Of a stretch of 64,000 bases of DNA, positions 1 through 64,000 are shown piece after piece. How positions within the stretch are numbered: position 1 is the stretch's first letter; every line of letters begins with the position of its first letter. This DNA is from Fibrobacter sp. (GTDB lineage Bacteria; Fibrobacterota; Fibrobacteria; Fibrobacterales; Fibrobacteraceae). The DNA is taken from positions 62,001-126,000 of the forward strand of contig JAFPWY010000004.1 in assembly GCA_017412605.1 (NCBI GenBank), read 5' to 3'. A program made the translations under genes and the position numbers. Below the pieces are notes generated by a model. That model searched no databases. It was not told the origin of the DNA and worked only from the letters and a program-made list of their open reading frames with translations.

Positions 1-174
1 AGACCTGAGCAGAGCTTCCTTATGGCACTTGTCGCAAATGCCCATCTTCGGAGCCGCCGGTTCGTGCCGACGCTGGGACGTAGAATTGTCGCGAGCCCTT
101 TCTTCGGAATTCATCGCCCAGGCACGGGCCTGTGCTGCGTTCTTGGATGCAAATCGGTTGTCAAATAAGCTCAT
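1..174 (-). CDS. Partial CxxC-containing small protein (5' end only)
   Basis: Reading left from an ATG at 174 gives at least 58 codons that run off the window edge. The start begins MSLFDNRFAS and is followed by a charged, Arg/Glu-rich stretch; a C-D-K-C pair near residues 47-50 suggests half of a zinc ribbon. A Shine-Dalgarno-like GAGG lies inside the last codons of the upstream gene, whose stop codon is 4 bases away, so it is translationally coupled as the third gene of a small operon. The family is not recognised and the C-terminus is not visible. Confidence 0.6.
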   Translation of the reverse strand, partial: MSLFDNRFASKNAAQARAWAMNSEERARDNSTSQRRHEPAAPKMGICDKCHKEALLRS

Positions 175-178
175 GGGG

Positions 179-769
179 TTATCCTCTTTTTACTTCTCTT
201 AATATACATTCTTGCAGGAACAATGCCATCAACATATTGCCCAGAGAGGTCGAAGAACCGTCCTCGTTGTAGAGGGAACGGGCAAACTTGCCCCTTTCGG
301 CCTGTTTTTCCTTGAATTCGGCGGCATGCTGGGCAAAATCCCAGACCGAGACCTTCTGTGGCGAAAGCCCGGCGAACCCCCGTACGGCATCGTTCAGGTA
401 GGCGACCTCGAAACGGGCTTCCGGGAACATGTCCTCGGGGATGGTCAAAAAATTCAGGCGTCCCTGCGTCTTGTTCACAAGCCGCTCCACGAGAGCCCCG
501 TAGGTCTTGGCCACGGCTTCCCCATTGCCGCCAGCACGGCGGAGTTCGCGAAGCCCTAGCCCCATGACGAGGCGGCCTGCCTTCTTGCCAATGATATCAG
601 AAGCAATACGCGCAAGGAACAGCGGGATCGACTGCGGTGCGGGAGCGTTGATGTAGAACTGTATGGGGAGATTCGCCTCGCGGCACAGGATCAGCTCGGC
701 AGCGTGGTTGGCCGCTTCGCCCTGTTCGCCCATCAGTTCGTCACCTATGATTAAAATTCTGTTTTCCAC
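179..769 (-). CDS. Hypothetical protein, possibly a degenerate SGNH-hydrolase fold
   Basis: 196 residues from a GTG start. The N-terminus (ILIIGDELMGE) has the strand-turn look of SGNH/GDSL block I, but where the catalytic Ser of GDS would be there is Glu. A VMGLGLREL segment near residue 70 resembles the block III strand, and a D/H pair sits near residues 143-147 where a catalytic Asp-His pair would lie. This is a fold-level guess from spacing only; an active esterase seems unlikely without the Ser. It lies 12 bases after the TusA-like gene and directly before the CxxC protein gene, in one operon. No signal peptide, so probably cytoplasmic. Confidence 0.6.
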   Translation of the reverse strand: MENRILIIGDELMGEQGEAANHAAELILCREANLPIQFYINAPAPQSIPLFLARIASDIIGKKAGRLVMGLGLRELRRAGGNGEAVAKTYGALVERLVNKTQGRLNFLTIPEDMFPEARFEVAYLNDAVRGFAGLSPQKVSVWDFAQHAAEFKEKQAERGKFARSLYNEDGSSTSLGNMLMALFLQECILREVKRG

Positions 770-781
770 ACTGAAAATCTA

Positions 782-1294
782 CTACATGGAACCGCGTTTG
801 ACCACCGTAATTTCCCAAAAATTTGCTTTTTTTTCACGAAAAACGACATTATGCCCATCCGCGACAAGCGCCTGCGGCACATTTTCTATCGGGGAGCCCT
901 CGTCGAGCGCAATCTTGATGCGGAACCCTTCCGGCAGGCCGGCAAGGGCGAGGCGCGCACGCACCGCATTCCCCGGGCAAACCACACCCCTCAGGTCCAG
1001 ATAATCCGGGTAGTCCACGGAAATGGACTCAGGCAGGGGCAATTCCTTCGATTTTTCGCAAAAATCGGCAATTTCTTCAGCATGGTCTTCGGGATGGGTC
1101 ACCCACTCCCCCACGTCGTAGCCGCAGCGGGACGACAAAAAAATGTAAAAGGCGGCCTCCTTGGGCAGCACACGCCCCCGGCAACGGCGCAGCCATTCGG
1201 CACAGGCGAAGCCCAAAAGGTCGACCAAGGACTCGGCAAAACCCTTTTTTCCTCGATTTGCATCTATCCAACTTTGTAACGGCGTTTTCGACAT
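782..1294 (-). CDS. TusA-like (sulfurtransferase family) domain protein
   Basis: 170 residues. The C-terminal ~75 residues match the TusA/SirA fold: strand DYLDLRGVVCPGN, a helix with Ala/Arg spacing, then a strand ending in DEGSP and a helix before a final beta hairpin. The conserved Cys of the CPxP motif is present (CPGN), though the second Pro is Asn. TusA proteins pass persulfide sulfur in tRNA thiolation or dissimilatory sulfur pathways. The N-terminal ~90 residues hold several further cysteines and are unrecognised. First gene of a three-gene minus-strand operon. Cytoplasmic; the actual sulfur partner is unknown. Confidence 0.7.
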   Translation of the reverse strand: MSKTPLQSWIDANRGKKGFAESLVDLLGFACAEWLRRCRGRVLPKEAAFYIFLSSRCGYDVGEWVTHPEDHAEEIADFCEKSKELPLPESISVDYPDYLDLRGVVCPGNAVRARLALAGLPEGFRIKIALDEGSPIENVPQALVADGHNVVFREKKANFWEITVVKRGSM

Positions 1295-1419
1295 AATTTT
1301 CCCGTTTTGTCAAGGGTTTAATTTGTAAAAAAATGACGGCAGTTTGAGCATTTTTCTTGCATCATTATTATTTGTATAAAAATTATGCTACGAATGTAGC
1401 AAAGTTTGCTAATGGTTTC

Positions 1420-1427
1420 TATATTTG
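1420..1427 (+). promoter_or_regulatory. Putative -7 promoter box (TATATTTG) for the GT2 gene
   Basis: TATATTTG matches the TAnnTTTG box of Bacteroidetes-type primary promoters and recurs upstream of many genes here. It lies about 37 bases before the chosen ATG at 1465, which supports that start over the upstream in-frame ATG at 1357. Confidence 0.45.
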
Positions 1428-1464
1428 GCCCCAAGCATACAAATGTGCAAAGGTTTTTTATAGA

Positions 1465-3039
1465 ATGAGTACTGTTCTTCTATACGCAATGTTTGTCGTC
1501 TACGTTATCGCAGGCGTAGGCTTGGTCATATACGGGTTCAGCTGTTACTACAGCATTTATCTCTTCCTGAAAAACAGCCGCCACACCCGTCTCAGCGACA
1601 AGAAAGCGATTCTTAAGTTCTACCGCGAACACTCCATTTCCGAACTCCCGCAAGTTACTACGCAGCTGCCCGTCTTCAACGAAGCCAACTGCGTCGAACG
1701 CCTCCTCGAGGCCGTGTGCGCCATTGACTACCCCAAGGACAAGCACGAAATCCAGGTGCTGGACGACTCTACCGACGAATGCTACGAAGTCGCGAAGAAG
1801 AAAGTCGCCGAACTGGCAGCCAAGGGCTACGACATCAAGCTCATCCACCGCACGAACCGTTCCGAATACAAGGCCGGCGCCCTCAAGGAAGCCATGGCCG
1901 TCGCGAAGGGCGATTTCCTCGCTATTTTCGATGCGGACTTCGTCCCCGAGAAGGACTTCCTCCTCAAGACCATCCCCTACCTGGTGATGGACGAACAGAT
2001 TGGCCTGGTCCAGGGTCGTTGGGGCCACTTGAACCGCACCGAATCCGGTTTGACGCTCGCCCAGTCCATCGGTATCGACGGGCACTTCGTGGTGGAACAG
2101 TCCGCCCGTAGCTGGGGCAAGCTCTTCATGAACTTCAACGGTACCGCAGGCGTATGGCGCAAGCAGGCCATCTACGGCGGTGGCGGCTGGGAAGGCGACA
2201 CGCTGACCGAAGACATGGACCTCTCCTACAGAAGCCAGCTCGCCGGTTGGAAGATGAAGTTCGTCTTCGACGTGATCGTGCCGGCCGAACTTCCGAACGA
2301 CATCAACGCATTCAAGGCACAGCAGTTCCGCTGGGCAAAAGGCTCCATTCAGACAGCCATCAAGATTCTGCCGCGCGTGCTCAAGGCCAAGGTTCCTCTC
2401 CGCGTCAAGATCGGTGCCATCCTGCACACGACGCACTACTCCATCCACCCCTGCATGCTCTTTACGGCGCTCTGCGCATGGCCACTGCTCGCCTTCTTCG
2501 AACCGGTCGCACACATCCCGGGCTGGGGATACACCATCGGCTTCAGCTTTATTTTCCTTGCCGCTATCGCTCCTTCCGTTCTTTACTTTGTCGCACAGCG
2601 CTGCTCCGGCTATACCGGTTGGAAAATCCGTCTGCTCAGCCTTCCCATCCTGATGGCTCTGGGCGTGGGCATCGCCGTGAGCAACTCCCGCGCAGTGTTC
2701 TCCGCAGTGATCGGTTCCAAGGGCAGCTTCGTCCGCACCCCGAAGAGCGGCGGCTCCAAGAAGAAGGCCAAGAGCCACTACGCACAGAAGTTCCCCTGGC
2801 AGGCGATTGTCGAACTGGGCGTGGGCGTCTACTGCATCTTCGGTTTGCTCGAATACATCGGTGCGCAGAAGTTCATCATCGGACCGTTCCTCGCACTCTA
2901 TGCCGTCGGCTTCCTCTCTGTGGGTACGCTGAGTTTCATGCACTACGTGAGCAACCTGCTCGAGATGCACAGGGCACGCGTTGAGGCCAAGAAGCAGGCC
3001 GCAAGTATGGCCCCCACACAGGGCGCGAGCATCTTCTAA
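1465..3039 (+). CDS. Processive family 2 glycosyltransferase (cellulose/mannan synthase-like)
   Basis: 524 residues from the ATG at 1465; an in-frame ATG at 1357 exists, but the extra 36 residues are low-complexity and lie before a good promoter box. One N-terminal membrane helix, a cytosolic GT-A domain, then about four C-terminal helices. Motifs of processive GT2 enzymes are present: DDSTDE (first Asp about residue 100), FDADF, TEDMDLSYR and QQFRWAKG (residues 286-290, the Q-x-x-R-W signature). Such enzymes polymerise beta-linked chains from nucleotide sugars and thread them across the inner membrane. No PilZ domain or BcsB partner is adjacent, so the polymer (cellulose, glucomannan or other) cannot be told. 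It stands alone and ends at a strong hairpin terminator. Confidence 0.9.
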   Translation: MSTVLLYAMFVVYVIAGVGLVIYGFSCYYSIYLFLKNSRHTRLSDKKAILKFYREHSISELPQVTTQLPVFNEANCVERLLEAVCAIDYPKDKHEIQVLDDSTDECYEVAKKKVAELAAKGYDIKLIHRTNRSEYKAGALKEAMAVAKGDFLAIFDADFVPEKDFLLKTIPYLVMDEQIGLVQGRWGHLNRTESGLTLAQSIGIDGHFVVEQSARSWGKLFMNFNGTAGVWRKQAIYGGGGWEGDTLTEDMDLSYRSQLAGWKMKFVFDVIVPAELPNDINAFKAQQFRWAKGSIQTAIKILPRVLKAKVPLRVKIGAILHTTHYSIHPCMLFTALCAWPLLAFFEPVAHIPGWGYTIGFSFIFLAAIAPSVLYFVAQRCSGYTGWKIRLLSLPILMALGVGIAVSNSRAVFSAVIGSKGSFVRTPKSGGSKKKAKSHYAQKFPWQAIVELGVGVYCIFGLLEYIGAQKFIIGPFLALYAVGFLSVGTLSFMHYVSNLLEMHRARVEAKKQAASMAPTQGASIF

Positions 3040-3057
3040 CAGGTCGGACTTAAAGGG

Positions 3058-3312
3058 TTAGTTCGGGCGGATCATTCGATCCGCCCTTTTCTTTTTTTCC
3101 GGAACGTCCTGCGGTAGAACCGGGAAGACCTTCCGCTGCGTTTCCTGGACCCGCCTTATCAGCGCGGCCGACTCGTCCGCATAGGACCCAAGCACAACGT
3201 TATACGACCGGACATTCTGCCCCAGGAAGGCGTAGGCCGACAAGGCGACAATGGAGGCTGCGGTCATAGCGACCAGCAGTTCGAGCAATGTAAAACCCGA
3301 CTTCAGCGACAA
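3058..3312 (-). CDS. Type IV pilin-like minor prepilin
   Basis: 84 residues if translation starts at the TTG at 3312, which overlaps the stop of the preceding pilin gene. The short basic leader LKSG|FTLLELLVAM is a classic prepilin-peptidase site with Glu at mature position 5, followed by a hydrophobic helix. The mature part is only ~75 residues, with a charged C-terminus (PEKKKRADR), much shorter than a major pilin, so this is probably a minor pseudopilin. Last gene of the secretin operon. Its final codons form the terminator hairpin of the convergent GT2 gene. The start codon is inferred from the absence of a nearby ATG. Confidence 0.75.
   Translation of the reverse strand: MSLKSGFTLLELLVAMTAASIVALSAYAFLGQNVRSYNVVLGSYADESAALIRRVQETQRKVFPVLPQDVPEKKKRADRMIRPN
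3065..3098 (+). terminator. Rho-independent terminator of the GT2 gene
   Basis: Perfect 9-bp stem GGGCGGATC / GATCCGCCC with ATTC loop followed by TTTTCTTTTTTT. It serves the plus-strand GT2 gene and overlaps the coding end of the convergent pilin gene. Confidence 0.85.
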
Positions 3313-3698
3313 TAGACCAGCCTCCCCAGCCGGACAGGACCGGACGGCATGACAGGCGGAGCGATGACGGGCTCGACAGACAGCCACAGCAGTCCCGCCC
3401 TACCTGGCAGCACGGTCTGACCAACAAATAAACTAACATCACGGCTTACAAGCAAGGTAAAGTTCGTATCGCGGCACGGCGGGGGCTCGGCCACGGCCTT
3501 TTCGACATATTCCGTGGCCGAGACAAAGGCGGAGACGGCAGTACGCTCCCGCACACGCATTTCGCCGAACACGCGGAAGAAATACCCGGTGGACATCGCG
3601 AATACGGAAAGGACGCACATTGCGACAAGGACTTCGACCAACGTAAAGCCTGCCGTGGCGAGCTCGGCGGGACAGCGCCCCGATTCCCGGCCAGGCAA
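3303..3698 (-). CDS. Type IV pilin-like prepilin (pseudopilin)
   Basis: 131 residues from a TTG at 3698, which lies one base past the preceding gene's stop; no ATG is close enough to the leader. A ~17-residue leader ends ATAG|FTLVEVLVAM, the prepilin-peptidase cleavage site with Glu at mature position 5 and a hydrophobic N-terminal helix. The ~110-residue mature protein has a Cys pair region (PPPCRD) and a Gly/Val-rich C-terminus consistent with a GspI/GspJ or PilV/PilW-type minor pilin. It overlaps the next prepilin by 10 bases. Exported through Sec, cleaved at the inner membrane and assembled into a pilus or pseudopilus tip. Confidence 0.78.
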   Translation of the reverse strand: MPGRESGRCPAELATAGFTLVEVLVAMCVLSVFAMSTGYFFRVFGEMRVRERTAVSAFVSATEYVEKAVAEPPPCRDTNFTLLVSRDVSLFVGQTVLPGRAGLLWLSVEPVIAPPVMPSGPVRLGRLVYCR

Positions 3699-3699
3699 C

Positions 3700-4641
3700 C
3701 TATCTTGACGTATTCTGCTCAAACGCAACAGGAACCCCCTGCACATAATAAGGAAACAAAGCATCCGTGGAATCCCACTGCGCCGTGGTTTCCACGTCCA
3801 CGTGCCCGTTGGGGGCAGCAACGACACCCTCGACTTTGGCACGGCCCTGAACCTGCACGTCCGAAAGCGGCGAGCCCATCGCAAGCACCACACTCGGGAA
3901 TACCGCACGCGCGTTCCCGGAAAAAGTCACGCCCATGCGTCCCCAGACATGCCCACTGACTTGCGCCGCCCCCTCCATGCGCACGGCCTCCCCGCTGTAG
4001 ATTTCCACCCAGCCGGCTTCCAGGCGCCCACCCACGGAAACGGGGCCTTCCGCATACACAAGAAGCGTATCCACGCGGAGTTTACCCTTGAGCAAGGCGG
4101 AGCCCTCCACATAAAAGGCTGCCCGCACAACATGTCCGTCCGCATCCAGCGTCAGGTCCCCCGATGCGACCGAGTATTCCATTCTCGACGCCGTCCTGAA
4201 GAGGCGCCGGTTGCCCGAGAGCCGCCGGGTATTCGCCTCGATGCGACGGCGCAACATCTGCCGATACAGCTCGGCACCGTCGGCCCACTCCGCATAGCGG
4301 GGCCACGGAGCCTTCGCACGCGACTTGCCCACCAGCACGGAAACACGGACCGCCGCCCCGCCAGAATGTCCCGACAGTCCCGCGGTAGCACTCCACAGCC
4401 CCCATGGTCCCAGTTCCCCCTGCGACACGGGCGGCAACCCGTCGAAATACCCCGACGGAAACCCCGCGAGGCTCGCAAGCAGTGCCGATTCCGCCCGGTA
4501 GACCTCGGCGACGCTTTCCGCCTTGCGGTGCGCATACTTCGATACGGCAAACGGCACGCGCAAAAGCCCCGACAGCAGCAACGTGACCACCAGCGCGACA
4601 CCGAGGACTACCGAAAGCACCATTCCCCGCTTACTCCCCAT
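3700..4641 (-). CDS. PilX-like membrane-anchored protein with beta-rich C-terminal region
   Basis: 313 residues from the ATG at 4641, overlapping the upstream gene by 11 bases; longer in-frame extensions would run through that gene. The N-terminus MGSKRGMVLSVVLGVALVV resembles PilX_N proteins (G-x-x-L...VL, no Glu5), which nucleate minor-pilin complexes. Residues ~30-150 are helical and Arg-rich. The last ~130 residues have short repeated strands (VEGSALLKGKLRVD, AEGPVSVGGRLEAGWVEI, GAAQVSGHVWGRMGVTFSG) like the right-handed beta helix of bactofilins. It probably anchors pilus assembly; the beta tail is an inference from repeat spacing. Confidence 0.7.
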   Translation of the reverse strand: MGSKRGMVLSVVLGVALVVTLLLSGLLRVPFAVSKYAHRKAESVAEVYRAESALLASLAGFPSGYFDGLPPVSQGELGPWGLWSATAGLSGHSGGAAVRVSVLVGKSRAKAPWPRYAEWADGAELYRQMLRRRIEANTRRLSGNRRLFRTASRMEYSVASGDLTLDADGHVVRAAFYVEGSALLKGKLRVDTLLVYAEGPVSVGGRLEAGWVEIYSGEAVRMEGAAQVSGHVWGRMGVTFSGNARAVFPSVVLAMGSPLSDVQVQGRAKVEGVVAAPNGHVDVETTAQWDSTDALFPYYVQGVPVAFEQNTSR

Positions 4642-5701
4642 GCGCGAACACCACCCTTTCCCCACCGCACACAAGGACGACGCGGTCGCGACCGACCGAA
4701 TCCACGACAAAAGTCCCGACGGAATCACCGGGGCGGTACCAGCCCAACGTTCCCCCGACATCTCCCTGGAAAAGGACTCCCTGGACGACGCTGCGCAACC
4801 GGAGCGGCGGAGCATTACACCTTGCGGAAGGCGCCCGCATTGTTGGCTGCATTGATGGCGGCGAGGCTGGCGGCGTTTCCCGGACTTCGGCCACGGCCGG
4901 GAGCGTGCGCATTGGCGGCGGCGCAGAAAGAGCGACGTCTTCACGAAAGTCTTCATCGACCGCCTCCCCTTCCGCAACGGCGACATTCGGCAGAAAAAAA
5001 AGCGCCCCCGCCAACGCGGCCACGGCTAAAAAACAGCCGACGGCGATTTTCCGGTGGAGCGGGCGCACCCTCGGGGCGCAATCCAGGTCCAAACGCCTCC
5101 AGAACGGATCGCGGGCGGCCCTGCGGAACTCCCCGCGCATCGCCGCCGGCTCCACCCGCTCCCGGAATTCACCGTACGGGCAGCCCCGGGCCAAATACTC
5201 GTCTCGGGCAAGGAAGCGCCGGAAGCGCTCCATCCGCTCGGCATAGGCTCTACCGCCAAAACCATCTTCATAGTCTTCCTCTTCGGACCAATGGCAAAGC
5301 CTCCCCTCGCAAAACACGAGTATCACCAAGCGACTTCCACACAAGAACGAAAATAGCGCATTCCCGTGCGTGGCATCGCTACTGCGGATAATGCGGTCGG
5401 CCCGCCCATACAGGGCGATTCCCTCGGGCAATACGCGATCGAATCTCCGGCGCATTCCGTCGACGCCCGCCGCCAACGCGACAAGGTAACGCACCTTCCT
5501 TCCCGAATCCCCGTTGAAGGCGACCATCTTCCAAAAGCAGGGGCGGCCGCGGCCAGACGACTCCGGAAATTCCCGTGCAAACGCTTCGCGGAGTCGGGCC
5601 TCCCCGGGTTCATCGTCGAACGGCACCGACACCTCCCAGGTAAACAAGGGAGCCCCGACACCGCCCACGCGCTCCAGCGCAGCGACCAGCCTACGGAACA
5701 T
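4631..5701 (-). CDS. GspL/PilM-like and GspC/PilP-like fused inner-membrane assembly protein
   Basis: 356 residues. Residues 1-~200 resemble the actin-like cytoplasmic domain of GspL or PilM in degenerate form (segment LFSFLCGSRLVILVFCEGR). One membrane helix lies at ~218-240 (KIAVGCFLAVAALAGALFFL). A Pro-rich periplasmic linker follows, and the last ~60 residues (LRLRSVVQGV, GTLGWYRPGD, VDSVGRDRVVLV) look like the homology region of GspC/PilP that docks on the secretin. It overlaps the secretin gene by 11 bases and the PilX-like gene by 11. A single protein linking cytoplasm to secretin would replace the usual PilM-N-O-P set; assignment is by layout and motif feel, not by search. Confidence 0.62.
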   Translation of the reverse strand: MFRRLVAALERVGGVGAPLFTWEVSVPFDDEPGEARLREAFAREFPESSGRGRPCFWKMVAFNGDSGRKVRYLVALAAGVDGMRRRFDRVLPEGIALYGRADRIIRSSDATHGNALFSFLCGSRLVILVFCEGRLCHWSEEEDYEDGFGGRAYAERMERFRRFLARDEYLARGCPYGEFRERVEPAAMRGEFRRAARDPFWRRLDLDCAPRVRPLHRKIAVGCFLAVAALAGALFFLPNVAVAEGEAVDEDFREDVALSAPPPMRTLPAVAEVRETPPASPPSMQPTMRAPSARCNAPPLRLRSVVQGVLFQGDVGGTLGWYRPGDSVGTFVVDSVGRDRVVLVCGGERVVFAHGE

Positions 5702-7568
5702 CGGAGCCTCCCACAGGTGAGGGCTCCACTTCGGGCGTTATGAAGATGGCCAGTTCGCTCAGTTCATCCTGCGTGGACGTATAACTGAAAAGTCGCCCCA
5801 CCAGCGGGAGACTCCCCAGGAACGGCACAGCCGTGCGCACTTCCGACTTGTTCTTGCGCATCAGACCGCCAAGGCAGAGCGTCTCCCCGTTGCGCAACAC
5901 CACAGATGTCTTGAGGTTCCGCGTACTGATGTCCCGTGGGCCGTCACCGGAGCTCCGCCCGGCCGTCTTGATTTCGGGCGACACTTCCAGCGTGATGCTC
6001 CCCTCCCGCGTAACCACGGGCGTGAGCTCCAGCGAAATCCCGTCGTTGAACGAGCGGTAATCCGTAATCGGGTAGCCATCCGCCGAAACTTGGCTCACCA
6101 GGTAATAGACCGTATTCGTCACGTTCAGTTCCGCCTTGCTGCCGTTCAGCGTCGTAAGCCTCGGGTGCGCCAGCACCTCAGCCATGTTGTTCTCCTCGAG
6201 GCTCGCCAGTTCCATCTCGAAGCGGTCCGGCAAGAACCCGACCTTCCCGAACGCCCCCGACTTCGACAAATCCTTCCCCAAGAAATCAAAGAAACCCCGG
6301 AACCCGATATCCCCCGCGGCCGTTTTCCTCGCTAAGCCTCCGCGCAAACCAATTTCGAAATTCTTGCCGCGCTTGATTTCCACGATGATGCACGAGAGCG
6401 TCACCTGGAGCGCCGGCAGGTCCACCTGCACCAAGAGCGATTCGGCCATCGCGATTTCTTCTGGCACGCCACCCAAGAGCAGCGCGTTCTGTTCCTTGAC
6501 CTCGGCGGCAACGAAACTATTCCCGGGCATAAACTTCGAGAGATGCGCAAGCGCCTTCTCCGAATCGATATACTTCAGCGGATAAAGGCGTGTCTGCGAA
6601 AGCGCATTGCGCATCCCCGTCTCGGCTACGAACAAATTCGCTGAATCCAGCACGTAGGCGTAGCGACTCCCCCGAAATACCGCCCCGACGAGGTCCCGCA
6701 GCGGAACGCGGTCGAACTTGAGGCGCACCGGCTCCTGCATGTCGCCGTACATCGCGAGGTTCAGCCCAGCCGCCGCCGCGATCTCGCGCAGGACGCTCGC
6801 CAGGGGAACTGCGGCCAAGTCAACGGAATACAGGGAATCGTCGCGGAACACAGATGCACCTTCCGGACCCGCCCGGTCGCGGCGTACCGACACCCGCAAG
6901 CAACCGCCCTCGGAGCGCACGGCAAACCCCTGCGACTCCATCAGAGTCCGGAACGCCACCACGGCGGGCATGTTCCTCAGCCGCCCCGACACCTTGCCCT
7001 GCACGTCAGGTTCCACGAGGATATTGAGCCCTGTATTTGCCGCATACTCCGACGCGAACTCAACCACATCCTTCCCTTTCACAGTCAGCGAAACACCGGA
7101 ATCCGACACCGCGAACTCAGATTCGCCACGCTCTCGGACGCGGCGGATATGCAGCACGCGGCCGTCCTTGACCACCTCAAGGCCGTGCGCCCCGCAAATC
7201 GCGGAAAGCCCCTCCAACAGCCCCACGCTGTCGAGGTGCAGCGTCACCGGCACCTCGGCCCCCTCGTCAACGACGATTGGCGTATCGTACGCCAGCGAGA
7301 GGCTGCGCGCCACGTCCGAAAGCGTGGCATCGACAAAATCGAGCGAAACGGTGCCCGTGCGCACTGAAACGTCGCGCGACGGCGCACACCAGCCCCCGAC
7401 AGGGCCAAAAACACATAGGAAAAAAACTGCTAGCAGAAAACAGGCCGCGGCAAGCGGTGGCGTACACCCAGAACACACAAGGGGCCTCCAAGAAAATCGC
7501 ATTCCCGCCGTGACCGTTAAAGGCCGGCAGCCCCTGCCCGGGATGTTCAAATGCACCCGAAAGTGCAC
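5691..7568 (-). CDS. Type II secretion / type IV pilus secretin (PilQ/GspD family)
   Basis: 625 residues from the first ATG; an ATG at 7502 gives a cleaner signal peptide (MRFSWRPLV... then a long Leu/Ala/Phe core ending GWCAPSRD) and may be the true start. An STN-like domain (~70-130) is followed by N-domains and the C-terminal secretin domain, with the hallmark VPFLGSLPLVGRLF near the end and an AEVLAHPRLTTLNGSKA segment typical of the beta-barrel gate. It forms the multimeric outer-membrane channel for a pilus or pseudopilus. First gene of a five-gene operon whose partners follow with 1-11 bp overlaps. No PilB/PilC-type ATPase or platform gene lies in the window, so motor parts must be encoded elsewhere. 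Confidence 0.9.
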   Translation of the reverse strand: MHFRVHLNIPGRGCRPLTVTAGMRFSWRPLVCSGCTPPLAAACFLLAVFFLCVFGPVGGWCAPSRDVSVRTGTVSLDFVDATLSDVARSLSLAYDTPIVVDEGAEVPVTLHLDSVGLLEGLSAICGAHGLEVVKDGRVLHIRRVRERGESEFAVSDSGVSLTVKGKDVVEFASEYAANTGLNILVEPDVQGKVSGRLRNMPAVVAFRTLMESQGFAVRSEGGCLRVSVRRDRAGPEGASVFRDDSLYSVDLAAVPLASVLREIAAAAGLNLAMYGDMQEPVRLKFDRVPLRDLVGAVFRGSRYAYVLDSANLFVAETGMRNALSQTRLYPLKYIDSEKALAHLSKFMPGNSFVAAEVKEQNALLLGGVPEEIAMAESLLVQVDLPALQVTLSCIIVEIKRGKNFEIGLRGGLARKTAAGDIGFRGFFDFLGKDLSKSGAFGKVGFLPDRFEMELASLEENNMAEVLAHPRLTTLNGSKAELNVTNTVYYLVSQVSADGYPITDYRSFNDGISLELTPVVTREGSITLEVSPEIKTAGRSSGDGPRDISTRNLKTSVVLRNGETLCLGGLMRKNKSEVRTAVPFLGSLPLVGRLFSYTSTQDELSELAIFITPEVEPSPVGGSDVP

Positions 7569-7716
7569 AGGACATTCGCCTGTTCATGGTTTAATATACA
7601 AAAAACGCCATATTACACCCAGAATTTGCGCTTAATCACACTTAAAATTTTCCCGCCCCAAAAATCACCAATGTTTTTTAGATTTAGCATACAGAAATCT
7701 TACACAAGGAGAAAAA

Positions 7717-8475
7717 ATGCTTAAGAAGATCATTCTCGCAACCGCCCTCGTGGCAACTGCATCCTTTGCAACCTGGGACAAGTTCCCTGTGCTCCCTGAA
7801 CACAAAGGCCAGGCCAAGGTCGGCTTTGTCTACGGCATTCCCGCCGAAGACGTGAGCACCGGCGATATCTACGCAGGCGCTCGCTTCACCATCATCCAAA
7901 ACTTGGAATTGGGAACGATTTTCAAATACAAGATGTTCACCGACGTTGACGGTCACGATGGAAGCGACGGTGTATTCAACCTCCCGATCATGGCCCGCTA
8001 CCAGTTCATGCCCGTCATGAACGGTTTCTTGGACTTGGACCTCCCCATCGGCGAAGAAGCATTCAACCGTGATGGTCTCGGAGTCCACTTCGGTGTCCAA
8101 TACTCTCAGGCATTTGGCATGGTCGCCCTCGGCACGGAACTCGGCTTCCTGCTGGAAACCGAAGGTGACGACAAATCTGCTGCCCCCTGGAATCTCAACC
8201 TCGGTGCAGAAGCCGACTTCAACGTCAACAACATGGTGACTCCATATGTCGGCATCGACCTCAACATGTTCATCGGCAAGGCCTCCTATGACGGCAAGAG
8301 CGCTGGCGAAAACAGGACCGGCGACATCGGCGTGGAACCGTACCTCGGCGTGGCCATCGCCTTCAACCCGATGTTCGCTCTTGACCTTTCCGGCCGCTTC
8401 AAGTTCGGCGAAGACTACTACGGTCACGACGATACCGAAATGTATTTCGACGCCCACCTGAACATCAACTTCTAA
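7717..8475 (+). CDS. Outer-membrane beta-barrel protein
   Basis: 252 residues with a Sec signal peptide (MLKKIILATALVATASFA). The mature part alternates short amphipathic strands ending in aromatic residues, and terminates in DAHLNINF, the C-terminal Phe typical of BAM-inserted barrels. A strong AAGGAG Shine-Dalgarno sits 7 bases before the ATG. It is monocistronic between a divergent secretin operon and a good terminator. The substrate or role cannot be told; it could be a small porin or structural barrel. Confidence 0.75.
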   Translation: MLKKIILATALVATASFATWDKFPVLPEHKGQAKVGFVYGIPAEDVSTGDIYAGARFTIIQNLELGTIFKYKMFTDVDGHDGSDGVFNLPIMARYQFMPVMNGFLDLDLPIGEEAFNRDGLGVHFGVQYSQAFGMVALGTELGFLLETEGDDKSAAPWNLNLGAEADFNVNNMVTPYVGIDLNMFIGKASYDGKSAGENRTGDIGVEPYLGVAIAFNPMFALDLSGRFKFGEDYYGHDDTEMYFDAHLNINF

Positions 8476-8501
8476 TTCTGTTCCAAAAAAGGCAATGCCT
8501 A

Positions 8502-8532
8502 GGCTGTGTTCGCAAGACACAGCCTTTTTTGT
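8502..8532 (+). terminator. Rho-independent terminator
   Basis: GGCTGTGT / ACACAGCC stem with a 7-nt loop followed by a T6 tract, 27 bases past the barrel gene stop. Confidence 0.85.
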
Positions 8533-8572
8533 TACTTTATGCGACTTTTGCCCACAAAACCGGAAATTATCC

Positions 8573-8580
8573 TATTTTTG
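8573..8580 (+). promoter_or_regulatory. Putative -7 box (TATTTTTG) for the GLUG protein gene
   Basis: TATTTTTG fits TAnnTTTG and lies 34 bases before the ATG at 8615, with a CGAGGA Shine-Dalgarno between. Confidence 0.4.
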
Positions 8581-8614
8581 GGAAAGGCCCGTCAATTAAA
8601 TAAACGAGGAATCT

Positions 8615-10240
8615 ATGAAACCGTATTTTTTGTTCCTGGCTTTGCCGTTTGTCGCTCATGCGGCATGTGAACTTTCCCAAAACGAAGCTGGCGAATACGA
8701 AATTTCTTCGTATGCCGACCTGCAGTTGGTAGGCGTTGAAGACTGTGGTCTTGACGCCGATTACCGTCTTGTCAAAGATATTGATGCGTCCGAGTCGCAA
8801 ACAAATTACTTTACGCCCATTGGAGACTTTTGTGAAGCATTTACCGGTAGTTTTCATGGTGCCGGCCATCGAATTAAAAATTTGCGCATGTACAACAAGA
8901 ATTACCAGGGGCTTTTTTGCGGATCCATGGACGGGCTTGTGGACAGTCTCGGAATGGACAGCGTCTACGTTAGAGGCGGCTACTTTACGGGGGCCGTGGT
9001 TGGCAGAGGAGGTTCAGGAACCATCCGGAACGTGTACGTGACGGGAAGCGTGATTTTTGACGGCTATAAGCCGGAAGAATCCTACATTGGGGGAATCGCA
9101 GGGATCTTCGGAGGGACCATCGAAAACTGTTATTTTATCGGCAATGTTGGGGATACAGATAACCTTGGAGGCCTTGTCGGAAAAAATACAGGCATAGTCA
9201 GGAACACCTATGTGGTCAACGAAAGAATACTTAGCGTATCGTTCTCGGAAGACATGAATATAGGTGGAGCCATTGGTGTTAACGGGGAAACAGGTTCCGT
9301 CGAAAACACTTACGCACTCAATTATTACATGACGCAACGCCTTATTGGAGCCGATTCCGGCACTGTCGACTCCAATAGCAAGCTGGATACTATTGAATTT
9401 TACATAGAGAATAACCATATGCGCGAGCAGAGTCTTTTCAAGGGATTCGATTTCGAGAATGTATGGGACATTGCTGAAGGGAAAGGAATGCCCGTACTTA
9501 GGGCGTTCTTCAAGAAAATCAGCGTTACCCCGCTTAGCTATGGAGTGAATTACTGCACCAACGAACCACTTTCGCAATGGACTGTGCTTGGAGATTTCGC
9601 AGACGATCGTTACTACACCGGTTTATTCAAGGTCGTCCTCATCGGCAACCGCGTAGAAGTGGACATGTCCGACATCCACAATTCCGACCAACGCGGGTAC
9701 ACTTTTGTATCTAAGGGCGTTGAAATGGCCTACGCTCCGGCAGAAGTCAAGGTGACAGGCCTTTCGGTAAAAGACAAGACGTTTGACGGAACAACCGACG
9801 CAACCCTAGAAGGCCTGGACAGCGTCAAGATTTCCGGAATTTGCAAGAACGACGAAGTGACCCTTGATACGAAATCCGTCGTCGCGACCTTCGAGAACGA
9901 AACCGCCGGAAAGAACAAGAAAATTAAGCTGGAAGGGCTTAAACTCGTCGGAGCCGATTCGGTTCTTGCCAATTATGAACTTGTGATACCCAACCTAACA
10001 GCGAGCATCATCGCCCTAAGCTCGAGTTCCGCAGAACCCGAGAGTTCATCTTCGGCTAAATCGAAAAAATCGAGTTCGTCTTCGGCAAAGTCCAGTTCTT
10101 CGAAGAAGTCGAACGCCATACCTGCAAAGCCGATAGCGGAAATCACCGACAATTCCGCCATCATTCGTTTCAATGGTCACTCGGTGCAAGTCGAAAAGAA
10201 CGGCATGCGCTTCGACCTACTTGGAAATAAGACAAAATAA
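8615..10240 (+). CDS. Secreted GLUG-repeat / YDG-domain protein with poly-serine linker
   Basis: 541 residues with a signal peptide (MKPYFLFLALPFVAHA). Residues ~90-220 carry GLUG-type repeats (GGIAGIFGGTIENCYFIGN, then GGLVGKNTGIVRNTYVV), which form a beta-helical surface domain. Residues ~375-455 (VKVTGLSVKDKTFDGTTDA...) match the YDG domain seen in adhesin-like proteins. A Ser/Lys/Glu linker (~470-500) is typical of Fibrobacter secreted proteins. The tail (SVQVEKNGMRFDLLGNK) looks like the start of a Fibrobacter C-terminal sorting module that stops early. Probably a surface-exposed or secreted binding protein. Confidence 0.7.
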   Translation: MKPYFLFLALPFVAHAACELSQNEAGEYEISSYADLQLVGVEDCGLDADYRLVKDIDASESQTNYFTPIGDFCEAFTGSFHGAGHRIKNLRMYNKNYQGLFCGSMDGLVDSLGMDSVYVRGGYFTGAVVGRGGSGTIRNVYVTGSVIFDGYKPEESYIGGIAGIFGGTIENCYFIGNVGDTDNLGGLVGKNTGIVRNTYVVNERILSVSFSEDMNIGGAIGVNGETGSVENTYALNYYMTQRLIGADSGTVDSNSKLDTIEFYIENNHMREQSLFKGFDFENVWDIAEGKGMPVLRAFFKKISVTPLSYGVNYCTNEPLSQWTVLGDFADDRYYTGLFKVVLIGNRVEVDMSDIHNSDQRGYTFVSKGVEMAYAPAEVKVTGLSVKDKTFDGTTDATLEGLDSVKISGICKNDEVTLDTKSVVATFENETAGKNKKIKLEGLKLVGADSVLANYELVIPNLTASIIALSSSSAEPESSSSAKSKKSSSSSAKSSSSKKSNAIPAKPIAEITDNSAIIRFNGHSVQVEKNGMRFDLLGNKTK

Positions 10241-10248
10241 GCCGGATA

Positions 10249-11031
10249 TTAGTCCTTTACGCAGCGGATGCTGGCATAAACGATGTTACTGTTATAGTCA
10301 AGGACAAAAGCTCTCTTTGTCGTTGCGTTGATTACAAAGTAATGCTGAATAGACTGAATATTAGCCCACATGACATATGTTCCACAAGTGGTCGAATTCA
10401 TCGCCGCCTCACGGGTATACAGACGTCCGTATATTTCGCAAAGGGCGTCATCATTGCCGTAGCAGGAGGACTCGCCCACTTCGTTTCCGGCATAGTTCAG
10501 ATTTTCGGCCATCCAGATTCGCCCTTCAATTTCCACCGTCCTGTAAGTCTTGTTATCGCGCAGGTCTGTCATGGTGCCATATACAGCATCCGGATTGAAC
10601 TGTTCACCCTTTGTCTTCAAGAGCGATTTAACGATTGGGAGCGAAGAATCACTTGAGGAATAGCTAGATGAAGATTCGCTACTGGATGAAGAACTAGAAG
10701 AAGAACTGCTGGACGATTCCACACGATGGAACTCACGGCCCTCGGCAGAAAGCGTATCGTTTTCGCTCACCCAGAGGTAGACAGAATCCTGGCGGTCAAA
10801 GACACACTCGTAGAGGTCTTTTTCACTACCGACCTCGGCTTTACGGCCATCACGGTTTTCGTTGCACGGAGTTTTCGACAAATCCTCCGCCGACGTGTAC
10901 GCATAGTCGTAGTCGCGATTCTTCACCTCCGGAGATAAACTACCGTCAGCTCCACAACCGGTAAGAGATGTTGTTGCCACTCAGGTCCATAAAATCGCCT
11001 GCATGCTCAAAAGGACTCGTCTGTATCCCAT
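10249..11031 (-). pseudogene. Decayed FISUMP-type lipoprotein (nonsense codon in signal peptide, internal deletion)
   Basis: A GAGGAG ribosome site precedes an ATG at 11031 that opens a lipoprotein signal peptide (MGYRRVLLSMQAILWT). An in-frame TGA at 10983-10981 interrupts it before it resumes VATTSLTGC with a good lipobox. Translation could restart only at the GTG at 10980, leaving too short a signal. Downstream come a Ser-rich linker and the Fibrobacter succinogenes major paralogous domain (AVYGTMTDLRDNKTYRTVEI, IWMAENLNYAGN, final SIRCVKD). The usual central part with the CPEGWHLPS segment is missing, so the domain is ~90 residues short. Both defects point to a relic. Confidence 0.75.
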
Positions 11032-11202
11032 TTTTGTCTCCTCATGGAATTCTAAAAAACTAGCCGAAAATGTAAAAAAACGCATATTTGCGGCATGGCA
11101 AAACATAAAGACATCATCCTTTGTCGAAATGCCGAGGCCGATATATAATAGTCCGACAGAACAAAAAAGGAGTGAACACTAGTGCACTAGCTAAAAATTT
11201 TC

Positions 11203-11214
11203 TATATTATCTTC
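11203..11214 (+). promoter_or_regulatory. Putative promoter box upstream of parE
   Basis: TATATTATCTTC, 23 bases before the parE ATG, resembles the AT-rich -7 boxes seen elsewhere. A 12-bp palindrome CTAGTGCACTAG at 11179-11190 lies just upstream and could be an operator. The rest of 11032-11237 shows nothing else. Confidence 0.35.
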
Positions 11215-11237
11215 CGTAAAATGTTTAAAGGAACCTC

Positions 11238-13079
11238 ATGGCAGCCAAGTATACAGAAGACAGTATCAAATCCCTCGAATGGCACGAACACATCCGGCTC
11301 CGCCCGGGCATGTACATCGGCAAACTGGGCGATGGCAACAGCCCCGACGACGGTATTTATGTCCTAGTCAAGGAAATTATCGACAACTCCATCGACGAAT
11401 TCGTCATGGGCGCCGGCAAGAAGATCGAAATCGACATCGAAGACCGCTCCGCCAGGGTCCGCGACTACGGGCGTGGCATCCCTCTGGGCAAGGTCATCGA
11501 CTGCGTTAGCAAGATTAACACCGGTGGTAAGTACGATTCCGAAGCATTCCAGAAATCCGTCGGCTTAAACGGCGTGGGTACCAAGGCCGTGAACGCGCTC
11601 TCGACCAAGTTTATCGTGAAGAGCTTCCGCGATGGCCGCATGAAGCAGGCCGAGTTCTGCCGGGGCGTGCTCATCAAGGAATACAGGGAATGCGCCACCA
11701 CCGAGAAGAACGGCACCGAAATCTATTTTGAGCCGGATGCGGACATTTTCAAGAACTACCGCTACCTCCCTGCCTACATGGAAGAGAAGGTTTGGAACTA
11801 CGCCTACCTGAACAACGGGCTCACGCTCGTCATGAACGGCAAGACATACACTAGCCCGAACGGCCTTTTGGACCTGCTCCAGAAGCACGTGGACGACTCC
11901 ATCCGTTACCCCGTCATCCACTTCAAGGACAAGGATATCGAATGCGCGTTCACGCACGGCAACCAGTACGGCGAGCACTACTACAGCTTTGTGAACGGGC
12001 AGCACACCACCCAAGGCGGAACCCACCAGCAGGCATTCCGCGAAGGTATAGTCAAGGGTGCGCGCGACCACTTCAAGAAGGACCTTGACCCATCGGACGT
12101 TCGCAACTGCATCATCGGAGCCATTTCCGTGCGCATCCAGGAACCGGTTTTCGAATCGCAGACCAAGACCAAGCTCGGTTCCACGACGGTATCCCCGGGC
12201 GGGGCCCAGCTGCGTACATGGGTCGTGGACTACGTCGCAAGCCAGTTCGACAACTACCTGCACAAGAACCCCGAAACCGAGAAAGCGCTCCTCAACCGCA
12301 TCAACCAGAACGAGCGTGAACGCAAGGAAATCGCGGGCATCAAGAAACTCGCGAACGAACGCGCCAAGAAGGCAAACCTGCACAACCGTAAGCTGCGCGA
12401 CTGCAAGGTTCACCTCACCGACACAAAGAATGCGCTCAACCGCGAATCCATGATATTCATTACCGAGGGTGACTCCGCATCCGGTTCCATCACCAAGGCA
12501 AGGAATGTGCAGACCCAGGCCGTATTCAGCCTGCGCGGTAAGCCGCTCAACAGTTTTGGCATGACAAAGAAGGTCGTGTACGAGAACGAGGAATTCAACC
12601 TGCTGCAGCATGCGCTCGACCTCGAAAACGGGCTCGAGAACCTGCGCTACGACAAGGTGATTATCGCGACCGATGCTGATGTGGACGGTATGCACATCCG
12701 CCTCCTCCTGATGACGTTCTTCCTGCAGTTCTTCCCGGAACTTGTCGAGCAGAAGCACCTCTATATCTTGCAGACCCCGCTATTCCGCGTGAGAAACAAG
12801 AAGGAGACCAAGTACTGCTACGACGAAGCCGAGCGCGACAAGGCTGCGAAGGAAATCGGCAAGACAGACCTCGAGATTACCCGATTCAAAGGTTTGGGCG
12901 AAATCAGCCCCGAAGAATTCGGGCAGTTCATCGGCGAAGACATGCGCCTCGAAACGGTGAACATCCCGCCCGACGCAAGCCTCGGCAAGATGCTCGAATA
13001 CTACATGGGCAACAACACGCCCTCCCGCCAGGAACATATCGTGCAGAACCTCCACGCGAACGCCGTGGAAGAGCTCTAA
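11238..13079 (+). CDS. parE: DNA topoisomerase IV subunit B (GyrB/ParE family)
   Basis: 613 residues, the length of Bacteroidetes-type ParE and shorter than full GyrB. GHKL ATPase motifs are in order: [34 protein letters not shown]. The transducer domain follows, then the TOPRIM domain with EGDSASGS (Glu at residue ~410) and [11 protein letters not shown], ending in the short C-terminal helix region. It relaxes or decatenates DNA together with a ParC/GyrA partner. No parC is adjacent, unlike many genomes; a strong terminator follows. ParE rather than GyrB is chosen from length and the [12 protein letters not shown] region. Confidence 0.88.
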
Positions 13080-13101
13080 CAAATCATTTCCCGATATTAT
13101 C

Positions 13102-13134
13102 CGCCGCCGGGGTCAACGCCCCGCGGCTTTTTTA
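13102..13134 (+). terminator. Rho-independent terminator after parE
   Basis: GC-rich stem GCCGCCGGGG / CCCCGCGGC with a short loop and a T6 run, beginning 23 bases past the parE stop. Confidence 0.85.
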
Positions 13135-13232
13135 TTTATTCAACTCGTTGAGCATCAAGCCGTTAACGTAATCAGTACAAGCAAAAGGTATTTTAGAAGC
13201 CTTTTTTCTTCGTTTTTGAGGACTTTTTTTAT

Positions 13233-13240
13233 TATCTTTG
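13233..13240 (+). promoter_or_regulatory. Putative -7 box (TATCTTTG), very close to the start codon
   Basis: TATCTTTG is a full TAnnTTTG match only 6 bases before the ATG at 13247 (15 before the ATG at 13256), suggesting a leaderless or very short 5' UTR. Confidence 0.5.
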
Positions 13241-13246
13241 TCATGT

Positions 13247-13741
13247 ATGGTACAAATGAGTCAGACATCGTGGCAAGATTCTTCCCTCGCAGAGGTTAAG
13301 GAGATTCTCACATTCGCCCCAATGAACCTGGCCATTGGCGCCTCCCCCGTTTTACACTACACCCTCCCCAAGGAACTTGTCGCCGGCGAAAAAATCAAGT
13401 ACACGCTTGTCGCCGGGTTCAAGACCATTACGTGGACAGGCATCATCGGCGCCATCAGCGAAGGCAGACTGATGGTCCGTCTCGAAAAGGGCCCGTTCCG
13501 CGGCTTCACGGCCACGCACTGGTACGAGGCAGAAGGCAACTACACCGCCTGCTGCGATGAGTTCACGTTCCAAGGATTTACCGATATTTCGGAAAGCGAA
13601 TTTAAGGACCTGATTGACAAGACGCACGTCATCTACGCACTGAGGTCCCGCAAGGCCGCCCGCGAAGTAGAACTCTCCGTCGAAGCCAAAAAGCAGACGC
13701 AGTCCTTCGAAAGCCTAGAATCTAGCGCAACCGCGGGGTAG
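13247..13741 (+). CDS. SRPBCC-family ligand-binding protein
   Basis: About 164 residues from the ATG at 13247 (an in-frame ATG at 13256 is equally possible; no Shine-Dalgarno at either). The pattern is that of the SRPBCC/START-like ligand-binding fold used by COG4276-type proteins: an early helix with a proline (TLPKEL), strands KYTLVAGFKTITWTGII, the GPFRGFTATHWYEAEGNYT stretch and the strand CCDEFTFQGF. It lies 3 bases before the ubiD-family gene, so the two are co-translated. A lipid or quinone-precursor carrier role is an inference from that neighbour. Confidence 0.65.
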   Translation: MVQMSQTSWQDSSLAEVKEILTFAPMNLAIGASPVLHYTLPKELVAGEKIKYTLVAGFKTITWTGIIGAISEGRLMVRLEKGPFRGFTATHWYEAEGNYTACCDEFTFQGFTDISESEFKDLIDKTHVIYALRSRKAAREVELSVEAKKQTQSFESLESSATAG

Positions 13742-13744
13742 GCC

Positions 13745-15535
13745 ATGTACACCTCCCTCGAACAGGCCCTGCTGGATCTTGAAAGAGCGGGGATGCTGAA
13801 AAGAATCAAGGAAGAGGTAGATCCCAATCTCGAAATGGCAGCCATCGCCCGCGAAGCGTTCGCACGGGGCGACAAGGCCATTCTGTTCGAGAAGGTCAAG
13901 GGTTCGCGTTTCCGCGCCGCATGCAACATCTACGGCACCGAAAAGCGCATGCAGTACCTCTTCCGCAAGGAAATCAAGTCCGTTACGGACGCAGTCGCCT
14001 TCAAAGCCAACCCGGCAGGGTTCTTCAGGAGAATCAACCCGTTCCGCTGGTACCGTGCGGCCAAGGCCGGCAAGGCGAGCCTCCCCCTCAAAGCCGGAAG
14101 CATCCACGATTTCGAGGAATGCAGCCTCGCAGACCTGCCGCAAATCAAGTGCTGGCCCGAAGACGGCGGTGCGTTCATCACGCTGCCTCAGGTGGCCACA
14201 CGGCCATCGCCCAAGGCGCGCATCCTGGAAACCAACGTGGGCATGTACCGCATCCAGATTTCGGGAAACAGCTACCAGGCCAACGAGTGCGGGCTGCACT
14301 ATCAGCTGGGCAGGGACATTGCAAGGCACCACCAGGCAGCGCTTGCAGAAGGCCGGCCGCTCAAGGTGAGCATTTTCGTGGGCGGGCCTCCGGCCCACGC
14401 CATAGCCGCCATCATGCCCATGCCCGAGAACCTCTCGGAACTGGTATTCGCCGGTATGCTCGGCGGCAGGCGTTTCCGCTACTTCATCCATGACGGCTAT
14501 GTCGTGTCCGAGGATGCAGATTTCTGCATCCTCGGAGAAGTTGCTCCGCAACTTAAGCCGGAGGGTCCCTTCGGCGACCACATCGGCTACTATTCAGCGG
14601 CACACCCCTTCCCCTACATCAATGTGAAGAAAGTGCTCTGCAAGAAGAACGCCATCTTCCCATTCACCGTCGTCGGGCGCCCGCCGCAAGAAGACACCCT
14701 GTTCGGCAAGTTCATCCACCAGGTGACAAAGCCAATGATGCCCGCCTCGGTGCCCGGCGTCCACGCTATAAATGCGGTCGACGATGCAGGCGTGCATTCA
14801 CTCTGCCTCGCCCTTGCCGATGAACGCGAATGCCCGTACAACAGCGGCAGGGAGCCCCTGAGCATCCTGAAAATCGCAAACGCGCTGCTCGGATTCAACC
14901 AGGTGAGTTTAAGCAAGTACCTGATGCTTGCCGCAAAGCAGGACAATCCCGAGCTAGACGTGAACGACTTTCCTGGATTTTTCACGCACGTGCTCGAACG
15001 CATCGACTTCGGACGAGACTTGCATTTTCAGACAGCCACGACCATCGACACGCTGGACTACACGGGCACCAAGCTGAATCACGGATCCAAACTCGTCATC
15101 GCTGCGGTCGGAGAACCACGCCGACTCCTGCGCAACAACGCACACGATCTGGACTCGCTCCCCCTGCCAAGCGGTTTCGACAGCCCGAAGGTCATCTTGC
15201 CCGGCACCCTCGCCATCCACGCAAAAGCGGATGCCGACCTGGACGCATTCCGCAAGGGCATCGAGAACTGGGGCTACCGCGAAAACTACCCCTGGATTAG
15301 CTTGATCGACACCACGGACAACATGGAACTCCGCGATTTTATCTGGATGACATTCACTCGCTCGGACCCGGCGCAGGATGTACACGGGTTGAACGAGGAA
15401 TTCCGCGACAAGCACTGGAGCATACAAGCCCCACTCATTGTCGACGCGCGAGCCAAACCGCACCACCAGAAGCCACTCACAGTCCCTGACGCCATCACGA
15501 GGCGCGCCCGGGAAATTCTCGACAAGGCCAAATGA
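13745..15535 (+). CDS. UbiD-family prenylated-FMN-dependent decarboxylase
   Basis: 596 residues, typical of the longer UbiD members annotated as menaquinone biosynthesis decarboxylase. Recognisable stretches are ISGNSYQANECGLHYQ..GRDIARHH, KVSIFVGGPPAHAIAA, the acid-rich EGPFGDHIGYYSA loop that holds the catalytic Glu-Asp area, and KFIHQVTKPMMPASVPGV. UbiD enzymes decarboxylate aromatic or alpha,beta-unsaturated acids using prFMN made by UbiX. A role in (futalosine) menaquinone synthesis is plausible for an anaerobe but is not proven by the neighbours. Its stop overlaps the next start by 4 bases (ATGA). Confidence 0.87.
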   Translation: MYTSLEQALLDLERAGMLKRIKEEVDPNLEMAAIAREAFARGDKAILFEKVKGSRFRAACNIYGTEKRMQYLFRKEIKSVTDAVAFKANPAGFFRRINPFRWYRAAKAGKASLPLKAGSIHDFEECSLADLPQIKCWPEDGGAFITLPQVATRPSPKARILETNVGMYRIQISGNSYQANECGLHYQLGRDIARHHQAALAEGRPLKVSIFVGGPPAHAIAAIMPMPENLSELVFAGMLGGRRFRYFIHDGYVVSEDADFCILGEVAPQLKPEGPFGDHIGYYSAAHPFPYINVKKVLCKKNAIFPFTVVGRPPQEDTLFGKFIHQVTKPMMPASVPGVHAINAVDDAGVHSLCLALADERECPYNSGREPLSILKIANALLGFNQVSLSKYLMLAAKQDNPELDVNDFPGFFTHVLERIDFGRDLHFQTATTIDTLDYTGTKLNHGSKLVIAAVGEPRRLLRNNAHDLDSLPLPSGFDSPKVILPGTLAIHAKADADLDAFRKGIENWGYRENYPWISLIDTTDNMELRDFIWMTFTRSDPAQDVHGLNEEFRDKHWSIQAPLIVDARAKPHHQKPLTVPDAITRRAREILDKAK

Positions 15536-17187
15536 AGCGTTTAGTTGCAATCTCTTTCGTCATTTTACTCGCTTGCACGGAAGCCTTCGCGCACGGCAGG
15601 AACTGTGCTACGGCCAACCTGTTCAACCACAAGCAATATGGCAGGGGCTCCTTGCAGGCCAGCGCAAAACCGGTCGCTCTATTCAATATCGCCAACTGCA
15701 GCCCCGAAGCCTATTACAACAAAGTCCTTTCCAAAAAGACCGAGCACTTCCAGATTTTCTACACACTGGATGGGCCACACGCTACGCAGAAGGCATTCGT
15801 CGACAGTGTCGCCGCGAACCTGGAACGCGCATACAAGTTCCACGTAACCGAGGTGGGAATGCGCAAGCCGCTGGGCCACAAAAAGTCCTACCACTACCAG
15901 GAAGATGTCGAAGACGGGCTCTACCCCGTCGAAATCATCGACATCGACATGGCCCGCAACCCCCGCAATCTATTCGGGGACGAAACCTGTAGAGGTTGTT
16001 TCGGGCTGACCTATCCGCAAAACACAAACAATACCGATACCACCGACCTGCTTATCGATAACGACTTCAAATACACGTCTTCGATGGGCAATCGGAAAAG
16101 CATGACAAGCAATTCCCAATGCACCTACATTGAAGCGTCCGTTCCCCTGACGCAGCAAATCACGGGTGATGACTTCAGCAAGCACTGGGACAAGGCCATC
16201 CGAATTACAATTTTCCACGAACTGTACCACGCCTGCCAATTACGTTATCTTAACATGTACTACAATCGTACCGTCTGGTTCGAGGCATCCGCTGTCGGCG
16301 TCGAGGAAATCGGTAATCCAGATGTGAACGACTACTTTGGCTACATCGCCAACACATTCCCACAAATCGGCAAGCCATTCAACGACCTCGACACATTCGC
16401 ATACGGACTCAGCCCTCTCTATCTTTACTTTTACAATAACATCGAGAAAAAGTTCGACAAGGAAATCTGGACCAATTTCTCCAAAAATCCGAACAAAACC
16501 CTGGACGTGCAAATTTCGAACTATCTGAGCAAGAAAAAAATGGACGCGGACTCCGTCTTCCACGATTTCGCAGTAAGGTTATCATTCTCCGGGGAACGCA
16601 GCTCGGCCGTAAGCAAAAGCCAATGGGTTCACAACGACGAGAACAAATGGGCGACTATTAACTTCGATTCAACGCACAGCATAACGACCCTCTACGAGCA
16701 TGACTTCGTGCCGGACACCACAAAATTTCTGATTTCATATTACTCGGGCGGAAACCCAAACCTGACCAACTACAAGGGCGAAGCCAGTGCGGCCATTTAC
16801 CGCAAGGGGAAGGCAACAATCGTCCCGATCAAGACAACCAACACCGCCGACTCCATTCTGGGAACCATGTCCAGCGCAGATTCCACCATCTGGATATTCA
16901 GCCGCCTTGGAGAAGGCGACTACGTCGAGACCGTAACCAAGAGCGGCAAGCTAAAGGCATACCCTATTCCATGGCGCGAAGGTTCGCTCTGTTTCTCGCC
17001 TCTGCCGCGTGATAAAGACTATATCGAAATCCGCAACCGCCGCGGAGCTATCGTCATGCAAGAAAAATACCTAGGTACGCTTCTCTGCATTGAAGAAAAC
17101 AAAGTCCGCGAAAAAATGGTCCCCGGAGTCTACTGGTTCAGAGCCGGCAACAGCGGCAAGGCCGAAAAATTCATCATCATCTACTAA
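15532..17187 (+). CDS. Exported HExxH metallopeptidase-like protein (MXAN_6640-type)
   Basis: 551 residues with a signal peptide (MKRLVAISFVILLACTEAFA). The zinc-binding HELYH is at about residue 230, followed ~20 residues later by WFEASAVGVEE, which fits the gluzincin HExxH...E pattern and resembles putative metalloproteases of the MXAN_6640 group. Several Cys (CRGCFG, CQL) may form disulfides. The C-terminal ~170 residues look like beta domains ending in VYWFRAGNSGKAEKFIIIY, like a Fibrobacter/T9SS-style tail. Overlaps ubiD by 4 bases and its 3' end overlaps the convergent GH57 gene by 11 bases. Substrate unknown. Confidence 0.7.
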   Translation: MKRLVAISFVILLACTEAFAHGRNCATANLFNHKQYGRGSLQASAKPVALFNIANCSPEAYYNKVLSKKTEHFQIFYTLDGPHATQKAFVDSVAANLERAYKFHVTEVGMRKPLGHKKSYHYQEDVEDGLYPVEIIDIDMARNPRNLFGDETCRGCFGLTYPQNTNNTDTTDLLIDNDFKYTSSMGNRKSMTSNSQCTYIEASVPLTQQITGDDFSKHWDKAIRITIFHELYHACQLRYLNMYYNRTVWFEASAVGVEEIGNPDVNDYFGYIANTFPQIGKPFNDLDTFAYGLSPLYLYFYNNIEKKFDKEIWTNFSKNPNKTLDVQISNYLSKKKMDADSVFHDFAVRLSFSGERSSAVSKSQWVHNDENKWATINFDSTHSITTLYEHDFVPDTTKFLISYYSGGNPNLTNYKGEASAAIYRKGKATIVPIKTTNTADSILGTMSSADSTIWIFSRLGEGDYVETVTKSGKLKAYPIPWREGSLCFSPLPRDKDYIEIRNRRGAIVMQEKYLGTLLCIEENKVREKMVPGVYWFRAGNSGKAEKFIIIY

Positions 17188-18781
17188 AGATGCAATCTTC
17201 GGATTCGAGCTTTGTCAGGACCGAGGTATCGACCTGGCCGACATCCTTCCGGCCCTTGCAATCATCCAGAGCCATACAGGCCTCGCCGTACAGAGATTCC
17301 GCCCTAAGGTAATGGGATTCCAGGCGTTGCTTTGCATAACCTTCCGTAGAATGATTGTGAATCATAAACGCCCAGTCTGAAGACTGGAATAGCATCAGTT
17401 CACGTTCCATCTGGCGGACGAAACGTTCCATCAGCAAGCGGAGCTTCGCATCCTGCACCTTGGAAGTCCTGCTTTTCAGGTGATCAATCCTGGAGCGGAT
17501 GCGGTACGACAGCGGATAATAGCTTTCTGTCTCGGGATTGATCCATACCGAAGCGAAACCGCCCTCCCCCCACGAAGAGAACGCAGGCTCGTGTGCGTCC
17601 GGGTCAGCCGAAGATGTCATCACATCATCAGCACCTGCAAATTCAAGCACGGAACTTGCCGCAGCACGTTCCAGCAGAGCCTCCAGGAAGAAGGGACCTT
17701 CAAACCACCAGTGTCCAAAGAGTTCCGCATCGTAGGGGCAAAGGAGGGCAGCCTTGTTCCCGCCCATTTTCGGAATGAGGTCAGAAAGAGTCGCTTCCCT
17801 GTTGGCCACAAAGAGCCGCGCATGGTCCTGAACTAGGCGCATCGCGTTCCAGGGACGATAAAATTCCTTTTGCTCGGAACCTGTAATGCGGTAATACTTG
17901 AATCCGGTATCAATTGGCGTATCCCCGGAATAGAAATACTCGCCGAGATAGGCGCGTTCGCGTTCCGATGCGATATCCTTGAAGAACTCGCGATATTCAG
18001 GATGTCCCGGGTAACCGGTGCGGCGGCTCCACACCTCCATGGAACTGGCCTGCTCGCGCCCCATGCAGTAAAGTCCCGACGGAGTGCGGAGCGGAGTGAA
18101 CACGCCATACTTCGGGGATGGGGAAGCCAACAGGACGCCGTGCGTTTCGAGGAAAAAGTAATGCAGGCCATATTCGGCCAGATAGCGTTCCAGCCCGGGA
18201 AAATAGCCGCATTCCGGAAGCCAGACTCCCTTGGGCTTGCGGCCGAAGGCTTTTTCGAAGCAGTCCACGGTCGCATCCAAGTGCATGCGAATTGAAGCGG
18301 GATCGCTCTGGTATGCCGGCAAGAACGGGTGCGTCCCCACGCAAGTGAGCAAATTCAGCTTGCCCGCATTTTCAAGGGCCTTGAACTCCCCTAGCAAATC
18401 ACGGCCAATCCGATTTTCCCAAGTGTCGACAAGCGCACGCTGGCGATCCAGATAAAAGCGTGCAAGAGTTGCACGGGGCCCCTCCTTGAAACGGGCCACT
18501 TCCTTTTCGGCAAGTTCTTCCAGACGCACCAGGTGGTTGGATATTTTAGCAACCAGGCTCTCGTCGCGGAGCATCTCGATTAGCGGCGGCGAGACACTCA
18601 AGTTGAACTTTCCGGGCACACCCTTCTCGAGCAGGCGCCGCAAGGACTGCACTAAAGGCAGGTACGATTCCGCGACAGCCTCGAATAGCCAGTTTTCTTC
18701 GAAAAACCGGTCATATTCGGGATGACGCACGAAAGGCAAGTGCGCATGCAACAGGAAAAGGATTTGGCCCGGTGCAGACAA
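17177..18781 (-). CDS. GH57 1,4-alpha-glucan branching enzyme (DUF1957 type)
   Basis: 534 residues, the normal length for bacterial GH57 branching enzymes. The HAHLPFVRHPEY start is diagnostic. The nucleophile Glu is at residue 190 in WLPECGYF, and the acid/base Asp at residue 351 in CPYDAELFGHWWFEGP. The C-terminal helical DUF1957 part ends with DWAFMIHNHSTEGYA. Makes alpha-1,6 branches in glycogen. Lies 23 bases after the DUF4912 gene in the same transcript, a pairing that suggests a joint role in glycogen metabolism. Cytoplasmic, no signal peptide. Confidence 0.92.
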   Translation of the reverse strand: MSAPGQILFLLHAHLPFVRHPEYDRFFEENWLFEAVAESYLPLVQSLRRLLEKGVPGKFNLSVSPPLIEMLRDESLVAKISNHLVRLEELAEKEVARFKEGPRATLARFYLDRQRALVDTWENRIGRDLLGEFKALENAGKLNLLTCVGTHPFLPAYQSDPASIRMHLDATVDCFEKAFGRKPKGVWLPECGYFPGLERYLAEYGLHYFFLETHGVLLASPSPKYGVFTPLRTPSGLYCMGREQASSMEVWSRRTGYPGHPEYREFFKDIASERERAYLGEYFYSGDTPIDTGFKYYRITGSEQKEFYRPWNAMRLVQDHARLFVANREATLSDLIPKMGGNKAALLCPYDAELFGHWWFEGPFFLEALLERAAASSVLEFAGADDVMTSSADPDAHEPAFSSWGEGGFASVWINPETESYYPLSYRIRSRIDHLKSRTSKVQDAKLRLLMERFVRQMERELMLFQSSDWAFMIHNHSTEGYAKQRLESHYLRAESLYGEACMALDDCKGRKDVGQVDTSVLTKLESEDCIFSR

Positions 18782-18804
18782 ATTAACAACACCCGAAAAC
18801 TGAA

Positions 18805-19923
18805 TTATTCCGTACGCTTAACAACGATAGGTACAATTGTCGTCGGGAAATCGCCATCCTTGTCCGTAGCAAACACGGGGATAATCTTCGTAGAATCCGG
18901 GAGGTCCTCTTCAAAGCTGAACGTGCCATCCGGGTTCAGCGGGAACGGTTCGCCGCGCACCTGCAAATGGGCATCAGGGCGAGTTCCGCCGTAAACGATC
19001 AGGCGCGTCTTGACCCACAAGAAGAAATCCTTACCATAGTTGACAGAATCCTTCGGGGCAGCAATTTCGTTGCTCTTGAGCGCCGCACTGGAAAGTGCGC
19101 CGGAGAACATGGACTCCGAAGAGCTGCCCAGGCGGAGGCTGTTGAGCCAAGACTCGGCAGTCGTGCTGGAAAATCCGGAGCTCATGAAGTTGCCATTCAC
19201 GCTGCCACCCAGCGAAGCACGGACAAATTCGTCGTCGAAGGATGGAACCGTTGCGCTCTTGTCGAACGTGAGCACCGGGGACGATTCGAGAATCGGCATG
19301 AACTGATTTCCGTCAACAGAGCCGAGGACAGCCATGCAGTTGTTCCCAACAGGATTTTCGACATACCAGCTGCGGGCATCGGCAGGAACTTCCACATCGT
19401 GGAATTTGCGCTTCTTGCCACGCTGTACGGTCAAGTCGTCCGTGATGTCAAACAGGCGCAGCACAAGTTTGCCCTTGCCATTCTTGGAGCGCTTCACACG
19501 CTGTTCAGAAACTTCCCAGAAAGCATGCAGCCAGTTCGGATCCTTCTGCATGAGCACAAGATACTCGGCGTCGAAGGGCTGTTCCAGCTTGGCGGCAGGA
19601 GTCTTGACAGCGGGCTTTGCTGCGGGTTTTGTTACAGGCTTTGCGGCGGCCTTGGCGGCCGGCTTCGGTGCGGGTTTAGCAGCCGGCTTTGTGGCAGGCT
19701 TGGCAGCAGCTTTTGCAGCGGGTTTCGTTGCCGGCTTGGCGGGAGCCTTGGCAGCAACCTTGGCAGGAGCCTTAGTGGCGGCCTTCACAGGAGCCTTTGT
19801 AGCAGGCTTTGCGGCGGGCTTGGCAGCCGTCTTCGGCGCAGGCTTAGCAGCCGGCTTTGCAGCAACCTTTTTCACACTCTTTGTTTCTGTTTTCGTGTCC
19901 TTAGCATTCTTCTTAACAGCCAT
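18805..19923 (-). CDS. DUF4912 protein with long Lys/Ala/Pro (histone H1-like) N-terminal tail
   Basis: 372 residues. Residues ~1-115 are almost only Ala, Lys, Pro and Thr in short repeats (AAKPA, TKAPA), a strongly basic, disordered tail like bacterial H1-like proteins. Residues ~120-220 match DUF4912 (DAEYLVLMQKDPNWLHAFWEV), with a further conserved strand region RLIVYGGTRPDAHLQVRGEPF near the end. A good AGGAGG site precedes the ATG. It is directly upstream of the GH57 branching enzyme. The domain may bind glucan or act as a scaffold; the tail may bind nucleic acid or polyanions. Both ideas are inference. Confidence 0.78.
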   Translation of the reverse strand: MAVKKNAKDTKTETKSVKKVAAKPAAKPAPKTAAKPAAKPATKAPVKAATKAPAKVAAKAPAKPATKPAAKAAAKPATKPAAKPAPKPAAKAAAKPVTKPAAKPAVKTPAAKLEQPFDAEYLVLMQKDPNWLHAFWEVSEQRVKRSKNGKGKLVLRLFDITDDLTVQRGKKRKFHDVEVPADARSWYVENPVGNNCMAVLGSVDGNQFMPILESSPVLTFDKSATVPSFDDEFVRASLGGSVNGNFMSSGFSSTTAESWLNSLRLGSSSESMFSGALSSAALKSNEIAAPKDSVNYGKDFFLWVKTRLIVYGGTRPDAHLQVRGEPFPLNPDGTFSFEEDLPDSTKIIPVFATDKDGDFPTTIVPIVVKRTE

Positions 19924-19968
19924 TTCGGACCTCCTTCTTTGTAAATACCCAACGACCCGAACTCGCGA

Positions 19969-21213
19969 TTACCTTCCGCGAGATTGCCCCCAAGAGCCAA
20001 CGCCCATCAGGCCAAGACGTATCCCGAAGAACAACTCTTCCCAGTCGCCATGACCACCCGTAGTGCGTTTTCCTCCTTGCAGGGCCAAATCAATCATCGT
20101 CCCCTTCTTTCCCATGGGGAGGCCGGCTCCGATGGAACCGCCATATTCATAGACATCCTTCACGTACCAGCTTTTCATCCAGCCACCAAAACGGAACGCA
20201 GTCCTGTCCAAGTACGAGTCATAGAACAGCGGACTTCCGTCGCGCTGGTACCCAAGGGATACCATAAAATCGTTCTGCGTTTTTGTCACGCTAGACATGT
20301 CCCAACCTCCCGCGACATTCTCGACGTCGCTATCCCAGGCACGCCACTGAACATCCATCATGACGTTATGGCGCTTATACAGGCGGTAATTCACGCCTGT
20401 CGCCAAGAGTGCCGGAATTTCAATTTCGCGCGTATAGCGGGTAGGAATCAAAGTGTCCAGCTGGCTAAAGCGGAAGTCATAGGACAAGTCATTCTTCAAA
20501 ACATACGGAGTCGTGTAGGAGAAGTAGTACGAAGACTGACGACCACGGAACTGCATAGACAAGGTATAGTAAGCGGGATGGTTCTTGATTTCCCACGTAC
20601 CACTTGCATAATCTGTCACATCCGAACTATTGGTCGCCCAGGAATCGCTCTTGCTCACCTTGTTATTGTCCGGGCCCAATGTCAAGCTGCGCTCCACATT
20701 GCCCATCACAAAATGCGCCGATGCACCCAGCGACATCATGCGGAAGAACGGCAGACGCACGGCATAAGCCGGGATGATTTCGTAAACGCTCCCCTGGTAC
20801 TTGACCGCCGCATCCATTCCAGAAGCGGAATCGCTCACTTCCTCATCCATACTGGAAGCATAGTGCTGCCAAAGAGAAAGTCCCACGGCGCCGTACGACC
20901 CCATCGGGAACGAGAAGTTGAACGACGGCAAGGAGATAGTCGTTGTAGAGTACGTGGATTCGTCGTTTTCTGCAGTCATCATTTCGATGTAGAAATTCAG
21001 ATTGAACACGACCTTGGTATCAAATGCAACACGGGCAGGGTTCACGACGGACACGCCTTCGGCATCTCCCGTCTTTGCACCACCGGCAAAACCACGGCCG
21101 GCGGCATTCACCATTCCACCAAGCGTCTGTTCTTCACCGAGGGCATCGATGCCCAACAAGGAAGCCGAGGCCAGGCTAGCCACACAAAGGATAAAACACA
21201 ATAACTTATTCAT
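19969..21213 (-). CDS. Outer-membrane beta-barrel protein of unknown role
   Basis: 414 residues from the ATG at 21213 (the ATG at 21216 is adjacent), with a GGAGG site and overlap with the 3' end of the upstream lipoprotein gene. Signal peptide MNKLLCFILCVASLASA. The N-terminal mature part (GGMVNAAGRGFAGGAKTGDAEGVSVVNPA) resembles the plug-like segment of FadL/PorV-type barrels, and the rest alternates aromatic strands (GLSLWQHY, YSFSY-like). A PorV-like or transport role is possible but unproven. Co-transcribed with the lipoprotein upstream. Confidence 0.7.
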   Translation of the reverse strand: MNKLLCFILCVASLASASLLGIDALGEEQTLGGMVNAAGRGFAGGAKTGDAEGVSVVNPARVAFDTKVVFNLNFYIEMMTAENDESTYSTTTISLPSFNFSFPMGSYGAVGLSLWQHYASSMDEEVSDSASGMDAAVKYQGSVYEIIPAYAVRLPFFRMMSLGASAHFVMGNVERSLTLGPDNNKVSKSDSWATNSSDVTDYASGTWEIKNHPAYYTLSMQFRGRQSSYYFSYTTPYVLKNDLSYDFRFSQLDTLIPTRYTREIEIPALLATGVNYRLYKRHNVMMDVQWRAWDSDVENVAGGWDMSSVTKTQNDFMVSLGYQRDGSPLFYDSYLDRTAFRFGGWMKSWYVKDVYEYGGSIGAGLPMGKKGTMIDLALQGGKRTTGGHGDWEELFFGIRLGLMGVGSWGQSRGR

Positions 21214-22729
21214 CATCACCTCCACGCTTGGTAGCAAGCCACAACTTGAGTGTAGCCGGTTTCTGCATCATGCTGGAGAAATCATAGCGGGCATAGTCAT
21301 AATGACCGAGGTACACATAGCTCGTGTCGCCTTTAGAGAGCTTCATCTCAACCGTATCGCCATAGACAACCATCTTCTTGACCGTGTCCTTCTGGATAAT
21401 ATGCGTCCGGTACGTGGAATCGTTATCCTGCAACTGCGGGAAAGAAAGGTTAACCATGAACTTCAACTTTGCGCCATTGCTCGCACGATTGATAAAGTCT
21501 CGAAGGCCCTGGGTCACCTGGAGCGTTAGGGAATCTCCATCGTAGAACACCATGTTCGGGTGTCCACTTTCTGCAATTTCCTGCCTGTTCGGCTTGTAGC
21601 CTTCCTGAACGCGGCGTTCCTTGCCGGAACTATCGATGAAGGAACTTGCCACGACCCAAATTGGCAGGCCAAGATAACTCTTGCTATCGGAATCATCGCG
21701 GGCAAAGGTCAACTGGGCAAGGACCACAGCCTGGCGAACATCATAGCCATCGCCCATCTTATAGGGGAATTCGTCCCCGTAGAAATCGGACAAAGCCTTG
21801 AGAATGGGTTCAGCGGAATACTCGAAGACCATCGAATCCTTGACACCGCCGTGCAGGACAAGACAATCGGAACAATCGTTGCTGACGACGACGTTTGCCA
21901 TGCGGTACGGAGTATACATCAGGAGATCGTAAAGGGAGTCCCCTTCACTTTTAGCCCTCAAGTTGAGGGTTGCCTGGCGTTTGGAATCCATGGAATAGAA
22001 GCGGTACAGGTTCTCTGTTTCGGGAGCAGAAAAGCGCATTTCCAGGTAGCAGTACTTTTTGCAAGTCTTGAAGCTGTCCAAGAAAGCACCCGGCATTTCA
22101 AAAAGAATACGGCTATCTGCTTCTTGTGTTTTTCCATTTTTCTTCTTCTTTGCCTGCACATCCGACTCTTTAATTTTTATCGAATATGTGGTATCGACAA
22201 CGACATCCGGCTCCCAAGATTGGAGCATCTTCACCCAAGCGGAATCCGTAATAGAATAAAGGCTATCCAGGAAATCTTCATTCTTGCCACTGCGAAGCGA
22301 CCAGCTTACATTGAGCTTCAGGTCTTCCTTGATGGGCAACAAATCCACGGGAATGCTTTTTTCGTTATAGAACGAAGTCAGCAAATTCAGCGAGATATAC
22401 GCACCGATTGTATCGGCCGATCTAAAGCGCTTCAAGAAGCCGTCTTTCTTCTCTTTATACAAGAACTCGAAAGCCACCTCGTGCGACATATTGCTGGCGT
22501 TACCCAGGACAACGCGGCTGTCCATAATAAGCGGAGTGGAATCCCTGTTGACCTCAACCTTCGACGGAACAAGTCCCTCGATACTTAGAGTCTGAACCTT
22601 ATAACTGTCCGGCAGGCCCTGGTCCGAAAGCCAATTACTCAAACCATCCTCATCGGAATCGAACAAGCAGGCAGAAAGGGCCAAAGTTCCTATGGTCAAA
22701 AAGGACAATAAAACAAATTTTTTCTTCAC
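21206..22729 (-). CDS. Large lipoprotein of unknown function
   Basis: 507 residues from a GTG at 22729 with a GGAG Shine-Dalgarno. The signal peptide (VKKKFVLLSFLTIGTLALSAC) ends in a clear lipobox. A DSDEDGLSNWLSDQGLPDS segment right after the Cys resembles a calcium-binding thrombospondin type 3-like repeat (DxDxDGLsN). The rest has DUF4270-like beta features (repeated VYGDTVEMKL, TYVYLGHYDYARYDF). No known enzyme motif. It overlaps the following outer-membrane barrel gene, so the two may form a surface complex. Confidence 0.65.
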   Translation of the reverse strand: MKKKFVLLSFLTIGTLALSACLFDSDEDGLSNWLSDQGLPDSYKVQTLSIEGLVPSKVEVNRDSTPLIMDSRVVLGNASNMSHEVAFEFLYKEKKDGFLKRFRSADTIGAYISLNLLTSFYNEKSIPVDLLPIKEDLKLNVSWSLRSGKNEDFLDSLYSITDSAWVKMLQSWEPDVVVDTTYSIKIKESDVQAKKKKNGKTQEADSRILFEMPGAFLDSFKTCKKYCYLEMRFSAPETENLYRFYSMDSKRQATLNLRAKSEGDSLYDLLMYTPYRMANVVVSNDCSDCLVLHGGVKDSMVFEYSAEPILKALSDFYGDEFPYKMGDGYDVRQAVVLAQLTFARDDSDSKSYLGLPIWVVASSFIDSSGKERRVQEGYKPNRQEIAESGHPNMVFYDGDSLTLQVTQGLRDFINRASNGAKLKFMVNLSFPQLQDNDSTYRTHIIQKDTVKKMVVYGDTVEMKLSKGDTSYVYLGHYDYARYDFSSMMQKPATLKLWLATKRGGDDE

Positions 22730-22765
22730 TCGGATCTCCGAATCGTGTTGAACTTTTTTCGAACT

Positions 22766-22773
22766 AAAATATA
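22766..22773 (-). promoter_or_regulatory. Putative -7 box (TATATTTT) for the lipoprotein-barrel operon
   Basis: On the minus strand TATATTTT lies 36 bases before the GTG start at 22729 and matches the window's recurring box. Confidence 0.4.
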
Positions 22774-22937
22774 GAAAATCTCCCCTATTCCAACCCAAAC
22801 GGCATCCAAAAAAAGGAGCCATACTGCGGCAGGCCGTCCACAGACAAAAAGTCAACAGAAATGTCTATCAAAAAAGAACATTCGACATACAAAAACATAT
22901 ATTCACCATAGACACTTAACAACATTTCGAGGCGACC

Positions 22938-23975
22938 ATGAAATACAGATTTTTCTTAAGAAAATTCATTTTGATTATCAGTGGATTCTTTTGGGCCAGT
23001 TGCGGTGAAGACGACCCGCAGCCCATTAGCATCGATGATCCCGCCCCGGAATCAAGTTCAACCCTCGAACCCAGCAGTTCCGAAGACGCCTTGCTACAAT
23101 CGGGCAGTTCAAACGACTCCGAACCTGCCGAAGGAACATCCAGCGGCTCTCCCGGATTGTCATCCTCGGCTCCAATTGGGGACTTTTCCAGCAGTAGTTC
23201 GGCGCAATACAGGCTCGCCAGCGACCCGAACGTGACCTGCAAACAAACTTTTCATTCAACCGGCAATTGTTTGGGCACGGTCTGCGACTACGATCCCCCA
23301 GTAGATTGCTATATCGAACAACGTAATCTCGAATTCAACAAAACAGAATCACTCGAAAAACTGGATTCCATCGAGGACCGATTGGAAAGGTGCTACGAAG
23401 CCATCCCCGTATATGGCACCGGCCCATGCCATTGCGTAGGCTACCAGACAACCATAAAATACTCCTGTTCCAACGGAATGGTTTTCCCCTATGCCAAGGA
23501 CGGCCTTGTCTATACAGAAGAAGAGTACGAGGCAAAATTCCTGAGCAGTTCATCAGCAGAATCCAGTAGTTCCGTAGCGGAATCCAGCAGTTCAGCAGTT
23601 CCCGCTCCGATTTGCCAAAAGATAGACTTCGTCAAAAGGGGCGAGGTTTCCAGCAACTGTATAAATGAAAAACTGGACAGCCTTGCCGCGGCAGGCGAAA
23701 ACGTTACCGACAGCCTGAAGGCATGCCTGGAAAATACTGACGGCAGAAGCTTCGGGGAATACGCGAAGACCCAGATTTGCGATGGAGACACGACCGTAAA
23801 CCCGCGTTACCAGACAAAGCTGGACTCCATCCGCGAAGAAGTCGACAAGGCCATCAAGGACTGCAAAGCCGCCGAAATCCCGGCCGACAGCACAAAAACA
23901 CCAGCGGACAGCACAACAGCCCCGGCAGACAGCACCGGCACACCAGTCGACACAACCAGCACCCCGGCCGAATAG
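22938..23975 (+). CDS. Ser-rich lipoprotein with C-terminal PADST repeats
   Basis: 345 residues. Signal peptide MKYRFFLRKFILIISGFFWASC with lipobox. Three poly-serine linkers (~35-80, ~200-220) separate two cysteine-bearing domains (one with CKQTF, CLGTVCDYDPPVDC and CHC; one with Cys pairs around ICQKID and CLENTD). The tail repeats PADST-KT/TA/TG units. The modular design with serine linkers is typical of Fibrobacter surface lipoproteins. Function unknown. Confidence 0.65.
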   Translation: MKYRFFLRKFILIISGFFWASCGEDDPQPISIDDPAPESSSTLEPSSSEDALLQSGSSNDSEPAEGTSSGSPGLSSSAPIGDFSSSSSAQYRLASDPNVTCKQTFHSTGNCLGTVCDYDPPVDCYIEQRNLEFNKTESLEKLDSIEDRLERCYEAIPVYGTGPCHCVGYQTTIKYSCSNGMVFPYAKDGLVYTEEEYEAKFLSSSSAESSSSVAESSSSAVPAPICQKIDFVKRGEVSSNCINEKLDSLAAAGENVTDSLKACLENTDGRSFGEYAKTQICDGDTTVNPRYQTKLDSIREEVDKAIKDCKAAEIPADSTKTPADSTTAPADSTGTPVDTTSTPAE

Positions 23976-24001
23976 AGCCATCCCCGAACCCCGAGCCTTC
24001 T

Positions 24002-24029
24002 ATCGTCTATCGTCTTTCGTCTTTCGTCT
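24002..24029 (+). repeat. Heptamer array A: four ATCGTCT/TTCGTCT units
   Basis: Four consecutive 7-bp units (ATCGTCT twice, TTCGTCT twice), preceded by a related GCCTTCT. It ends 7 bases before the TATATTTG box of thrC. Member of a family of 7-bp-period arrays in this window. Confidence 0.8.
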
Positions 24030-24036
24030 ATTTTAC

Positions 24037-24044
24037 TATATTTG
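24037..24044 (+). promoter_or_regulatory. Putative -7 box (TATATTTG) for thrC
   Basis: Exact TATATTTG, 24 bases before the ATG at 24069 and followed by an AGAGGA Shine-Dalgarno, immediately downstream of heptamer array A. Confidence 0.5.
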
Positions 24045-24068
24045 CCCTCGTAAAATCAAGAGGACATT

Positions 24069-25409
24069 ATGGCCCAATTTAACGCGCATTTTAGGAACAT
24101 CAACGGGGACGATACCTACCCGCTGACCGACGTCATTTACCGCAGCAAGGTGGACGGCAGCCTGCTCGAAGTCGAACACGACCGTGCAGCACTCGCCAGC
24201 AAGAGCCCCGACGAATGGAAGAAGCTCTTCGCCGAACGCCGCATGAGCTTCGAACCCGCCGACATGAGCGGTATCTGGAGCAAGCGCGAAATGGTGCTCC
24301 CCGACATGCCCATCGAAGACATCGTGACGATGCGCGAAGGCTGGAGCCCGCTCTTTGACGCCGCCCCGCTCGCCAAGGAACTGGGCATCAAGAGCCTCAA
24401 GGTCAAGCTTTGCGGCAACTCCCACACGGGTAGCTTCAAGGACCTCGGCATGACGGTTCTCGTGAGCCAGGTGAACCACATCATCAAGAAGAAAATTCAC
24501 GAAATCGACGCCGTGGCCTGCGCCTCTACCGGCGACACCTCCGCAGCCCTCAGCGCCTACTGCGCGAAGGCCGGCATCCCGAGCATCGTGTTCCTGCCCG
24601 CTGGCAAAACGAGCGTCGCCCAGCTGATCCAGCCGATTAGTAACGGCAGCATCGTGCTCGCCCTCGACACCGACTTCGACGGTTGCATGAAGATTGTCCA
24701 GCAGGTCACCGCCGACAACCGCATCTACCTCGCCAACTCCATGAACAGCCTCCGCGTGGAAGGCCAGAAGACGATTTCTCCGGAAATCTGCCAGGAAATG
24801 GGCTGGAAGGTGCCCGACACCGTGATTATCCCGGGCGGCAACCTCGGCAACGTGAGCGCTCTCGCGAAGGGTTTCGAAGACTGCAAGGCCATGGGCCTTA
24901 TCGACCGCATTCCTCGCATTATCGTGGCCCAGGCCGAAAACGCCAACCCGTTCTTCCAGGCTTACGAACGCGGCTTCGACAAGCTCGTTCCGATGCAGGC
25001 CAAGAAGACGCTCGCCTCTGCCATCCAGATCGGTAACCCGGTCAGCTATCCGAAGGCCGTGCGCGCCATCCAGAAGACGAACGGCATGGTCGTAAGCGTC
25101 ACCGAAGAAGAGCTCGCCAATGCCGCCCACCGCGGCGACCGCATCGGTCTCTACTGCTGCCCGCACACTGGCGTGGCTCTCGGCGCCCTCGAAAAACTCG
25201 TGGCCGCAGGCAAGATCGACAAGGAAGAGAACGTGGTCGTCATCAGCACGGCACACGGCCTCAAGTTCACCGAATTCAAGGTCGGCTACCACGAAAAGAA
25301 GCTCGAGAACATAGCCTCCAAGTTCGCGAACCCCGTGTTCAAGGCTCCGGCAGACCTCGGCGCCGTCATGGACATCTTGAAGAAAGAGATGGCGGAAAGA
25401 AGGAGATAA
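24069..25409 (+). CDS. thrC: Threonine synthase
   Basis: 446 residues. PLP-dependent fold type II. The Schiff-base Lys is at about residue 124 in GNSHTGSFKDLGM; the phosphate-binding glycine-rich PGGNLGNVSALAKG loop and ASTGDTSAALSAYCAKAG are typical of the longer, yeast/E. coli-like threonine synthases that start with an N-terminal extension (YPLTDVIYRSKVDGSLLEV). Converts O-phosphohomoserine to threonine in the cytoplasm. No hom or thrB neighbour. Its codon use is strongly biased, as in highly expressed genes. Confidence 0.92.
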   Translation: MAQFNAHFRNINGDDTYPLTDVIYRSKVDGSLLEVEHDRAALASKSPDEWKKLFAERRMSFEPADMSGIWSKREMVLPDMPIEDIVTMREGWSPLFDAAPLAKELGIKSLKVKLCGNSHTGSFKDLGMTVLVSQVNHIIKKKIHEIDAVACASTGDTSAALSAYCAKAGIPSIVFLPAGKTSVAQLIQPISNGSIVLALDTDFDGCMKIVQQVTADNRIYLANSMNSLRVEGQKTISPEICQEMGWKVPDTVIIPGGNLGNVSALAKGFEDCKAMGLIDRIPRIIVAQAENANPFFQAYERGFDKLVPMQAKKTLASAIQIGNPVSYPKAVRAIQKTNGMVVSVTEEELANAAHRGDRIGLYCCPHTGVALGALEKLVAAGKIDKEENVVVISTAHGLKFTEFKVGYHEKKLENIASKFANPVFKAPADLGAVMDILKKEMAERRR

Positions 25410-25410
25410 G

Positions 25411-25440
25411 GGGCTAGAATCTAGGATCTAGAGGCTAGAG
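25411..25440 (+). repeat. Heptamer array B: CTAGNNN units after thrC
   Basis: Units read as CTAGAAT, CTAGGAT, CTAGAGG, CTAGAGT in exact 7-bp register, starting 2 bases after the thrC stop codon and ending just before its terminator. Confidence 0.8.
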
Positions 25441-25448
25441 TGTTTAAA

Positions 25449-25476
25449 GGCTCCGCGCAATGCGCGGAGCTTTTTG
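25449..25476 (+). terminator. Rho-independent terminator of thrC
   Basis: GCTCCGCGCA / TGCGCGGAGC stem followed by T5GTTTG. Confidence 0.88.
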
Positions 25477-25517
25477 TTTGCAGGCTTTTGCTGCATCTTG
25501 CGAAACTATGTACAAAA

Positions 25518-25545
25518 GAAAGGGCCCTCTTACGAGAGCCCTTTC
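25518..25545. terminator. Strong hairpin, possible minus-strand terminator
   Basis: GAAAGGG..CTCT-TACG-AGAGCCCTTTC pairs with a two-base bulge. The minus-strand copy is followed by TTCTTTTG, so it may terminate the hypothetical gene at 25750-27048. On the plus strand it directly precedes an AAGGAG site. Confidence 0.45.
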
Positions 25546-25561
25546 CTAAGAAGGAGAAAAT

Positions 25562-25609
25562 ATGAGAGATTACAGAACCTTGAACTTATCAGGAGGGGAG
25601 CAACGATAA
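25562..25609 (+). CDS. Possible 15-codon small ORF with strong ribosome site
   Basis: ATG at 25562 follows AAGGAGAAAAT and encodes MRDYRTLNLSGGEQR then TAA. The Shine-Dalgarno is among the best in the window and sits right after a stable hairpin. No family is recognised and the peptide may be chance; it could be a leader or a remnant. Confidence 0.2.
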   Translation: MRDYRTLNLSGGEQR

Positions 25610-25749
25610 AGTTGTGTAAGGATTTACCTTTCACCTGCTCACGACCTTGAATATAGACAAAAAAGAAATCGACGGATATTTTATTTTACTTATATGAATC
25701 AGCAATTTTTTATACGTCAACTTTTGTTTTCAAAGTCCTTTCTTTTTAA

Positions 25750-27048
25750 TTATTCTTCGCGGAAAATAATCTTGCATTTCGGGACGAAACGGAATCCACC
25801 GCGGCGGTGACGTTCGATTTCGAAATACTTCTTCACGCCTTCGCTTTCCTTGCCGTCCTTGTCATCGGTGCCATTGATATGGGCGATAACACGGTTCAGG
25901 CGGCTTTCAAAATTCGGACGCAGCGGATCCATGCAGATAGCCGAGTCGCGCTTGAACTCGCGGTTCTCGTATTCCTCACGACCGGTCGCCGTGTATTCGC
26001 GGAGGAGGTTGCGGAGGATTCGAGCAGGAACGTTGCGCATCAAGTGCTTGCTGTTCACAGAAATGGAATCGTCGCTCTTGTAGTAAACGACCGTCACGGA
26101 ATCGTTCATGGCATCGAGAAGCTGTTCCTGAGCCTTCTGGATGGGCTGCCAAGCTTCGAATTCCTGCTTGACGACAGAGTTCATCAACTTGATGAACGGT
26201 TCGCCATTGCTGATATTCGCCTTGAACTTCACATCGAGGATGTTCGCCGGAGCACCGTAGAAGCAGCCTTCCTTAATCAGGACGGTCTTCGTTTTCGGGT
26301 CAACCACGTCCTTGGTCGCAAGGACGCAACCAATTTCCAGTTCCGCTTCGTTTTCCCACTTAATGTTGCACTTTTTCACGCATTCGCTAAAATGAGTGCT
26401 CTTGCCAACAATTTCGCCGTTGACATAGACATCGCCATCCCGCATTTCGGCCGGCAAACGATTTTCGATAGCCTCGATAAAGGATGTCTGGGAAGCAAGG
26501 AAGTTCATGTGTTCGTAGGTCGGGGTGCCCAACAGGAGCGGTCCGACACGGAACATACCGATAATCCAGCGCATCGGATTAGAAACCAGCGCACTCGGAG
26601 TATCGAAGCGATAGGTAAAGAGCATCTCGCGATTTTCAGCCACGACCTCGTTACGAAGTACGCCCGCCTGTTTCAGGAACGGGTAGCGCTTCGGAATGAT
26701 TTCCAGGCAGAGTTCGCGGACATCCTTGCATGAATAGAAAGACGAAATGAAAGGCAAATAGGTACGCAGGACGCAACGGGACGGGATGGCCTCGAAGTCA
26801 GAGCAGCGTTTGACAATGCGCTCAATGAAATCGTCCGGGTTTTCCCCACGTTCGTACAGCCACGCAACAACATTGTTTGCGATGAAACGGTGGGTTTCTT
26901 CATCAATAACGGAATCTCCGAAGTAGAGATCGTTCAGAAGCTTCACATTGAAGCGCGGGTCCCTCTTTACCAGCGTCAGGATTTCCTTGACGGAATAGGA
27001 AAGGAGAAGTTCAATGTGAATCAATTGAAGAAACAGATTTGATACCAT
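25750..27048 (-). CDS. Hypothetical protein with winged-helix-like C-terminus
   Basis: 432 residues, no signal peptide. The N-terminal half is helical with no motif recognised. The middle has a beta-rich stretch (DGDVYVNGEIVGKSTHF, VLIKEGCFYGAPANILDVKFKANISNGEPFI). The last ~110 residues resemble an OmpR-type effector: HLMRNVPARILRNLLREYTATGREEYENREF then a helix and the hairpin FEIERHRRGGFRFV, like the RGxGYRF wing. It is divergent from mutL with an 84-bp shared promoter region. If the wing is real, the protein may be a DNA-binding regulator; otherwise it is an orphan. Confidence 0.6.
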   Translation of the reverse strand: MVSNLFLQLIHIELLLSYSVKEILTLVKRDPRFNVKLLNDLYFGDSVIDEETHRFIANNVVAWLYERGENPDDFIERIVKRCSDFEAIPSRCVLRTYLPFISSFYSCKDVRELCLEIIPKRYPFLKQAGVLRNEVVAENREMLFTYRFDTPSALVSNPMRWIIGMFRVGPLLLGTPTYEHMNFLASQTSFIEAIENRLPAEMRDGDVYVNGEIVGKSTHFSECVKKCNIKWENEAELEIGCVLATKDVVDPKTKTVLIKEGCFYGAPANILDVKFKANISNGEPFIKLMNSVVKQEFEAWQPIQKAQEQLLDAMNDSVTVVYYKSDDSISVNSKHLMRNVPARILRNLLREYTATGREEYENREFKRDSAICMDPLRPNFESRLNRVIAHINGTDDKDGKESEGVKKYFEIERHRRGGFRFVPKCKIIFREE

Positions 27049-27120
27049 AATTGTACCTCGTACCTAGAACTTTCGTTTGCCAAAATTTAGCAAAACTTTG
27101 TAAAAACAACCGATTTTGTC

Positions 27121-27130
27121 TATATTTTTG
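27121..27130 (+). promoter_or_regulatory. Putative -7 box overlapping the mutL start region
   Basis: TATATTTTTG ends 2 bases before the first ATG (27133) and 8 bases before the second (27139). No Shine-Dalgarno intervenes, so mutL mRNA is probably leaderless or nearly so. Confidence 0.5.
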
Positions 27131-27132
27131 TC

Positions 27133-28920
27133 ATGAAAATGGCCGAAATACACCAATTACCCGACGAAATCATCAATAAAATTGCCGCCGGAGAGGTCAT
27201 AGAGCGCCCTGCATCCGCAGTAAAAGAACTTATTGAAAATGCCATAGATGCGGGAGCAACCCGTATTCAAGTCCAAATTGAACAGGGCGGAAAAAAGAAA
27301 ATCCTCGTTTCCGACAACGGGAAAGGCATGGGCCAGGCAGACCTGGACATCTGCTACCTCCGCCACACTACGTCCAAACTGCACTGTGCAGACGATCTTT
27401 TCCACCTGCATACAAACGGTTTCCGCGGCGAAGCCGTGGCTTCGATTGCCGCCATATCCAAAATGACGATTACCAGCGCCACCGATGACGGCGAAAGCGG
27501 CCGTATCATATTGAAAGGGGGCGAAGTCGTCGAAAAGCTGGACATCCAGGCAAGCCGGGGAACGACATTCCTTATAGAAGACCTTTTCTTCAATACGCCC
27601 GTCCGCAGGACTTTCCTCGGCAGCGACACTTCCGAAGGCACCCGCGTACTGGACGTTGTCATCAGGGCCGCCGTCGCGCACCCCGAAATCCGCTTTGACT
27701 ACAAGGTCGGCGACAAATCCGTATTCATTGGCGTTCCGGGCGAACTCAAGAACCGCCTTGCCGAAGCCATCGGTTCTGGCGTTGCGAAAAACCTCTTGCC
27801 CGTCGACTACACCGAAGCGCAAATTCACGTTTCCGGCTACATCTCCCCCGTCACCGAGACAAACGGCAAGCGCCACCACCAATTCCTGTTCATGCGGAAC
27901 AGGCCCTTCGAGAGCAAGCTCATCGGCAAGGCCGTGTCGCAAGCGTACGAGCCCTACGGGGCCCAGTGCAAGCCGGTCACCGTACTGTTCCTCGACATGC
28001 CCGACATGGACTTCGACGTGAACGTCCACCCAGCCAAGCGCGAAATCCGGTTTGCCAACCAGAACCTGGTATTCCTCGTCGTGACGCACGCCATCCGCGA
28101 AACATTCAAGGCCGCCATGGAGGCTTCCTCCCCCTTCATCGACCTGTCCGACGAAAAATACGAACCGCTGCCGATGCCTGCATCGCAAGAGGGATTCAAG
28201 CTCGGCGAACGCAAACCGCCCAAATACACCGTAGAAGACGACACGGTGCAGGACCTGTTCTCACAGCCGGAACTCGGGAAAATCATCTCGCTGGAGCCCG
28301 GACAGCCTGCAGCGCAAGCCACCGCCGCCCCACAGCAGGAACAACCCTGGACGCCGCCCACTTTTTTCCAGATTGCAAACACCTACATTGCAGGTGAAGA
28401 TGCCGAAGGTCTACTGATTATAGACCAGCATGCAGCGCATTCGCGAATCCTTTACGAGCAGGCGCTGGAAACGCTCGCATCGGGAGCCGCGCTGGACAGC
28501 CAGGAGCTTTTGTTCCCCGAGCTCATCGAGTTTTCGAAACTGGAGCAGGAACTGTTCCACTCCGTCGAAGCCGACCTCAAGCACCTGGGTTTCTACATCG
28601 AACATTTCGGTGGTGACACATACCAGATTCGCGCCATCCCAAGCTCGCTCCCCCTTTCGAGAGCGACCAAGGCGGTACACGACTTTCTGGAAGGCGTCAA
28701 TGACGGCGACAGGAACGACATGGTCAAAATTCAGGATTCCATCGCGAAGGCCTGGGCCAGGACGAACGCCCACCAGGCAGGCGACAAGCTGAAACCCGAA
28801 GAAATGGCTATGCTCGTAAGCCAGCTAATGACGATGGACGACCCGCTCAAATCGCCTTACGGGACCCCAACGCTAATGCGTCTGTCCCTCGACGAGCTTT
28901 CCAAGAAATTCAAGCATTAG
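27133..28920 (+). CDS. mutL: DNA mismatch repair protein MutL
   Basis: 595 residues; the second ATG (27139, MAEIHQL) may be the real start. N-terminal GHKL ATPase motifs are intact: KELIENAIDAGAT, DNGKGM, TSKL, GFRGEAVASIA, and a FFNTPVR loop. The C-terminal dimerisation domain is present, but the endonuclease motifs are altered. DQHAAHSRILYE (residue 431 on) has Ser437 where the catalytic Glu is usual. The CPHGRP zinc motif reads SPYGTP (574-579), and the ACR-type motif reads ARTNAHQAG. It should couple MutS mismatch recognition to downstream factors, but nicking activity is doubtful. Overlaps convergent lpxB by 48 bases. Confidence 0.93.
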   Translation: MKMAEIHQLPDEIINKIAAGEVIERPASAVKELIENAIDAGATRIQVQIEQGGKKKILVSDNGKGMGQADLDICYLRHTTSKLHCADDLFHLHTNGFRGEAVASIAAISKMTITSATDDGESGRIILKGGEVVEKLDIQASRGTTFLIEDLFFNTPVRRTFLGSDTSEGTRVLDVVIRAAVAHPEIRFDYKVGDKSVFIGVPGELKNRLAEAIGSGVAKNLLPVDYTEAQIHVSGYISPVTETNGKRHHQFLFMRNRPFESKLIGKAVSQAYEPYGAQCKPVTVLFLDMPDMDFDVNVHPAKREIRFANQNLVFLVVTHAIRETFKAAMEASSPFIDLSDEKYEPLPMPASQEGFKLGERKPPKYTVEDDTVQDLFSQPELGKIISLEPGQPAAQATAAPQQEQPWTPPTFFQIANTYIAGEDAEGLLIIDQHAAHSRILYEQALETLASGAALDSQELLFPELIEFSKLEQELFHSVEADLKHLGFYIEHFGGDTYQIRAIPSSLPLSRATKAVHDFLEGVNDGDRNDMVKIQDSIAKAWARTNAHQAGDKLKPEEMAMLVSQLMTMDDPLKSPYGTPTLMRLSLDELSKKFKH

Positions 28921-30027
28921 TTCGCGGAATGTCTGCCCACGGGCGAGTATTCCCTGCACGGATTGCGCCACGCTATCCATGTCCTTTTCGACAGCGCGAC
29001 GGCACGCCGCCACCAAATTCGCACCAGCGCCTATGCCCGCTCGCATCATTGGCGGCACGATGATTTCTTCGAAAACATCCTTGCCCAACACCAGGTTCGG
29101 CAACGCAAAATTTCCCGTACGCACCAGCATTTTCCCCAGTGCGTAGGTCAAGAAGTCCGGCTTCGTGCAGACGACCATCGGTACCCCGGCCAGCGAGACC
29201 TCGAGCGTCGCCGTACCCGGACAAACCAGGGCCAACACAGCCTGCGAATACCTTTCGAGGCGTTCTTCCACTCCAGCAGGAGCCACTTCCACCTTGACCC
29301 GGCACGCCGACTGCGCAGGCAGGTTCCTTACAATTTCCGTAAAAGAAACTTGCAACGATTCGCGGGCGGCAAGAATCGTCACTTTTCCACATTCCGCGTC
29401 GATCCGGCACGCCGCGTCCAAGGCCGTCTTCAAGAAAGCCCGTATGTTCCTTGCCGCCTGGGCACGCCGGCTTCCCGGCAAAAGGAGCACTTCCCCGCGA
29501 TCCGGCCGCCTAACCGGCAGCCGAGCACTGGCCAAAGGATGTTGAATCAGGCGCGGTTCGCAACCGAACTTGCGGTAGGCGTCCGCCTCAAAATCAAAAA
29601 AGACCGCCAATGGAATTTCTCGCAACTGTTTCGCCCGCCCCGACTTCCAAGCCCAGATTTGCGGCGGTGCGACATACAGGGCCGGCTTCCCTAGCCGCTT
29701 TGCAAGGCGAACCAGCTTCATGTTGAATCCGGGATAATCAATAGCCACAAACGCAAGGCATTGCGGACTGCAAAGAGCAGAACGAAGCTCTTCGAGATCC
29801 TTGCGTAAAGTTCTGCAACTCGCCAACACGTCGCCGAAACCGGAAACGGGAAGATGTTCGAAATTCACTAGAGGACGGAGTCCGGCACCTTGCATTCTTG
29901 CGCCACCGGCACCGCAGGTATCAAGGCCCGCAGCCATAGTTTCACGGACCAGGGATTCGCCCAAGATGTCCCCGGAATCCTCGCCCGCGCAAAAAAGGAC
30001 AAAAGGCTTTCCACCGGGGGAACCCAT
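28873..30027 (-). CDS. lpxB: Lipid-A-disaccharide synthase
   Basis: 384 residues from the ATG at 30027, 5 bases after the dnaE stop; an in-frame upstream start at 30090 would lie inside dnaE. GT19 hallmarks are FCAGEDSGDILGESLV, GAGGARMQGAG, AIDYPGFNMKLVRLAKRLG, YVAPPQIWAWKSGR and LLPGSRRAQ; CPGTATLEVSLAGVPMVV is the sugar-nucleotide loop. Joins UDP-2,3-diacylglucosamine and lipid X to make the lipid A disaccharide at the inner membrane. Its presence shows an LPS-bearing outer membrane. Co-transcribed with dnaE. Confidence 0.93.
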   Translation of the reverse strand: MGSPGGKPFVLFCAGEDSGDILGESLVRETMAAGLDTCGAGGARMQGAGLRPLVNFEHLPVSGFGDVLASCRTLRKDLEELRSALCSPQCLAFVAIDYPGFNMKLVRLAKRLGKPALYVAPPQIWAWKSGRAKQLREIPLAVFFDFEADAYRKFGCEPRLIQHPLASARLPVRRPDRGEVLLLPGSRRAQAARNIRAFLKTALDAACRIDAECGKVTILAARESLQVSFTEIVRNLPAQSACRVKVEVAPAGVEERLERYSQAVLALVCPGTATLEVSLAGVPMVVCTKPDFLTYALGKMLVRTGNFALPNLVLGKDVFEEIIVPPMMRAGIGAGANLVAACRRAVEKDMDSVAQSVQGILARGQTFRELMLEFLGKLVEGQTH

Positions 30028-30032
30028 AGAAC

Positions 30033-33000
30033 CTACCGAACCTTGTTCGAAACCCAGAACTTGACGACGCCCAGATCCTGCTTGAGCCATTTCAGCAATT
30101 CCGGGCTGTATTCGACCTTGGACTTTTTCAGCGTCAAGGCGTGCTCATAGCGAGACTCGGTCTCGACATGGCAAACAATTTCGCATCCGGTCCCTTCGAC
30201 AAACGGTTCGAAGCGTGCGAGGCCTTCTTCCATTTTCGCAAGGAACTCATCCGTAAGCATCATGGAATAGAGCGTTATATGCACGTACTTCACCATGCTT
30301 TCGCGGACGCGGTCGAGCTGCACCACCTTGTCGACAATCACCTGGAATTCTTCCGTGAGATTCTTTTCCCTGTCGCGTTTCTGTTCCAGTTGGCCCTGGA
30401 CAAGCACTCGGTCGTCTTCCGAGACGCTGTCGCGGAGGTCTTGCCAAATGTCCTTCTTGAAGAACAGTTCGATATCGCCGTGGAAGTCCTGAATTTTGCC
30501 GACACCGATGGTATCGCCTTTCTTGGTCTCGATAGAGCGCATCATCGTGACGACGCCGCCAACACAAACGCCGTGGCCGATTTTCTTTTTCAGTTCGTCC
30601 TCGGCAAGGCTGCACGTGGTAAAGCCGGAAAGCTCCGGACGGAACTCGTCGAGCGGATGGCCCGAAAGGAACAGGCCCAGCACGTCGCGCTCCTTGTTGA
30701 GCATTTCCATCGCGGTCCATTCTTCCGCTTCTTCGAGCGTTTCCGCCATATTCTGGATGGTTTCGGGGCCGCCCAAGTCGAACAGCGAAACCTGCCCCTT
30801 GGCCTTATCTTCTTGGCAGTGGGCAGCCACCTCGAGCGCGCGGTCCACGGTCGCAAACTGCACTGCACGGCTCCCCGGCAAATCGTCCAAGGCGCCCGCC
30901 ATGATAAGGCATTCCATCACCTTCTTGTTGAGCGGCGGACGCTTTTCCTTCTGCATGCCCTGGTATTCCACGACGCGCTTGCAGAAGTCAAAAATATCCT
31001 TGTACTTGCCGCGACGGTCGCGCTCGGCCACCACGTCTTCGACAACAGCGAGGCCCACGTTACGGATACCGGCGAGCCCGTACAAAATCCGTCCATCCTC
31101 GTTCGCCGTGAACACGCCGTACGAGGAGTTGATATTCGGCGACACAACCTCGATTCCCAAGCGCTTGCATTCCTGGATGATGGTCACGATGTCTTCCGTC
31201 TTGCCCATCTTCGATGTCATCGAGGCGGCCATGTATTCGGGGCCGTAATTCGCCTTCAGATAAGCCGTCTGGTAAGCCACGTAGGCGTAGGCCGCCGCAT
31301 GGCTCTTGTTGAATGCGTATCCGCAGAACGGGAGCACCGCATCCCAGACTTTCTGGATCATGGCACGGTCGTAGCCCTTCGCAAGGCACTTCTCGAAGAA
31401 TTCCGGTTCGAGTTTCGCCATCTTCTCGGGCATTTTCTTGGCCATGATACGGCGAATATTGTCAGCGCCGCCCAGCGTGTAGCCGCCCAGAATCTGGGCC
31501 AGCTTCATCACCTGTTCCTGGTACACAATCACGCCGTACGTTTCGGACAGCACCGGTTCCAGGTCGGGATGGTAACAGTCGATTTCTTCCCTGCCGTTCT
31601 TACGCGCAATAAAGTGCGGAATCTGTTCAATAGGTCCCGGACGATAAAGGGCGTTCATAGCGATCAAGTCAAAGATTCGCGTCGGTTTCAGTTCGCGCAG
31701 GTACTTCTGCATACCCGGGGATTCGAACTGGAACACCGTAGTCGTCATGCCCTTGCCAAGCAAGTCAAAGGTTTTCTTGTCATCGAGCGGGATGTGGCCC
31801 ATGTCCAGGTCAATCTTACGATTCTTCTTGACCATGTTCACCGTGTCCTGGATGATGGACAAGTTGATGAGGCCAAGGAAGTCCATTTTCAAAAGCCCGA
31901 TGTCTTCGGCGTAGTGCTTGTCGTACATCACCACCGGCGTATCGGCGGGAGCGGCACGGTAAAGCGGGGCCAAGTTATAAATCGGAGTCGGCGTAATCAC
32001 CACGCCGCACGCATGCACGCCCGTCTGGCGCGGCAAATCTTCGAGCGTAAGCGCGATGTTCCAAAGGTTCTGGTAGCTCGCACGGCTATTAATCATCGCC
32101 TGCAAGGGTTCCGGGCTGTAACCGTCTTCGAGGTTGTTGCCCTTCTTGTCTTTGCCGGTCCAAGCCTGTTTGAGGCTAAAGTTCAGCGTACGCTGCGGGA
32201 ACAGCTTGGTGATGATTTTCGCCTCTGCAGGCGGAAGGCCCAGCACGCGAGCCACGTCGGTAATCACCGCCTTCGACTTGAGCATGCCGTAAGTAATAAT
32301 CTGGCCCACACAATCGCGGCCGTACTTGTCCGTCACGTACTGGATGACGCGGCCACGGTCCCTATCCGCAATGTCGGTATCGATATCCGGCATGCTCACA
32401 CGTTCCGGGTTCAAGAAACGTTCGAAAAGCAAGTCGAACTTGAGCGGATCGATGTCGGTAATACCGATGATGTAAGTGACAAGCGAACCTGCCGCCGAAC
32501 CACGTCCCGGACCCACGGGAATCCCATGCTCGCGAGACCAGTTGATGAAGTCCCACACGATCAGGAGGTAGCCCGCCACGTTCATGTTGCGGATACAGTT
32601 TAATTCCTTGTACATGCGCTTGGCCACATCGGTCTCGTGCGCGGGGAACTTGAAATCTTCGTCGGGGAAGCGCCACTTGAGGCGCTCGTTACAAAGGTGC
32701 GTTATATATATATCTGCGTCGCCGCCGGGCTTACACCAGCGGTGCGTGTTCTTGTCCCAGGCCTTGTTGTCATCGTCGTTGAAGAACTCCGGCGAAGAAA
32801 GGCGTTCAATTTCCGCATTGTCTTCTTCGGTAAGCGCACCCGGTTCAATACCCTTCTCGGCGCAGTACTGCTCCGTGACCTTTTTCTTCTTGTCCTTGAT
32901 GACGCCCTTCAGTTCGCGCTCACGGATGACCGGATACTCGGCATCGTATTCGGCCTTCATGTATCCCTTGATTTTCTGGTATTCTTCGGAAGCGAGGAAC

Positions 33001-33902
33001 TCATCAGGAATCTTGAAACGCGGCCAGAAATCGTCGCCAATGCCCGTTTTCACGGTGAAATTGCACCGTTCCGCAATCTTGACCGTATTTTCGATTGCTC
33101 CCGGAATATGGCCGAACAACTTGACCATTTCCTCTTCGCTGCGGAAATAGAACTGGTCTGTGGGGAATCGCTTGTCCGTGAAATCGTTCAGGGTGGACTT
33201 GAGCGAGATGCAACGCAGCACCTTATGGGCCATGGCATCTTCGGACTTGATGTAATGGACATCGGCCACGGCCACAACCTCGCGGCCCATCTCGCCCGCA
33301 AGATTCACGTTAAATTCGTTCAACAGCTTTTGCTGGGGGACCCCGTTGTCACAGACCGACAAGTATAGATGTTCCCGGTCGAAAATCTTGTCCAGGGAAT
33401 CCATGTACTCGCGAGCCATGGCGTTGCGGCCCGCAGCCACGTTCTGCCCATACCGGCTAAAGAAATCACCGGCAATGGCAATCAAGCCTTCCTTGAACTG
33501 CTTTACCACCTCCAAGGGCACCGAGGGAATTTCCGCCCAGCGTTCGCTCTCTTCGTAGCGGTAGCTCACGATGCGCAGCAGGTTGTAATAACCCTTTTCG
33601 TTTTCGACAAGCAGCGTCAACCGTTCAAAAGTCGTCGGATCCTTCTGGCTTGCGCTCGAGGAATCAATGTAGACATGGCAGCCGTAAATCGTCTTTACCG
33701 GCGGAAGCCCCTGTTCCTTGCGCTTCTTGTTCAAGTCCTTGCCACGGGTCTGGATTTCCAGGATGCCGAACATGGCTCCATGGTCCGTAAGGGCGACAGC
33801 GGGTGCATTATCGGCGGCAGCCGCATTCAAAATATCGTCGAGACGGGCTGATGACTGTAAAACGGAAAACTCGGAATGGACTTGCAGGTGAACAAAAGGC
33901 AT
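30033..33902 (-). CDS. dnaE: DNA polymerase III alpha subunit
   Basis: 1289 residues. The N-terminal PHP domain begins FVHLQVHSEFSVLQSSARLDDI and has ALTDHGAMFG. The C-family polymerase core has GPGRGSAAGSLV and the catalytic MPDIDTDIADRDRGRVIQYV; the thumb/fingers region has PRQTGVHACGVVI. A tandem HhH and OB region (VCVGGVVTMMR) closes the protein. It is a DnaE1-type replicative polymerase without the PolC exonuclease insert. The region before its ATG carries TAAATTGC 5 bases upstream, another short-leader candidate. Followed directly by lpxB. Confidence 0.96.
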   Translation of the reverse strand: MPFVHLQVHSEFSVLQSSARLDDILNAAAADNAPAVALTDHGAMFGILEIQTRGKDLNKKRKEQGLPPVKTIYGCHVYIDSSSASQKDPTTFERLTLLVENEKGYYNLLRIVSYRYEESERWAEIPSVPLEVVKQFKEGLIAIAGDFFSRYGQNVAAGRNAMAREYMDSLDKIFDREHLYLSVCDNGVPQQKLLNEFNVNLAGEMGREVVAVADVHYIKSEDAMAHKVLRCISLKSTLNDFTDKRFPTDQFYFRSEEEMVKLFGHIPGAIENTVKIAERCNFTVKTGIGDDFWPRFKIPDEFLASEEYQKIKGYMKAEYDAEYPVIRERELKGVIKDKKKKVTEQYCAEKGIEPGALTEEDNAEIERLSSPEFFNDDDNKAWDKNTHRWCKPGGDADIYITHLCNERLKWRFPDEDFKFPAHETDVAKRMYKELNCIRNMNVAGYLLIVWDFINWSREHGIPVGPGRGSAAGSLVTYIIGITDIDPLKFDLLFERFLNPERVSMPDIDTDIADRDRGRVIQYVTDKYGRDCVGQIITYGMLKSKAVITDVARVLGLPPAEAKIITKLFPQRTLNFSLKQAWTGKDKKGNNLEDGYSPEPLQAMINSRASYQNLWNIALTLEDLPRQTGVHACGVVITPTPIYNLAPLYRAAPADTPVVMYDKHYAEDIGLLKMDFLGLINLSIIQDTVNMVKKNRKIDLDMGHIPLDDKKTFDLLGKGMTTTVFQFESPGMQKYLRELKPTRIFDLIAMNALYRPGPIEQIPHFIARKNGREEIDCYHPDLEPVLSETYGVIVYQEQVMKLAQILGGYTLGGADNIRRIMAKKMPEKMAKLEPEFFEKCLAKGYDRAMIQKVWDAVLPFCGYAFNKSHAAAYAYVAYQTAYLKANYGPEYMAASMTSKMGKTEDIVTIIQECKRLGIEVVSPNINSSYGVFTANEDGRILYGLAGIRNVGLAVVEDVVAERDRRGKYKDIFDFCKRVVEYQGMQKEKRPPLNKKVMECLIMAGALDDLPGSRAVQFATVDRALEVAAHCQEDKAKGQVSLFDLGGPETIQNMAETLEEAEEWTAMEMLNKERDVLGLFLSGHPLDEFRPELSGFTTCSLAEDELKKKIGHGVCVGGVVTMMRSIETKKGDTIGVGKIQDFHGDIELFFKKDIWQDLRDSVSEDDRVLVQGQLEQKRDREKNLTEEFQVIVDKVVQLDRVRESMVKYVHITLYSMMLTDEFLAKMEEGLARFEPFVEGTGCEIVCHVETESRYEHALTLKKSKVEYSPELLKWLKQDLGVVKFWVSNKVR

Positions 33903-34343
33903 GACTGCAATTTAGTAAATAGTGATTAGAGGTTAGGGGCTAGGATCTAGGGGCTAGGGGGTATGAGGTCGCGACCTTCGGTCGCTTTGAGGCTCGAGCT
34001 CGGTCGCTAACGCCCCCTTCGAGGAGTGAGGCAGTAGGAAGTGAGAGGTTAGAATCTAGGGTCTAGGGAGAGATATCACGGCTTCGCCGTCTTATATTGA
34101 CGCACGAAGTGCGTGACTCTTTTCACTAGTCTCTAGCCTCTAATCTCCAGTCTCTATTTTCGTGCCTAAAGCCTCATAGCTCATTGCTCACAGCTCATCG
34201 CTCACTGCTCATACCTCGAGCCTCGTGCCTAAAATTTGTATAAAAATGTAAAATTTACGCAGATGAACGTAAAATCTGCGAAATATTCAGCCACTTGCCT
34301 TATAAATTCTTATTTTGTGTGCATCTAACTCTAAGGAGCATAT
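33903..34343. other. 441-bp intergenic region filled by a compound heptamer/hairpin element
   Basis: Between divergent dnaE and a small lipoprotein gene. Almost all of it is accounted for by the heptamer arms and mini-hairpins described separately; the last ~110 bases hold AT-rich promoter-like sequence (TAAAATTTG near 34231) and an AAGGAG site before the lipoprotein ATG. No coding frame is credible. Confidence 0.7.
33915..34230. repeat. Heptamer compound element C with inverted arms and hairpin core
   Basis: Left arm in 7-bp register: TGATTAG, AGGTTAG, GGGCTAG, GATCTAG, GGGCTAG. Then mini-hairpins with 3-nt loops (GCGACC-TTC-GGTCGC, CGGC-TTC-GCCG, CGCAC-GAA-GTGCG) separated by more heptads (GTGAGGC, AGTAGGA, GGTTAGA, ATCTAGG). 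The right arm is in complementary sense (TCTAGCC, TCTAATC, TCATAGC, TCATTGC, TCACAGC, TCATCGC, TCACTGC, TCATACC). A 28-bp core at 33965-33992 recurs at 36338-36365 with two differences. Confidence 0.8.
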
Positions 34344-34787
34344 ATGAAATTGTCTCATCTTTGCCTGCTCGTCCTCGGCGTCATGCTACTCTGGGGATGT
34401 TCAAATCGTTCTTCATCCCCGATCCTTATCGAACGCGGCGTAGGCCAAAACGAATACGAACGCGAATACTTCGCCATTAAGGAAAGTATGGGCATCGACA
34501 AGCGCCTCAAAGACGTGTTCAAGCAAGGCTATATCGAAGAAGGCATGACCAACGACATGGTGAACCTCCTTTGGGGACCTCCCGATCACGAATCTGAAAC
34601 CGACACCAGCTGCGTGTGGGAATACTACACCCGCGAAGGCCAGCTCATCACCCGACTCATCTGGAAGCACCCCGAGCAGGCCCGTCTGAAGGGTTACGAA
34701 AACGAATGGATTCTCGAGAAGATCGAAGGCGACCGCTACGGCGGATCTCCGGCCCCGACGTCCAACCGCTCGAGCAATTACAACTAA
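34344..34787 (+). CDS. Small lipoprotein with BamE/SmpA-like motif
   Basis: 147 residues. Signal peptide MKLSHLCLLVLGVMLLWGC with lipobox. The segment IEEGMTNDMVNLLWGPPDHE is very like the start of the BamE/SmpA fold (I..GMT..qV..llGpPd), followed by VWEYYTREGQLI and a final strand. BamE-like lipoproteins support outer-membrane assembly, but many unrelated small lipoproteins share this fold. An AAGGAG site lies 6 bases before the ATG, and a terminator follows. Confidence 0.65.
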   Translation: MKLSHLCLLVLGVMLLWGCSNRSSSPILIERGVGQNEYEREYFAIKESMGIDKRLKDVFKQGYIEEGMTNDMVNLLWGPPDHESETDTSCVWEYYTREGQLITRLIWKHPEQARLKGYENEWILEKIEGDRYGGSPAPTSNRSSNYN

Positions 34788-34838
34788 CCTTAGGCCGATT
34801 TAGGTCTACAGAAACGCAAATTTCAACAATTCGACAGA

Positions 34839-34869
34839 AAAAGAGCCTCTCCGGGCTCTTTTTCCTTTT
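34839..34869 (+). terminator. Rho-independent terminator
   Basis: AAGAGCC-TCTCC-GGGCTCTT stem followed by TTTTCCTTTT, between the small lipoprotein and tpiA. Confidence 0.85.
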
Positions 34870-34888
34870 ATGTCAGCCCCTTTTTTTC

Positions 34889-34896
34889 TATATTTA
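34889..34896 (+). promoter_or_regulatory. Putative -7 box (TATATTTA) for tpiA-secG
   Basis: TATATTTA after an oligo-T run, 37 bases before the tpiA ATG, which has its own AAGGAG site. Confidence 0.4.
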
Positions 34897-34933
34897 CGCC
34901 CGTTAAATTTTATAACCTCTCAAGGAGTTAATT

Positions 34934-35695
34934 ATGCGTCAGTATATCATTGCTGGTAACTGGAAGATGAACAAGACCGTTAGCGAATCCGTTCAGCTCG
35001 CTAAGGATATCGTGGAAGCCGCCAAGGACGTGAAGAAGACCGAAGTCGTCATCGCCCCGACCTACCTCGCCGCTGCCAAGGTTGCCGACGTCGTCAAGGG
35101 TACCAACGTGAAGCTCGCCATCCAGGACATCCACTGGAAGGACCAGGGCGCATACACTGGTAAGGTTTCTGTCGACATGGTCAAGGAAATCGGTGCCGAA
35201 TACATCATCATCGGTCACTCCGAACAGCGCCAGTACTTCCACGAAACGGAAGAAACCGTGAACCTCAAGGTCAAGAAGACCCTCGAAGCCGGTCTGAAGC
35301 CGATCATCTGCATCGGTGAAACTCTCGACCAGCGCAACGGCGGCATCCTCAAGGAAGTTCTCGGCCTCCAGGTCAAGGGCGCCTTCAAGGACGTCTCTGC
35401 CGAAGACGCTGCCAAGTGCGTGCTCGCCTACGAACCGGTCTGGGCGATCGGTACCGGCGTGACCGCCACTGACGAACAGGCTCAGGACACTCAGGCCTAC
35501 GTTCGCTCCGTGGTCAAGGAAATCTACGGCGAAGCCGTTGCCGAAGGCATGCGCATCCAATACGGTGGTTCCATGAAGGGCGCCAACGCTGCCGGCCTCC
35601 TCGCCCAGAAGGACATCGACGGCGGTCTCATTGGTGGTGCAGGTCTCAAGGCCAGCACCTTCAAGGAAATCATCGACGCTGCCGAAGCTAAGTAA
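34934..35695 (+). CDS. tpiA: Triosephosphate isomerase
   Basis: 253 residues, normal family length. Catalytic motifs in order: GNWKMNK (Lys12), IGHSEQRQYF (His), AYEPVWAIGTG (general base Glu) and the flexible loop region, then GGSMKGANAAGLL and GGLIGGAGL. Interconverts DHAP and glyceraldehyde-3-phosphate. Very strong codon bias and AAGGAG Shine-Dalgarno point to high expression. Followed 27 bases later by secG, an arrangement also common in other phyla. Confidence 0.97.
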   Translation: MRQYIIAGNWKMNKTVSESVQLAKDIVEAAKDVKKTEVVIAPTYLAAAKVADVVKGTNVKLAIQDIHWKDQGAYTGKVSVDMVKEIGAEYIIIGHSEQRQYFHETEETVNLKVKKTLEAGLKPIICIGETLDQRNGGILKEVLGLQVKGAFKDVSAEDAAKCVLAYEPVWAIGTGVTATDEQAQDTQAYVRSVVKEIYGEAVAEGMRIQYGGSMKGANAAGLLAQKDIDGGLIGGAGLKASTFKEIIDAAEAK

Positions 35696-35722
35696 TTTTC
35701 AACCAACCAAGGAATCGTCACC

Positions 35723-36121
35723 ATGACAACACTCTTTTGGATTCTGATCGTCATTCACGTTTTCCTGTGCTTGTTCCTCATGTTGCTCGTTCTCATGCAG
35801 AACGACAAGATGGGCGGCCTCGCAGGTCTCGGAGGCATGACCTCTCAATCTGCCTTCTCCACCGCAGGTGCTGCGACCTTCATCCAGAAGTTGACTCGTG
35901 GCGTCGCCGTGGTCTTCTTCCTCGTGGTTTTCGCGCTCGGCCTCATCACGGCCAAGCAGGACCGCACCGTGGAAGAGTCCGCCATGCAGAAGGCTACTCG
36001 CGAATCCGCTGCCCAGCAGCAGACGGCTCCGGCTCCGGCACTCCCGGGCAACTTTACCGCTCCTGCGGCTGAAGTTCCGGCCGAACCGGCAACCGAAGTC
36101 CCGGCCGGAGAAGCCAAGTAA
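35723..36121 (+). CDS. secG: Preprotein translocase subunit SecG
   Basis: 132 residues. Two membrane helices (~3-24 and ~56-76) flank the loop LMQNDKMGGLAGLGGMTSQ typical of SecG. The C-terminal ~50 residues are Ala/Pro/Glu-rich and disordered, longer than in E. coli. Accessory subunit of the SecYEG channel. Downstream of tpiA and 36 bases before tRNA-Leu, probably all in one transcript. Confidence 0.92.
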   Translation: MTTLFWILIVIHVFLCLFLMLLVLMQNDKMGGLAGLGGMTSQSAFSTAGAATFIQKLTRGVAVVFFLVVFALGLITAKQDRTVEESAMQKATRESAAQQQTAPAPALPGNFTAPAAEVPAEPATEVPAGEAK

Positions 36122-36157
36122 AACTTTCGTCCCAGTTTTTTCGCTGGGATAAGTTCT

Positions 36158-36241
36158 GCGGTCGTGGTGGAATTGGTAGACACGCTAGCTTGAGGTGCTA
36201 GTGGGAGCGATCCCATGACAGTTCAAGTCTGTCCGACCGCA
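36158..36241 (+). tRNA. tRNA-Leu(GAG), copy 1
   Basis: 84 nt. Acceptor GCGGTCG / CGACCGC with discriminator A; anticodon stem CTAGC-TTGAGGT-GCTAG with anticodon GAG; long class II variable arm TGGGA-gcga-TCCCA; T arm ACAG-TTCAAGT-CTGT. No encoded CCA. Probably read through from secG and followed by a terminator. Confidence 0.96.
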
Positions 36242-36248
36242 TACAAGA

Positions 36249-36284
36249 GTCCGCCCTGCTAACAAGCGGGGTGGATTTTTTTGC
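36249..36284 (+). terminator. Terminator after tRNA-Leu copy 1
   Basis: TCCGCCCTGCT-AACA-AGCGGGGTGGA pairs with small mismatches and is followed by a T7 run. Confidence 0.75.
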
Positions 36285-36472
36285 GCCGAAGGCGCCGCAA
36301 TGAGGCCGGGCCTTCGGCCCTCTGAGGTATGAGGAGTGAGGCCGCGACCGTCGGTCGCTTTGAGGTGTGAGCACGGCGCTTTGCGCCTCCGAGTCTAGAA
36401 CCTCACGCCTCGAGCCTCGAACCTCACTGCTCACAGCTCACTGCTCATAGCTCACCGCTCATTGCCCATTGC
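36283..36472. repeat. Heptamer compound element E upstream of murD
   Basis: Mini-hairpins GCGCC-GAA-GGCGC, GGGCC-TTC-GGCCC, GCGACC-GTC-GGTCGC and GGCGC-TTT-GCGCC alternate with heptads (CTGAGGT, ATGAGGA, GTGAGGC). A long right arm of 7-bp units follows (CTCACGC, CTCGAGC, CTCGAAC, CTCACTG, CTCACAG, CTCACTG, CTCATAG, CTCACCG, CTCATTG, CCCATTG) that runs directly into the TATATTAT box of murD. Confidence 0.8.
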
Positions 36473-36480
36473 TATATTAT
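36473..36480 (+). promoter_or_regulatory. Putative promoter box (TATATTAT) for murD
   Basis: TATATTAT abuts the last heptamer of element E and lies 18 bases before the ATG at 36499; a GAGG site is in between. Confidence 0.35.
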
Positions 36481-36498
36481 CCCCCGAGGTTTTTTATC

Positions 36499-37851
36499 AT
36501 GCAGAATTCAATTGTTGCCCCCGTTGGCGTTTTGGGCTTTGGCGTTGAAGGCCAGAGCACGTTCAACTATCTTGTCCGCAGCGGAATCAAGGACATCGTC
36601 GTGATGGACAAGAATCCGGTCAGCTTGCCGGAAGTGCCCGCTGGCGTAAACGTGAAGACGTTCAGCGGCGACAACTACATGGACGGTCTCAAGGACTGCG
36701 TGACCGTGGTGCGCTCGGCAGGCGTGTACCCGATGAGCCAGGAACTGTTCAAGTTCCAGATGAACGGCGGGCTCATGACGAGCCAAATCCAACTATTTTT
36801 AGAACAAACTAAATCAAAGAAGGTCGTGGGCGTCACGGGCACGCTCGGCAAGGGTTCCACCGTAAGCATGATCAGCCACATTCTTACAAAGAGCGGCGTG
36901 AACAACGAGATTGGCGGGAACTTCGGCGTGCCGGCACTCGACCTGCTGGAAACCGAGACTTCCGACCGCGTGAGCATCCTCGAGCTTTCGAGCTTCCAGC
37001 TGATGACGCTTTCCCTGTCGCCCGACGTGGCCGTGGTGCTGCGCGTTTCGACGGAGCACCTGGACTGGCACAAGAGTGTCGAGGAATACCGCGATGCAAA
37101 GGCGAACCTCGTCCGCTGGCAGAAACGCGGCGGCACCTGCGTCTTCTTGAAAGACGCCGCTCCGACGGCGAAGATTGCCGCCGAGAGCCCGGCCACGACC
37201 AAGTATGCCATCACGCTCGCTGATGGGCCGAACTTCGGTGACGGAGACGCCGTCATCAACGGCGCCACCCTCACCATTGACGACGAAAAATTGTTCCTTG
37301 CAGACTGCAAGGTGCGCGGCATCTACCAGCTCGAGAACATGGCGGCGGCGACCCTCGTCGTGAAGGCGCTGGGCATCAAGGTGGCCGACGCATTCGAAGC
37401 CCTCAAGAGCTACGAGACGCTCCCCTTCCGCATGGAATTCAAGGGCGAAAAGAACGGCATCGAGTTCTACAACGACAGCTACGCCACACGTCCCGACGCG
37501 ACGATCGCCGCCACAGCAAGCATGAAGCGCCCCTTCGCGCTCATCCTCGGCGGCTCCGAGAAGAACGCCGACTTCACCGAGCTTTCGAAAATTCTCGTGG
37601 AGGAACGCCCGAACCTCAAGCGCATCGCGCTCATCGGCGCGACCGCGCAGCGCATGCTTGATTCGCTCCAGCAGGCCGGGCTCCAGATTCCTGCGAACAT
37701 CTTCCCCACCCTGGAAGAAGCGTTTGCCGACAGTCTAGCCATCGGAAAGGGCGGAACGGTCATCATGAGCCCCGCCTGCGCCAGTTTCGGCCTGTTCAAG
37801 AACTACAAGGTCCGTGGCCAGGTCTTCGACAAACTGGTTGCCGAGCTGTGA
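36499..37851 (+). CDS. murD: UDP-N-acetylmuramoyl-L-alanine:D-glutamate ligase
   Basis: 450 residues from the ATG at 36499 (an upstream in-frame ATG at 36469 lies in the promoter). Mur ligase motifs are VLGFGVEGQSTFNYL, the P-loop GVTGTLGKGSTVSM, ELSSFQL, STEHLDWH (with the Lys region after it), NDSYATRPDAT and LILGGSEKNADF, then the C-terminal MSPACASFGLFKNYKVRG, which is specific to MurD. The P-loop has an extra residue pattern (GTLGKGST rather than GTNGKT/ST). Adds D-Glu to the peptidoglycan precursor. It is outside a dcw cluster here, between two identical tRNA-Leu genes. Its stop codon forms part of heptamer array F. Confidence 0.93.
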   Translation: MQNSIVAPVGVLGFGVEGQSTFNYLVRSGIKDIVVMDKNPVSLPEVPAGVNVKTFSGDNYMDGLKDCVTVVRSAGVYPMSQELFKFQMNGGLMTSQIQLFLEQTKSKKVVGVTGTLGKGSTVSMISHILTKSGVNNEIGGNFGVPALDLLETETSDRVSILELSSFQLMTLSLSPDVAVVLRVSTEHLDWHKSVEEYRDAKANLVRWQKRGGTCVFLKDAAPTAKIAAESPATTKYAITLADGPNFGDGDAVINGATLTIDDEKLFLADCKVRGIYQLENMAAATLVVKALGIKVADAFEALKSYETLPFRMEFKGEKNGIEFYNDSYATRPDATIAATASMKRPFALILGGSEKNADFTELSKILVEERPNLKRIALIGATAQRMLDSLQQAGLQIPANIFPTLEEAFADSLAIGKGGTVIMSPACASFGLFKNYKVRGQVFDKLVAEL

Positions 37852-37965
37852 GCGGTTAGCCATGAGCGGTGAGCGGTGAGCGGTGAGCAGCGAGCGGTGA
37901 GCAATGAGCCATGAGCACCGAGTTAATACTCACTCCTCATTGCTCATAGCTCATTGCTGATAGCT
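37850..37965. repeat. Heptamer array F: TGAGCGG-type units with inverted second arm
   Basis: About ten units in exact 7-bp register (GCGGTTA, GCCATGA, GCGGTGA three times, GCAGCGA, GCGGTGA, GCAATGA, GCCATGA, GCACCGA), then GTTAATA at the turn, then complementary units CTCACTC, CTCATTG, CTCATAG, CTCATTG, CTGATAG. The first unit contains the murD stop codon TGA. The two arms can fold on each other around GAGT-TAAT-ACTC. Confidence 0.85.
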
Positions 37966-38035
37966 TTGGCCACTTTTTCCTGTCTTTTTTCAAAAAATTT
38001 CCATTCCGCCCCTTTACAAGGCCATCCTTTTAAAC

Positions 38036-38043
38036 TAAATTTG
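38036..38043 (+). promoter_or_regulatory. Putative -7 box (TAAATTTG) for tRNA-Leu copy 2
   Basis: TAAATTTG matches TAnnTTTG and lies 22 bases before the mature tRNA 5' end. Confidence 0.5.
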
Positions 38044-38065
38044 TGTCCGTTCCGCTAAGGACCAC

Positions 38066-38149
38066 GCGGTCGTGGTGGAATTGGTAGACACGCTAGCTTG
38101 AGGTGCTAGTGGGAGCGATCCCATGACAGTTCAAGTCTGTCCGACCGCA
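38066..38149 (+). tRNA. tRNA-Leu(GAG), copy 2
   Basis: 84 nt, identical in all positions to the copy at 36158-36241, with its own promoter box and terminator. Confidence 0.96.
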
Positions 38150-38155
38150 GAAGAA

Positions 38156-38186
38156 ACCCGGCTGAAAAGCCGGGTTTTCTTTTTTG
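38156..38186 (+). terminator. Terminator after tRNA-Leu copy 2
   Basis: AACCCGGCT-GAAA-AGCCGGGTT stem followed by TTCTTTTTT. Confidence 0.88.
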
Positions 38187-38218
38187 CGAAATCAGGCATT
38201 TTCCCCACGCAAGAACAA

Positions 38219-38247
38219 ATAAAAACCCCGGACCGAAGTCCGAGGCT
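38219..38247 (-). terminator. Rho-independent terminator of the GH43 gene
   Basis: On the minus strand CCTCGGAC-TTCG-GTCCGGGG followed by TTTTTATTTG, 30 bases past the GH43 stop. Confidence 0.85.
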
Positions 38248-38275
38248 ATGACATGGAGAACCTTTTTTCAGAGCA

Positions 38276-40498
38276 TTACTTGGTCGTGTTGACCAGGAAA
38301 CTCTTACCGCCCTGCACCTGCTTGAGCATGTAGACTCCCCTGGTATAGCCCGCGGCCTTGAGTGCGCTAGAGGCATCCGTACCGTCCAGGTCCAACGTAC
38401 CGAGCATCTTGCCCGAGAGACCATATACGCGGTAGGCCTGCGAATTCCTGTTCTGGATCCTGACGTCACCTATAGCCAGCGGGCCAATCGGTTCGGTATC
38501 TTCGGCATCCTTGCCCTGCAAGAAGTTGATGTAGTCAATATCCATCCAGTCCCCAGTCACGGTAAAGCGGAGGATATGCTTGCCGGCAGCGAGCGTCACG
38601 TTAGCCTTGACCTTGTTGTATTCATCATAGTTGTCTTCGCCGGATGTCGCCTGCGGAACGGCAATTTCTTCGGTAATGTCTTCACCGTCGATAGACAGTT
38701 TGAAACTGGAAGTCGCATTGGCCGAGGCAACCGCGGCATAAATGGTGTAATCGCCCGCAGCAGCCACTTCTACGGTGTATTCCAGCCATTCGCCAGTCTG
38801 GTTGTATCCAACTACGTAACCGGTAGCCTTCTTGTAGATATCGACGCCCGTACCTTCGCGGTAGCTCGCACCGCCGTTACTTTCGGCGCCATGGTCATCG
38901 GTATCGTTGTCGGAGTAAGAATCGCTGCCGGCACCATAGCCCGGTTCGTCGAAATTTTCCATCTCAATCTTGCCCGGGATAGCCCAAGCCTTGCCGCCGA
39001 ACGGCTGTTGCGGTTCGGGTTCGCGCTTGGTCCCCTGGAATTCCCATTCCAGAACGCCCATGGTAGAATCCTTGCTTCCCTTGAACACGAAGAACAACTG
39101 GTCCACGACACCCGTAAGGCCACTCATCTCGCAATCGTTGTCGGCATAGTCGTTCCAGCCGCTGGTCTTCGCAAGTTCACAGGAACCGGCAAGCGTACCG
39201 GAAACGCTTCCCGTGTAAATTTCAATCTTGTTGCCGTCGCCCACGTTAGCGGCCTTGATGCGGAGGTTCTGCGCACCATTACCGAAATCCACACCGGACA
39301 CGCGAATCCAGGATTCCTTGGTGGCGAGCGGAGTCAGCACATGCACCACGGGCTTGCCCTTGGTCCAGTCGGTACGGCTGCGCACGTTGCGCTGCTTGGA
39401 ACTGGTCAAGGCCTTGTATGTCCTGTAAGGGTCAAAATTCTTGATCTGCTTGGGGCCTTCACGAGTGAAGGTGAGCTTGTTCATCTTGTCGCCATTCCAG
39501 GTGAGTTCGTCGATGGACACGCTTCTATGGTTTTCCTTGTTCGGCGAGTTGGTGCACTGGCCCGACTGGGTACAGGAACCCGGATGTTCATCCGCGGTGA
39601 CCAGGCGGCGGTCGTGATACACGGCGTACCACTTGCCCTGGAATTCGGCAAAGCCCTGGTGGTTGTTGCCGCCCTCGTTATGGGCATCGGGTACGGAACT
39701 GATTCCGGGAATGACCGTTCCAACGAACGTGTAAGGGCCCGTAATCTTGTCAGCCATGCCGTAATCGATGACCTGCGGAGGTGTATTGAAACTCAAGTAG
39801 TACTTGCTCCCCTTCTTGTGGATATAGGGGGCTTCGAAGGAATTCTGTGCACTGACGCGCGTCAGGGAATTCTTGTCGATGGTAATCTTGCCGTTGTTTT
39901 CGGTAAACTTGATGATGTCCAGGTTATTGCCATAGGGGCGCTGACCGTTTTCACCGCCGCCGAAAATCACGTAACCCGTACCGTCATCTTCGATGAAGAT
40001 GCCCGGGTCAAAACAGTGAGCAATGCCGTCGCAGCCACCGATTACGCTGGAGCCAAAGGAAGCGGCAATGTAATTCACGCCATGGGTTTCCTTGACGGGG
40101 TCGGTATAGGGACCGTCAATGCTTGTCGCGGTAAGCATGCCTACGCCGCTGGCTCCGTTGGGGTAAACGATGTAGATTCTGCCCTTATGGACGGCGATGC
40201 CGGATGCCCAAGTATTGTTGGGGTAATCCCCGAATTCTCGCTTGGAGCGGAAAACCATACCGTGGTCGGTCCAGTTTTTCATGTCCTGGGAGGTGAACGC
40301 GTTAAGGCCCACGATGTCGTAGTCATAATTTTTCTGGGGACTGTAGTCATCGACATCGGTCAGGATGTAGAAAGTACTGTCGTCGGCCGCCGCCGAAGGG
40401 TCCGCCAGATAATGATACGTTGAAATCGGGTTGTCCGCAAAAGCAGAAGCTGCCAACCCCAAGGTAGCCGCAAAGGCAATTTTTTCCCATCTTTTCAT
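38276..40498 (-). CDS. Secreted GH43 glycosidase with CBM6 modules and C-terminal sorting-like domain
   Basis: 740 residues. Signal peptide MKRWEKIAFAATLGLAASAFA. The five-bladed GH43 domain (~25-335) shows YLADPSA (base Asp), HCFDPGIFIEDDG (pKa-tuning Asp) and FEAPYIHKKGSKYYLSF (acid Glu). A first CBM6-like beta sandwich (~350-495) follows, then a clear CBM6 (~505-650, KIEMENFDEPGYG ... GEWLEYTVEVAAAGDYTIYAAVAS ... WMDIDYINF). The last ~70 residues (YRVYGLSGKMLGTLDLDG ... GVYMLKQVQGGKSFLV) look like a T9SS-type sorting domain. Likely an arabinofuranosidase or xylosidase acting on plant-wall xylan outside the cell. Monocistronic. Confidence 0.9.
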   Translation of the reverse strand: MKRWEKIAFAATLGLAASAFADNPISTYHYLADPSAAADDSTFYILTDVDDYSPQKNYDYDIVGLNAFTSQDMKNWTDHGMVFRSKREFGDYPNNTWASGIAVHKGRIYIVYPNGASGVGMLTATSIDGPYTDPVKETHGVNYIAASFGSSVIGGCDGIAHCFDPGIFIEDDGTGYVIFGGGENGQRPYGNNLDIIKFTENNGKITIDKNSLTRVSAQNSFEAPYIHKKGSKYYLSFNTPPQVIDYGMADKITGPYTFVGTVIPGISSVPDAHNEGGNNHQGFAEFQGKWYAVYHDRRLVTADEHPGSCTQSGQCTNSPNKENHRSVSIDELTWNGDKMNKLTFTREGPKQIKNFDPYRTYKALTSSKQRNVRSRTDWTKGKPVVHVLTPLATKESWIRVSGVDFGNGAQNLRIKAANVGDGNKIEIYTGSVSGTLAGSCELAKTSGWNDYADNDCEMSGLTGVVDQLFFVFKGSKDSTMGVLEWEFQGTKREPEPQQPFGGKAWAIPGKIEMENFDEPGYGAGSDSYSDNDTDDHGAESNGGASYREGTGVDIYKKATGYVVGYNQTGEWLEYTVEVAAAGDYTIYAAVASANATSSFKLSIDGEDITEEIAVPQATSGEDNYDEYNKVKANVTLAAGKHILRFTVTGDWMDIDYINFLQGKDAEDTEPIGPLAIGDVRIQNRNSQAYRVYGLSGKMLGTLDLDGTDASSALKAAGYTRGVYMLKQVQGGKSFLVNTTK

Positions 40499-40580
40499 AT
40501 TGCAACATCTCCATTCACTCGGTTTTTCCCGAACCCATACAAACCATTATTAAACTATCCTAAAAAAAGCCCTCTTTTAG

Positions 40581-41778
<1,198 letters not shown>

Positions 41779-41780
<2 letters not shown>

Positions 41781-41827
41781 TTATCAGTTGTGAGTTGACA
41801 GTTATGAGTTATGAGTGATGAGGATCT
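41779..41827 (+). repeat. Heptamer array G: AGTTATG units at the tgt stop
   Basis: Seven units in 7-bp register: AGTTATC, AGTTGTG, AGTTGAC, AGTTATG, AGTTATG, AGTGATG, AGGATCT. The first unit starts inside the tgt stop codon TAG. Confidence 0.8.
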
Positions 41828-41957
41828 TCTTCATTCCGTCTACTGTTTACTCCAACAGGGGTCGATTCCTTGAGAAATTCGTATTTTGGGACTTTTTGTA
41901 GAAAAAATTTCCTTTTTTTTCGTTCCATGAGCCGTTTAGAATGTTATTTTCATTTAC

Positions 41958-43754
41958 ATGGAACCGCTTCAGTTTACATCACTCGCTTCGATGTTTTTCG
42001 CAAATTGCGACCGCTCGGATTTCGGCGGCTGGTTCCAGAGAAATGGCGACCAATGGGTCCACTTTTCCAGGTCAAAACTGAGGCGTGACGCAACGGCAAT
42101 CGCGCTCGCCCTCAGGGACCGCGGAATCATTGCTGGCGAAAGCATCGGCATCATCGCGCCCAGTTCCGTCTACTGGCTCCTGGCCGACATCGCGACACAA
42201 ATCAACCACGCCATGGTGGTGCCGCTGTTCCCGAACATTTCTTCCGAAAATTTCCAATTCCAGTGCGACGACGCCAACGTGCAGGTCCTCGTTATTGAGA
42301 ACATTGCCCAGCTTGACGCCCCGCTGCAGGCGCTGCTCCCCCGCTTCAAGGCCATCATCCAGCTGGACACGGGCACCGAGCTCCCGCCCAACGGAGTTTA
42401 CTGGGACACCCTGATTATGGACGGGCTCAAGGTCATCGACAAGCCGGAATCCGCCCTCTGGATCAAGACGCAAGTGTTTTCCATTGCACCGGACGACCTT
42501 TTCAGCATCATCTACACGAGCGGTTCCACCGGTCGGCCCAAGGGTGTCGAACTCACGCACAGGAACATGCTCTCGCAGATCCAGAACATCCTGCCGCTGT
42601 TCCCGCTGAACCGCAAGAAGGATGTCGCACTGACCATTCTCCCGGTCGCGCATGTTTTCGAGCGAATGGCAGTATACTACTATATCTTGAACGGGATTCC
42701 CATCTACTTCGCCGACAGCCCCAAAAATGCAGCCGTCCTGATGAAAGAAATCCGGCCGACGGTCATGATTGTCGTGCCGAGAATTCTCGAACGCGTTTAC
42801 GAAAGCATCACGATTGCAGCAGACAAATCGCGCGGCCCCAAAAGCTGGATTATCAAGCGCGCCGTGAAAATCGCCAAAATTGAGAACCCCGAAAAGCGCC
42901 CGAGCCTGTTGCGCCGTTTCTACGACCGCCTCGTGTACAAGAGGATGAGGGATGCCATCGGCGGCAATTTCAGGATGATTATTTCGGGCAGCAGCGCCCT
43001 CAACAAGAGTATCAGCCGTTTCTTGCTGAACGTCGGGTTGCCGGTCTACGAAGGATACGGCCTTACCGAATGTTCACCCGTCGTAAGCGCCAACTGCGAA
43101 AACAACCAGTCAGTCGGTTCCGTAGGCAAACCGCTTGACCACCTTTCCGTTAAAATCGGAGAGAACAACGAAATTCTGGTCAAGGGTGACAGTGTCTTTG
43201 CCGGGTACCACAACCGGCCCGACCTGAACAGCGAAGCATTCACGCCAGATGGATACTTCCGCACCGGCGACCAGGGATTTATCGACGACAACGGATTCCT
43301 CTCCCTGACTGGCCGCCTCAAGGAACTTTTAAAAACCAGCACGGGCAAATACGTAAGCCCGAACCCCATTGAACTGGAAATCAGCCGCCACCCCGTGGTG
43401 GAACAGGCGCTTGTCATCGCGAACGACCGCAAGTTCGTCTCGGCGCTGGTATTCCTGAACCCCGAAGGGGCTCGCCGCCTGCTCCGCGTCCACAAAGAGG
43501 ATTTCGAAATCGAAAAGGCCATGCAATCCGACCGCATCCGCGAAGCCATCAACCGCCATATCGGGAAAATCAACAAGAAACTGAACCACTGGGAACAAAT
43601 CCGCAGGTGGACGCTTATCGGAGACGAACTCACCATAGAATCTGGACTCCTGACACCCACCTTGAAAATCCGCAGGAAAGCCACCGAGACCCGGTACGCA
43701 GAACAAATCGAGGAAATGTACGGGCAGCCCCACGAGCAGGAGCCGCAAAGCTAG
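41958..43754 (+). CDS. Long-chain-fatty-acid-CoA ligase (AMP-binding family)
   Basis: 598 residues. ANL superfamily motifs: P-loop YTSGSTGRPKGVELTHRN, the VFERMAVYYY region, GYGLTECSPVVSANC (A5), GYFRTGDQGFIDDNGFLSLTGRLKELLKTSTGKYVSP (A7-A8 with hinge), and the A10 Lys region near the end. The N-terminus, with GWFQRNGDQWVHFSRSKLR, resembles the FAA1-type FadD group. Activates fatty acids to acyl-CoA through acyl-AMP. No signal peptide. It has no good Shine-Dalgarno and stands alone after tgt. Substrate chain length is not visible. Confidence 0.88.
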   Translation: MEPLQFTSLASMFFANCDRSDFGGWFQRNGDQWVHFSRSKLRRDATAIALALRDRGIIAGESIGIIAPSSVYWLLADIATQINHAMVVPLFPNISSENFQFQCDDANVQVLVIENIAQLDAPLQALLPRFKAIIQLDTGTELPPNGVYWDTLIMDGLKVIDKPESALWIKTQVFSIAPDDLFSIIYTSGSTGRPKGVELTHRNMLSQIQNILPLFPLNRKKDVALTILPVAHVFERMAVYYYILNGIPIYFADSPKNAAVLMKEIRPTVMIVVPRILERVYESITIAADKSRGPKSWIIKRAVKIAKIENPEKRPSLLRRFYDRLVYKRMRDAIGGNFRMIISGSSALNKSISRFLLNVGLPVYEGYGLTECSPVVSANCENNQSVGSVGKPLDHLSVKIGENNEILVKGDSVFAGYHNRPDLNSEAFTPDGYFRTGDQGFIDDNGFLSLTGRLKELLKTSTGKYVSPNPIELEISRHPVVEQALVIANDRKFVSALVFLNPEGARRLLRVHKEDFEIEKAMQSDRIREAINRHIGKINKKLNHWEQIRRWTLIGDELTIESGLLTPTLKIRRKATETRYAEQIEEMYGQPHEQEPQS

Positions 43755-43757
43755 CCG

Positions 43758-44681
43758 TCAGAACTTGTGTCGGGGAGCATTGCGCATCAGGCACCGGGAA
43801 CACTGAGCCATAGAGGATGCCGGATTACCATAACGGCGCTCCGGATTGGGGCAATATTGCACACTTCCATCCGGCAACACCCACAATTCATCATCGAACG
43901 GGCAGGGAATCGAATCTTCCCTGCATGGTTCCTGTGCAGCCAGCAGGGGCTCAAAAAAGAGCGATCCCTCGCAGCGAACTTTACTTGACTTTGCGGATTG
44001 AACAAGCAACGAATTCAACGCAAGAATTTTGTCCGGTTCCAAGGCGTACTGGCGAACCAATTCATCGGGAGCCGTACTCAAAAATACCGCCGGATTCCAT
44101 TTAATACGGTCGATTCCAATAGACTGCGCCCAATGTAGAATAGAATGAACCGCACCTGCATCGGGAGCGAACTTCTTGTGCAACGTGACCTGCAACGAAA
44201 TTGTGCTTACAGGTTCGTCTCCAGCAGCGGCCCGCTCTGTACGGGCCAGGGAAGCGAGCCTTTCCACGTTCGATTTCCACTGCGAAAAATCGCCGCCGGG
44301 CATCATCTCCGAAAAAACAGCATCGTCAAATCCCATGCAGCTCACCTTGATATCGCTGCATGCATGCAACAGGCGGCGCATTCCCTCTTCCGTCCCCCAC
44401 TTTCCAGGGAAACTCCCGTTTGTCGTGAGGTTCAAGGGGACTCCGCTCGCCTCGCATAGTTCAAGCAGTTCTGCAAAATGGGAGTAGAGCAGCGGTTCGC
44501 CCATCGTACTCGGAATGACTTCGCGCAGTCCCTCTTTCAAGGCGTTCTCGATGGCCGCGCGCACAGTGGCGAAGGGCATTTCGCCCAGGCCAAACTTCGC
44601 CTGGCGCTGTGCCAAAAAACAAAGCGGACAAAGCATGTTGCATTTGTCCGGATTGGTTAAAAGTGTAAGTCGGCGAATCAA
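43758..44681 (-). CDS. Radical SAM protein with SPASM-like C-terminus
   Basis: 307 residues. The CxxxCxxC 4Fe-4S motif is at residues ~14-21 (CNMLCPLC), followed by a TIM-barrel pattern with TMGEPLLYSHF (the GEP/GGE motif) and NLTTNGSF. The C-terminal ~60 residues carry Cys-rich SPASM-like features (PCREDSIPCPFDDELWVLPDGSVQYC ... CSRC), which usually bind auxiliary Fe-S clusters in peptide-modifying or maturase enzymes. Directly downstream of the thioredoxin-reductase-like gene and the Tol-Pal operon. The substrate cannot be told and no small precursor peptide gene was seen nearby. Confidence 0.82.
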   Translation of the reverse strand: MIRRLTLLTNPDKCNMLCPLCFLAQRQAKFGLGEMPFATVRAAIENALKEGLREVIPSTMGEPLLYSHFAELLELCEASGVPLNLTTNGSFPGKWGTEEGMRRLLHACSDIKVSCMGFDDAVFSEMMPGGDFSQWKSNVERLASLARTERAAAGDEPVSTISLQVTLHKKFAPDAGAVHSILHWAQSIGIDRIKWNPAVFLSTAPDELVRQYALEPDKILALNSLLVQSAKSSKVRCEGSLFFEPLLAAQEPCREDSIPCPFDDELWVLPDGSVQYCPNPERRYGNPASSMAQCSRCLMRNAPRHKF

Positions 44682-44705
44682 GGCAGCCCCTTCGCCATGA
44701 GCGCG

Positions 44706-45581
44706 CTACGCAGAGGCGTTGCGCTTTTCACGCAGGTACTTGATTGCCGCAAGCCCGGCCACAGCGCCCTCGCCCACGGCAACAGCCACCTGGAGCGTAC
44801 CCCCGGTGCAGTCACCCGCAGCAAAGAGCCCGGGAACCGTCGTCTGGAAATCAGGGCCGAGCACGGGGTTCGCGCCGTCAAAGGCCGCGCCGGCCTTGCG
44901 AGCAAGGTCGGTGGCGCTTGCGCTACCCAGTGCGACAAACAGGCCGTCGAAGGCTTCTTCCGTGCCGTCCTCGAAACGGACACCCTTGAAGGCGCCCTCG
45001 CCGACAAGCCCGGCAAGTTTGCGGGTTTCTACCGTCACAGTTCCGGGGAACGTCGCAGTCGTTTCACTCCCGTTTGTAAGCAACGTAACGGATGACGCCA
45101 TCGGCAAAAGTTCCGAGACCTCGTGCAAGGCATACTCGCCAGAACCCAGAACCGCGACCTTCTTTTGTCTATAGAAGAACGCATCGCACACGGCGCAATA
45201 GCTCACGCCATGCCCTTCGAGTTCCGCCATTCCAGGCAGGGGCTGTTTCTTGCGGGCCGATCCTGTCGCCATGATGCACGCCTTGCCACGATATTCCCCA
45301 CTTAGGCCACCCGCCACAAAATCGTTCCCATCGAAGAAAAGGTCTGTAACTTCGTCGTCCACGATTTTAGCACCAAGGGCCAATGCCTGTTTTTTTCCCA
45401 CTTCAGCAAGCTCGGGGCCACTGAGCGGTTTTTCCAAGCCATAGTAGTTCTCAATCATATGTGCGCGGGCGAGCGCCCCTGCATCTTTTCCGACAATCAG
45501 CACATCCAAGCCCGCACGGAGCCCATAGAGTGCCGCGGAAATTCCTGCAGGGCCATAGCCCAGAATCAAAATATCAGCCAT
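44706..45581 (-). CDS. Thioredoxin-reductase-like FAD/NAD(P) disulfide oxidoreductase
   Basis: 291 residues, a little short for TrxB. Dinucleotide-binding GYGPAGISAALYGLRAG (FAD) at the N-terminus, the redox-active CAVCD pair at ~128-132 following GVSYC, a second Rossmann site VAVLGSGEYALHE, and PGLFAAGDCTGGTLQVAVAVGEG at the C-terminus. It may reduce thioredoxin or another partner, perhaps the radical SAM protein downstream. Spacing of 22 bases after cpoB suggests read-through from the Tol-Pal operon. Because paralogues of TrxB differ, the symbol is not assigned. Confidence 0.85.
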   Translation of the reverse strand: MADILILGYGPAGISAALYGLRAGLDVLIVGKDAGALARAHMIENYYGLEKPLSGPELAEVGKKQALALGAKIVDDEVTDLFFDGNDFVAGGLSGEYRGKACIMATGSARKKQPLPGMAELEGHGVSYCAVCDAFFYRQKKVAVLGSGEYALHEVSELLPMASSVTLLTNGSETTATFPGTVTVETRKLAGLVGEGAFKGVRFEDGTEEAFDGLFVALGSASATDLARKAGAAFDGANPVLGPDFQTTVPGLFAAGDCTGGTLQVAVAVGEGAVAGLAAIKYLREKRNASA

Positions 45582-45603
45582 TCGAGATCCTTAAAGGTTT
45601 CAA

Positions 45604-46455
45604 CTAATTACCACGAGTCTTGATTTCCGCCGGATTCTTTTCAAGCAGTTCCTGCAAAATTTCGGCAGACTGTTCAAACTCACCCGTCGAGGCACAAGTC
45701 TTGCTGCTCAAGATCTTCTGCAGGTACTGCTTCTGCTTCTCGACATCGTTGTCGGCAGCATAGAGCTGTGCCAGCTTGAACATCGTTGCGCACACCTTGC
45801 CCCCTTCAGGGAAGGCTTCCGCAAGACTTGCGAACACCTTCTTGGCCTTGTCTTCCTGCTTTGCATCAATCAGACACAGGCCCATCCAGTAAAGCGAGTT
45901 TTCGGCAAGTTCGCCGGTTTTCATTTGTTCATAAACCTGCTTGAACCCAGAATACGCCAGTTTGTACTCGCCACGGTGATAGTCAGAACGCGCCGTATTG
46001 AACATCGCTTCGGCTTCCACGAGCTTTTCCGCTTCGCGTTCCACGCTATCCATGGATACCGGAGCCGGAGCGCCGCTCACGACCACCTTTTTCGCAAGGA
46101 TTTTGTCGGACTTGCCGAGCAACATGTCCAAGCGGTAGAGGACTTCTTCCTGGCGGGAATCATTGCGTTCGGACTCGTCCGAGACTCGGCGAGAAAGCAT
46201 CGTGATTTCGGCCTGCATGCGATTCTGCACGAGAGCCGCCTGCGCCAACTTCGCTTCAAGAGAATCGATGCGTTGACGGAGCGAGTCCTCGAGAGTCTTC
46301 ATGGAAGAATCTACCGACTCGATGACATTTGACTGTACGTTGGCGCCCACGTTCTCCATTTCTTGCGTACGGAGCATAGTAATCTGAGAGCACCCCGTAA
46401 GCGCAAATACAGAGAAAACCAGGCCTAGGGCCAAATACTTCATTTTCAAAAACAC
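45604..46455 (-). CDS. Tol-Pal system TPR lipoprotein (CpoB/YbgF-like)
   Basis: 283 residues with a lipoprotein signal (MFLKMKYLALGLVFSVFALTGC). An N-terminal coiled coil (~30-110, heptads with SLEAKLAQ, RMQAEITML) would trimerise, as in YbgF. A C-terminal TPR set (EAMFNTARSDYHRGEYKLAYSGF, SLYWMGLCLIDAKQEDKAKKVF, FKLAQLYAADNDVEKQ) follows. It coordinates outer-membrane constriction with PBP1B in E. coli; here it is lipid-anchored rather than periplasmic. Directly after pal (6-base gap). Assignment rests on position plus architecture. Confidence 0.82.
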   Translation of the reverse strand: MFLKMKYLALGLVFSVFALTGCSQITMLRTQEMENVGANVQSNVIESVDSSMKTLEDSLRQRIDSLEAKLAQAALVQNRMQAEITMLSRRVSDESERNDSRQEEVLYRLDMLLGKSDKILAKKVVVSGAPAPVSMDSVEREAEKLVEAEAMFNTARSDYHRGEYKLAYSGFKQVYEQMKTGELAENSLYWMGLCLIDAKQEDKAKKVFASLAEAFPEGGKVCATMFKLAQLYAADNDVEKQKQYLQKILSSKTCASTGEFEQSAEILQELLEKNPAEIKTRGN

Positions 46456-46461
46456 CTCGAA

Positions 46462-47037
46462 TTACTTAATGTTCACACGGAAATTCGCGCGACGGTTCTG
46501 GGAATAAGCTTCCTCGGTAGAACCTTCGACCTTCGGATTTTCCTTACCGTAGCTCACGGATTCCATGCGGTCGGCAGAGACACCGTAGGCAATCAAGAAT
46601 TCCTTAACCTTCATGGCACGCTTTGCACCCAGCGTGAAGTTGTAGTCTTCGGTACCACGAGCGTCCGTGTGACCCTCGATGGTAATCGTGAAGCGCTGTT
46701 CCTTGAGGAGGAGTTCGCCAACCTGGGCAAGGAGTTCCCTAGCCTTTTCGGTCAGTTCGGAACGGTCGAAATCAAAGTACACGTCCTCGGACATGATCTG
46801 GTTGATGAGAGCTTCAAGGCGGGCACGTTCGGCTTCAAGACGTTCAGCCTCGAGACGAGCCTGTTCTGCAGCGAGAGAATCCGCATTCGGGCCAGCCTGA
46901 GCGGCCGTAGCAGTAGCTTCTGCAGCCGGAGCATCTTCAGCAGCGGGATCCGTTGCAGGCGGCTGCTTCTTGGAGCAGGCAACGAGGGCAAGGCAAGCGA
47001 GGCTTGCGGTGAGAACGATCTTAGTGATATTTTTCAT
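46462..47037 (-). CDS. pal: Peptidoglycan-associated lipoprotein (OmpA-like)
   Basis: 191 residues from the ATG at 47037. Lipoprotein signal MKNITKIVLTASLACLALVAC. A short helix rich in Glu/Arg/Ala (residues ~60-80) precedes the OmpA C-like domain with YFDFDRSELTEKARELL, TIEGHTDARGTEDYN (peptidoglycan-binding Asp and Arg), ALGAKRAMKVKEFLI and RRANFRV. Binds peptidoglycan and TolB, tethering the outer membrane. 25 bases after tolB. Confidence 0.93.
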   Translation of the reverse strand: MKNITKIVLTASLACLALVACSKKQPPATDPAAEDAPAAEATATAAQAGPNADSLAAEQARLEAERLEAERARLEALINQIMSEDVYFDFDRSELTEKARELLAQVGELLLKEQRFTITIEGHTDARGTEDYNFTLGAKRAMKVKEFLIAYGVSADRMESVSYGKENPKVEGSTEEAYSQNRRANFRVNIK

Positions 47038-47062
47038 GTTTGACCTTCTTTGTTTATGGGAT

Positions 47063-48334
47063 TTATGGGTTAATTTCATCGTAGAACCAGGACCAAGTGG
47101 GAGAAGTATTCTCGCCACCCTTCGTTATGCGGGTAACGTTGGAACCGTCGGCGCGCATAATGTAGATCTGGTAGCTTCCGGTGCGGTTGCTGCTGAAAGC
47201 GATGAGCTTTCCGTCGGGCGACCACGTGGGATGCTCGTTGTTCCCGGCATTGGACGTAAGCTGCGTAATGTCGGAGCCGTCCAGGGCGCAGGTATAAATG
47301 TTCATGTGTCCATTGTCCATGGAGGTGTAGGCAATGCGGTCACCCGACGGCGACCAGCTGGCGCGCTCGTTGTAGCGTCCCATGAAGGTGACACGGCGCA
47401 TGTCAGAGCCATCCTTGCCCATCACGAAAATCTGCGGACCACCGCCGCGGTCGCTGGTAAAGAGCACTTCCGTTGCGAACGGGCTCCAGGCAGGACTCGT
47501 CTGGTTACTTTTCAGGTAAGCAAACTTGCGGGCCTTTCCGGTCTGCATGTTGCCGATATACAAATCCGTCTTGCCGTCGACAGTCGAGGAGAACAGAAGT
47601 TCACCCGTCTTCGGGTTGACCGCAGGGCTGTACGTCTGGTCCAAGTGAGTGAACAGCGGATTTTCGACACCGCCGAAAGTCTTGAAATAGAGGCGCGGAC
47701 GGCGCGTCTTGAAATTGACGTAGACAAGGCCCTTGTTTCCCTTCATCCACACGGGCATCATGCTGATAGAGGTATCACGAGTAATCTGGGAACGGTGGAA
47801 ACCATCATAGTCGGCCACCACAACCTGTTTGACGCCCTCGATTTTGGACACGTAGGCAATCTTGGTCGATGCGACACCGCGGTCGCCCCACAGGCGCTTC
47901 ACCACCTTGTCAAAGAAATCATGCACGGCGCGGCGCATGTCTTTCTGCTGAACCTTGTAGGTTTCGCCCAGGAGCAGGTCCTTGGTCTGCGAGACGTACA
48001 GGTAGCAGTCCAGCTGGACACGTCCGTCGGAAAGCACTACAGCCTTACCGGTGATGTAGTGCTTGGCACGGTTGCGGCTGAACAGCGCGAGATTAAACTT
48101 GTCCGAGGCAATAACATCGAAGCGTCCGGAAAGGTTCGCATCGCGGCTAACAATTTCGTGAGGTTTCTCCTCGATCCAGGAAACCTTGCCCTTGGGTTCG
48201 GCAAAGGGCACAACGCCAATCGGCATCGTCTTGAATACGGAAATGCCCACGTCGACAGCGATGGTATCGATCGCGGCAAATGCACTCGGCACCGCAAACA
48301 TCAAGAAAGCAAGCAAGACAAAGATTCTTTTCAT
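47063..48334 (-). CDS. tolB: Tol-Pal system periplasmic protein TolB
   Basis: 423 residues. Signal peptide MKRIFVLLAFLMFAVPSAFA. An N-terminal alpha/beta domain is followed by a beta propeller with repeating WSPDGxxIAF, SGDRIAYTSMDNG and FATEVLFTSDRGG units, about five blades. Length and repeat number match TolB. Interacts with Pal at the outer membrane. Lies between tolA and pal in the expected order, 68 bases after tolA. Confidence 0.94.
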   Translation of the reverse strand: MKRIFVLLAFLMFAVPSAFAAIDTIAVDVGISVFKTMPIGVVPFAEPKGKVSWIEEKPHEIVSRDANLSGRFDVIASDKFNLALFSRNRAKHYITGKAVVLSDGRVQLDCYLYVSQTKDLLLGETYKVQQKDMRRAVHDFFDKVVKRLWGDRGVASTKIAYVSKIEGVKQVVVADYDGFHRSQITRDTSISMMPVWMKGNKGLVYVNFKTRRPRLYFKTFGGVENPLFTHLDQTYSPAVNPKTGELLFSSTVDGKTDLYIGNMQTGKARKFAYLKSNQTSPAWSPFATEVLFTSDRGGGPQIFVMGKDGSDMRRVTFMGRYNERASWSPSGDRIAYTSMDNGHMNIYTCALDGSDITQLTSNAGNNEHPTWSPDGKLIAFSSNRTGSYQIYIMRADGSNVTRITKGGENTSPTWSWFYDEINP

Positions 48335-48402
48335 ATAAACCTTGCGCTACAGCGCTCCATTAATCTCCATAATCAATGCGGACCCAGTCATCCTACCCTT
48401 CC

Positions 48403-49131
48403 CTAGTTCGGCGTAAAGTTGAAGTGCAACACCAGGCTCGGGGCACGGTAGTTCGGCGGCAGTTCAGGCACCTTAGAAATTCGAATCGCTCGGACAGACA
48501 GATGGTCCCACGACTTGTATCCCGACGACTTCTTAAGCACGACTGCCGAAATTCCACCAAAGCGGTCGACCGTAAACTGCACCGTCGTCTTCGCGTCCCT
48601 GGGAATGTTCAGGTGACTCGGCGGATTGAAATTGCTCATGATAATCTGCTTAAGCCTTTCCAGGTAGACCTGCATCAGCGGATCCATGTCGACAGAACCG
48701 ACCGGATTCAAGCTCGGGGCCTCGATAGACTTCGGCAAGTCCAGGTCGTCCACCGGGAAATCGTCCACCGGCTCCGGCTCTGGTTCCGGATCCGGCTCGG
48801 GCGGCACTTCCTCGTGCACTTCCTCGGGCTTCTGCTCCGGTTCAGGCTTGATTTCGGGCGGGAGTTCCTTGTTCACCTTGGGTTTGGGTGGCTCCTGCCT
48901 GGGCTTGGGCGGCTGCGGCCTCGGGGTGGGAGGCGTCGGAGTCGGAGGTTGCACCTGCACCATCTCGAACACAGGAATCTGTTCGGGCTCCTGCTTGAAA
49001 TCCACAAAATGCAGGGCGGCAAAAATGGCGACCACGACCAAATGGAATATCGCAGCACACACGACAATCTTTATGATTGTCCCGTCATCTCCCGTAGAGA
49101 AATACTGGATATTTTCCTTGCTCTCTTTCAT
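48403..49131 (-). CDS. TolA/TonB-type energy transducer
   Basis: 242 residues. One membrane helix (~20-42, IIKIVVCAAIFHLVVVAIF), then a long Pro/Glu/Lys periplasmic stretch (PPTPTPPTPRPQPPKPR, PPEPDPEPEPEPVDDF), and a C-terminal TonB/TolA-like domain (~150-240) with TVQFTVDRFGGISAVVLKKSSG and a final strand. Position between tolR and tolB makes it the TolA equivalent, though the Pro-rich linker is TonB-like. It overlaps tolR by 4 bases (ATGA). Confidence 0.85.
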   Translation of the reverse strand: MKESKENIQYFSTGDDGTIIKIVVCAAIFHLVVVAIFAALHFVDFKQEPEQIPVFEMVQVQPPTPTPPTPRPQPPKPRQEPPKPKVNKELPPEIKPEPEQKPEEVHEEVPPEPDPEPEPEPVDDFPVDDLDLPKSIEAPSLNPVGSVDMDPLMQVYLERLKQIIMSNFNPPSHLNIPRDAKTTVQFTVDRFGGISAVVLKKSSGYKSWDHLSVRAIRISKVPELPPNYRAPSLVLHFNFTPN

Positions 49132-49535
49132 TTACCCGGCTTATCCTTAGGATTCAGCGTAAGGAACCCGAGCTTGGTCACACCAAGTTTCTGGACCTGG
49201 GTAACGACCTTCATCACGAGACCATAGTGGACATCCTCGTCGGAGTTGATAACGACAGCCATCTCGCCGTTCCAAAGCGATTTGAAAACGCTGTTGAAAC
49301 TGGAAAAATCGACCATCATGTCGGCGATGTAGATTTCCTCGTTCTTGGTAATGGAGACCTTCAAAAGCTTTTCCTGCTCCATGGTGGGAGCTTCGGCCTT
49401 GGGCAAGTCTACCTTGACACCCTGGCTCATGAGCGGGGCAGAGATAATGAACACGATGAGGATAGCGAACACGATGTCAATCATGTTCGTGAGGTTCATT
49501 TCCTGCTTGAGTTCTTTTCCGCGACTGCGCTTCAC
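49128..49535 (-). CDS. tolR: Biopolymer transport protein ExbD/TolR
   Basis: 135 residues. A short basic N-terminus leads into one membrane helix (MTNMIDIVFAILIVFIIS) with the essential membrane Asp, then a periplasmic domain ending in VTQVQKLGVTKLGFLT. Part of the proton-driven motor with TolQ. Overlaps tolA by 4 bases and starts 11 bases after tolQ. Confidence 0.92.
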   Translation of the reverse strand: MKRSRGKELKQEMNLTNMIDIVFAILIVFIISAPLMSQGVKVDLPKAEAPTMEQEKLLKVSITKNEEIYIADMMVDFSSFNSVFKSLWNGEMAVVINSDEDVHYGLVMKVVTQVQKLGVTKLGFLTLNPKDKPGK

Positions 49536-49546
49536 TTAGGGCCCTC

Positions 49547-50239
49547 CTAGCCGGCAACTTCTTCCAGGGCGAGCAAGTCGCCACGCTTGAAGAGACTCAA
49601 GACCTGGGAACCGAAGTTGAAGTAGGAAATTTCGTTCTGGCTATTACAGGAGGTAAAGTAGTTGTAGGCTGCGGAAGCGGGAATAGCGACGACAAGGCCG
49701 CCAACCGTGGTAATCAAGGCCATGGCGATACCCGGAGCAACGACTGTCAAGTCTGCCGAGCCGTGCTGGCCGATCTGGAAAAAGGCAACCATGATGCCCC
49801 ACACCGTACCCAAGAGGCCGAAGAACGGAGCCAAGTTGGAACTGGTCGCCAAGAAGCTCAGGTACTTGTCTTCATTGAGGCGCAGACCTTCGATGGAACG
49901 CTGGATGGTGTCTTCCAAAAGGGAGGCACGGTGCTGGATGGAGTCGTAGCTCACGAAGTTACTGAACTTGGAGGCTTCCTTGAGCACTTCGGCCGTGAGG
50001 CGGCGGAGCGCGCTATCGTCGGCAGATTCGCAAAGCCCCTGGAGTTGCACAAACTGAGAAACCGTGCTGAACTTGCGGAAAAATTCCGCATTGGTGCGCT
50101 GGTTTTTCTTGTATTCGAAGTATTTGACAATCATGATGCCCCAAGACCCGAAGGACATGATGGCAAGGATGCAAAGGACAACGATGGTCGCAATATCGGA
50201 TTGCGCCACCATTTGGAGAAGAGGGACAGAATTGTTCAA
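49547..50239 (-). CDS. tolQ: MotA/TolQ/ExbB proton channel protein
   Basis: 230 residues from a TTG start at 50239 with GGAGG 6 bases upstream. Three membrane helices (~15-40, ~130-155, ~170-190); the conserved GLLGTVWGIMVAFFQIG ... LTVVAPGIAMALITTVGGLVVAIPASAAYN segment is diagnostic. First gene of the tolQ-tolR-tolA-tolB-pal-cpoB operon, which maintains outer-membrane integrity and constriction. The 173-base region upstream has AT-rich stretches (TTTACTATTTTC on the minus strand) that may hold its promoter. Confidence 0.92.
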   Translation of the reverse strand: MNNSVPLLQMVAQSDIATIVVLCILAIMSFGSWGIMIVKYFEYKKNQRTNAEFFRKFSTVSQFVQLQGLCESADDSALRRLTAEVLKEASKFSNFVSYDSIQHRASLLEDTIQRSIEGLRLNEDKYLSFLATSSNLAPFFGLLGTVWGIMVAFFQIGQHGSADLTVVAPGIAMALITTVGGLVVAIPASAAYNYFTSCNSQNEISYFNFGSQVLSLFKRGDLLALEEVAG

Positions 50240-50412
50240 AAAGACCTCCGCAAGGAAAAACCAAGGGCTTTCACCCCATTTACCGTTTAGGAAAATAGTA
50301 AAAAAACAAATTGTAAACCAGAAATAAGAAAAAAAAGAACGTCTACAGCGTATCTGTCCGTCAAAGGACGTAAAAACTATTTAACAGAAAAAAACTTCCC
50401 GTTCAAAAGAAC

Positions 50413-51210
50413 TTAAAGGGATTTTGGATGGAACGACTTGCGGTGTTCCGGAGTTTGTCCTAAACGGCGGATGGCGTCCAGATGAGCTTTTGTCCCGTAT
50501 CCGGCGTGTTTGTCGAAGCCGTAACCCGGGTACTTTTCTTCGAGTTTGTCCATGTACCGGTCACGGAAAACCTTGGCCAAGATAGATGCGGCAGAAATGC
50601 TCGCGATGCGACCATCGCCTTTGACGATGGGCATCTGGATTTCGGCCGGGATGCCGTGGATTTTGAGATTACCGTCGACAGCTATGAGCAGTGAGCTATG
50701 AGCTATGAGCGGTGAGCCGAGAATTTCTGCGAAGGAGCCTTTCACTTCAACGGGAATTTCGGGGGCGGATTCGTTCAGGCCGGGCAGGCCCAAAGCCTGC
50801 AAGGCCCGGCGCATCGCCAAAAAGTCCGCCTCCAAGATATTCATCTCATCAATTTCAGCGACGCTTGCGCTTGCAATCGCATAACAGGCGCACGCCTCCT
50901 TCACAGCATCAAACATCGCCTCGCGTTTGGGCCGAGTGAGCTTTTTCGAGTCGTTCAGTTCGGGCATGATGTCCGGGGCTTTAAGCACAGCGGCACAAGC
51001 CACCACAGGGCCCGCCAGCGGACCACGCCCCACCTCGTCAATACCCACCACGATTACGTTTTTGCTAGCATCCGCAGCAGCCGACGCAAAAAGGTCAAGC
51101 GAATCCACGCAACCCACCAATGCCGGGTCAGCAGCGAATTTGCGCAAAGCCACCTCCCCCTCCACGGGGGTCTCGACGTTTTCTAGGAATGCGGGCAGTT
51201 TGAATTTCAT
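50413..51210 (-). CDS. rnhB: Ribonuclease HII with an in-frame heptamer insertion
   Basis: 265 residues. The catalytic DExD-type pattern begins VVGIDEVGRGPLAGPVVACAAVL (Asp-Glu pair) and continues with ELNDSKKLTRPKRE and SISAASILAKVFRDRYM. Compared with the usual ~200 residues it has a ~50-residue N-terminal extension and an insert LIAHSSLLIA. The insert is encoded by the heptamer array at 50681-50722, which lies in frame without a stop. Removes ribonucleotides from DNA and RNA primers. 48 bases after purN on the same strand. Confidence 0.9.
   Translation of the reverse strand: MKFKLPAFLENVETPVEGEVALRKFAADPALVGCVDSLDLFASAAADASKNVIVVGIDEVGRGPLAGPVVACAAVLKAPDIMPELNDSKKLTRPKREAMFDAVKEACACYAIASASVAEIDEMNILEADFLAMRRALQALGLPGLNESAPEIPVEVKGSFAEILGSPLIAHSSLLIAVDGNLKIHGIPAEIQMPIVKGDGRIASISAASILAKVFRDRYMDKLEEKYPGYGFDKHAGYGTKAHLDAIRRLGQTPEHRKSFHPKSL
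50681..50722 (-). repeat. Heptamer array H inside the rnhB coding sequence
   Basis: Six units in 7-bp register on the plus strand (GCTATGA, GCAGTGA, GCTATGA, GCTATGA, GCGGTGA, GCCGAGA). 42 bp equals 14 codons, so the array keeps the rnhB frame and adds SPLIAHSSLLIA to the protein. Confidence 0.85.
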
Positions 51211-51217
51211 AAGTTTA

Positions 51218-51252
51218 GGGGCTAGAGACTAGGATCTAGAGGCTATGAGGTC
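51218..51252 (-). repeat. Heptamer array I between purN and rnhB
   Basis: Units GGGGCTA, GAGACTA, GGATCTA, GAGGCTA, TGAGGTC in 7-bp register, followed by the inverted repeat GAGGTC-AA-GACCTC next to the purN stop. Confidence 0.8.
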
Positions 51253-51258
51253 AAGACC

Positions 51259-51843
51259 TCACAGCTGAGCGGCGTATTCCTTAATGGTCTTCCAGTACAA
51301 GTTATGTTCCTGTTCGAGAACGCGGGCGGCAAGCACCTCCGGCGTATCGTCGGGCAAAACAGGAACCTTCGTCTGGGCAAGAATGCGACCGCAGTCAATC
51401 TTCTCGTTCACCAAGTGGACCGTCGGACCCGATTCCGTATCGTGGGCGGCAATCACGGCCTCATGCACGTGGATGCCCCAGAAGCCCTTACCCCCGTACT
51501 TCGGCAACAGCGACGGGTGGATGTTCAGGATGCGGTCCGGCATACGCTGGATCATACAAACGGGCAAAGCCTTCATGTAGCCTGCAAGAATCAAAAGGTC
51601 TACATTGTAGAGGTTCAGCACATCCAGCATCGCCGCATCGTATGCAGCCGGGTCAGGATGAGTCTTGCCAGAAATATGGTAAACAGGTATTCCATAGGAA
51701 CGGGCATGCTCGACCGCACCGCAAGCCCCGTTATTGCTGATAAGGAACTTGCACTGGGCATCGAGGTCGCCCTCGCCAATATGGTCGATAATCGCCTTAA
51801 AGTTGCTTCCACCACCGGAAGCCATCACGCCTATTTTAAACAT
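51259..51843 (-). CDS. purN: Phosphoribosylglycinamide formyltransferase
   Basis: 194 residues, normal for PurN. Motifs: VMASGGGSNFKAIIDHI, a SNNGACGAVEHARSYGI strand, LAGYMKALP, ILNIHPSLLPKYGGKGFWGIHVHEAVIAAHDTESGPTVHLVNEKIDCG, which holds the catalytic Asn-His-Asp set. Transfers a formyl group from 10-formyl-THF in purine synthesis. TATATTTG lies 5 bases before the ATG, so its mRNA is probably leaderless. Probably co-transcribed with rnhB. Confidence 0.94.
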   Translation of the reverse strand: MFKIGVMASGGGSNFKAIIDHIGEGDLDAQCKFLISNNGACGAVEHARSYGIPVYHISGKTHPDPAAYDAAMLDVLNLYNVDLLILAGYMKALPVCMIQRMPDRILNIHPSLLPKYGGKGFWGIHVHEAVIAAHDTESGPTVHLVNEKIDCGRILAQTKVPVLPDDTPEVLAARVLEQEHNLYWKTIKEYAAQL

Positions 51844-51848
51844 GGGCG

Positions 51849-51856
51849 CAAATATA
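51849..51856 (-). promoter_or_regulatory. Putative -7 box (TATATTTG), 5 bases before purN start
   Basis: Exact TATATTTG on the minus strand with TTGACC about 16 bases farther upstream. The predicted transcription start falls at or next to the ATG. Confidence 0.55.
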
Positions 51857-51866
51857 GAAAAATCAA

Positions 51867-52067
51867 TTACTTATGGTCAATTCCGGGAGGCGTGCGGAGG
51901 TAGTAAATGACGCAAGGAATAATAACCGAAAAGATGAAAACCGCAGCGGTCAGATACACGAACCAGCCTTGGACCGTGACTTCTACGGGAATTACAAAAC
52001 TTTTCAGGAATGCGAACACCAAAATCAGCAGGAGTCCGGGAATCATGTGTGCAACCAATTTCGTCAT
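51867..52067 (-). CDS. Small two-helix membrane protein
   Basis: 66 residues with two hydrophobic helices (~8-26 and ~36-58) and a polar C-terminus ending PPGIDHK. The hydrophobic pattern (IPGLLLILVFAFLKSFVIP) is coherent and the frame is free of competing ORFs. It lies just upstream of purN on the same strand, so the purN promoter overlaps its last bases. No family recognised. Confidence 0.55.
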   Translation of the reverse strand: MTKLVAHMIPGLLLILVFAFLKSFVIPVEVTVQGWFVYLTAAVFIFSVIIPCVIYYLRTPPGIDHK

Positions 52068-52189
52068 GCCTACAAAATAGTCTTTTTTTCAAGAGGGGGC
52101 ACAGGGGAAAGCATAAAAAAGCAAAATATTTGGCTATCCAGCGATTCCTAGTTTTACTACCTTTCTATCCGAAAAATTTAACCCTCATC

Positions 52190-55100
52190 ATGGAATTCAA
52201 TATGAGCATTAAAGAATACCTCGCCGGCGCCAAACAGGCCGGTTCCGTCCAGAAGCTGATGACCCCGGGCCTCGCCGTGGAATTTATCCAGCCCTGGTAC
52301 ACCCCGCTTTCTACGACTCCCTCTACCACAGGTATTGCTGTCGGCGGTATCGGCTCGACATTCACCGCCACGCCTGCTGGCACCACTCCCGTGATGAACG
52401 TGATGCCGGGCGTGCAGGTCCGCACCGAAAAGCCCTCCGACCTCCGTTTCAACAACTTCTTCTTCCGCGAATCCGTGATTGGCGCGAAGGCAGCGCTTGA
52501 AATCGGCGACTTCGCCGGCTTCACGCAGATGCTCGCCAAGTACCCGCTCGTGGATGCCAAGGGCGAAGCACTCTTCAGCGCCGCTGAACTGGCCAACCAG
52601 AAGAAGGCCGAAGCCAAGCTCAACAAGGCCATCGCCGAAAAGGATTTCTTCAAGAACAATGCCGCCGCGTTTGAACGCTGGCACATCGAATGGAGCGACC
52701 GCACCGCCGCCCTCCTGAACAAGGCCGGCGCCGAACTCAACCGCAGCGCCGTCATCGACTTCTTCAACGGCGTCGTGGGCGAAAAGGTCGTGCGTCAGGG
52801 AGCCCTCACCGCCGCGTGGGCAAACGACAGCGAATTCTTGGGTCAGGCCGGTTACGATGCCGCCAAGATGCAGTACGCCGCCCTCTATCCGGTGAGCGAA
52901 ACCACGTACGAAGGCAAGGGCGTGCAGATTACCAAGACCCAGTCCAGCTATGTGACTCCGGGTGACGAACGCCTTTCTAGCCTCCCGGTGAACGCTACCG
53001 TGTTCACTCTCGAAAATACCACCAAGGAAACCCGCGAAATCACGATCGTGCAAGTGCAGGACTGCATCGCCGGTTACATGGCCAAGAAGGACCGCCAAGG
53101 CGTTCAGGATTCTAGCTTCGTGCTCGTTCCGTCTGCACGTTTCCCGAAGGGTGTCAAGTTCAGCAAGCAGGCGGGCGACGGTCGCGAAGTCCGCGGTCTC
53201 GAATTCTACAACGAAAAGCCGCTCGCCGAAAGTGACTTCAACGGTTGCATGGGCGTGTCTGTCGCTTGGAACAAGAAGGACAACCTGAACGTTTCCGTGA
53301 AGCCGATGTTCTACCAAGATGACGCTGCCAGCGTGCTGAAGGGCGCTCTCCGTAGCGGTCGTGTTTGCGAAGCCTGGGTCAAGAACGTTTACAGCGGTCG
53401 CGAAACGATGGCCGGAGCCGTTGCCGTTACCGCAGTTCTCAAGCCGAAGCAGAAAGTCAGCTTCCAGTTCAACCTGGTGCTCGACTTCCCCGAAATCAAG
53501 CTGAACAAGCTTACTTCTGCCAAGAAGTACACCACATTCTTCCCCGAAGCTTATGGCCGCGTAGGCGCCATCCTCGAAGAAGCCCTCGCCGCCGACAAGA
53601 ATATGGACGCTCGCCTCAAGGCGTTCGAAGCGCTCGTTCCGAAGAAGGCCGTGGCCAAGCTCTACAAGACGGCTGCCAAGCAGGACGAATTCAAGAGCCT
53701 TGCCATCAACACGCTCAGTTTCCTCGCCGAAGCCACCGTGTGGGACAAGGATGACCGCTTCCTCGTCCGCGAATGCGCCGACTATCCGTTCTTCAACTCC
53801 CTCGACGTATACTTCTACGGCAGCTTCAGCCTGATGGCCCTGATGCCGCGCCTCGACGGTGTGGTGATGAAGCGCTTCGGTGATGCTATTCTCGCCGTGA
53901 ACGACAACCGTCGCCGCCACCACGAATACGTGAACCACCCGTTCGCCGACCTGCCGGACCCGAAGCTTGAAGGCCCGCGCGCCGTGCGTGGCGCCGTGAT
54001 TCACGACCTCGGAAGCCCCTTCGACGCTGAACCCGATGCCTACGACTGGCACAACGTGAAGGAATGGAAGGATCTCGCCCCGAAGTATGTGCTGATGGTT
54101 CTCCGTCACTACGTGAAGACGCAGGATATCGAAAACCTGAAGGATTGCAAGGAAGCCGTTTACGCCGCCATGCAGTACCTCGAAAAGATGGTGAACGAAG
54201 GTGAAAACTTCCCACTCACCCACGGTACCGACGACACGTTCGACAACCTCTCCAGCCACGGCATTTCCGTGTACTGCGGTAGTCTCTGGATTGCAGGCCT
54301 CCGCGCAGCAGCAAAGATTGCCGAAATCCTCGGCGACAAGGCTCAGGCCGACACTTGGAACGCCAAGGCCGATGCCGCCAACAAGGAATTCGACGAAGCC
54401 CTGTGGGACGAAGCCGAAGGCTACTACCACTTCTTCGTGACCCCGATGGAAGCAAAGGACGTTGTGGCAGACAAGCTCCCGCAACTCGCCGACGCCATCA
54501 AGGAAACGCTCGCCATCGACGGCAGCGACGTGAAGGCCGCCCTCAAGGCCATCAACGAATGGCTGAACGCAGGCGAAATTCCGAGCGACGTGGAACTTTC
54601 CAAGAACGAACTCCGCGGCCTTAAGAAGGCATGGCTCACCGCCCAGTGCAAGGACGCCTTTACCGCCAGCTGGAACGCAAAGATTGCAAACGACTGCGAC
54701 GACGTCTTTGCCGACTCGATGCTCGCCGACACTTACCTCCGCCTGCTCGGCCTCAAGCCCATCAGCGACGAGAAGAAGGCCAAGGCCAACCTGCTCCGCG
54801 TCTACAACACGAACTACAAGGCCAACAGCCCGCTCATCGGTGCCGCCAACCTCGTGCGTAAGGACGGCTCTCCGCTCGACGAATTCAACTTCCAGGCTCA
54901 CGACGTGTGGATTGGCATCCAGTACAGCATCATGTGCGCCATGATGCACCACGGCCTCGAAAAGCAGGCAGCCGACATGGGCGATTCCATGATCCGCAAC
55001 CTCTACGAAGAAGCTCGCATCCCGTTCGCCGCTCCGGAAGGATTCAACGGTTCCTGCCGCCTGCACCCGGAAGCCCTCGTGAAGGCCTTCGGCTTAAACG

Positions 55101-55339
55101 CTACCGCCGCCGACAAGATGCACAAGGAACTCCTGAAGAAGGGCGCCCTCCTTGCCGACAGCCGCATCAGCCCGAAGCTCCCGCGCAACCTGCCCGCCTT
55201 TACGAAGGCATTCGGCAGCATCGCGAAGGCCAACAAAGTTGAAGCAAGCGCGCTGTTCATGCTGCTCCACAGCACGGCACTCAAGTACACCGCCGGCAAG
55301 TACTTTAGGCCTGGTATGGTGTTCGCGCTCCTGTACTAG
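52190..55339 (+). CDS. Large GH116-type (GBA2/DUF608) glycoside hydrolase, no signal peptide
   Basis: About 1045 residues; the start is at 52190 or 52202 (MSIKEYLAGAKQAGS). The N-terminal beta-sandwich has GGIGSTFTATPAGTTPVMNVMPGVQV, typical of the GH116 N-domain. The (alpha/alpha)6 catalytic region contains HDLGSPFDAEPDAYDWHNVKEWKDLAPKYVL, THGTDDTFDNLSSHGISVYCGSLWIAGL (substrate-side motif) and DDVFADSMLADTYLRLLGL, which aligns with the acid/base Asp region. GH116 enzymes cleave beta-glucosides, beta-xylosides or related sugars. Very strong codon bias suggests high expression; no export signal, so it may act on imported oligosaccharides. Substrate is not fixed by the sequence. Confidence 0.8.
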   Translation: MEFNMSIKEYLAGAKQAGSVQKLMTPGLAVEFIQPWYTPLSTTPSTTGIAVGGIGSTFTATPAGTTPVMNVMPGVQVRTEKPSDLRFNNFFFRESVIGAKAALEIGDFAGFTQMLAKYPLVDAKGEALFSAAELANQKKAEAKLNKAIAEKDFFKNNAAAFERWHIEWSDRTAALLNKAGAELNRSAVIDFFNGVVGEKVVRQGALTAAWANDSEFLGQAGYDAAKMQYAALYPVSETTYEGKGVQITKTQSSYVTPGDERLSSLPVNATVFTLENTTKETREITIVQVQDCIAGYMAKKDRQGVQDSSFVLVPSARFPKGVKFSKQAGDGREVRGLEFYNEKPLAESDFNGCMGVSVAWNKKDNLNVSVKPMFYQDDAASVLKGALRSGRVCEAWVKNVYSGRETMAGAVAVTAVLKPKQKVSFQFNLVLDFPEIKLNKLTSAKKYTTFFPEAYGRVGAILEEALAADKNMDARLKAFEALVPKKAVAKLYKTAAKQDEFKSLAINTLSFLAEATVWDKDDRFLVRECADYPFFNSLDVYFYGSFSLMALMPRLDGVVMKRFGDAILAVNDNRRRHHEYVNHPFADLPDPKLEGPRAVRGAVIHDLGSPFDAEPDAYDWHNVKEWKDLAPKYVLMVLRHYVKTQDIENLKDCKEAVYAAMQYLEKMVNEGENFPLTHGTDDTFDNLSSHGISVYCGSLWIAGLRAAAKIAEILGDKAQADTWNAKADAANKEFDEALWDEAEGYYHFFVTPMEAKDVVADKLPQLADAIKETLAIDGSDVKAALKAINEWLNAGEIPSDVELSKNELRGLKKAWLTAQCKDAFTASWNAKIANDCDDVFADSMLADTYLRLLGLKPISDEKKAKANLLRVYNTNYKANSPLIGAANLVRKDGSPLDEFNFQAHDVWIGIQYSIMCAMMHHGLEKQAADMGDSMIRNLYEEARIPFAAPEGFNGSCRLHPEALVKAFGLNATAADKMHKELLKKGALLADSRISPKLPRNLPAFTKAFGSIAKANKVEASALFMLLHSTALKYTAGKYFRPGMVFALLY

Positions 55340-55409
55340 TGAGACCGCTCGCTTAGTGTGTCATTGCAAGGGGCGAACAGCCCCGAAGCAATCCATAGAA
55401 CATAAAACA

Positions 55410-55440
55410 GGCGCTCCAAACGGAGCGCCCTTTTTGTTTT
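55410..55440 (+). terminator. Rho-independent terminator of the GH116 gene
   Basis: GGCGCTCC-AAAC-GGAGCGCC stem followed by CTTTTTGTTTT. Confidence 0.88.
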
Positions 55441-55557
55441 ATAGATTGACATTCATCACAAAACCACCCCATTTTATAATTTTTTCTGTTCATTCTGCCC
55501 ATATTTAAGTTATTTCTAAAATGGAGCTATTAGGATTTTAATCGAGGGGAGGCAGTT

Positions 55558-55968
55558 ATGGCTTGTAACAAAAAGAACCAAGGATTTTGGGGTAAAGCCA
55601 TATTGTCTCTATTCCTCGGGATAGTTCTCATCAGTTGCGCTGGTACGGATTCTTCGGCTCAAAAGAAGGGGAATTCATTAGTAACAGAACAGAAACTTCC
55701 CGAATATGCCACAGAATATTGGTACAATGGAAAGCCCAAAACTATACTAACAGGCATTCTTTATAAAGATAATCAGGGCATTATCAGTGTGGATAGCGGG
55801 CACTCGGAAGTATATTTCGAAAATGGGAAAATTAAAGAAAAAACGACTGGAGGGCCAAGCAACCCGTTGCAAGCAAGCAATGGAACGAAAATGGAGCGTT
55901 GGTACTTGAGTTTGTTTTCCCCAAATATATCAAAGAATATTGGAGCAACGGAAATACAAAACAAATAG
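55558..55968 (+). pseudogene. 5' part of a frameshifted MORN-repeat lipoprotein
   Basis: Starts with GAGGGGAGG Shine-Dalgarno and a lipoprotein signal ending LFLGIVLISC. After one MORN_2-type repeat (EYWYNGKPKTILTGILYKD, DSGHSEVYFENGKIKE) the frame runs into an A6 tract at 55838-55843 and continues as unrelated sequence to a stop at 55968. In the -1 frame the repeat consensus resumes at once (NDWRAKQPVA...). One base is missing compared with the repeats downstream. The two pieces are almost certainly one original gene with the next entry. Confidence 0.75.
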
Positions 55969-58019
55969 CAACGGGCAGCCTTTATCGAAACAATCAAGGC
56001 AAAATCCAAGTGGATAGCGGGCACTCAGAAATTTATTTCGAAAGCGGGAAAATTAAGGAACAGAACGACTGGAAAAACAAACAGCCCATAGCTAGCAAAA
56101 GATGGAATGAAAATGGAATACTGATAATAGAACTGGACTATCAAAAAAAATGCACCGAATACTGGGATAACGGAAAAATAAAACAAAAAGGAACAGGAAT
56201 CCTATTCAGGGAAGACGGTTCAAACAACTGCAGTGTAGATAGCGGGCGCTCGGAGTTTTATTTTGAAAGCGGAAAAATTAAGGAACAAAAAGACTGGAAG
56301 GACAAGCAGCCCGTTGCTCAAAAAGAATGGAACGAAGATGGAACATTGATAAAGGAAACCGTGTTCCCCGATTATTTCAAAGAATACTGGAGCAATGGAA
56401 AATTAAAATTGATTTTGACAGGCCTTCTTTATAAAGATAATCAAGGCATTCTCTGGATGGATAGCGGGTGGTCAGAAGTTTATTCGGAAAGTGGAAATCT
56501 TCTAGAGCAAAAAAAATGGAAGGACAAATATGTTGTCGTATGCAAGAAATGGAACGAAGACGGAGTGTTGACAAAAGACATAAATTTCCCAGAATCTCTT
56601 AAAGAATACTGGGACAATGGAAAAATAAAAGGAACGGGAGCAGGCCTTATTTATAGAGACAATCAAGGTAATTTCAGTATGGATAGCGGGCACTCGGAAA
56701 CATATTTTGAAAATGGAAAAATACACCAGCAAAACGACTGGAAAAATAGACAGCTCGTTGTTCAAAAAGAATGGAACGAAAAGGGTGTGCTAATCAGAGA
56801 ATCTGATTTCCCAAAATATGTAAAAGAATATTATGATAATGGGAAAATAAAGAAAGAGATAACAGGACTATATTGGACTTCTCCGACTAAAGTCGACGTA
56901 GAAAATGGTTCTATAAAGGAATACTATGAAAACGGGCGGATGAAGCAACATTCTATCTACAAAGAAAAAGAACTCTATTCCTATAAGGAATGGCGAGAAA
57001 ACGGAACCTTGACTTATGAATGGGATATCACGACAAGCTATTTCAAGCAGTATAACGAAAAAGGAACCCTTCTTCTAGAAATAAAAGGATATACAGGCAA
57101 AAAGGGAGATACGATAGAGAACGGCTATTCAAAAATGTACTTCAATAACGGGAATCTTCAATTCCAAGAAGAATATAAAGATAAAAAAAAGATAGGCCAA
57201 AAAATATGGCATGAAAACGGAAAACTAGAATACGAATTTTTGTTCCCGAAATACGAAAAGATTTATTCCAGCAACGGTAATCTACATATTGAAAAAAAGG
57301 GAACATTATATTACGACGACCAGAACAAAATCCAAGTACAAGACGGATCCTGGAAAGCATATTACGACAACGGACAACCGAGTGTACATGAAAACTACAA
57401 AGAAAAAAAACTGACCGACCAAAAAATATGGTATGAAAATGGGATCCTAAAGAAAGAAGGCGATGTGTCAAAAGGATTTCATAAAGAATATTACCCTAGC
57501 GGCAAAATTGCCAAGGACGTTTCAGGGAAATTCCACTACAAAGACAACACTGTTATTTTAGAAAACGGCACCAAGCGATCCTGGAGCGAAGACGGAACTC
57601 TAAAAATCGATCTTGTTTTCCCGAAATACGAAAAACTTTATTTTGATAACGGATCACTTTTTGTTGAAGAGGTGGGAACTTTATACTATGACGACCAAAA
57701 TAAAATCCAAGTACAAGACGGCTTCGTAAAAATATATTGTGAAAACAAAAAACCAAAACTACAAAAAAATTATAAAGATAGGAAACTAGTCGGCAAAACG
57801 GTGTGGAATGCATCCGGGATCGTAACTATCTCTGCAGAACTGCCAAACCGCTACAGGGAATTTTACGATGACGGAAAAATCAAGATAGAAGTCACCGGAA
57901 CCATTATCGAAGAAAACGAAGGATTCAAAATAAAGGATGGCGTATATAACGAATACGACCCCAACGGAAAAATCACTAATTCTGCGACCTACAAGGATTT
58001 CCAGATAATTTCTGAATGA
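55899..58019 (+). CDS. MORN-repeat (YwqK-type) protein, 3' part of the same gene
   Basis: 706 residues from a TTG at 55899, but sequence in this frame is open back to the A6 tract at 55838, so it is the continuation of the lipoprotein starting at 55558. About ten degenerate ~58-residue repeats follow the pattern EYWDNGKIK...TGxLYxDNQG...VDSGHSExYFENGKIKEQNDWKxKQPVAxKxWNEDG. MORN_2 repeats are common in proteins annotated as YwqK-family antitoxins; here the signal peptide argues for a surface or periplasmic binding protein. Frameshift makes full-length expression uncertain. No toxin partner is adjacent. Confidence 0.7.
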   Translation: MVLEFVFPKYIKEYWSNGNTKQIATGSLYRNNQGKIQVDSGHSEIYFESGKIKEQNDWKNKQPIASKRWNENGILIIELDYQKKCTEYWDNGKIKQKGTGILFREDGSNNCSVDSGRSEFYFESGKIKEQKDWKDKQPVAQKEWNEDGTLIKETVFPDYFKEYWSNGKLKLILTGLLYKDNQGILWMDSGWSEVYSESGNLLEQKKWKDKYVVVCKKWNEDGVLTKDINFPESLKEYWDNGKIKGTGAGLIYRDNQGNFSMDSGHSETYFENGKIHQQNDWKNRQLVVQKEWNEKGVLIRESDFPKYVKEYYDNGKIKKEITGLYWTSPTKVDVENGSIKEYYENGRMKQHSIYKEKELYSYKEWRENGTLTYEWDITTSYFKQYNEKGTLLLEIKGYTGKKGDTIENGYSKMYFNNGNLQFQEEYKDKKKIGQKIWHENGKLEYEFLFPKYEKIYSSNGNLHIEKKGTLYYDDQNKIQVQDGSWKAYYDNGQPSVHENYKEKKLTDQKIWYENGILKKEGDVSKGFHKEYYPSGKIAKDVSGKFHYKDNTVILENGTKRSWSEDGTLKIDLVFPKYEKLYFDNGSLFVEEVGTLYYDDQNKIQVQDGFVKIYCENKKPKLQKNYKDRKLVGKTVWNASGIVTISAELPNRYREFYDDGKIKIEVTGTIIEENEGFKIKDGVYNEYDPNGKITNSATYKDFQIISE

Positions 58020-58074
58020 TAGACCATTAGAAACTAATAATCAAGTCGTTTTTCGGAAATGAAGAATATCAAAA

Positions 58075-58104
58075 AGGCGCCCCATATGGAGCGCCTCTTT
58101 TTTA
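58075..58104. terminator. Bidirectional terminator hairpin
   Basis: AGGCGC...GCGCCT stem with a small pairable inner region and a T-run (CTTTTTT), between the convergent MORN gene and the LamG-like gene. Confidence 0.7.
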
Positions 58105-58115
58105 ACATTCGTTGA

Positions 58116-59804
58116 CTATTCGGAAATAGAATAACGCGGAATATTCGAAATTCTCAGCTGGTCGTATGCACCCGATGTCGTCAGGGCTTCGGAAAGTCCG
58201 ACACCTTCCATGCAGCAATATGACTTGTAGCCAATCACAAGCAGGTTTTCGAAAGGTATGTCACGATTGGCCGGAAGATAGCCTTCAGCGTGCTGAACAC
58301 GGGCAACTTCCTTATCATTCAGCCAAACGCTCATGTAGCCGTCTCCCCACTGACCGGCGATTAAATTCCAGCCACTATCAAGAGCCGCTTCACCACGGAC
58401 AAAGTAATGGATATCAGCATGGTTCTTCTGGAAAACCAGCTGACCATTCTGATACAGGAACTGGACACGGGAACCGTCGTTGCCCAAAAGGGTTCGAGCC
58501 GGCTTGTTGGTAAAATCGCTGCCGGGACGGAACCAGAATTCCACCGTGCCCGCGGCCATGGGTTCAATCATATTGATACCAAGCGGAGCAACCTCGCCGT
58601 CTTTCAGTGAAACTGCCTTTCCGCAAACGCCATCGACCAATTCGCCTTCTAAATAAATCGTTTCCAATTCATCCATGAACAAAGTATTATCATCCATTGC
58701 AAGAGCGGGGGATTCGCACTTGCCCGGATAGGTCGAAGCTACCGGAGCCTCAGCATTGTTGAAATAGGCCGCGACGCCCAAGAAGTCAAAGTTTTGCCAC
58801 AAGGAAACCGAGGAGTCCGTTACAGAGGAATCCTTATCCACCAAAACCGTGGAATCTTCAGGGCTAGTAGCAGGCGTATCTACATTCACATCAACGGAAT
58901 CGTCATCTAAAGGATCTTCCGTGGGGGGGACAACATCCAAAGTATCCGTTTCTACGACAATTTCTTCACCATCATCGACATTTTCCATACTATAGCGAGG
59001 AATGTTCGATATACGGAACTGGTCAAACGCACCGGAAGTAGTCATGCCTTCGTACTGGCCGGGACCTTCCATGCAGCAATACGACTTGAAACCGATCACG
59101 AGAAGGTTTTCGAAAGGCTTGTTGCGCATGGCAGGCACATAACCGTGCTCGTGTTTCATACGGGCAACCATCTTGCCGTTAACCCACAAGCTCATGTAGC
59201 CGTCACCCCACTGGCCGGCAACCAAATTCCAGTCATTTTCAAACGTGACTGCGCCATTCACAAAGTAATGGATATCGGCATGGTTCTTCTGGAAAAAGAG
59301 TTCCCCATTCTTGTAGAAGAAATGCACACGGGCACCATCGTTACCCAAAAGGGTTCGTGCCGAGACATCGTAGAAGTCTTCTCCCGGACGGAACCAGAAT
59401 TCCACCGTTCCGGCTTTCATGGAATCAATCAGGTTAACGCCGAGCGGAGCCACTTCTCCATCCCTCAACAGGAGAGCCTTCCCGCAGACACCCTCCACCA
59501 ATTCGCCTTCCTGGTAGATCGTTTCCAGTTCGTCGAAATAGCGTGTATTGTCGTCCATTTTCAATGCGGGGGATTCGCAGCGGATTTTCGAAGGAGTCGA
59601 AGAGCTAATGTCAAACTTGCCTTCTTCGGCAGCGGCCTCAAAATACTCCGGCACGCCCTCTTCGGCTAGCGTACGCCATAAGGTCGCATTTGAATTGTTG
59701 AAATTATCCAATGCCTGTTCTGCCCCACCCGCAGAATCATTGGAACTACAAGCAAAAAATACAAATGAGCTCAGGATGAGGCTGCAAAGAATTTTTTGTT
59801 TCAT
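58116..59804 (-). CDS. Lipoprotein with two tandem LamG/concanavalin-like domains
   Basis: 562 residues. Signal peptide [19 protein letters not shown] with lipobox. Two closely similar ~200-residue halves, each with [32 protein letters not shown] / [10 protein letters not shown] / [30 protein letters not shown] / [20 protein letters not shown] / [19 protein letters not shown] / [13 protein letters not shown], typical of LamG-like sandwiches. An acidic linker ([19 protein letters not shown]) separates them. They most likely bind carbohydrate at the cell surface. The start has an AGGAGG site (GGAGGAAATAA before the ATG). Confidence 0.78.
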
Positions 59805-59885
59805 TTATTTCCTCCTTTATTTCCCCCAAATTACAGATAAATATATGTTTTTTTCCGGGGAATTATACGGAATAGGAAAAAATTG

Positions 59886-59893
59886 TATCTTTT
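59886..59893 (+). promoter_or_regulatory. Putative -7 box (TATCTTTT) 5 bases before gmd
   Basis: TATCTTTT ends 5 bases before the ATG at 59899; no Shine-Dalgarno. A longer in-frame upstream extension is unlikely because it would cross the box and the divergent gene. Confidence 0.45.
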
Positions 59894-59898
59894 ACTAC

Positions 59899-60918
59899 AT
59901 GAAACGTGCACTTATTACAGGTATTACAGGCCAAGACGGATCCTATCTAGCGGAATTTCTCTTGGAAAAAGGCTACGAAGTCTACGGACTTGTCCGCCGA
60001 AAGAGCAAACTGGACTTCAACAACGCCGAACACCTCAAAGGCAAAGTCACCTTTATTTTCGGAGACATGACGGACTCCGCGTCCCTCATCCGAGCCATGG
60101 AAATATCCAAACCCGACGAGATTTACAACCTCGCCGCCCAGTCCTTTGTCACGACGTCGTGGGAAACCCCGCTTTCTACGGCAGACATCAACGCCATCGG
60201 CGTGACCAAGCTCTTGGAAGCGGTCAGGCTCTGCAAGCCGGACACCCGAGTGTACCAGGCCAGCACCAGCGAGATGTTCGGCAAGGTGCAAGCCATCCCG
60301 CAAAACGAAGAAACTCCTTTCTACCCGCGCAGCCCTTACGGAGTGTCCAAGCTGTACGGTCACTGGATTGCCAAGAACTACCGCGAAAGCTACGGCATGT
60401 TCGCCTGCTCGGGCATCCTGTTCAACCACGAATCGGAACGCCGCGGCGCCGAATTCGTGACCCGCAAAATCACGATTGCCGTTGCAAAGATCAAGGCCGG
60501 CAAGCAAGACGTGCTGGAACTCGGCAACATGGATGCCAGCCGCGACTGGGGTCACAGCGCCGACTACGTTCGCGCCATGTGGCTCATGCTGCAGCAGGAC
60601 AAGGCCGACGATTTCGTCATCGCCACGGGCAAGACGCACAAGGTTCGCGAGTTCGTCTACCTTGCGTTCAAGGCTGCCGGCATGGAAATCGAATTCCACG
60701 GCGAAGGCGAAAAGGAATACGCCACTCTCAAGGGTACGGACAAGGTTGTCGTAAAGGTAAACCCGCAGTTCTTCCGCCCAGCCGAAGTCGATTTGCTCAT
60801 CGGCGACGCCAGCAAGGCAAAGAAAGTCCTTGGATGGGAACCCGAAATCAGCTACGAGCAGCTGGTACAGCGCATGGTCGCAAGCGACATTAAACTCCTC
60901 GCCGAAGGCAAGATTTAA
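59899..60918 (+). CDS. gmd: GDP-mannose 4,6-dehydratase
   Basis: 339 residues. Extended [18 protein letters not shown] nucleotide site, [24 protein letters not shown], the catalytic [10 protein letters not shown] Tyr-Lys pair and [10 protein letters not shown] (Thr/Ser-Glu site), and [37 protein letters not shown] near the end is Gmd-specific. Makes GDP-4-keto-6-deoxymannose. First gene of an operon (1-bp overlap with the next). Product feeds D-rhamnose, L-fucose or related sugars of surface glycans. Confidence 0.94.
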
Positions 60919-61823
60919 TGGATACTTTAGTCATCGGGGCAAGCGGTTTTGTCGGTGGCTACCTGGTAAGGGAACTAGAGGCCGCAGGGCACAAGGTGAC
61001 CGCCGTGGACATTCCGGAGGTCAACCTCCTGGACCGCGATGGCATTGACGCCCTGTTGCAAAGAACCAAGCCCGGCTATGTCGTGAATCTCGCCGCCATC
61101 AGTTCCGTAGGCGCCTCCTGGAAAGACCCCGTATCGACGATACAGGTAAACGTCGTCGGCACCATCAACTTGCTCGATGCCATTGTCAAGCATGCACCGC
61201 AGGCGAAGACTCTCCTCATCGGAAGTGCAGAGGAATACGCCCAGACCGCCGAAATGAACGTGACCCTCAGCGAATCCAGCGAGCGCGAGGCCAGCAGCCC
61301 CTACGGAATATCCAAGATTGCGCAGGAAAATTTTGCCGAACTCTACCGCAAGAAACACGGAATCAAGGTTGTATGCACCCGTTCGTTCAACCACACGGGT
61401 GTCAGGCAGAAGACGACATTCGCCCTCCCGAGTTTCGTAAAGCAGGTGGCAGACATCGAAAAGAGCGGGCAACCCGGCACTATCAAGGTCGGGAACCTCA
61501 GCGCATGGCGTGACTTCTCGGACGTGCGCGACGTAGTGCACGTCTACCGCATGCTGCTGGAGAACGAAACGGCATACGACGTTTACAACGTCGGTTCCGG
61601 AATCGCCCACAAGGTCGGCGATCTCTTGGATACCATCATCGGTTTTGCCTCCGTCAAGATCGAAACAATCCAAGATCCCGAAAAGATGCGACCCGTCGAC
61701 ATTCCCTACCAGTGCTGCGACAACTCGCGCATCGTGCAGTTAGGCTACTGGAACGGCACCAAAATCGAAGACACTCTAAAGTGGATGTTCGAACATGAAA
61801 TCGGAACCGAGAATCGCAATTGA
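60918..61823 (+). CDS. rmd: GDP-6-deoxy-D-mannose reductase (SDR family)
   Basis: 301 residues. LVIGASGFVGGYLVREL nucleotide site, VNLAAISSVGASW, SAEEYAQTAE, catalytic YGISKIAQENFAELY, RSFNHTGVRQKTTFALPSF, WRDFSDVRDVVHVYRML. Reduces GDP-4-keto-6-deoxymannose to GDP-D-rhamnose if the Rmd assignment is right; a fucose-branch enzyme (Fcl) is less likely because Fcl-specific epimerase motifs are not obvious. Overlaps gmd by 1 base and the GT4 gene by 29 bases. RMD versus generic epimerase is inferred from the gmd pairing. Confidence 0.8.
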   Translation: MDTLVIGASGFVGGYLVRELEAAGHKVTAVDIPEVNLLDRDGIDALLQRTKPGYVVNLAAISSVGASWKDPVSTIQVNVVGTINLLDAIVKHAPQAKTLLIGSAEEYAQTAEMNVTLSESSEREASSPYGISKIAQENFAELYRKKHGIKVVCTRSFNHTGVRQKTTFALPSFVKQVADIEKSGQPGTIKVGNLSAWRDFSDVRDVVHVYRMLLENETAYDVYNVGSGIAHKVGDLLDTIIGFASVKIETIQDPEKMRPVDIPYQCCDNSRIVQLGYWNGTKIEDTLKWMFEHEIGTENRN

Positions 61824-62883
61824 CGCCCGCATGGTGAGCCGCTCCGGCATCGGCACCTGCATCCAGCATTGGCTCAGGGATGTCGGCTACAGCACAGCAC
61901 TTGGCGACCCGAAGGATCTTGAAGACTACAAGGATTCTGTTCCTGCCCAGATTCCCTTTATCAGCGGAATCTATGGTTACAAGGAGCAGCTAAAGTTCCC
62001 CTACAGTGCGCTCCGCAAGGAAAAGCCCGACGTATTGCACGTCCCGCACTGCAACGTGCCTCTTTTTTTCCGCGGCAAGATGATGGTGACCATCCACGAT
62101 CTCACCCACCTTGTCTATCCGGAATTCCTGCCATCCAAGATTGTTCACCTGTATTTCAAGTTCATTTTCTGGTTCGTCTGCAAGCGAGCAAACCGCATCA
62201 TGACGGATTCTGAAAGCACCAAGAACGACCTGATCCGCTTTTACAAGGCGGATGCAAGCAAGATGACGGTCGTTCCGCTGGGCGTTGGCAAGGAATTTGT
62301 CCGCAAGAGTCGCGAAGAAGTCGACTACCTGTACGAAAAGTACAACATTCCCCGCGACAAGAAAATTCTGCTTTACGTCGGGAACCTGCTCCCCCACAAG
62401 AACTTAAACATGCTCCTGGATGGTTTTGCCCGCATGCAGGGCCGTGAAGATTGCCGTCTCGTGCTTGTAGGCAAGGCTTTCGAAGGCCGCACGCGCGACA
62501 CCCGTGAAAAGGACCTGGGAATCGAAGATCTCACCATCCACGCCGGCATGGTCAGCCAGGAAGACCTCGTGAACTTCTACAATCTAGCAGACCTGTTCGT
62601 TCTCCCCTCGCTCTATGAAGGGTTCGGACTCCCCGTGCTCGAAGCGTTCGCCTGCGGTACGCCCGTGGCGTGTTCCCACGTTTCCTCGCTCCCCGAAGTC
62701 GGTGGCGACGTGGCAAAGTACTTTGACCCGAAAAATCCCGAAAGCATTGCGCGCACCTTGGAAAGATCCATTGACGACAAGGGAAAATACGACAAAGAGA
62801 TTGACGCCTGGGTGAGCACGTTTACATGGGAAAACAGCGCCAAGCAAATTCGTGAAATAGCCACGGAACTTGCTGCAAAATAA
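61795..62883 (+). CDS. GT4-family glycosyltransferase
   Basis: 362 residues. GT-B fold: IAIDARMVSRSGIGTCIQ at the N-terminus, VTIHDLTHL, SESTKNDLIRFYK, VVPLGVGKEF, LLYVGNLLPHKNLNMLLDGF and the C-terminal EX7E-like LPSLYEGFGLPVLEAFACGTPVACSHVSSLPEVGGDVA. Probably a mannosyl- or rhamnosyltransferase for a surface polysaccharide, given the gmd-rmd operon (29-bp overlap). The acceptor is unknown. Confidence 0.88.
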   Translation: MKSEPRIAIDARMVSRSGIGTCIQHWLRDVGYSTALGDPKDLEDYKDSVPAQIPFISGIYGYKEQLKFPYSALRKEKPDVLHVPHCNVPLFFRGKMMVTIHDLTHLVYPEFLPSKIVHLYFKFIFWFVCKRANRIMTDSESTKNDLIRFYKADASKMTVVPLGVGKEFVRKSREEVDYLYEKYNIPRDKKILLYVGNLLPHKNLNMLLDGFARMQGREDCRLVLVGKAFEGRTRDTREKDLGIEDLTIHAGMVSQEDLVNFYNLADLFVLPSLYEGFGLPVLEAFACGTPVACSHVSSLPEVGGDVAKYFDPKNPESIARTLERSIDDKGKYDKEIDAWVSTFTWENSAKQIREIATELAAK

Positions 62884-62892
62884 AGGTACGGA

Positions 62893-63837
62893 ATGCAGCA
62901 GGGCTCGGCAAAAAAGATTCTTTCCAACTTGTTGAAGGTCGCCATCAGCGTCGGCGGCCTCGCCTATATCTTCTGGAAAGTTCCATTTGCCGAGGTTTGC
63001 GGACACTGGACCGCACAGGCGCTGCCCTGGATACTGCTCATCCTGTTCTGTACCGTGTTCAGCATGATCATCCAGGCAAACCGCTGGCGAGGACTCTTGC
63101 TCGAAGAAGGCAAGAAGATAAAGTTCCGCACCTTTTACGCCTATATAGCCCTCGGATATTTTTTCAACAACCTGCTCCCGAGCGGATTCGGCGGTGACGC
63201 CGTCAAGACCATCGCCTTCGGCAAGCGCTTCGGAAACATCGCCAACTCGGTCGCAGCCGTCGCCATCTCGCGCGTGATGGGCCTCCTCGCCATGTTCCTC
63301 TGCTTCTTTGCGACGCTCCCCTTCGTCGTCGCACGTTACGACATCCCGGCCATCTACACCGGGGCCGTCTGCGCCGTTGCGCTCGTCTCCGTCCTCGTGA
63401 TTGTCGGCGGTCTATTCTCGGACAAGATAAAGCTCCCTGCAGGGCTTACCGCCAAGGTGCCATTCCTGCTCAAGTTGCAAGACGCATTCTCCATTTACCG
63501 CGGGTACAAGAAAGCATTCCTGCTTTCGGGACTCGATTCCATCTGGCTGCAGATTTCATCCATCGCCATCCACTACGCCTATTTCCAGGCAGTGGGCGTT
63601 CCCGTGGACCTTGCAACAATTACCGTATTCATGACCATCACCATCACGGTCTCGATGTTGCCGATTTCGGTGAACGGCATTGGTTTGCGCGAAGGCGTGA
63701 ACGTGAGTTTATTTACAGGCCTGCTCGGGATTCCCGCCGACATCGTCCTTGCGGCAGCGCTCATCGGCTACATTCCCATGCTGTTCCAGGCGGCACAAGG
63801 CGCAGCCGTGCTTGCCATTTACGGAAAAAAGAAATAA
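62893..63837 (+). CDS. LPG_synthase_TM-family (UPF0104/AglD-like) membrane protein
   Basis: 314 residues with about seven hydrophobic helices. The family signature is the loop between helices, FNNLLPSGFGGDAVKTIAFGKRFGN, where a conserved Gly-Gly-Asp and basic residues sit. The MLPISVNGIGLREGVNVSLF stretch near the end is also typical. Members flip or transfer lipid-linked groups. Ten bases after the GT4 gene in the gmd operon, so it may act on a glycan lipid rather than make lysyl-PG, as it lacks the lysyltransferase domain. Confidence 0.82.
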   Translation: MQQGSAKKILSNLLKVAISVGGLAYIFWKVPFAEVCGHWTAQALPWILLILFCTVFSMIIQANRWRGLLLEEGKKIKFRTFYAYIALGYFFNNLLPSGFGGDAVKTIAFGKRFGNIANSVAAVAISRVMGLLAMFLCFFATLPFVVARYDIPAIYTGAVCAVALVSVLVIVGGLFSDKIKLPAGLTAKVPFLLKLQDAFSIYRGYKKAFLLSGLDSIWLQISSIAIHYAYFQAVGVPVDLATITVFMTITITVSMLPISVNGIGLREGVNVSLFTGLLGIPADIVLAAALIGYIPMLFQAAQGAAVLAIYGKKK

Positions 63838-63839
63838 AA

Positions 63840-63872
63840 AAATCCGCAGGATTTTCTCCAGCGGATTCTTCT
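63840..63872. terminator. Terminator hairpin between convergent genes
   Basis: AATCCGC...GCGGATT stem; on the minus strand it is followed by TTTTTTTATTT, so it terminates the minus-strand gpsA, and it also closes the plus-strand operon. Confidence 0.75.
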
Positions 63873-63908
63873 ACAACATCACTTAAGTGAAACGATTTTT
63901 CGTCTTTC

Positions 63909-64000
63909 TTATTCCCACACTTCGGTTTTGAGTTCGCGGTCCCACATGGCCTTGATGACATCGTCCACATTCTTGCCCTCAAAGAGGAGAGCATGGACGG
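63909..64000 (-). CDS. gpsA: Glycerol-3-phosphate dehydrogenase [NAD(P)+], C-terminal fragment
   Basis: Only the last 30 codons are in the window. They read VHALLFEGKNVDDVIKAMWD then RELKTEVWE and a TAA stop. This matches the family's end (V..LLFEGK....AV..LM.R..K.E). GpsA makes sn-glycerol-3-phosphate for phospholipids. Confidence is limited by the short piece. Confidence 0.6.
   Translation of the reverse strand, partial: VHALLFEGKNVDDVIKAMWDRELKTEVWE

Follow-up and report, generated by a model that had tools for sequence, protein, structure and literature searches.

Period-7 repeat arrays and palindromic elements between the genes of Fibrobacter

Introduction

An excess of heptamers in bacterial genomes has been reported since 2007, without explanation. 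REP and BIME elements, with their RAYT transposases, are palindromic, intergenic, present in high copy number and located near gene 3' ends; we know of no REPs with period-7 arms. The repeat motifs in the P6b stem of the Nostoc trnL intron are of heptanucleotide form. These motifs form stem-loops and belong to two classes, one of which takes the place of the other from lineage to lineage at a constant site (PMC4476775).

Xanthomonas genomes carry about 185 arrays each, of period 7 and mostly intergenic, with the unit GGGAATC or GGGANTN, the latter with five conserved and two free positions (PMC4692102). These arrays are rare between divergent ORFs and form 70-75 convergent inverted pairs; their G-rich strand is the coding strand downstream of an ORF and the non-coding strand upstream, and at shared sites both length and sequence differ between related species (PMC4692102). 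The heptameric repeat of Nostoc is GGGGA(C/T)T (PMC4692102). TAACTGA heptamers are intergenic in Beggiatoaceae, cyanobacteria and Bacteroidetes, consist mostly of a single exact unit, show 7-nt indels between close strains and are mixed with other heptamers in some genomes (PMC4679880). In Beggiatoaceae they lie just upstream of start codons, and a Beggiatoaceae genome has one indirect TAACTGA repeat only (PMC4679880).

Text searches of the literature outside the subscription journals found no paper on heptad repeats in Fibrobacter. We analysed a stretch of 64,000 nucleotides of a Fibrobacter sp. genome (assembly GCA_017412605.1, contig JAFPWY010000004.1, positions 62,001 to 126,000), hereafter the window. 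A first-pass annotation had described period-7 arrays at eight loci of the window, akin to the heptanucleotide repeats of cyanobacteria. The two are indeed related in kind, and Fibrobacter has a real period-7 system: its arrays are a new case of the repeat class known in Xanthomonas, cyanobacteria and sulfur bacteria.

Period-7 arrays are found across the genome

All eight loci carry a period-7 signal, which is marginal at 51218-51252 when this locus is taken alone. Tandem Repeats Finder reported period 7 at seven of these loci; scanning the window for lag-7 log-odds gave 10 segments of at least 14 bits, all inside 23,978-50,722. Identity at lag 7 ranges from 0.50 to 0.95 per locus, against 0.20-0.27 at lags 5, 6, 8, 9 and 10. 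The first-pass annotation had named a signal no stronger than in shuffled sequence, or an assembly artefact, as grounds for refutation. The observed lag-7 value is matched by at most 0.15% of shuffles, except at 51218-51252 (2.5%), where the units are nevertheless those of the shared CTAG family. Independent assemblies of other species of the genus, several of them 99-100% complete and in few contigs, also contain such arrays, which makes an assembly artefact unlikely.

The arrays had been counted as eight in 27 kb and confined to 24.0-51.3 kb, which turned out to be a matter of local density. We scanned 1.185 Mb of the window's genome (G000; contigs C1 and C3 and most of C9; the genome encodes 115 Fib_succ_major domains, which makes the assignment to Fibrobacter sound). 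As in Xanthomonas, there is an excess at period 7: 70 segments reach at least 24 bits at lag 7, versus 0-3 at lags 5, 8, 10, 11, 13, 16 and 17; lag 14 yields 37. A Markov shuffle of C3 gave no lag-7 segment of at least 17 bits. At this threshold the sample holds 98 arrays, which scales to about 290 per 3.53-Mb genome. They occur throughout the genome; the window's first 24 kb belong to an array-free gap of about 58 kb in the contig.

Arrays and elements of the window

An array of TCGTCTN units at 23978-24031 (- strand; AGACGAN family on the purine strand) was found by Tandem Repeats Finder and by the lag-7 scan. A CTAGRNN array of the YTAGRRN family lies at 25414-25440 (+), just 3' of a PALP-family gene (24069-25409). 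Element 1 opens with a purine arm detected by the lag-7 scan, in which YTAGRRN units are followed by TGAGG (33913-33969, +). It continues with a short TTCG hairpin module framed by TGAGG units (33963-33996, no strand assigned), a second purine arm of TGAGGNN, AGTAGRN and YTAGRRN units (34021-34068, +), a dispersed palindromic core of two hairpins (34066-34126, no strand assigned, its consensus reading on the - strand here) and a pyrimidine arm that runs from CTAG-type through YNGCTCA to CCTCG-type units (34117-34230, purine strand on -). Directly downstream of a tRNA-Leu(gag) gene (36157-36242, +), element 2 combines a purine side of TGAGGNN units and short hairpin modules (36283-36399, +) with a pyrimidine arm of CCTCG/CCTCA, then GCTCAYN units (36401-36472, -). 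Element 3 pairs a purine arm of TGAGCNR units (37843-37919, +) with a pyrimidine arm of CTCAYNG units (37929-37965, -), and the stop codon of a Mur-ligase-family gene (36469-37851) is a TGA of the array. An AGTTATG array at 41779-41822 (+) is abutted by the TAG stop of a queuine tRNA-ribosyltransferase gene. Finally, a short YTAGRRN array with an inverted TGAGGTC/GACCTCA end lies at 51211-51273 (+); at the orthologous site of the relative G030, both arms are made of other heptad families.

The arrays had been taken as intergenic, which is mostly correct, with some genic cases. The TGAGCNR array at 50680-50722 (+), listed earlier as 50681-50722, lies inside the RNase HII gene (50413-51210, -), whose sense strand is the pyrimidine strand of the array; the G030 orthologue is rearranged at the array's place. 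Translated (GSPLIAHSSLLIAVDG), this array is a variable insertion within a housekeeping enzyme. Long ORFs also contain AGACGAN arrays at C3:150813-150844 (L042), C9:77096-77126 (L127) and C9:199416-199448 (L133). These could be phase-variable, since a 7-bp change in copy number would shift the frame. Two other tandem repeats lie within ORFs of the window: a degenerate 12/36/48-bp repeat at 19603-19869, probably a low-complexity protein tail, and a 222-bp repeat of 2.5 copies at 56231-56780, in a long + strand ORF. Rfam matches within the window are limited to two tRNAs. The two tRNA-Leu(gag) genes (36157-36242 and 38066-38149) are identical over 84 bases and flank the Mur-ligase-family gene and two heptad elements; several relatives likewise have tRNA-Leu(gag) in two neighbouring copies.

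Arms, hairpin modules and a dispersed core

The arrays often make up the two arms of imperfect inverted repeats. Adjacent arms that lie on opposite strands have a strong polarity: across three genomes, 66 pairs run purine-then-pyrimidine and 5 the reverse (P = 1e-14). Of the 66 pairs, 29 have two arms of one family, versus 16.5 when permuted. The free letters, however, do not correspond between the two arms of one element, as expected for shuffled units rather than for snap-back copying of one arm from the other, which we rejected. Short TTCG-type hairpins, whose frame of TGAGG...TTTGAGG is constant, lie between the arms, and some elements have the two-hairpin core there. At the threshold used, most arrays are one-armed, and most lack the core. 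We counted 36 core copies in the window's genome, 58, 65, 26 and 11 in four relatives, and 0-2 in 56 other genomes; the core is thus confined to one clade.

The first-pass annotation had suggested that the repeats build intergenic structure. This applies to two-armed elements: the folding z is -2.9, -3.9 and -5.0 for the three large elements of the window and -6.5 for the core together with its arms. It does not apply to array regions as a set, whose median z (-0.57, versus -0.89 in control intergenic regions) indicates that they fold no better overall, so that strong structure is limited to the two-armed elements. In the fold of 37843-37965, TGAGC blocks are matched to GCTCA blocks in runs of six pairs, with a single mismatch between one run and the next, and this predicted pattern matches the TGAGCNR code.

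Further palindromes accompany these elements. A composite element at L035:15655-16027, in two tandem copies, has a GGAGATCCCCGC...GCGGGGATGACA hairpin adjoining heptad arms; several core elements likewise have a related palindrome, GTCATTGCGAGG...GAAGCAATCTCC, directly next to them. Another palindromic module, CCTTTGACCACTTAGTGCTTTAGCACTTATGTGGGCATGGCCACCTTTAGGTGG, is 54 bp long and is located at TA|G within heptads (L085:952-1006; also in L280, L312, L315, L320, L098, L101 and L102), on either side of the core. It is present in 15 copies in G030, 15 in G012, 10 in G071 and 2 in the window's genome, with few elsewhere and in other contexts. Its distance from the core is nearly constant, which points to few insertion events, and we dropped the idea of nine independent insertions.

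Turnover at orthologous sites

We compared about a dozen orthologous array-bearing sites, mostly against draft genomes, between species at 88-95% coding identity. Arrays differ by indels of 7 and 14 bp and by blocks of 54, 136 or 251 bp, which begin and end within heptads or hairpin modules. At the main site of the window, the central 174 bp are 99.4% identical between G000 and G030, while the flanks are about 92% identical. G030 has the same core, one array shorter by two units, the 54-bp module at CTA|GAG, and a further block of 251 bp with the same hairpin module at its borders. At this site G017 has short arms only, without the core, and G012 has different heptads. Other sites also combine conserved flanks with different unit families in related species. 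At the junction upstream of a gene beginning MAKIKVK, 19 genomes, G000 and G017 among them, have flanks that align as one uninterrupted piece; about 100-450 bp are present there in G030, in G012 and in several species less closely related. The junction is occupied by heptad arms, of families that differ, in G030, G062, G001, G007, G021, G010 and others, and most inserts read have heptad arms starting with the stop codon of the upstream gene. Read from these alignments, intergenic positions are kept while their content is exchanged; the donors and breakpoints of the exchanges are putative.

Such presence and absence between intact flanks would also be expected if the heptads were the terminal arms of MITE- or REP-like elements mobilised by a transposase. 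The dispersed core, with its many identical copies in one clade, and the 54-bp module at TA|G, in two positions relative to the core, argue in the same direction. However, most arrays contain no core, and the clean filled/empty pair shows no clear target duplication; TA at both element ends is suggestive, at one gene junction only. We found no match to PF01797 (Y1 transposases of RAYT or IS200/IS605 type) in the window's genome and none to PF13358 (DDE_3 of IS630 type) in 12 genomes of the genus, which argues against transposases of the two families screened. No phage homology of the element was found. As an account of the arrays transposition is possible but doubtful, while transposition by some enzyme is a serious rival for the core element.

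Unit families and the order of units

The purine-rich strand of the arrays is 66% purine. Unlinked loci have unit families in common, namely TGAGCNR, YTAGRRN, YGAGGYN, AGACGAN, ATRATKG, AGTAGRM and GTGGTTN. Among 127 TGAGC units in register, the core is 97-100% fixed at each of its five positions, position 6 is near random (1.9 bits of entropy) and position 7 is a purine in 97%. The units had been described as drifting; they fall instead into a few discrete families, each with a fixed core and one to three free positions, that recur at unlinked loci.

The order of units is also non-random. In YTAGRRN arrays, identical units are found at lag one 13 times and at lag two 25 times, versus 20.5 and 13.6 expected from within-array shuffles. 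Close relatives show the same pattern (14 versus 19.3 at lag one, 21 versus 12.2 at lag two), and a third species has 10 versus 5.4 at lag two; pooled over data sets, the two lags differ with P = 4e-7. Second neighbours are thus enriched for identity and immediate neighbours are not, so that the arrays do not record single-unit slippage; they fit two-unit (14-bp) steps.

Growth by slippage followed by mutation, as assumed in the first-pass annotation, would make the arrays plain heptanucleotide repeats degraded by point mutations. Consistent with this, indels between orthologous arrays are multiples of 7, some congeners have nearly perfect arrays such as (TTAGAAC)n, and the published heptamer excess has been ascribed to polymerase contact length (PMC4692102). 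Yet mutation should strike all seven positions rather than leave five fixed and one near random, and identical neighbours are at or below the shuffled expectation. Moreover, slippage cannot account for one code recurring at dozens of unlinked loci, or for the replacement of one family by another within a single site. We regard this explanation as unlikely.

Position relative to genes

Arrays occur in 8 of the 124 intergenic regions between divergent genes, in 13 of the 68 between convergent genes and in 45 of the 288 between tandem genes; divergent regions are depleted relative to all others (58 of 356, P = 0.006). The arrays show no strand bias in tandem gene pairs, and we rejected a strand-specific (Rho-type) use. 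Element edges lie at both kinds of gene end, 3' and 5', in each case with the purine strand turned inwards, and the forward placement upstream of start codons typical of TAACTGA was not found. About two-thirds of the edges that face a gene 3' end overlap it or lie at most 40 bp away.

Many arrays contain stop codons. The purine strand has stops in all three frames in 72 of the 98 arrays, versus 36 on the other strand; the gene stop falls in the first unit of the array in 30 of 43 cases (30, 7 and 6 for units 1, 2 and 3), and the TAG share at array-borne gene stops is 60% versus 31%. Polarity is the same at the two kinds of gene end (60:14 versus 44:14, P = 0.52), and TAG-first units are also found at 5' edges (5 of 19, versus 15 of 46). 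The stops therefore look like a by-product of element ends, and we rejected a role in translation stop. TAG is common at element ends of both kinds, but inside the periodic arm (compare the GTAG foot of REPs).

A putative terminator or mRNA 3'-end role is possible, and the folding of two-armed elements, the proximity to gene 3' ends and the scarcity between divergent genes are consistent with hairpins that would act as bidirectional terminators or mRNA stabilisers; but the folding of array regions overall does not exceed that of controls, most arrays are one-armed, polarity is the same at 5' ends and avoidance of promoters explains the position too, so that we consider this reading very unlikely.

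Distribution and comparison with known repeats

Across the genus, YTAGRNN arrays number from 0 to more than 300 hits per genome, with controls near 0, and GCTCAYN arrays come for the most part from three closely related species. Where both are lacking, other heptads can be present, for example ATGTGRN. A search with the CTCA unit had suggested a restriction to few species, which we dropped as other families are wider in the genus. In public genomes, at least 118 stretches contain five TGAGNNN units, and those listed come from Bacteroidota, Cyanobacteria, Chloroflexota, Proteobacteria, Planctomycetota and other groups. Among the matches listed in this TGAG-selected sample, 24 are purine-first and 7 are not (P = 0.003). 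Lineage specificity, as first proposed, thus holds for certain unit families and for the one dispersed core; it fails for the class, which is present in many phyla and had already been published for Xanthomonas, Nostoc and Beggiatoaceae.

The Fibrobacter arrays resemble the Xanthomonas repeats in their heterogeneous units of fixed and free positions, in being mostly intergenic with few between divergent genes, and in their convergent inverted pairs of the same polarity. Unlike them, the Xanthomonas/Nostoc type has one G-rich unit and is G-quadruplex-capable; four runs of at least three G within reach occur in just 1 of 98 Fibrobacter arrays, and we rejected a G-quadruplex reading. Fibrobacter also differs from this type in having seven or more unit families, with hairpin modules embedded in the elements and a core that is dispersed. 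Like the TAACTGA repeats, the arrays are intergenic, occur in distant phyla and show 7-bp indels; TAACTGA itself is absent among the Fibrobacter unit families. The Nostoc P6b repeats are alike in their stem-loops and in the replacement of repeat classes at a constant site, and differ in occupying one locus inside a group I intron. The elements are similar to REP and BIME in being palindromic, intergenic, of high copy number and near gene 3' ends. To the known class, Fibrobacter adds coexisting families, embedded hairpins and a dispersed core, two-unit periodicity, and family replacement at conserved sites.

Discussion

The unit code, the polarity, the two-unit periodicity, the modular cores and the turnover at conserved sites are features of the sequences themselves. 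We interpret them, tentatively and with somewhat more doubt than belief, as modular palindromic intergenic elements whose heptad arms are seams for recombination or template switching. The repeated fixed cores of 4-5 bp would act as dispersed microhomology, through which recombination or polymerase template switching could join, duplicate and exchange modules between sites. Units with a mutated core would cease to be copied, and the core would stay fixed while the other letters are reshuffled. The TGAGCNR code also fits pairing between arms, with TGAGC opposite GCTCA, R opposite Y and N as the mismatch. The elements fill the space between genes, often from the stop codon onwards, and are scarce between divergent genes; we found no evidence of a host function beyond that of a tolerated spacer.

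Several points weigh against heptad arms as seams. The many identical core copies could equally be moved by some transposase, and a binding protein or selection on hairpins could hold the cores fixed. Microhomology exchange alone explains neither period 7 nor the purine-first order. A broader version of the seam reading, which we find quite doubtful, would make heptad arms general-purpose recombination seams: a self-propagating code of dispersed 5-bp cores with a 7-bp register would mark intergenic sites while the content of these sites is exchanged within and between species, and would have arisen in many phyla with the same purine-first polarity.

The genus Fibrobacter has many sequenced species and several unit families side by side, and this is what makes the rules of such arrays visible. 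Any explanation has to account for fixed cores with free letters, two-unit steps, purine-first polarity and family replacement. With these rules, slippage, transposition, hairpin selection and microhomology exchange become separable at the strain level.
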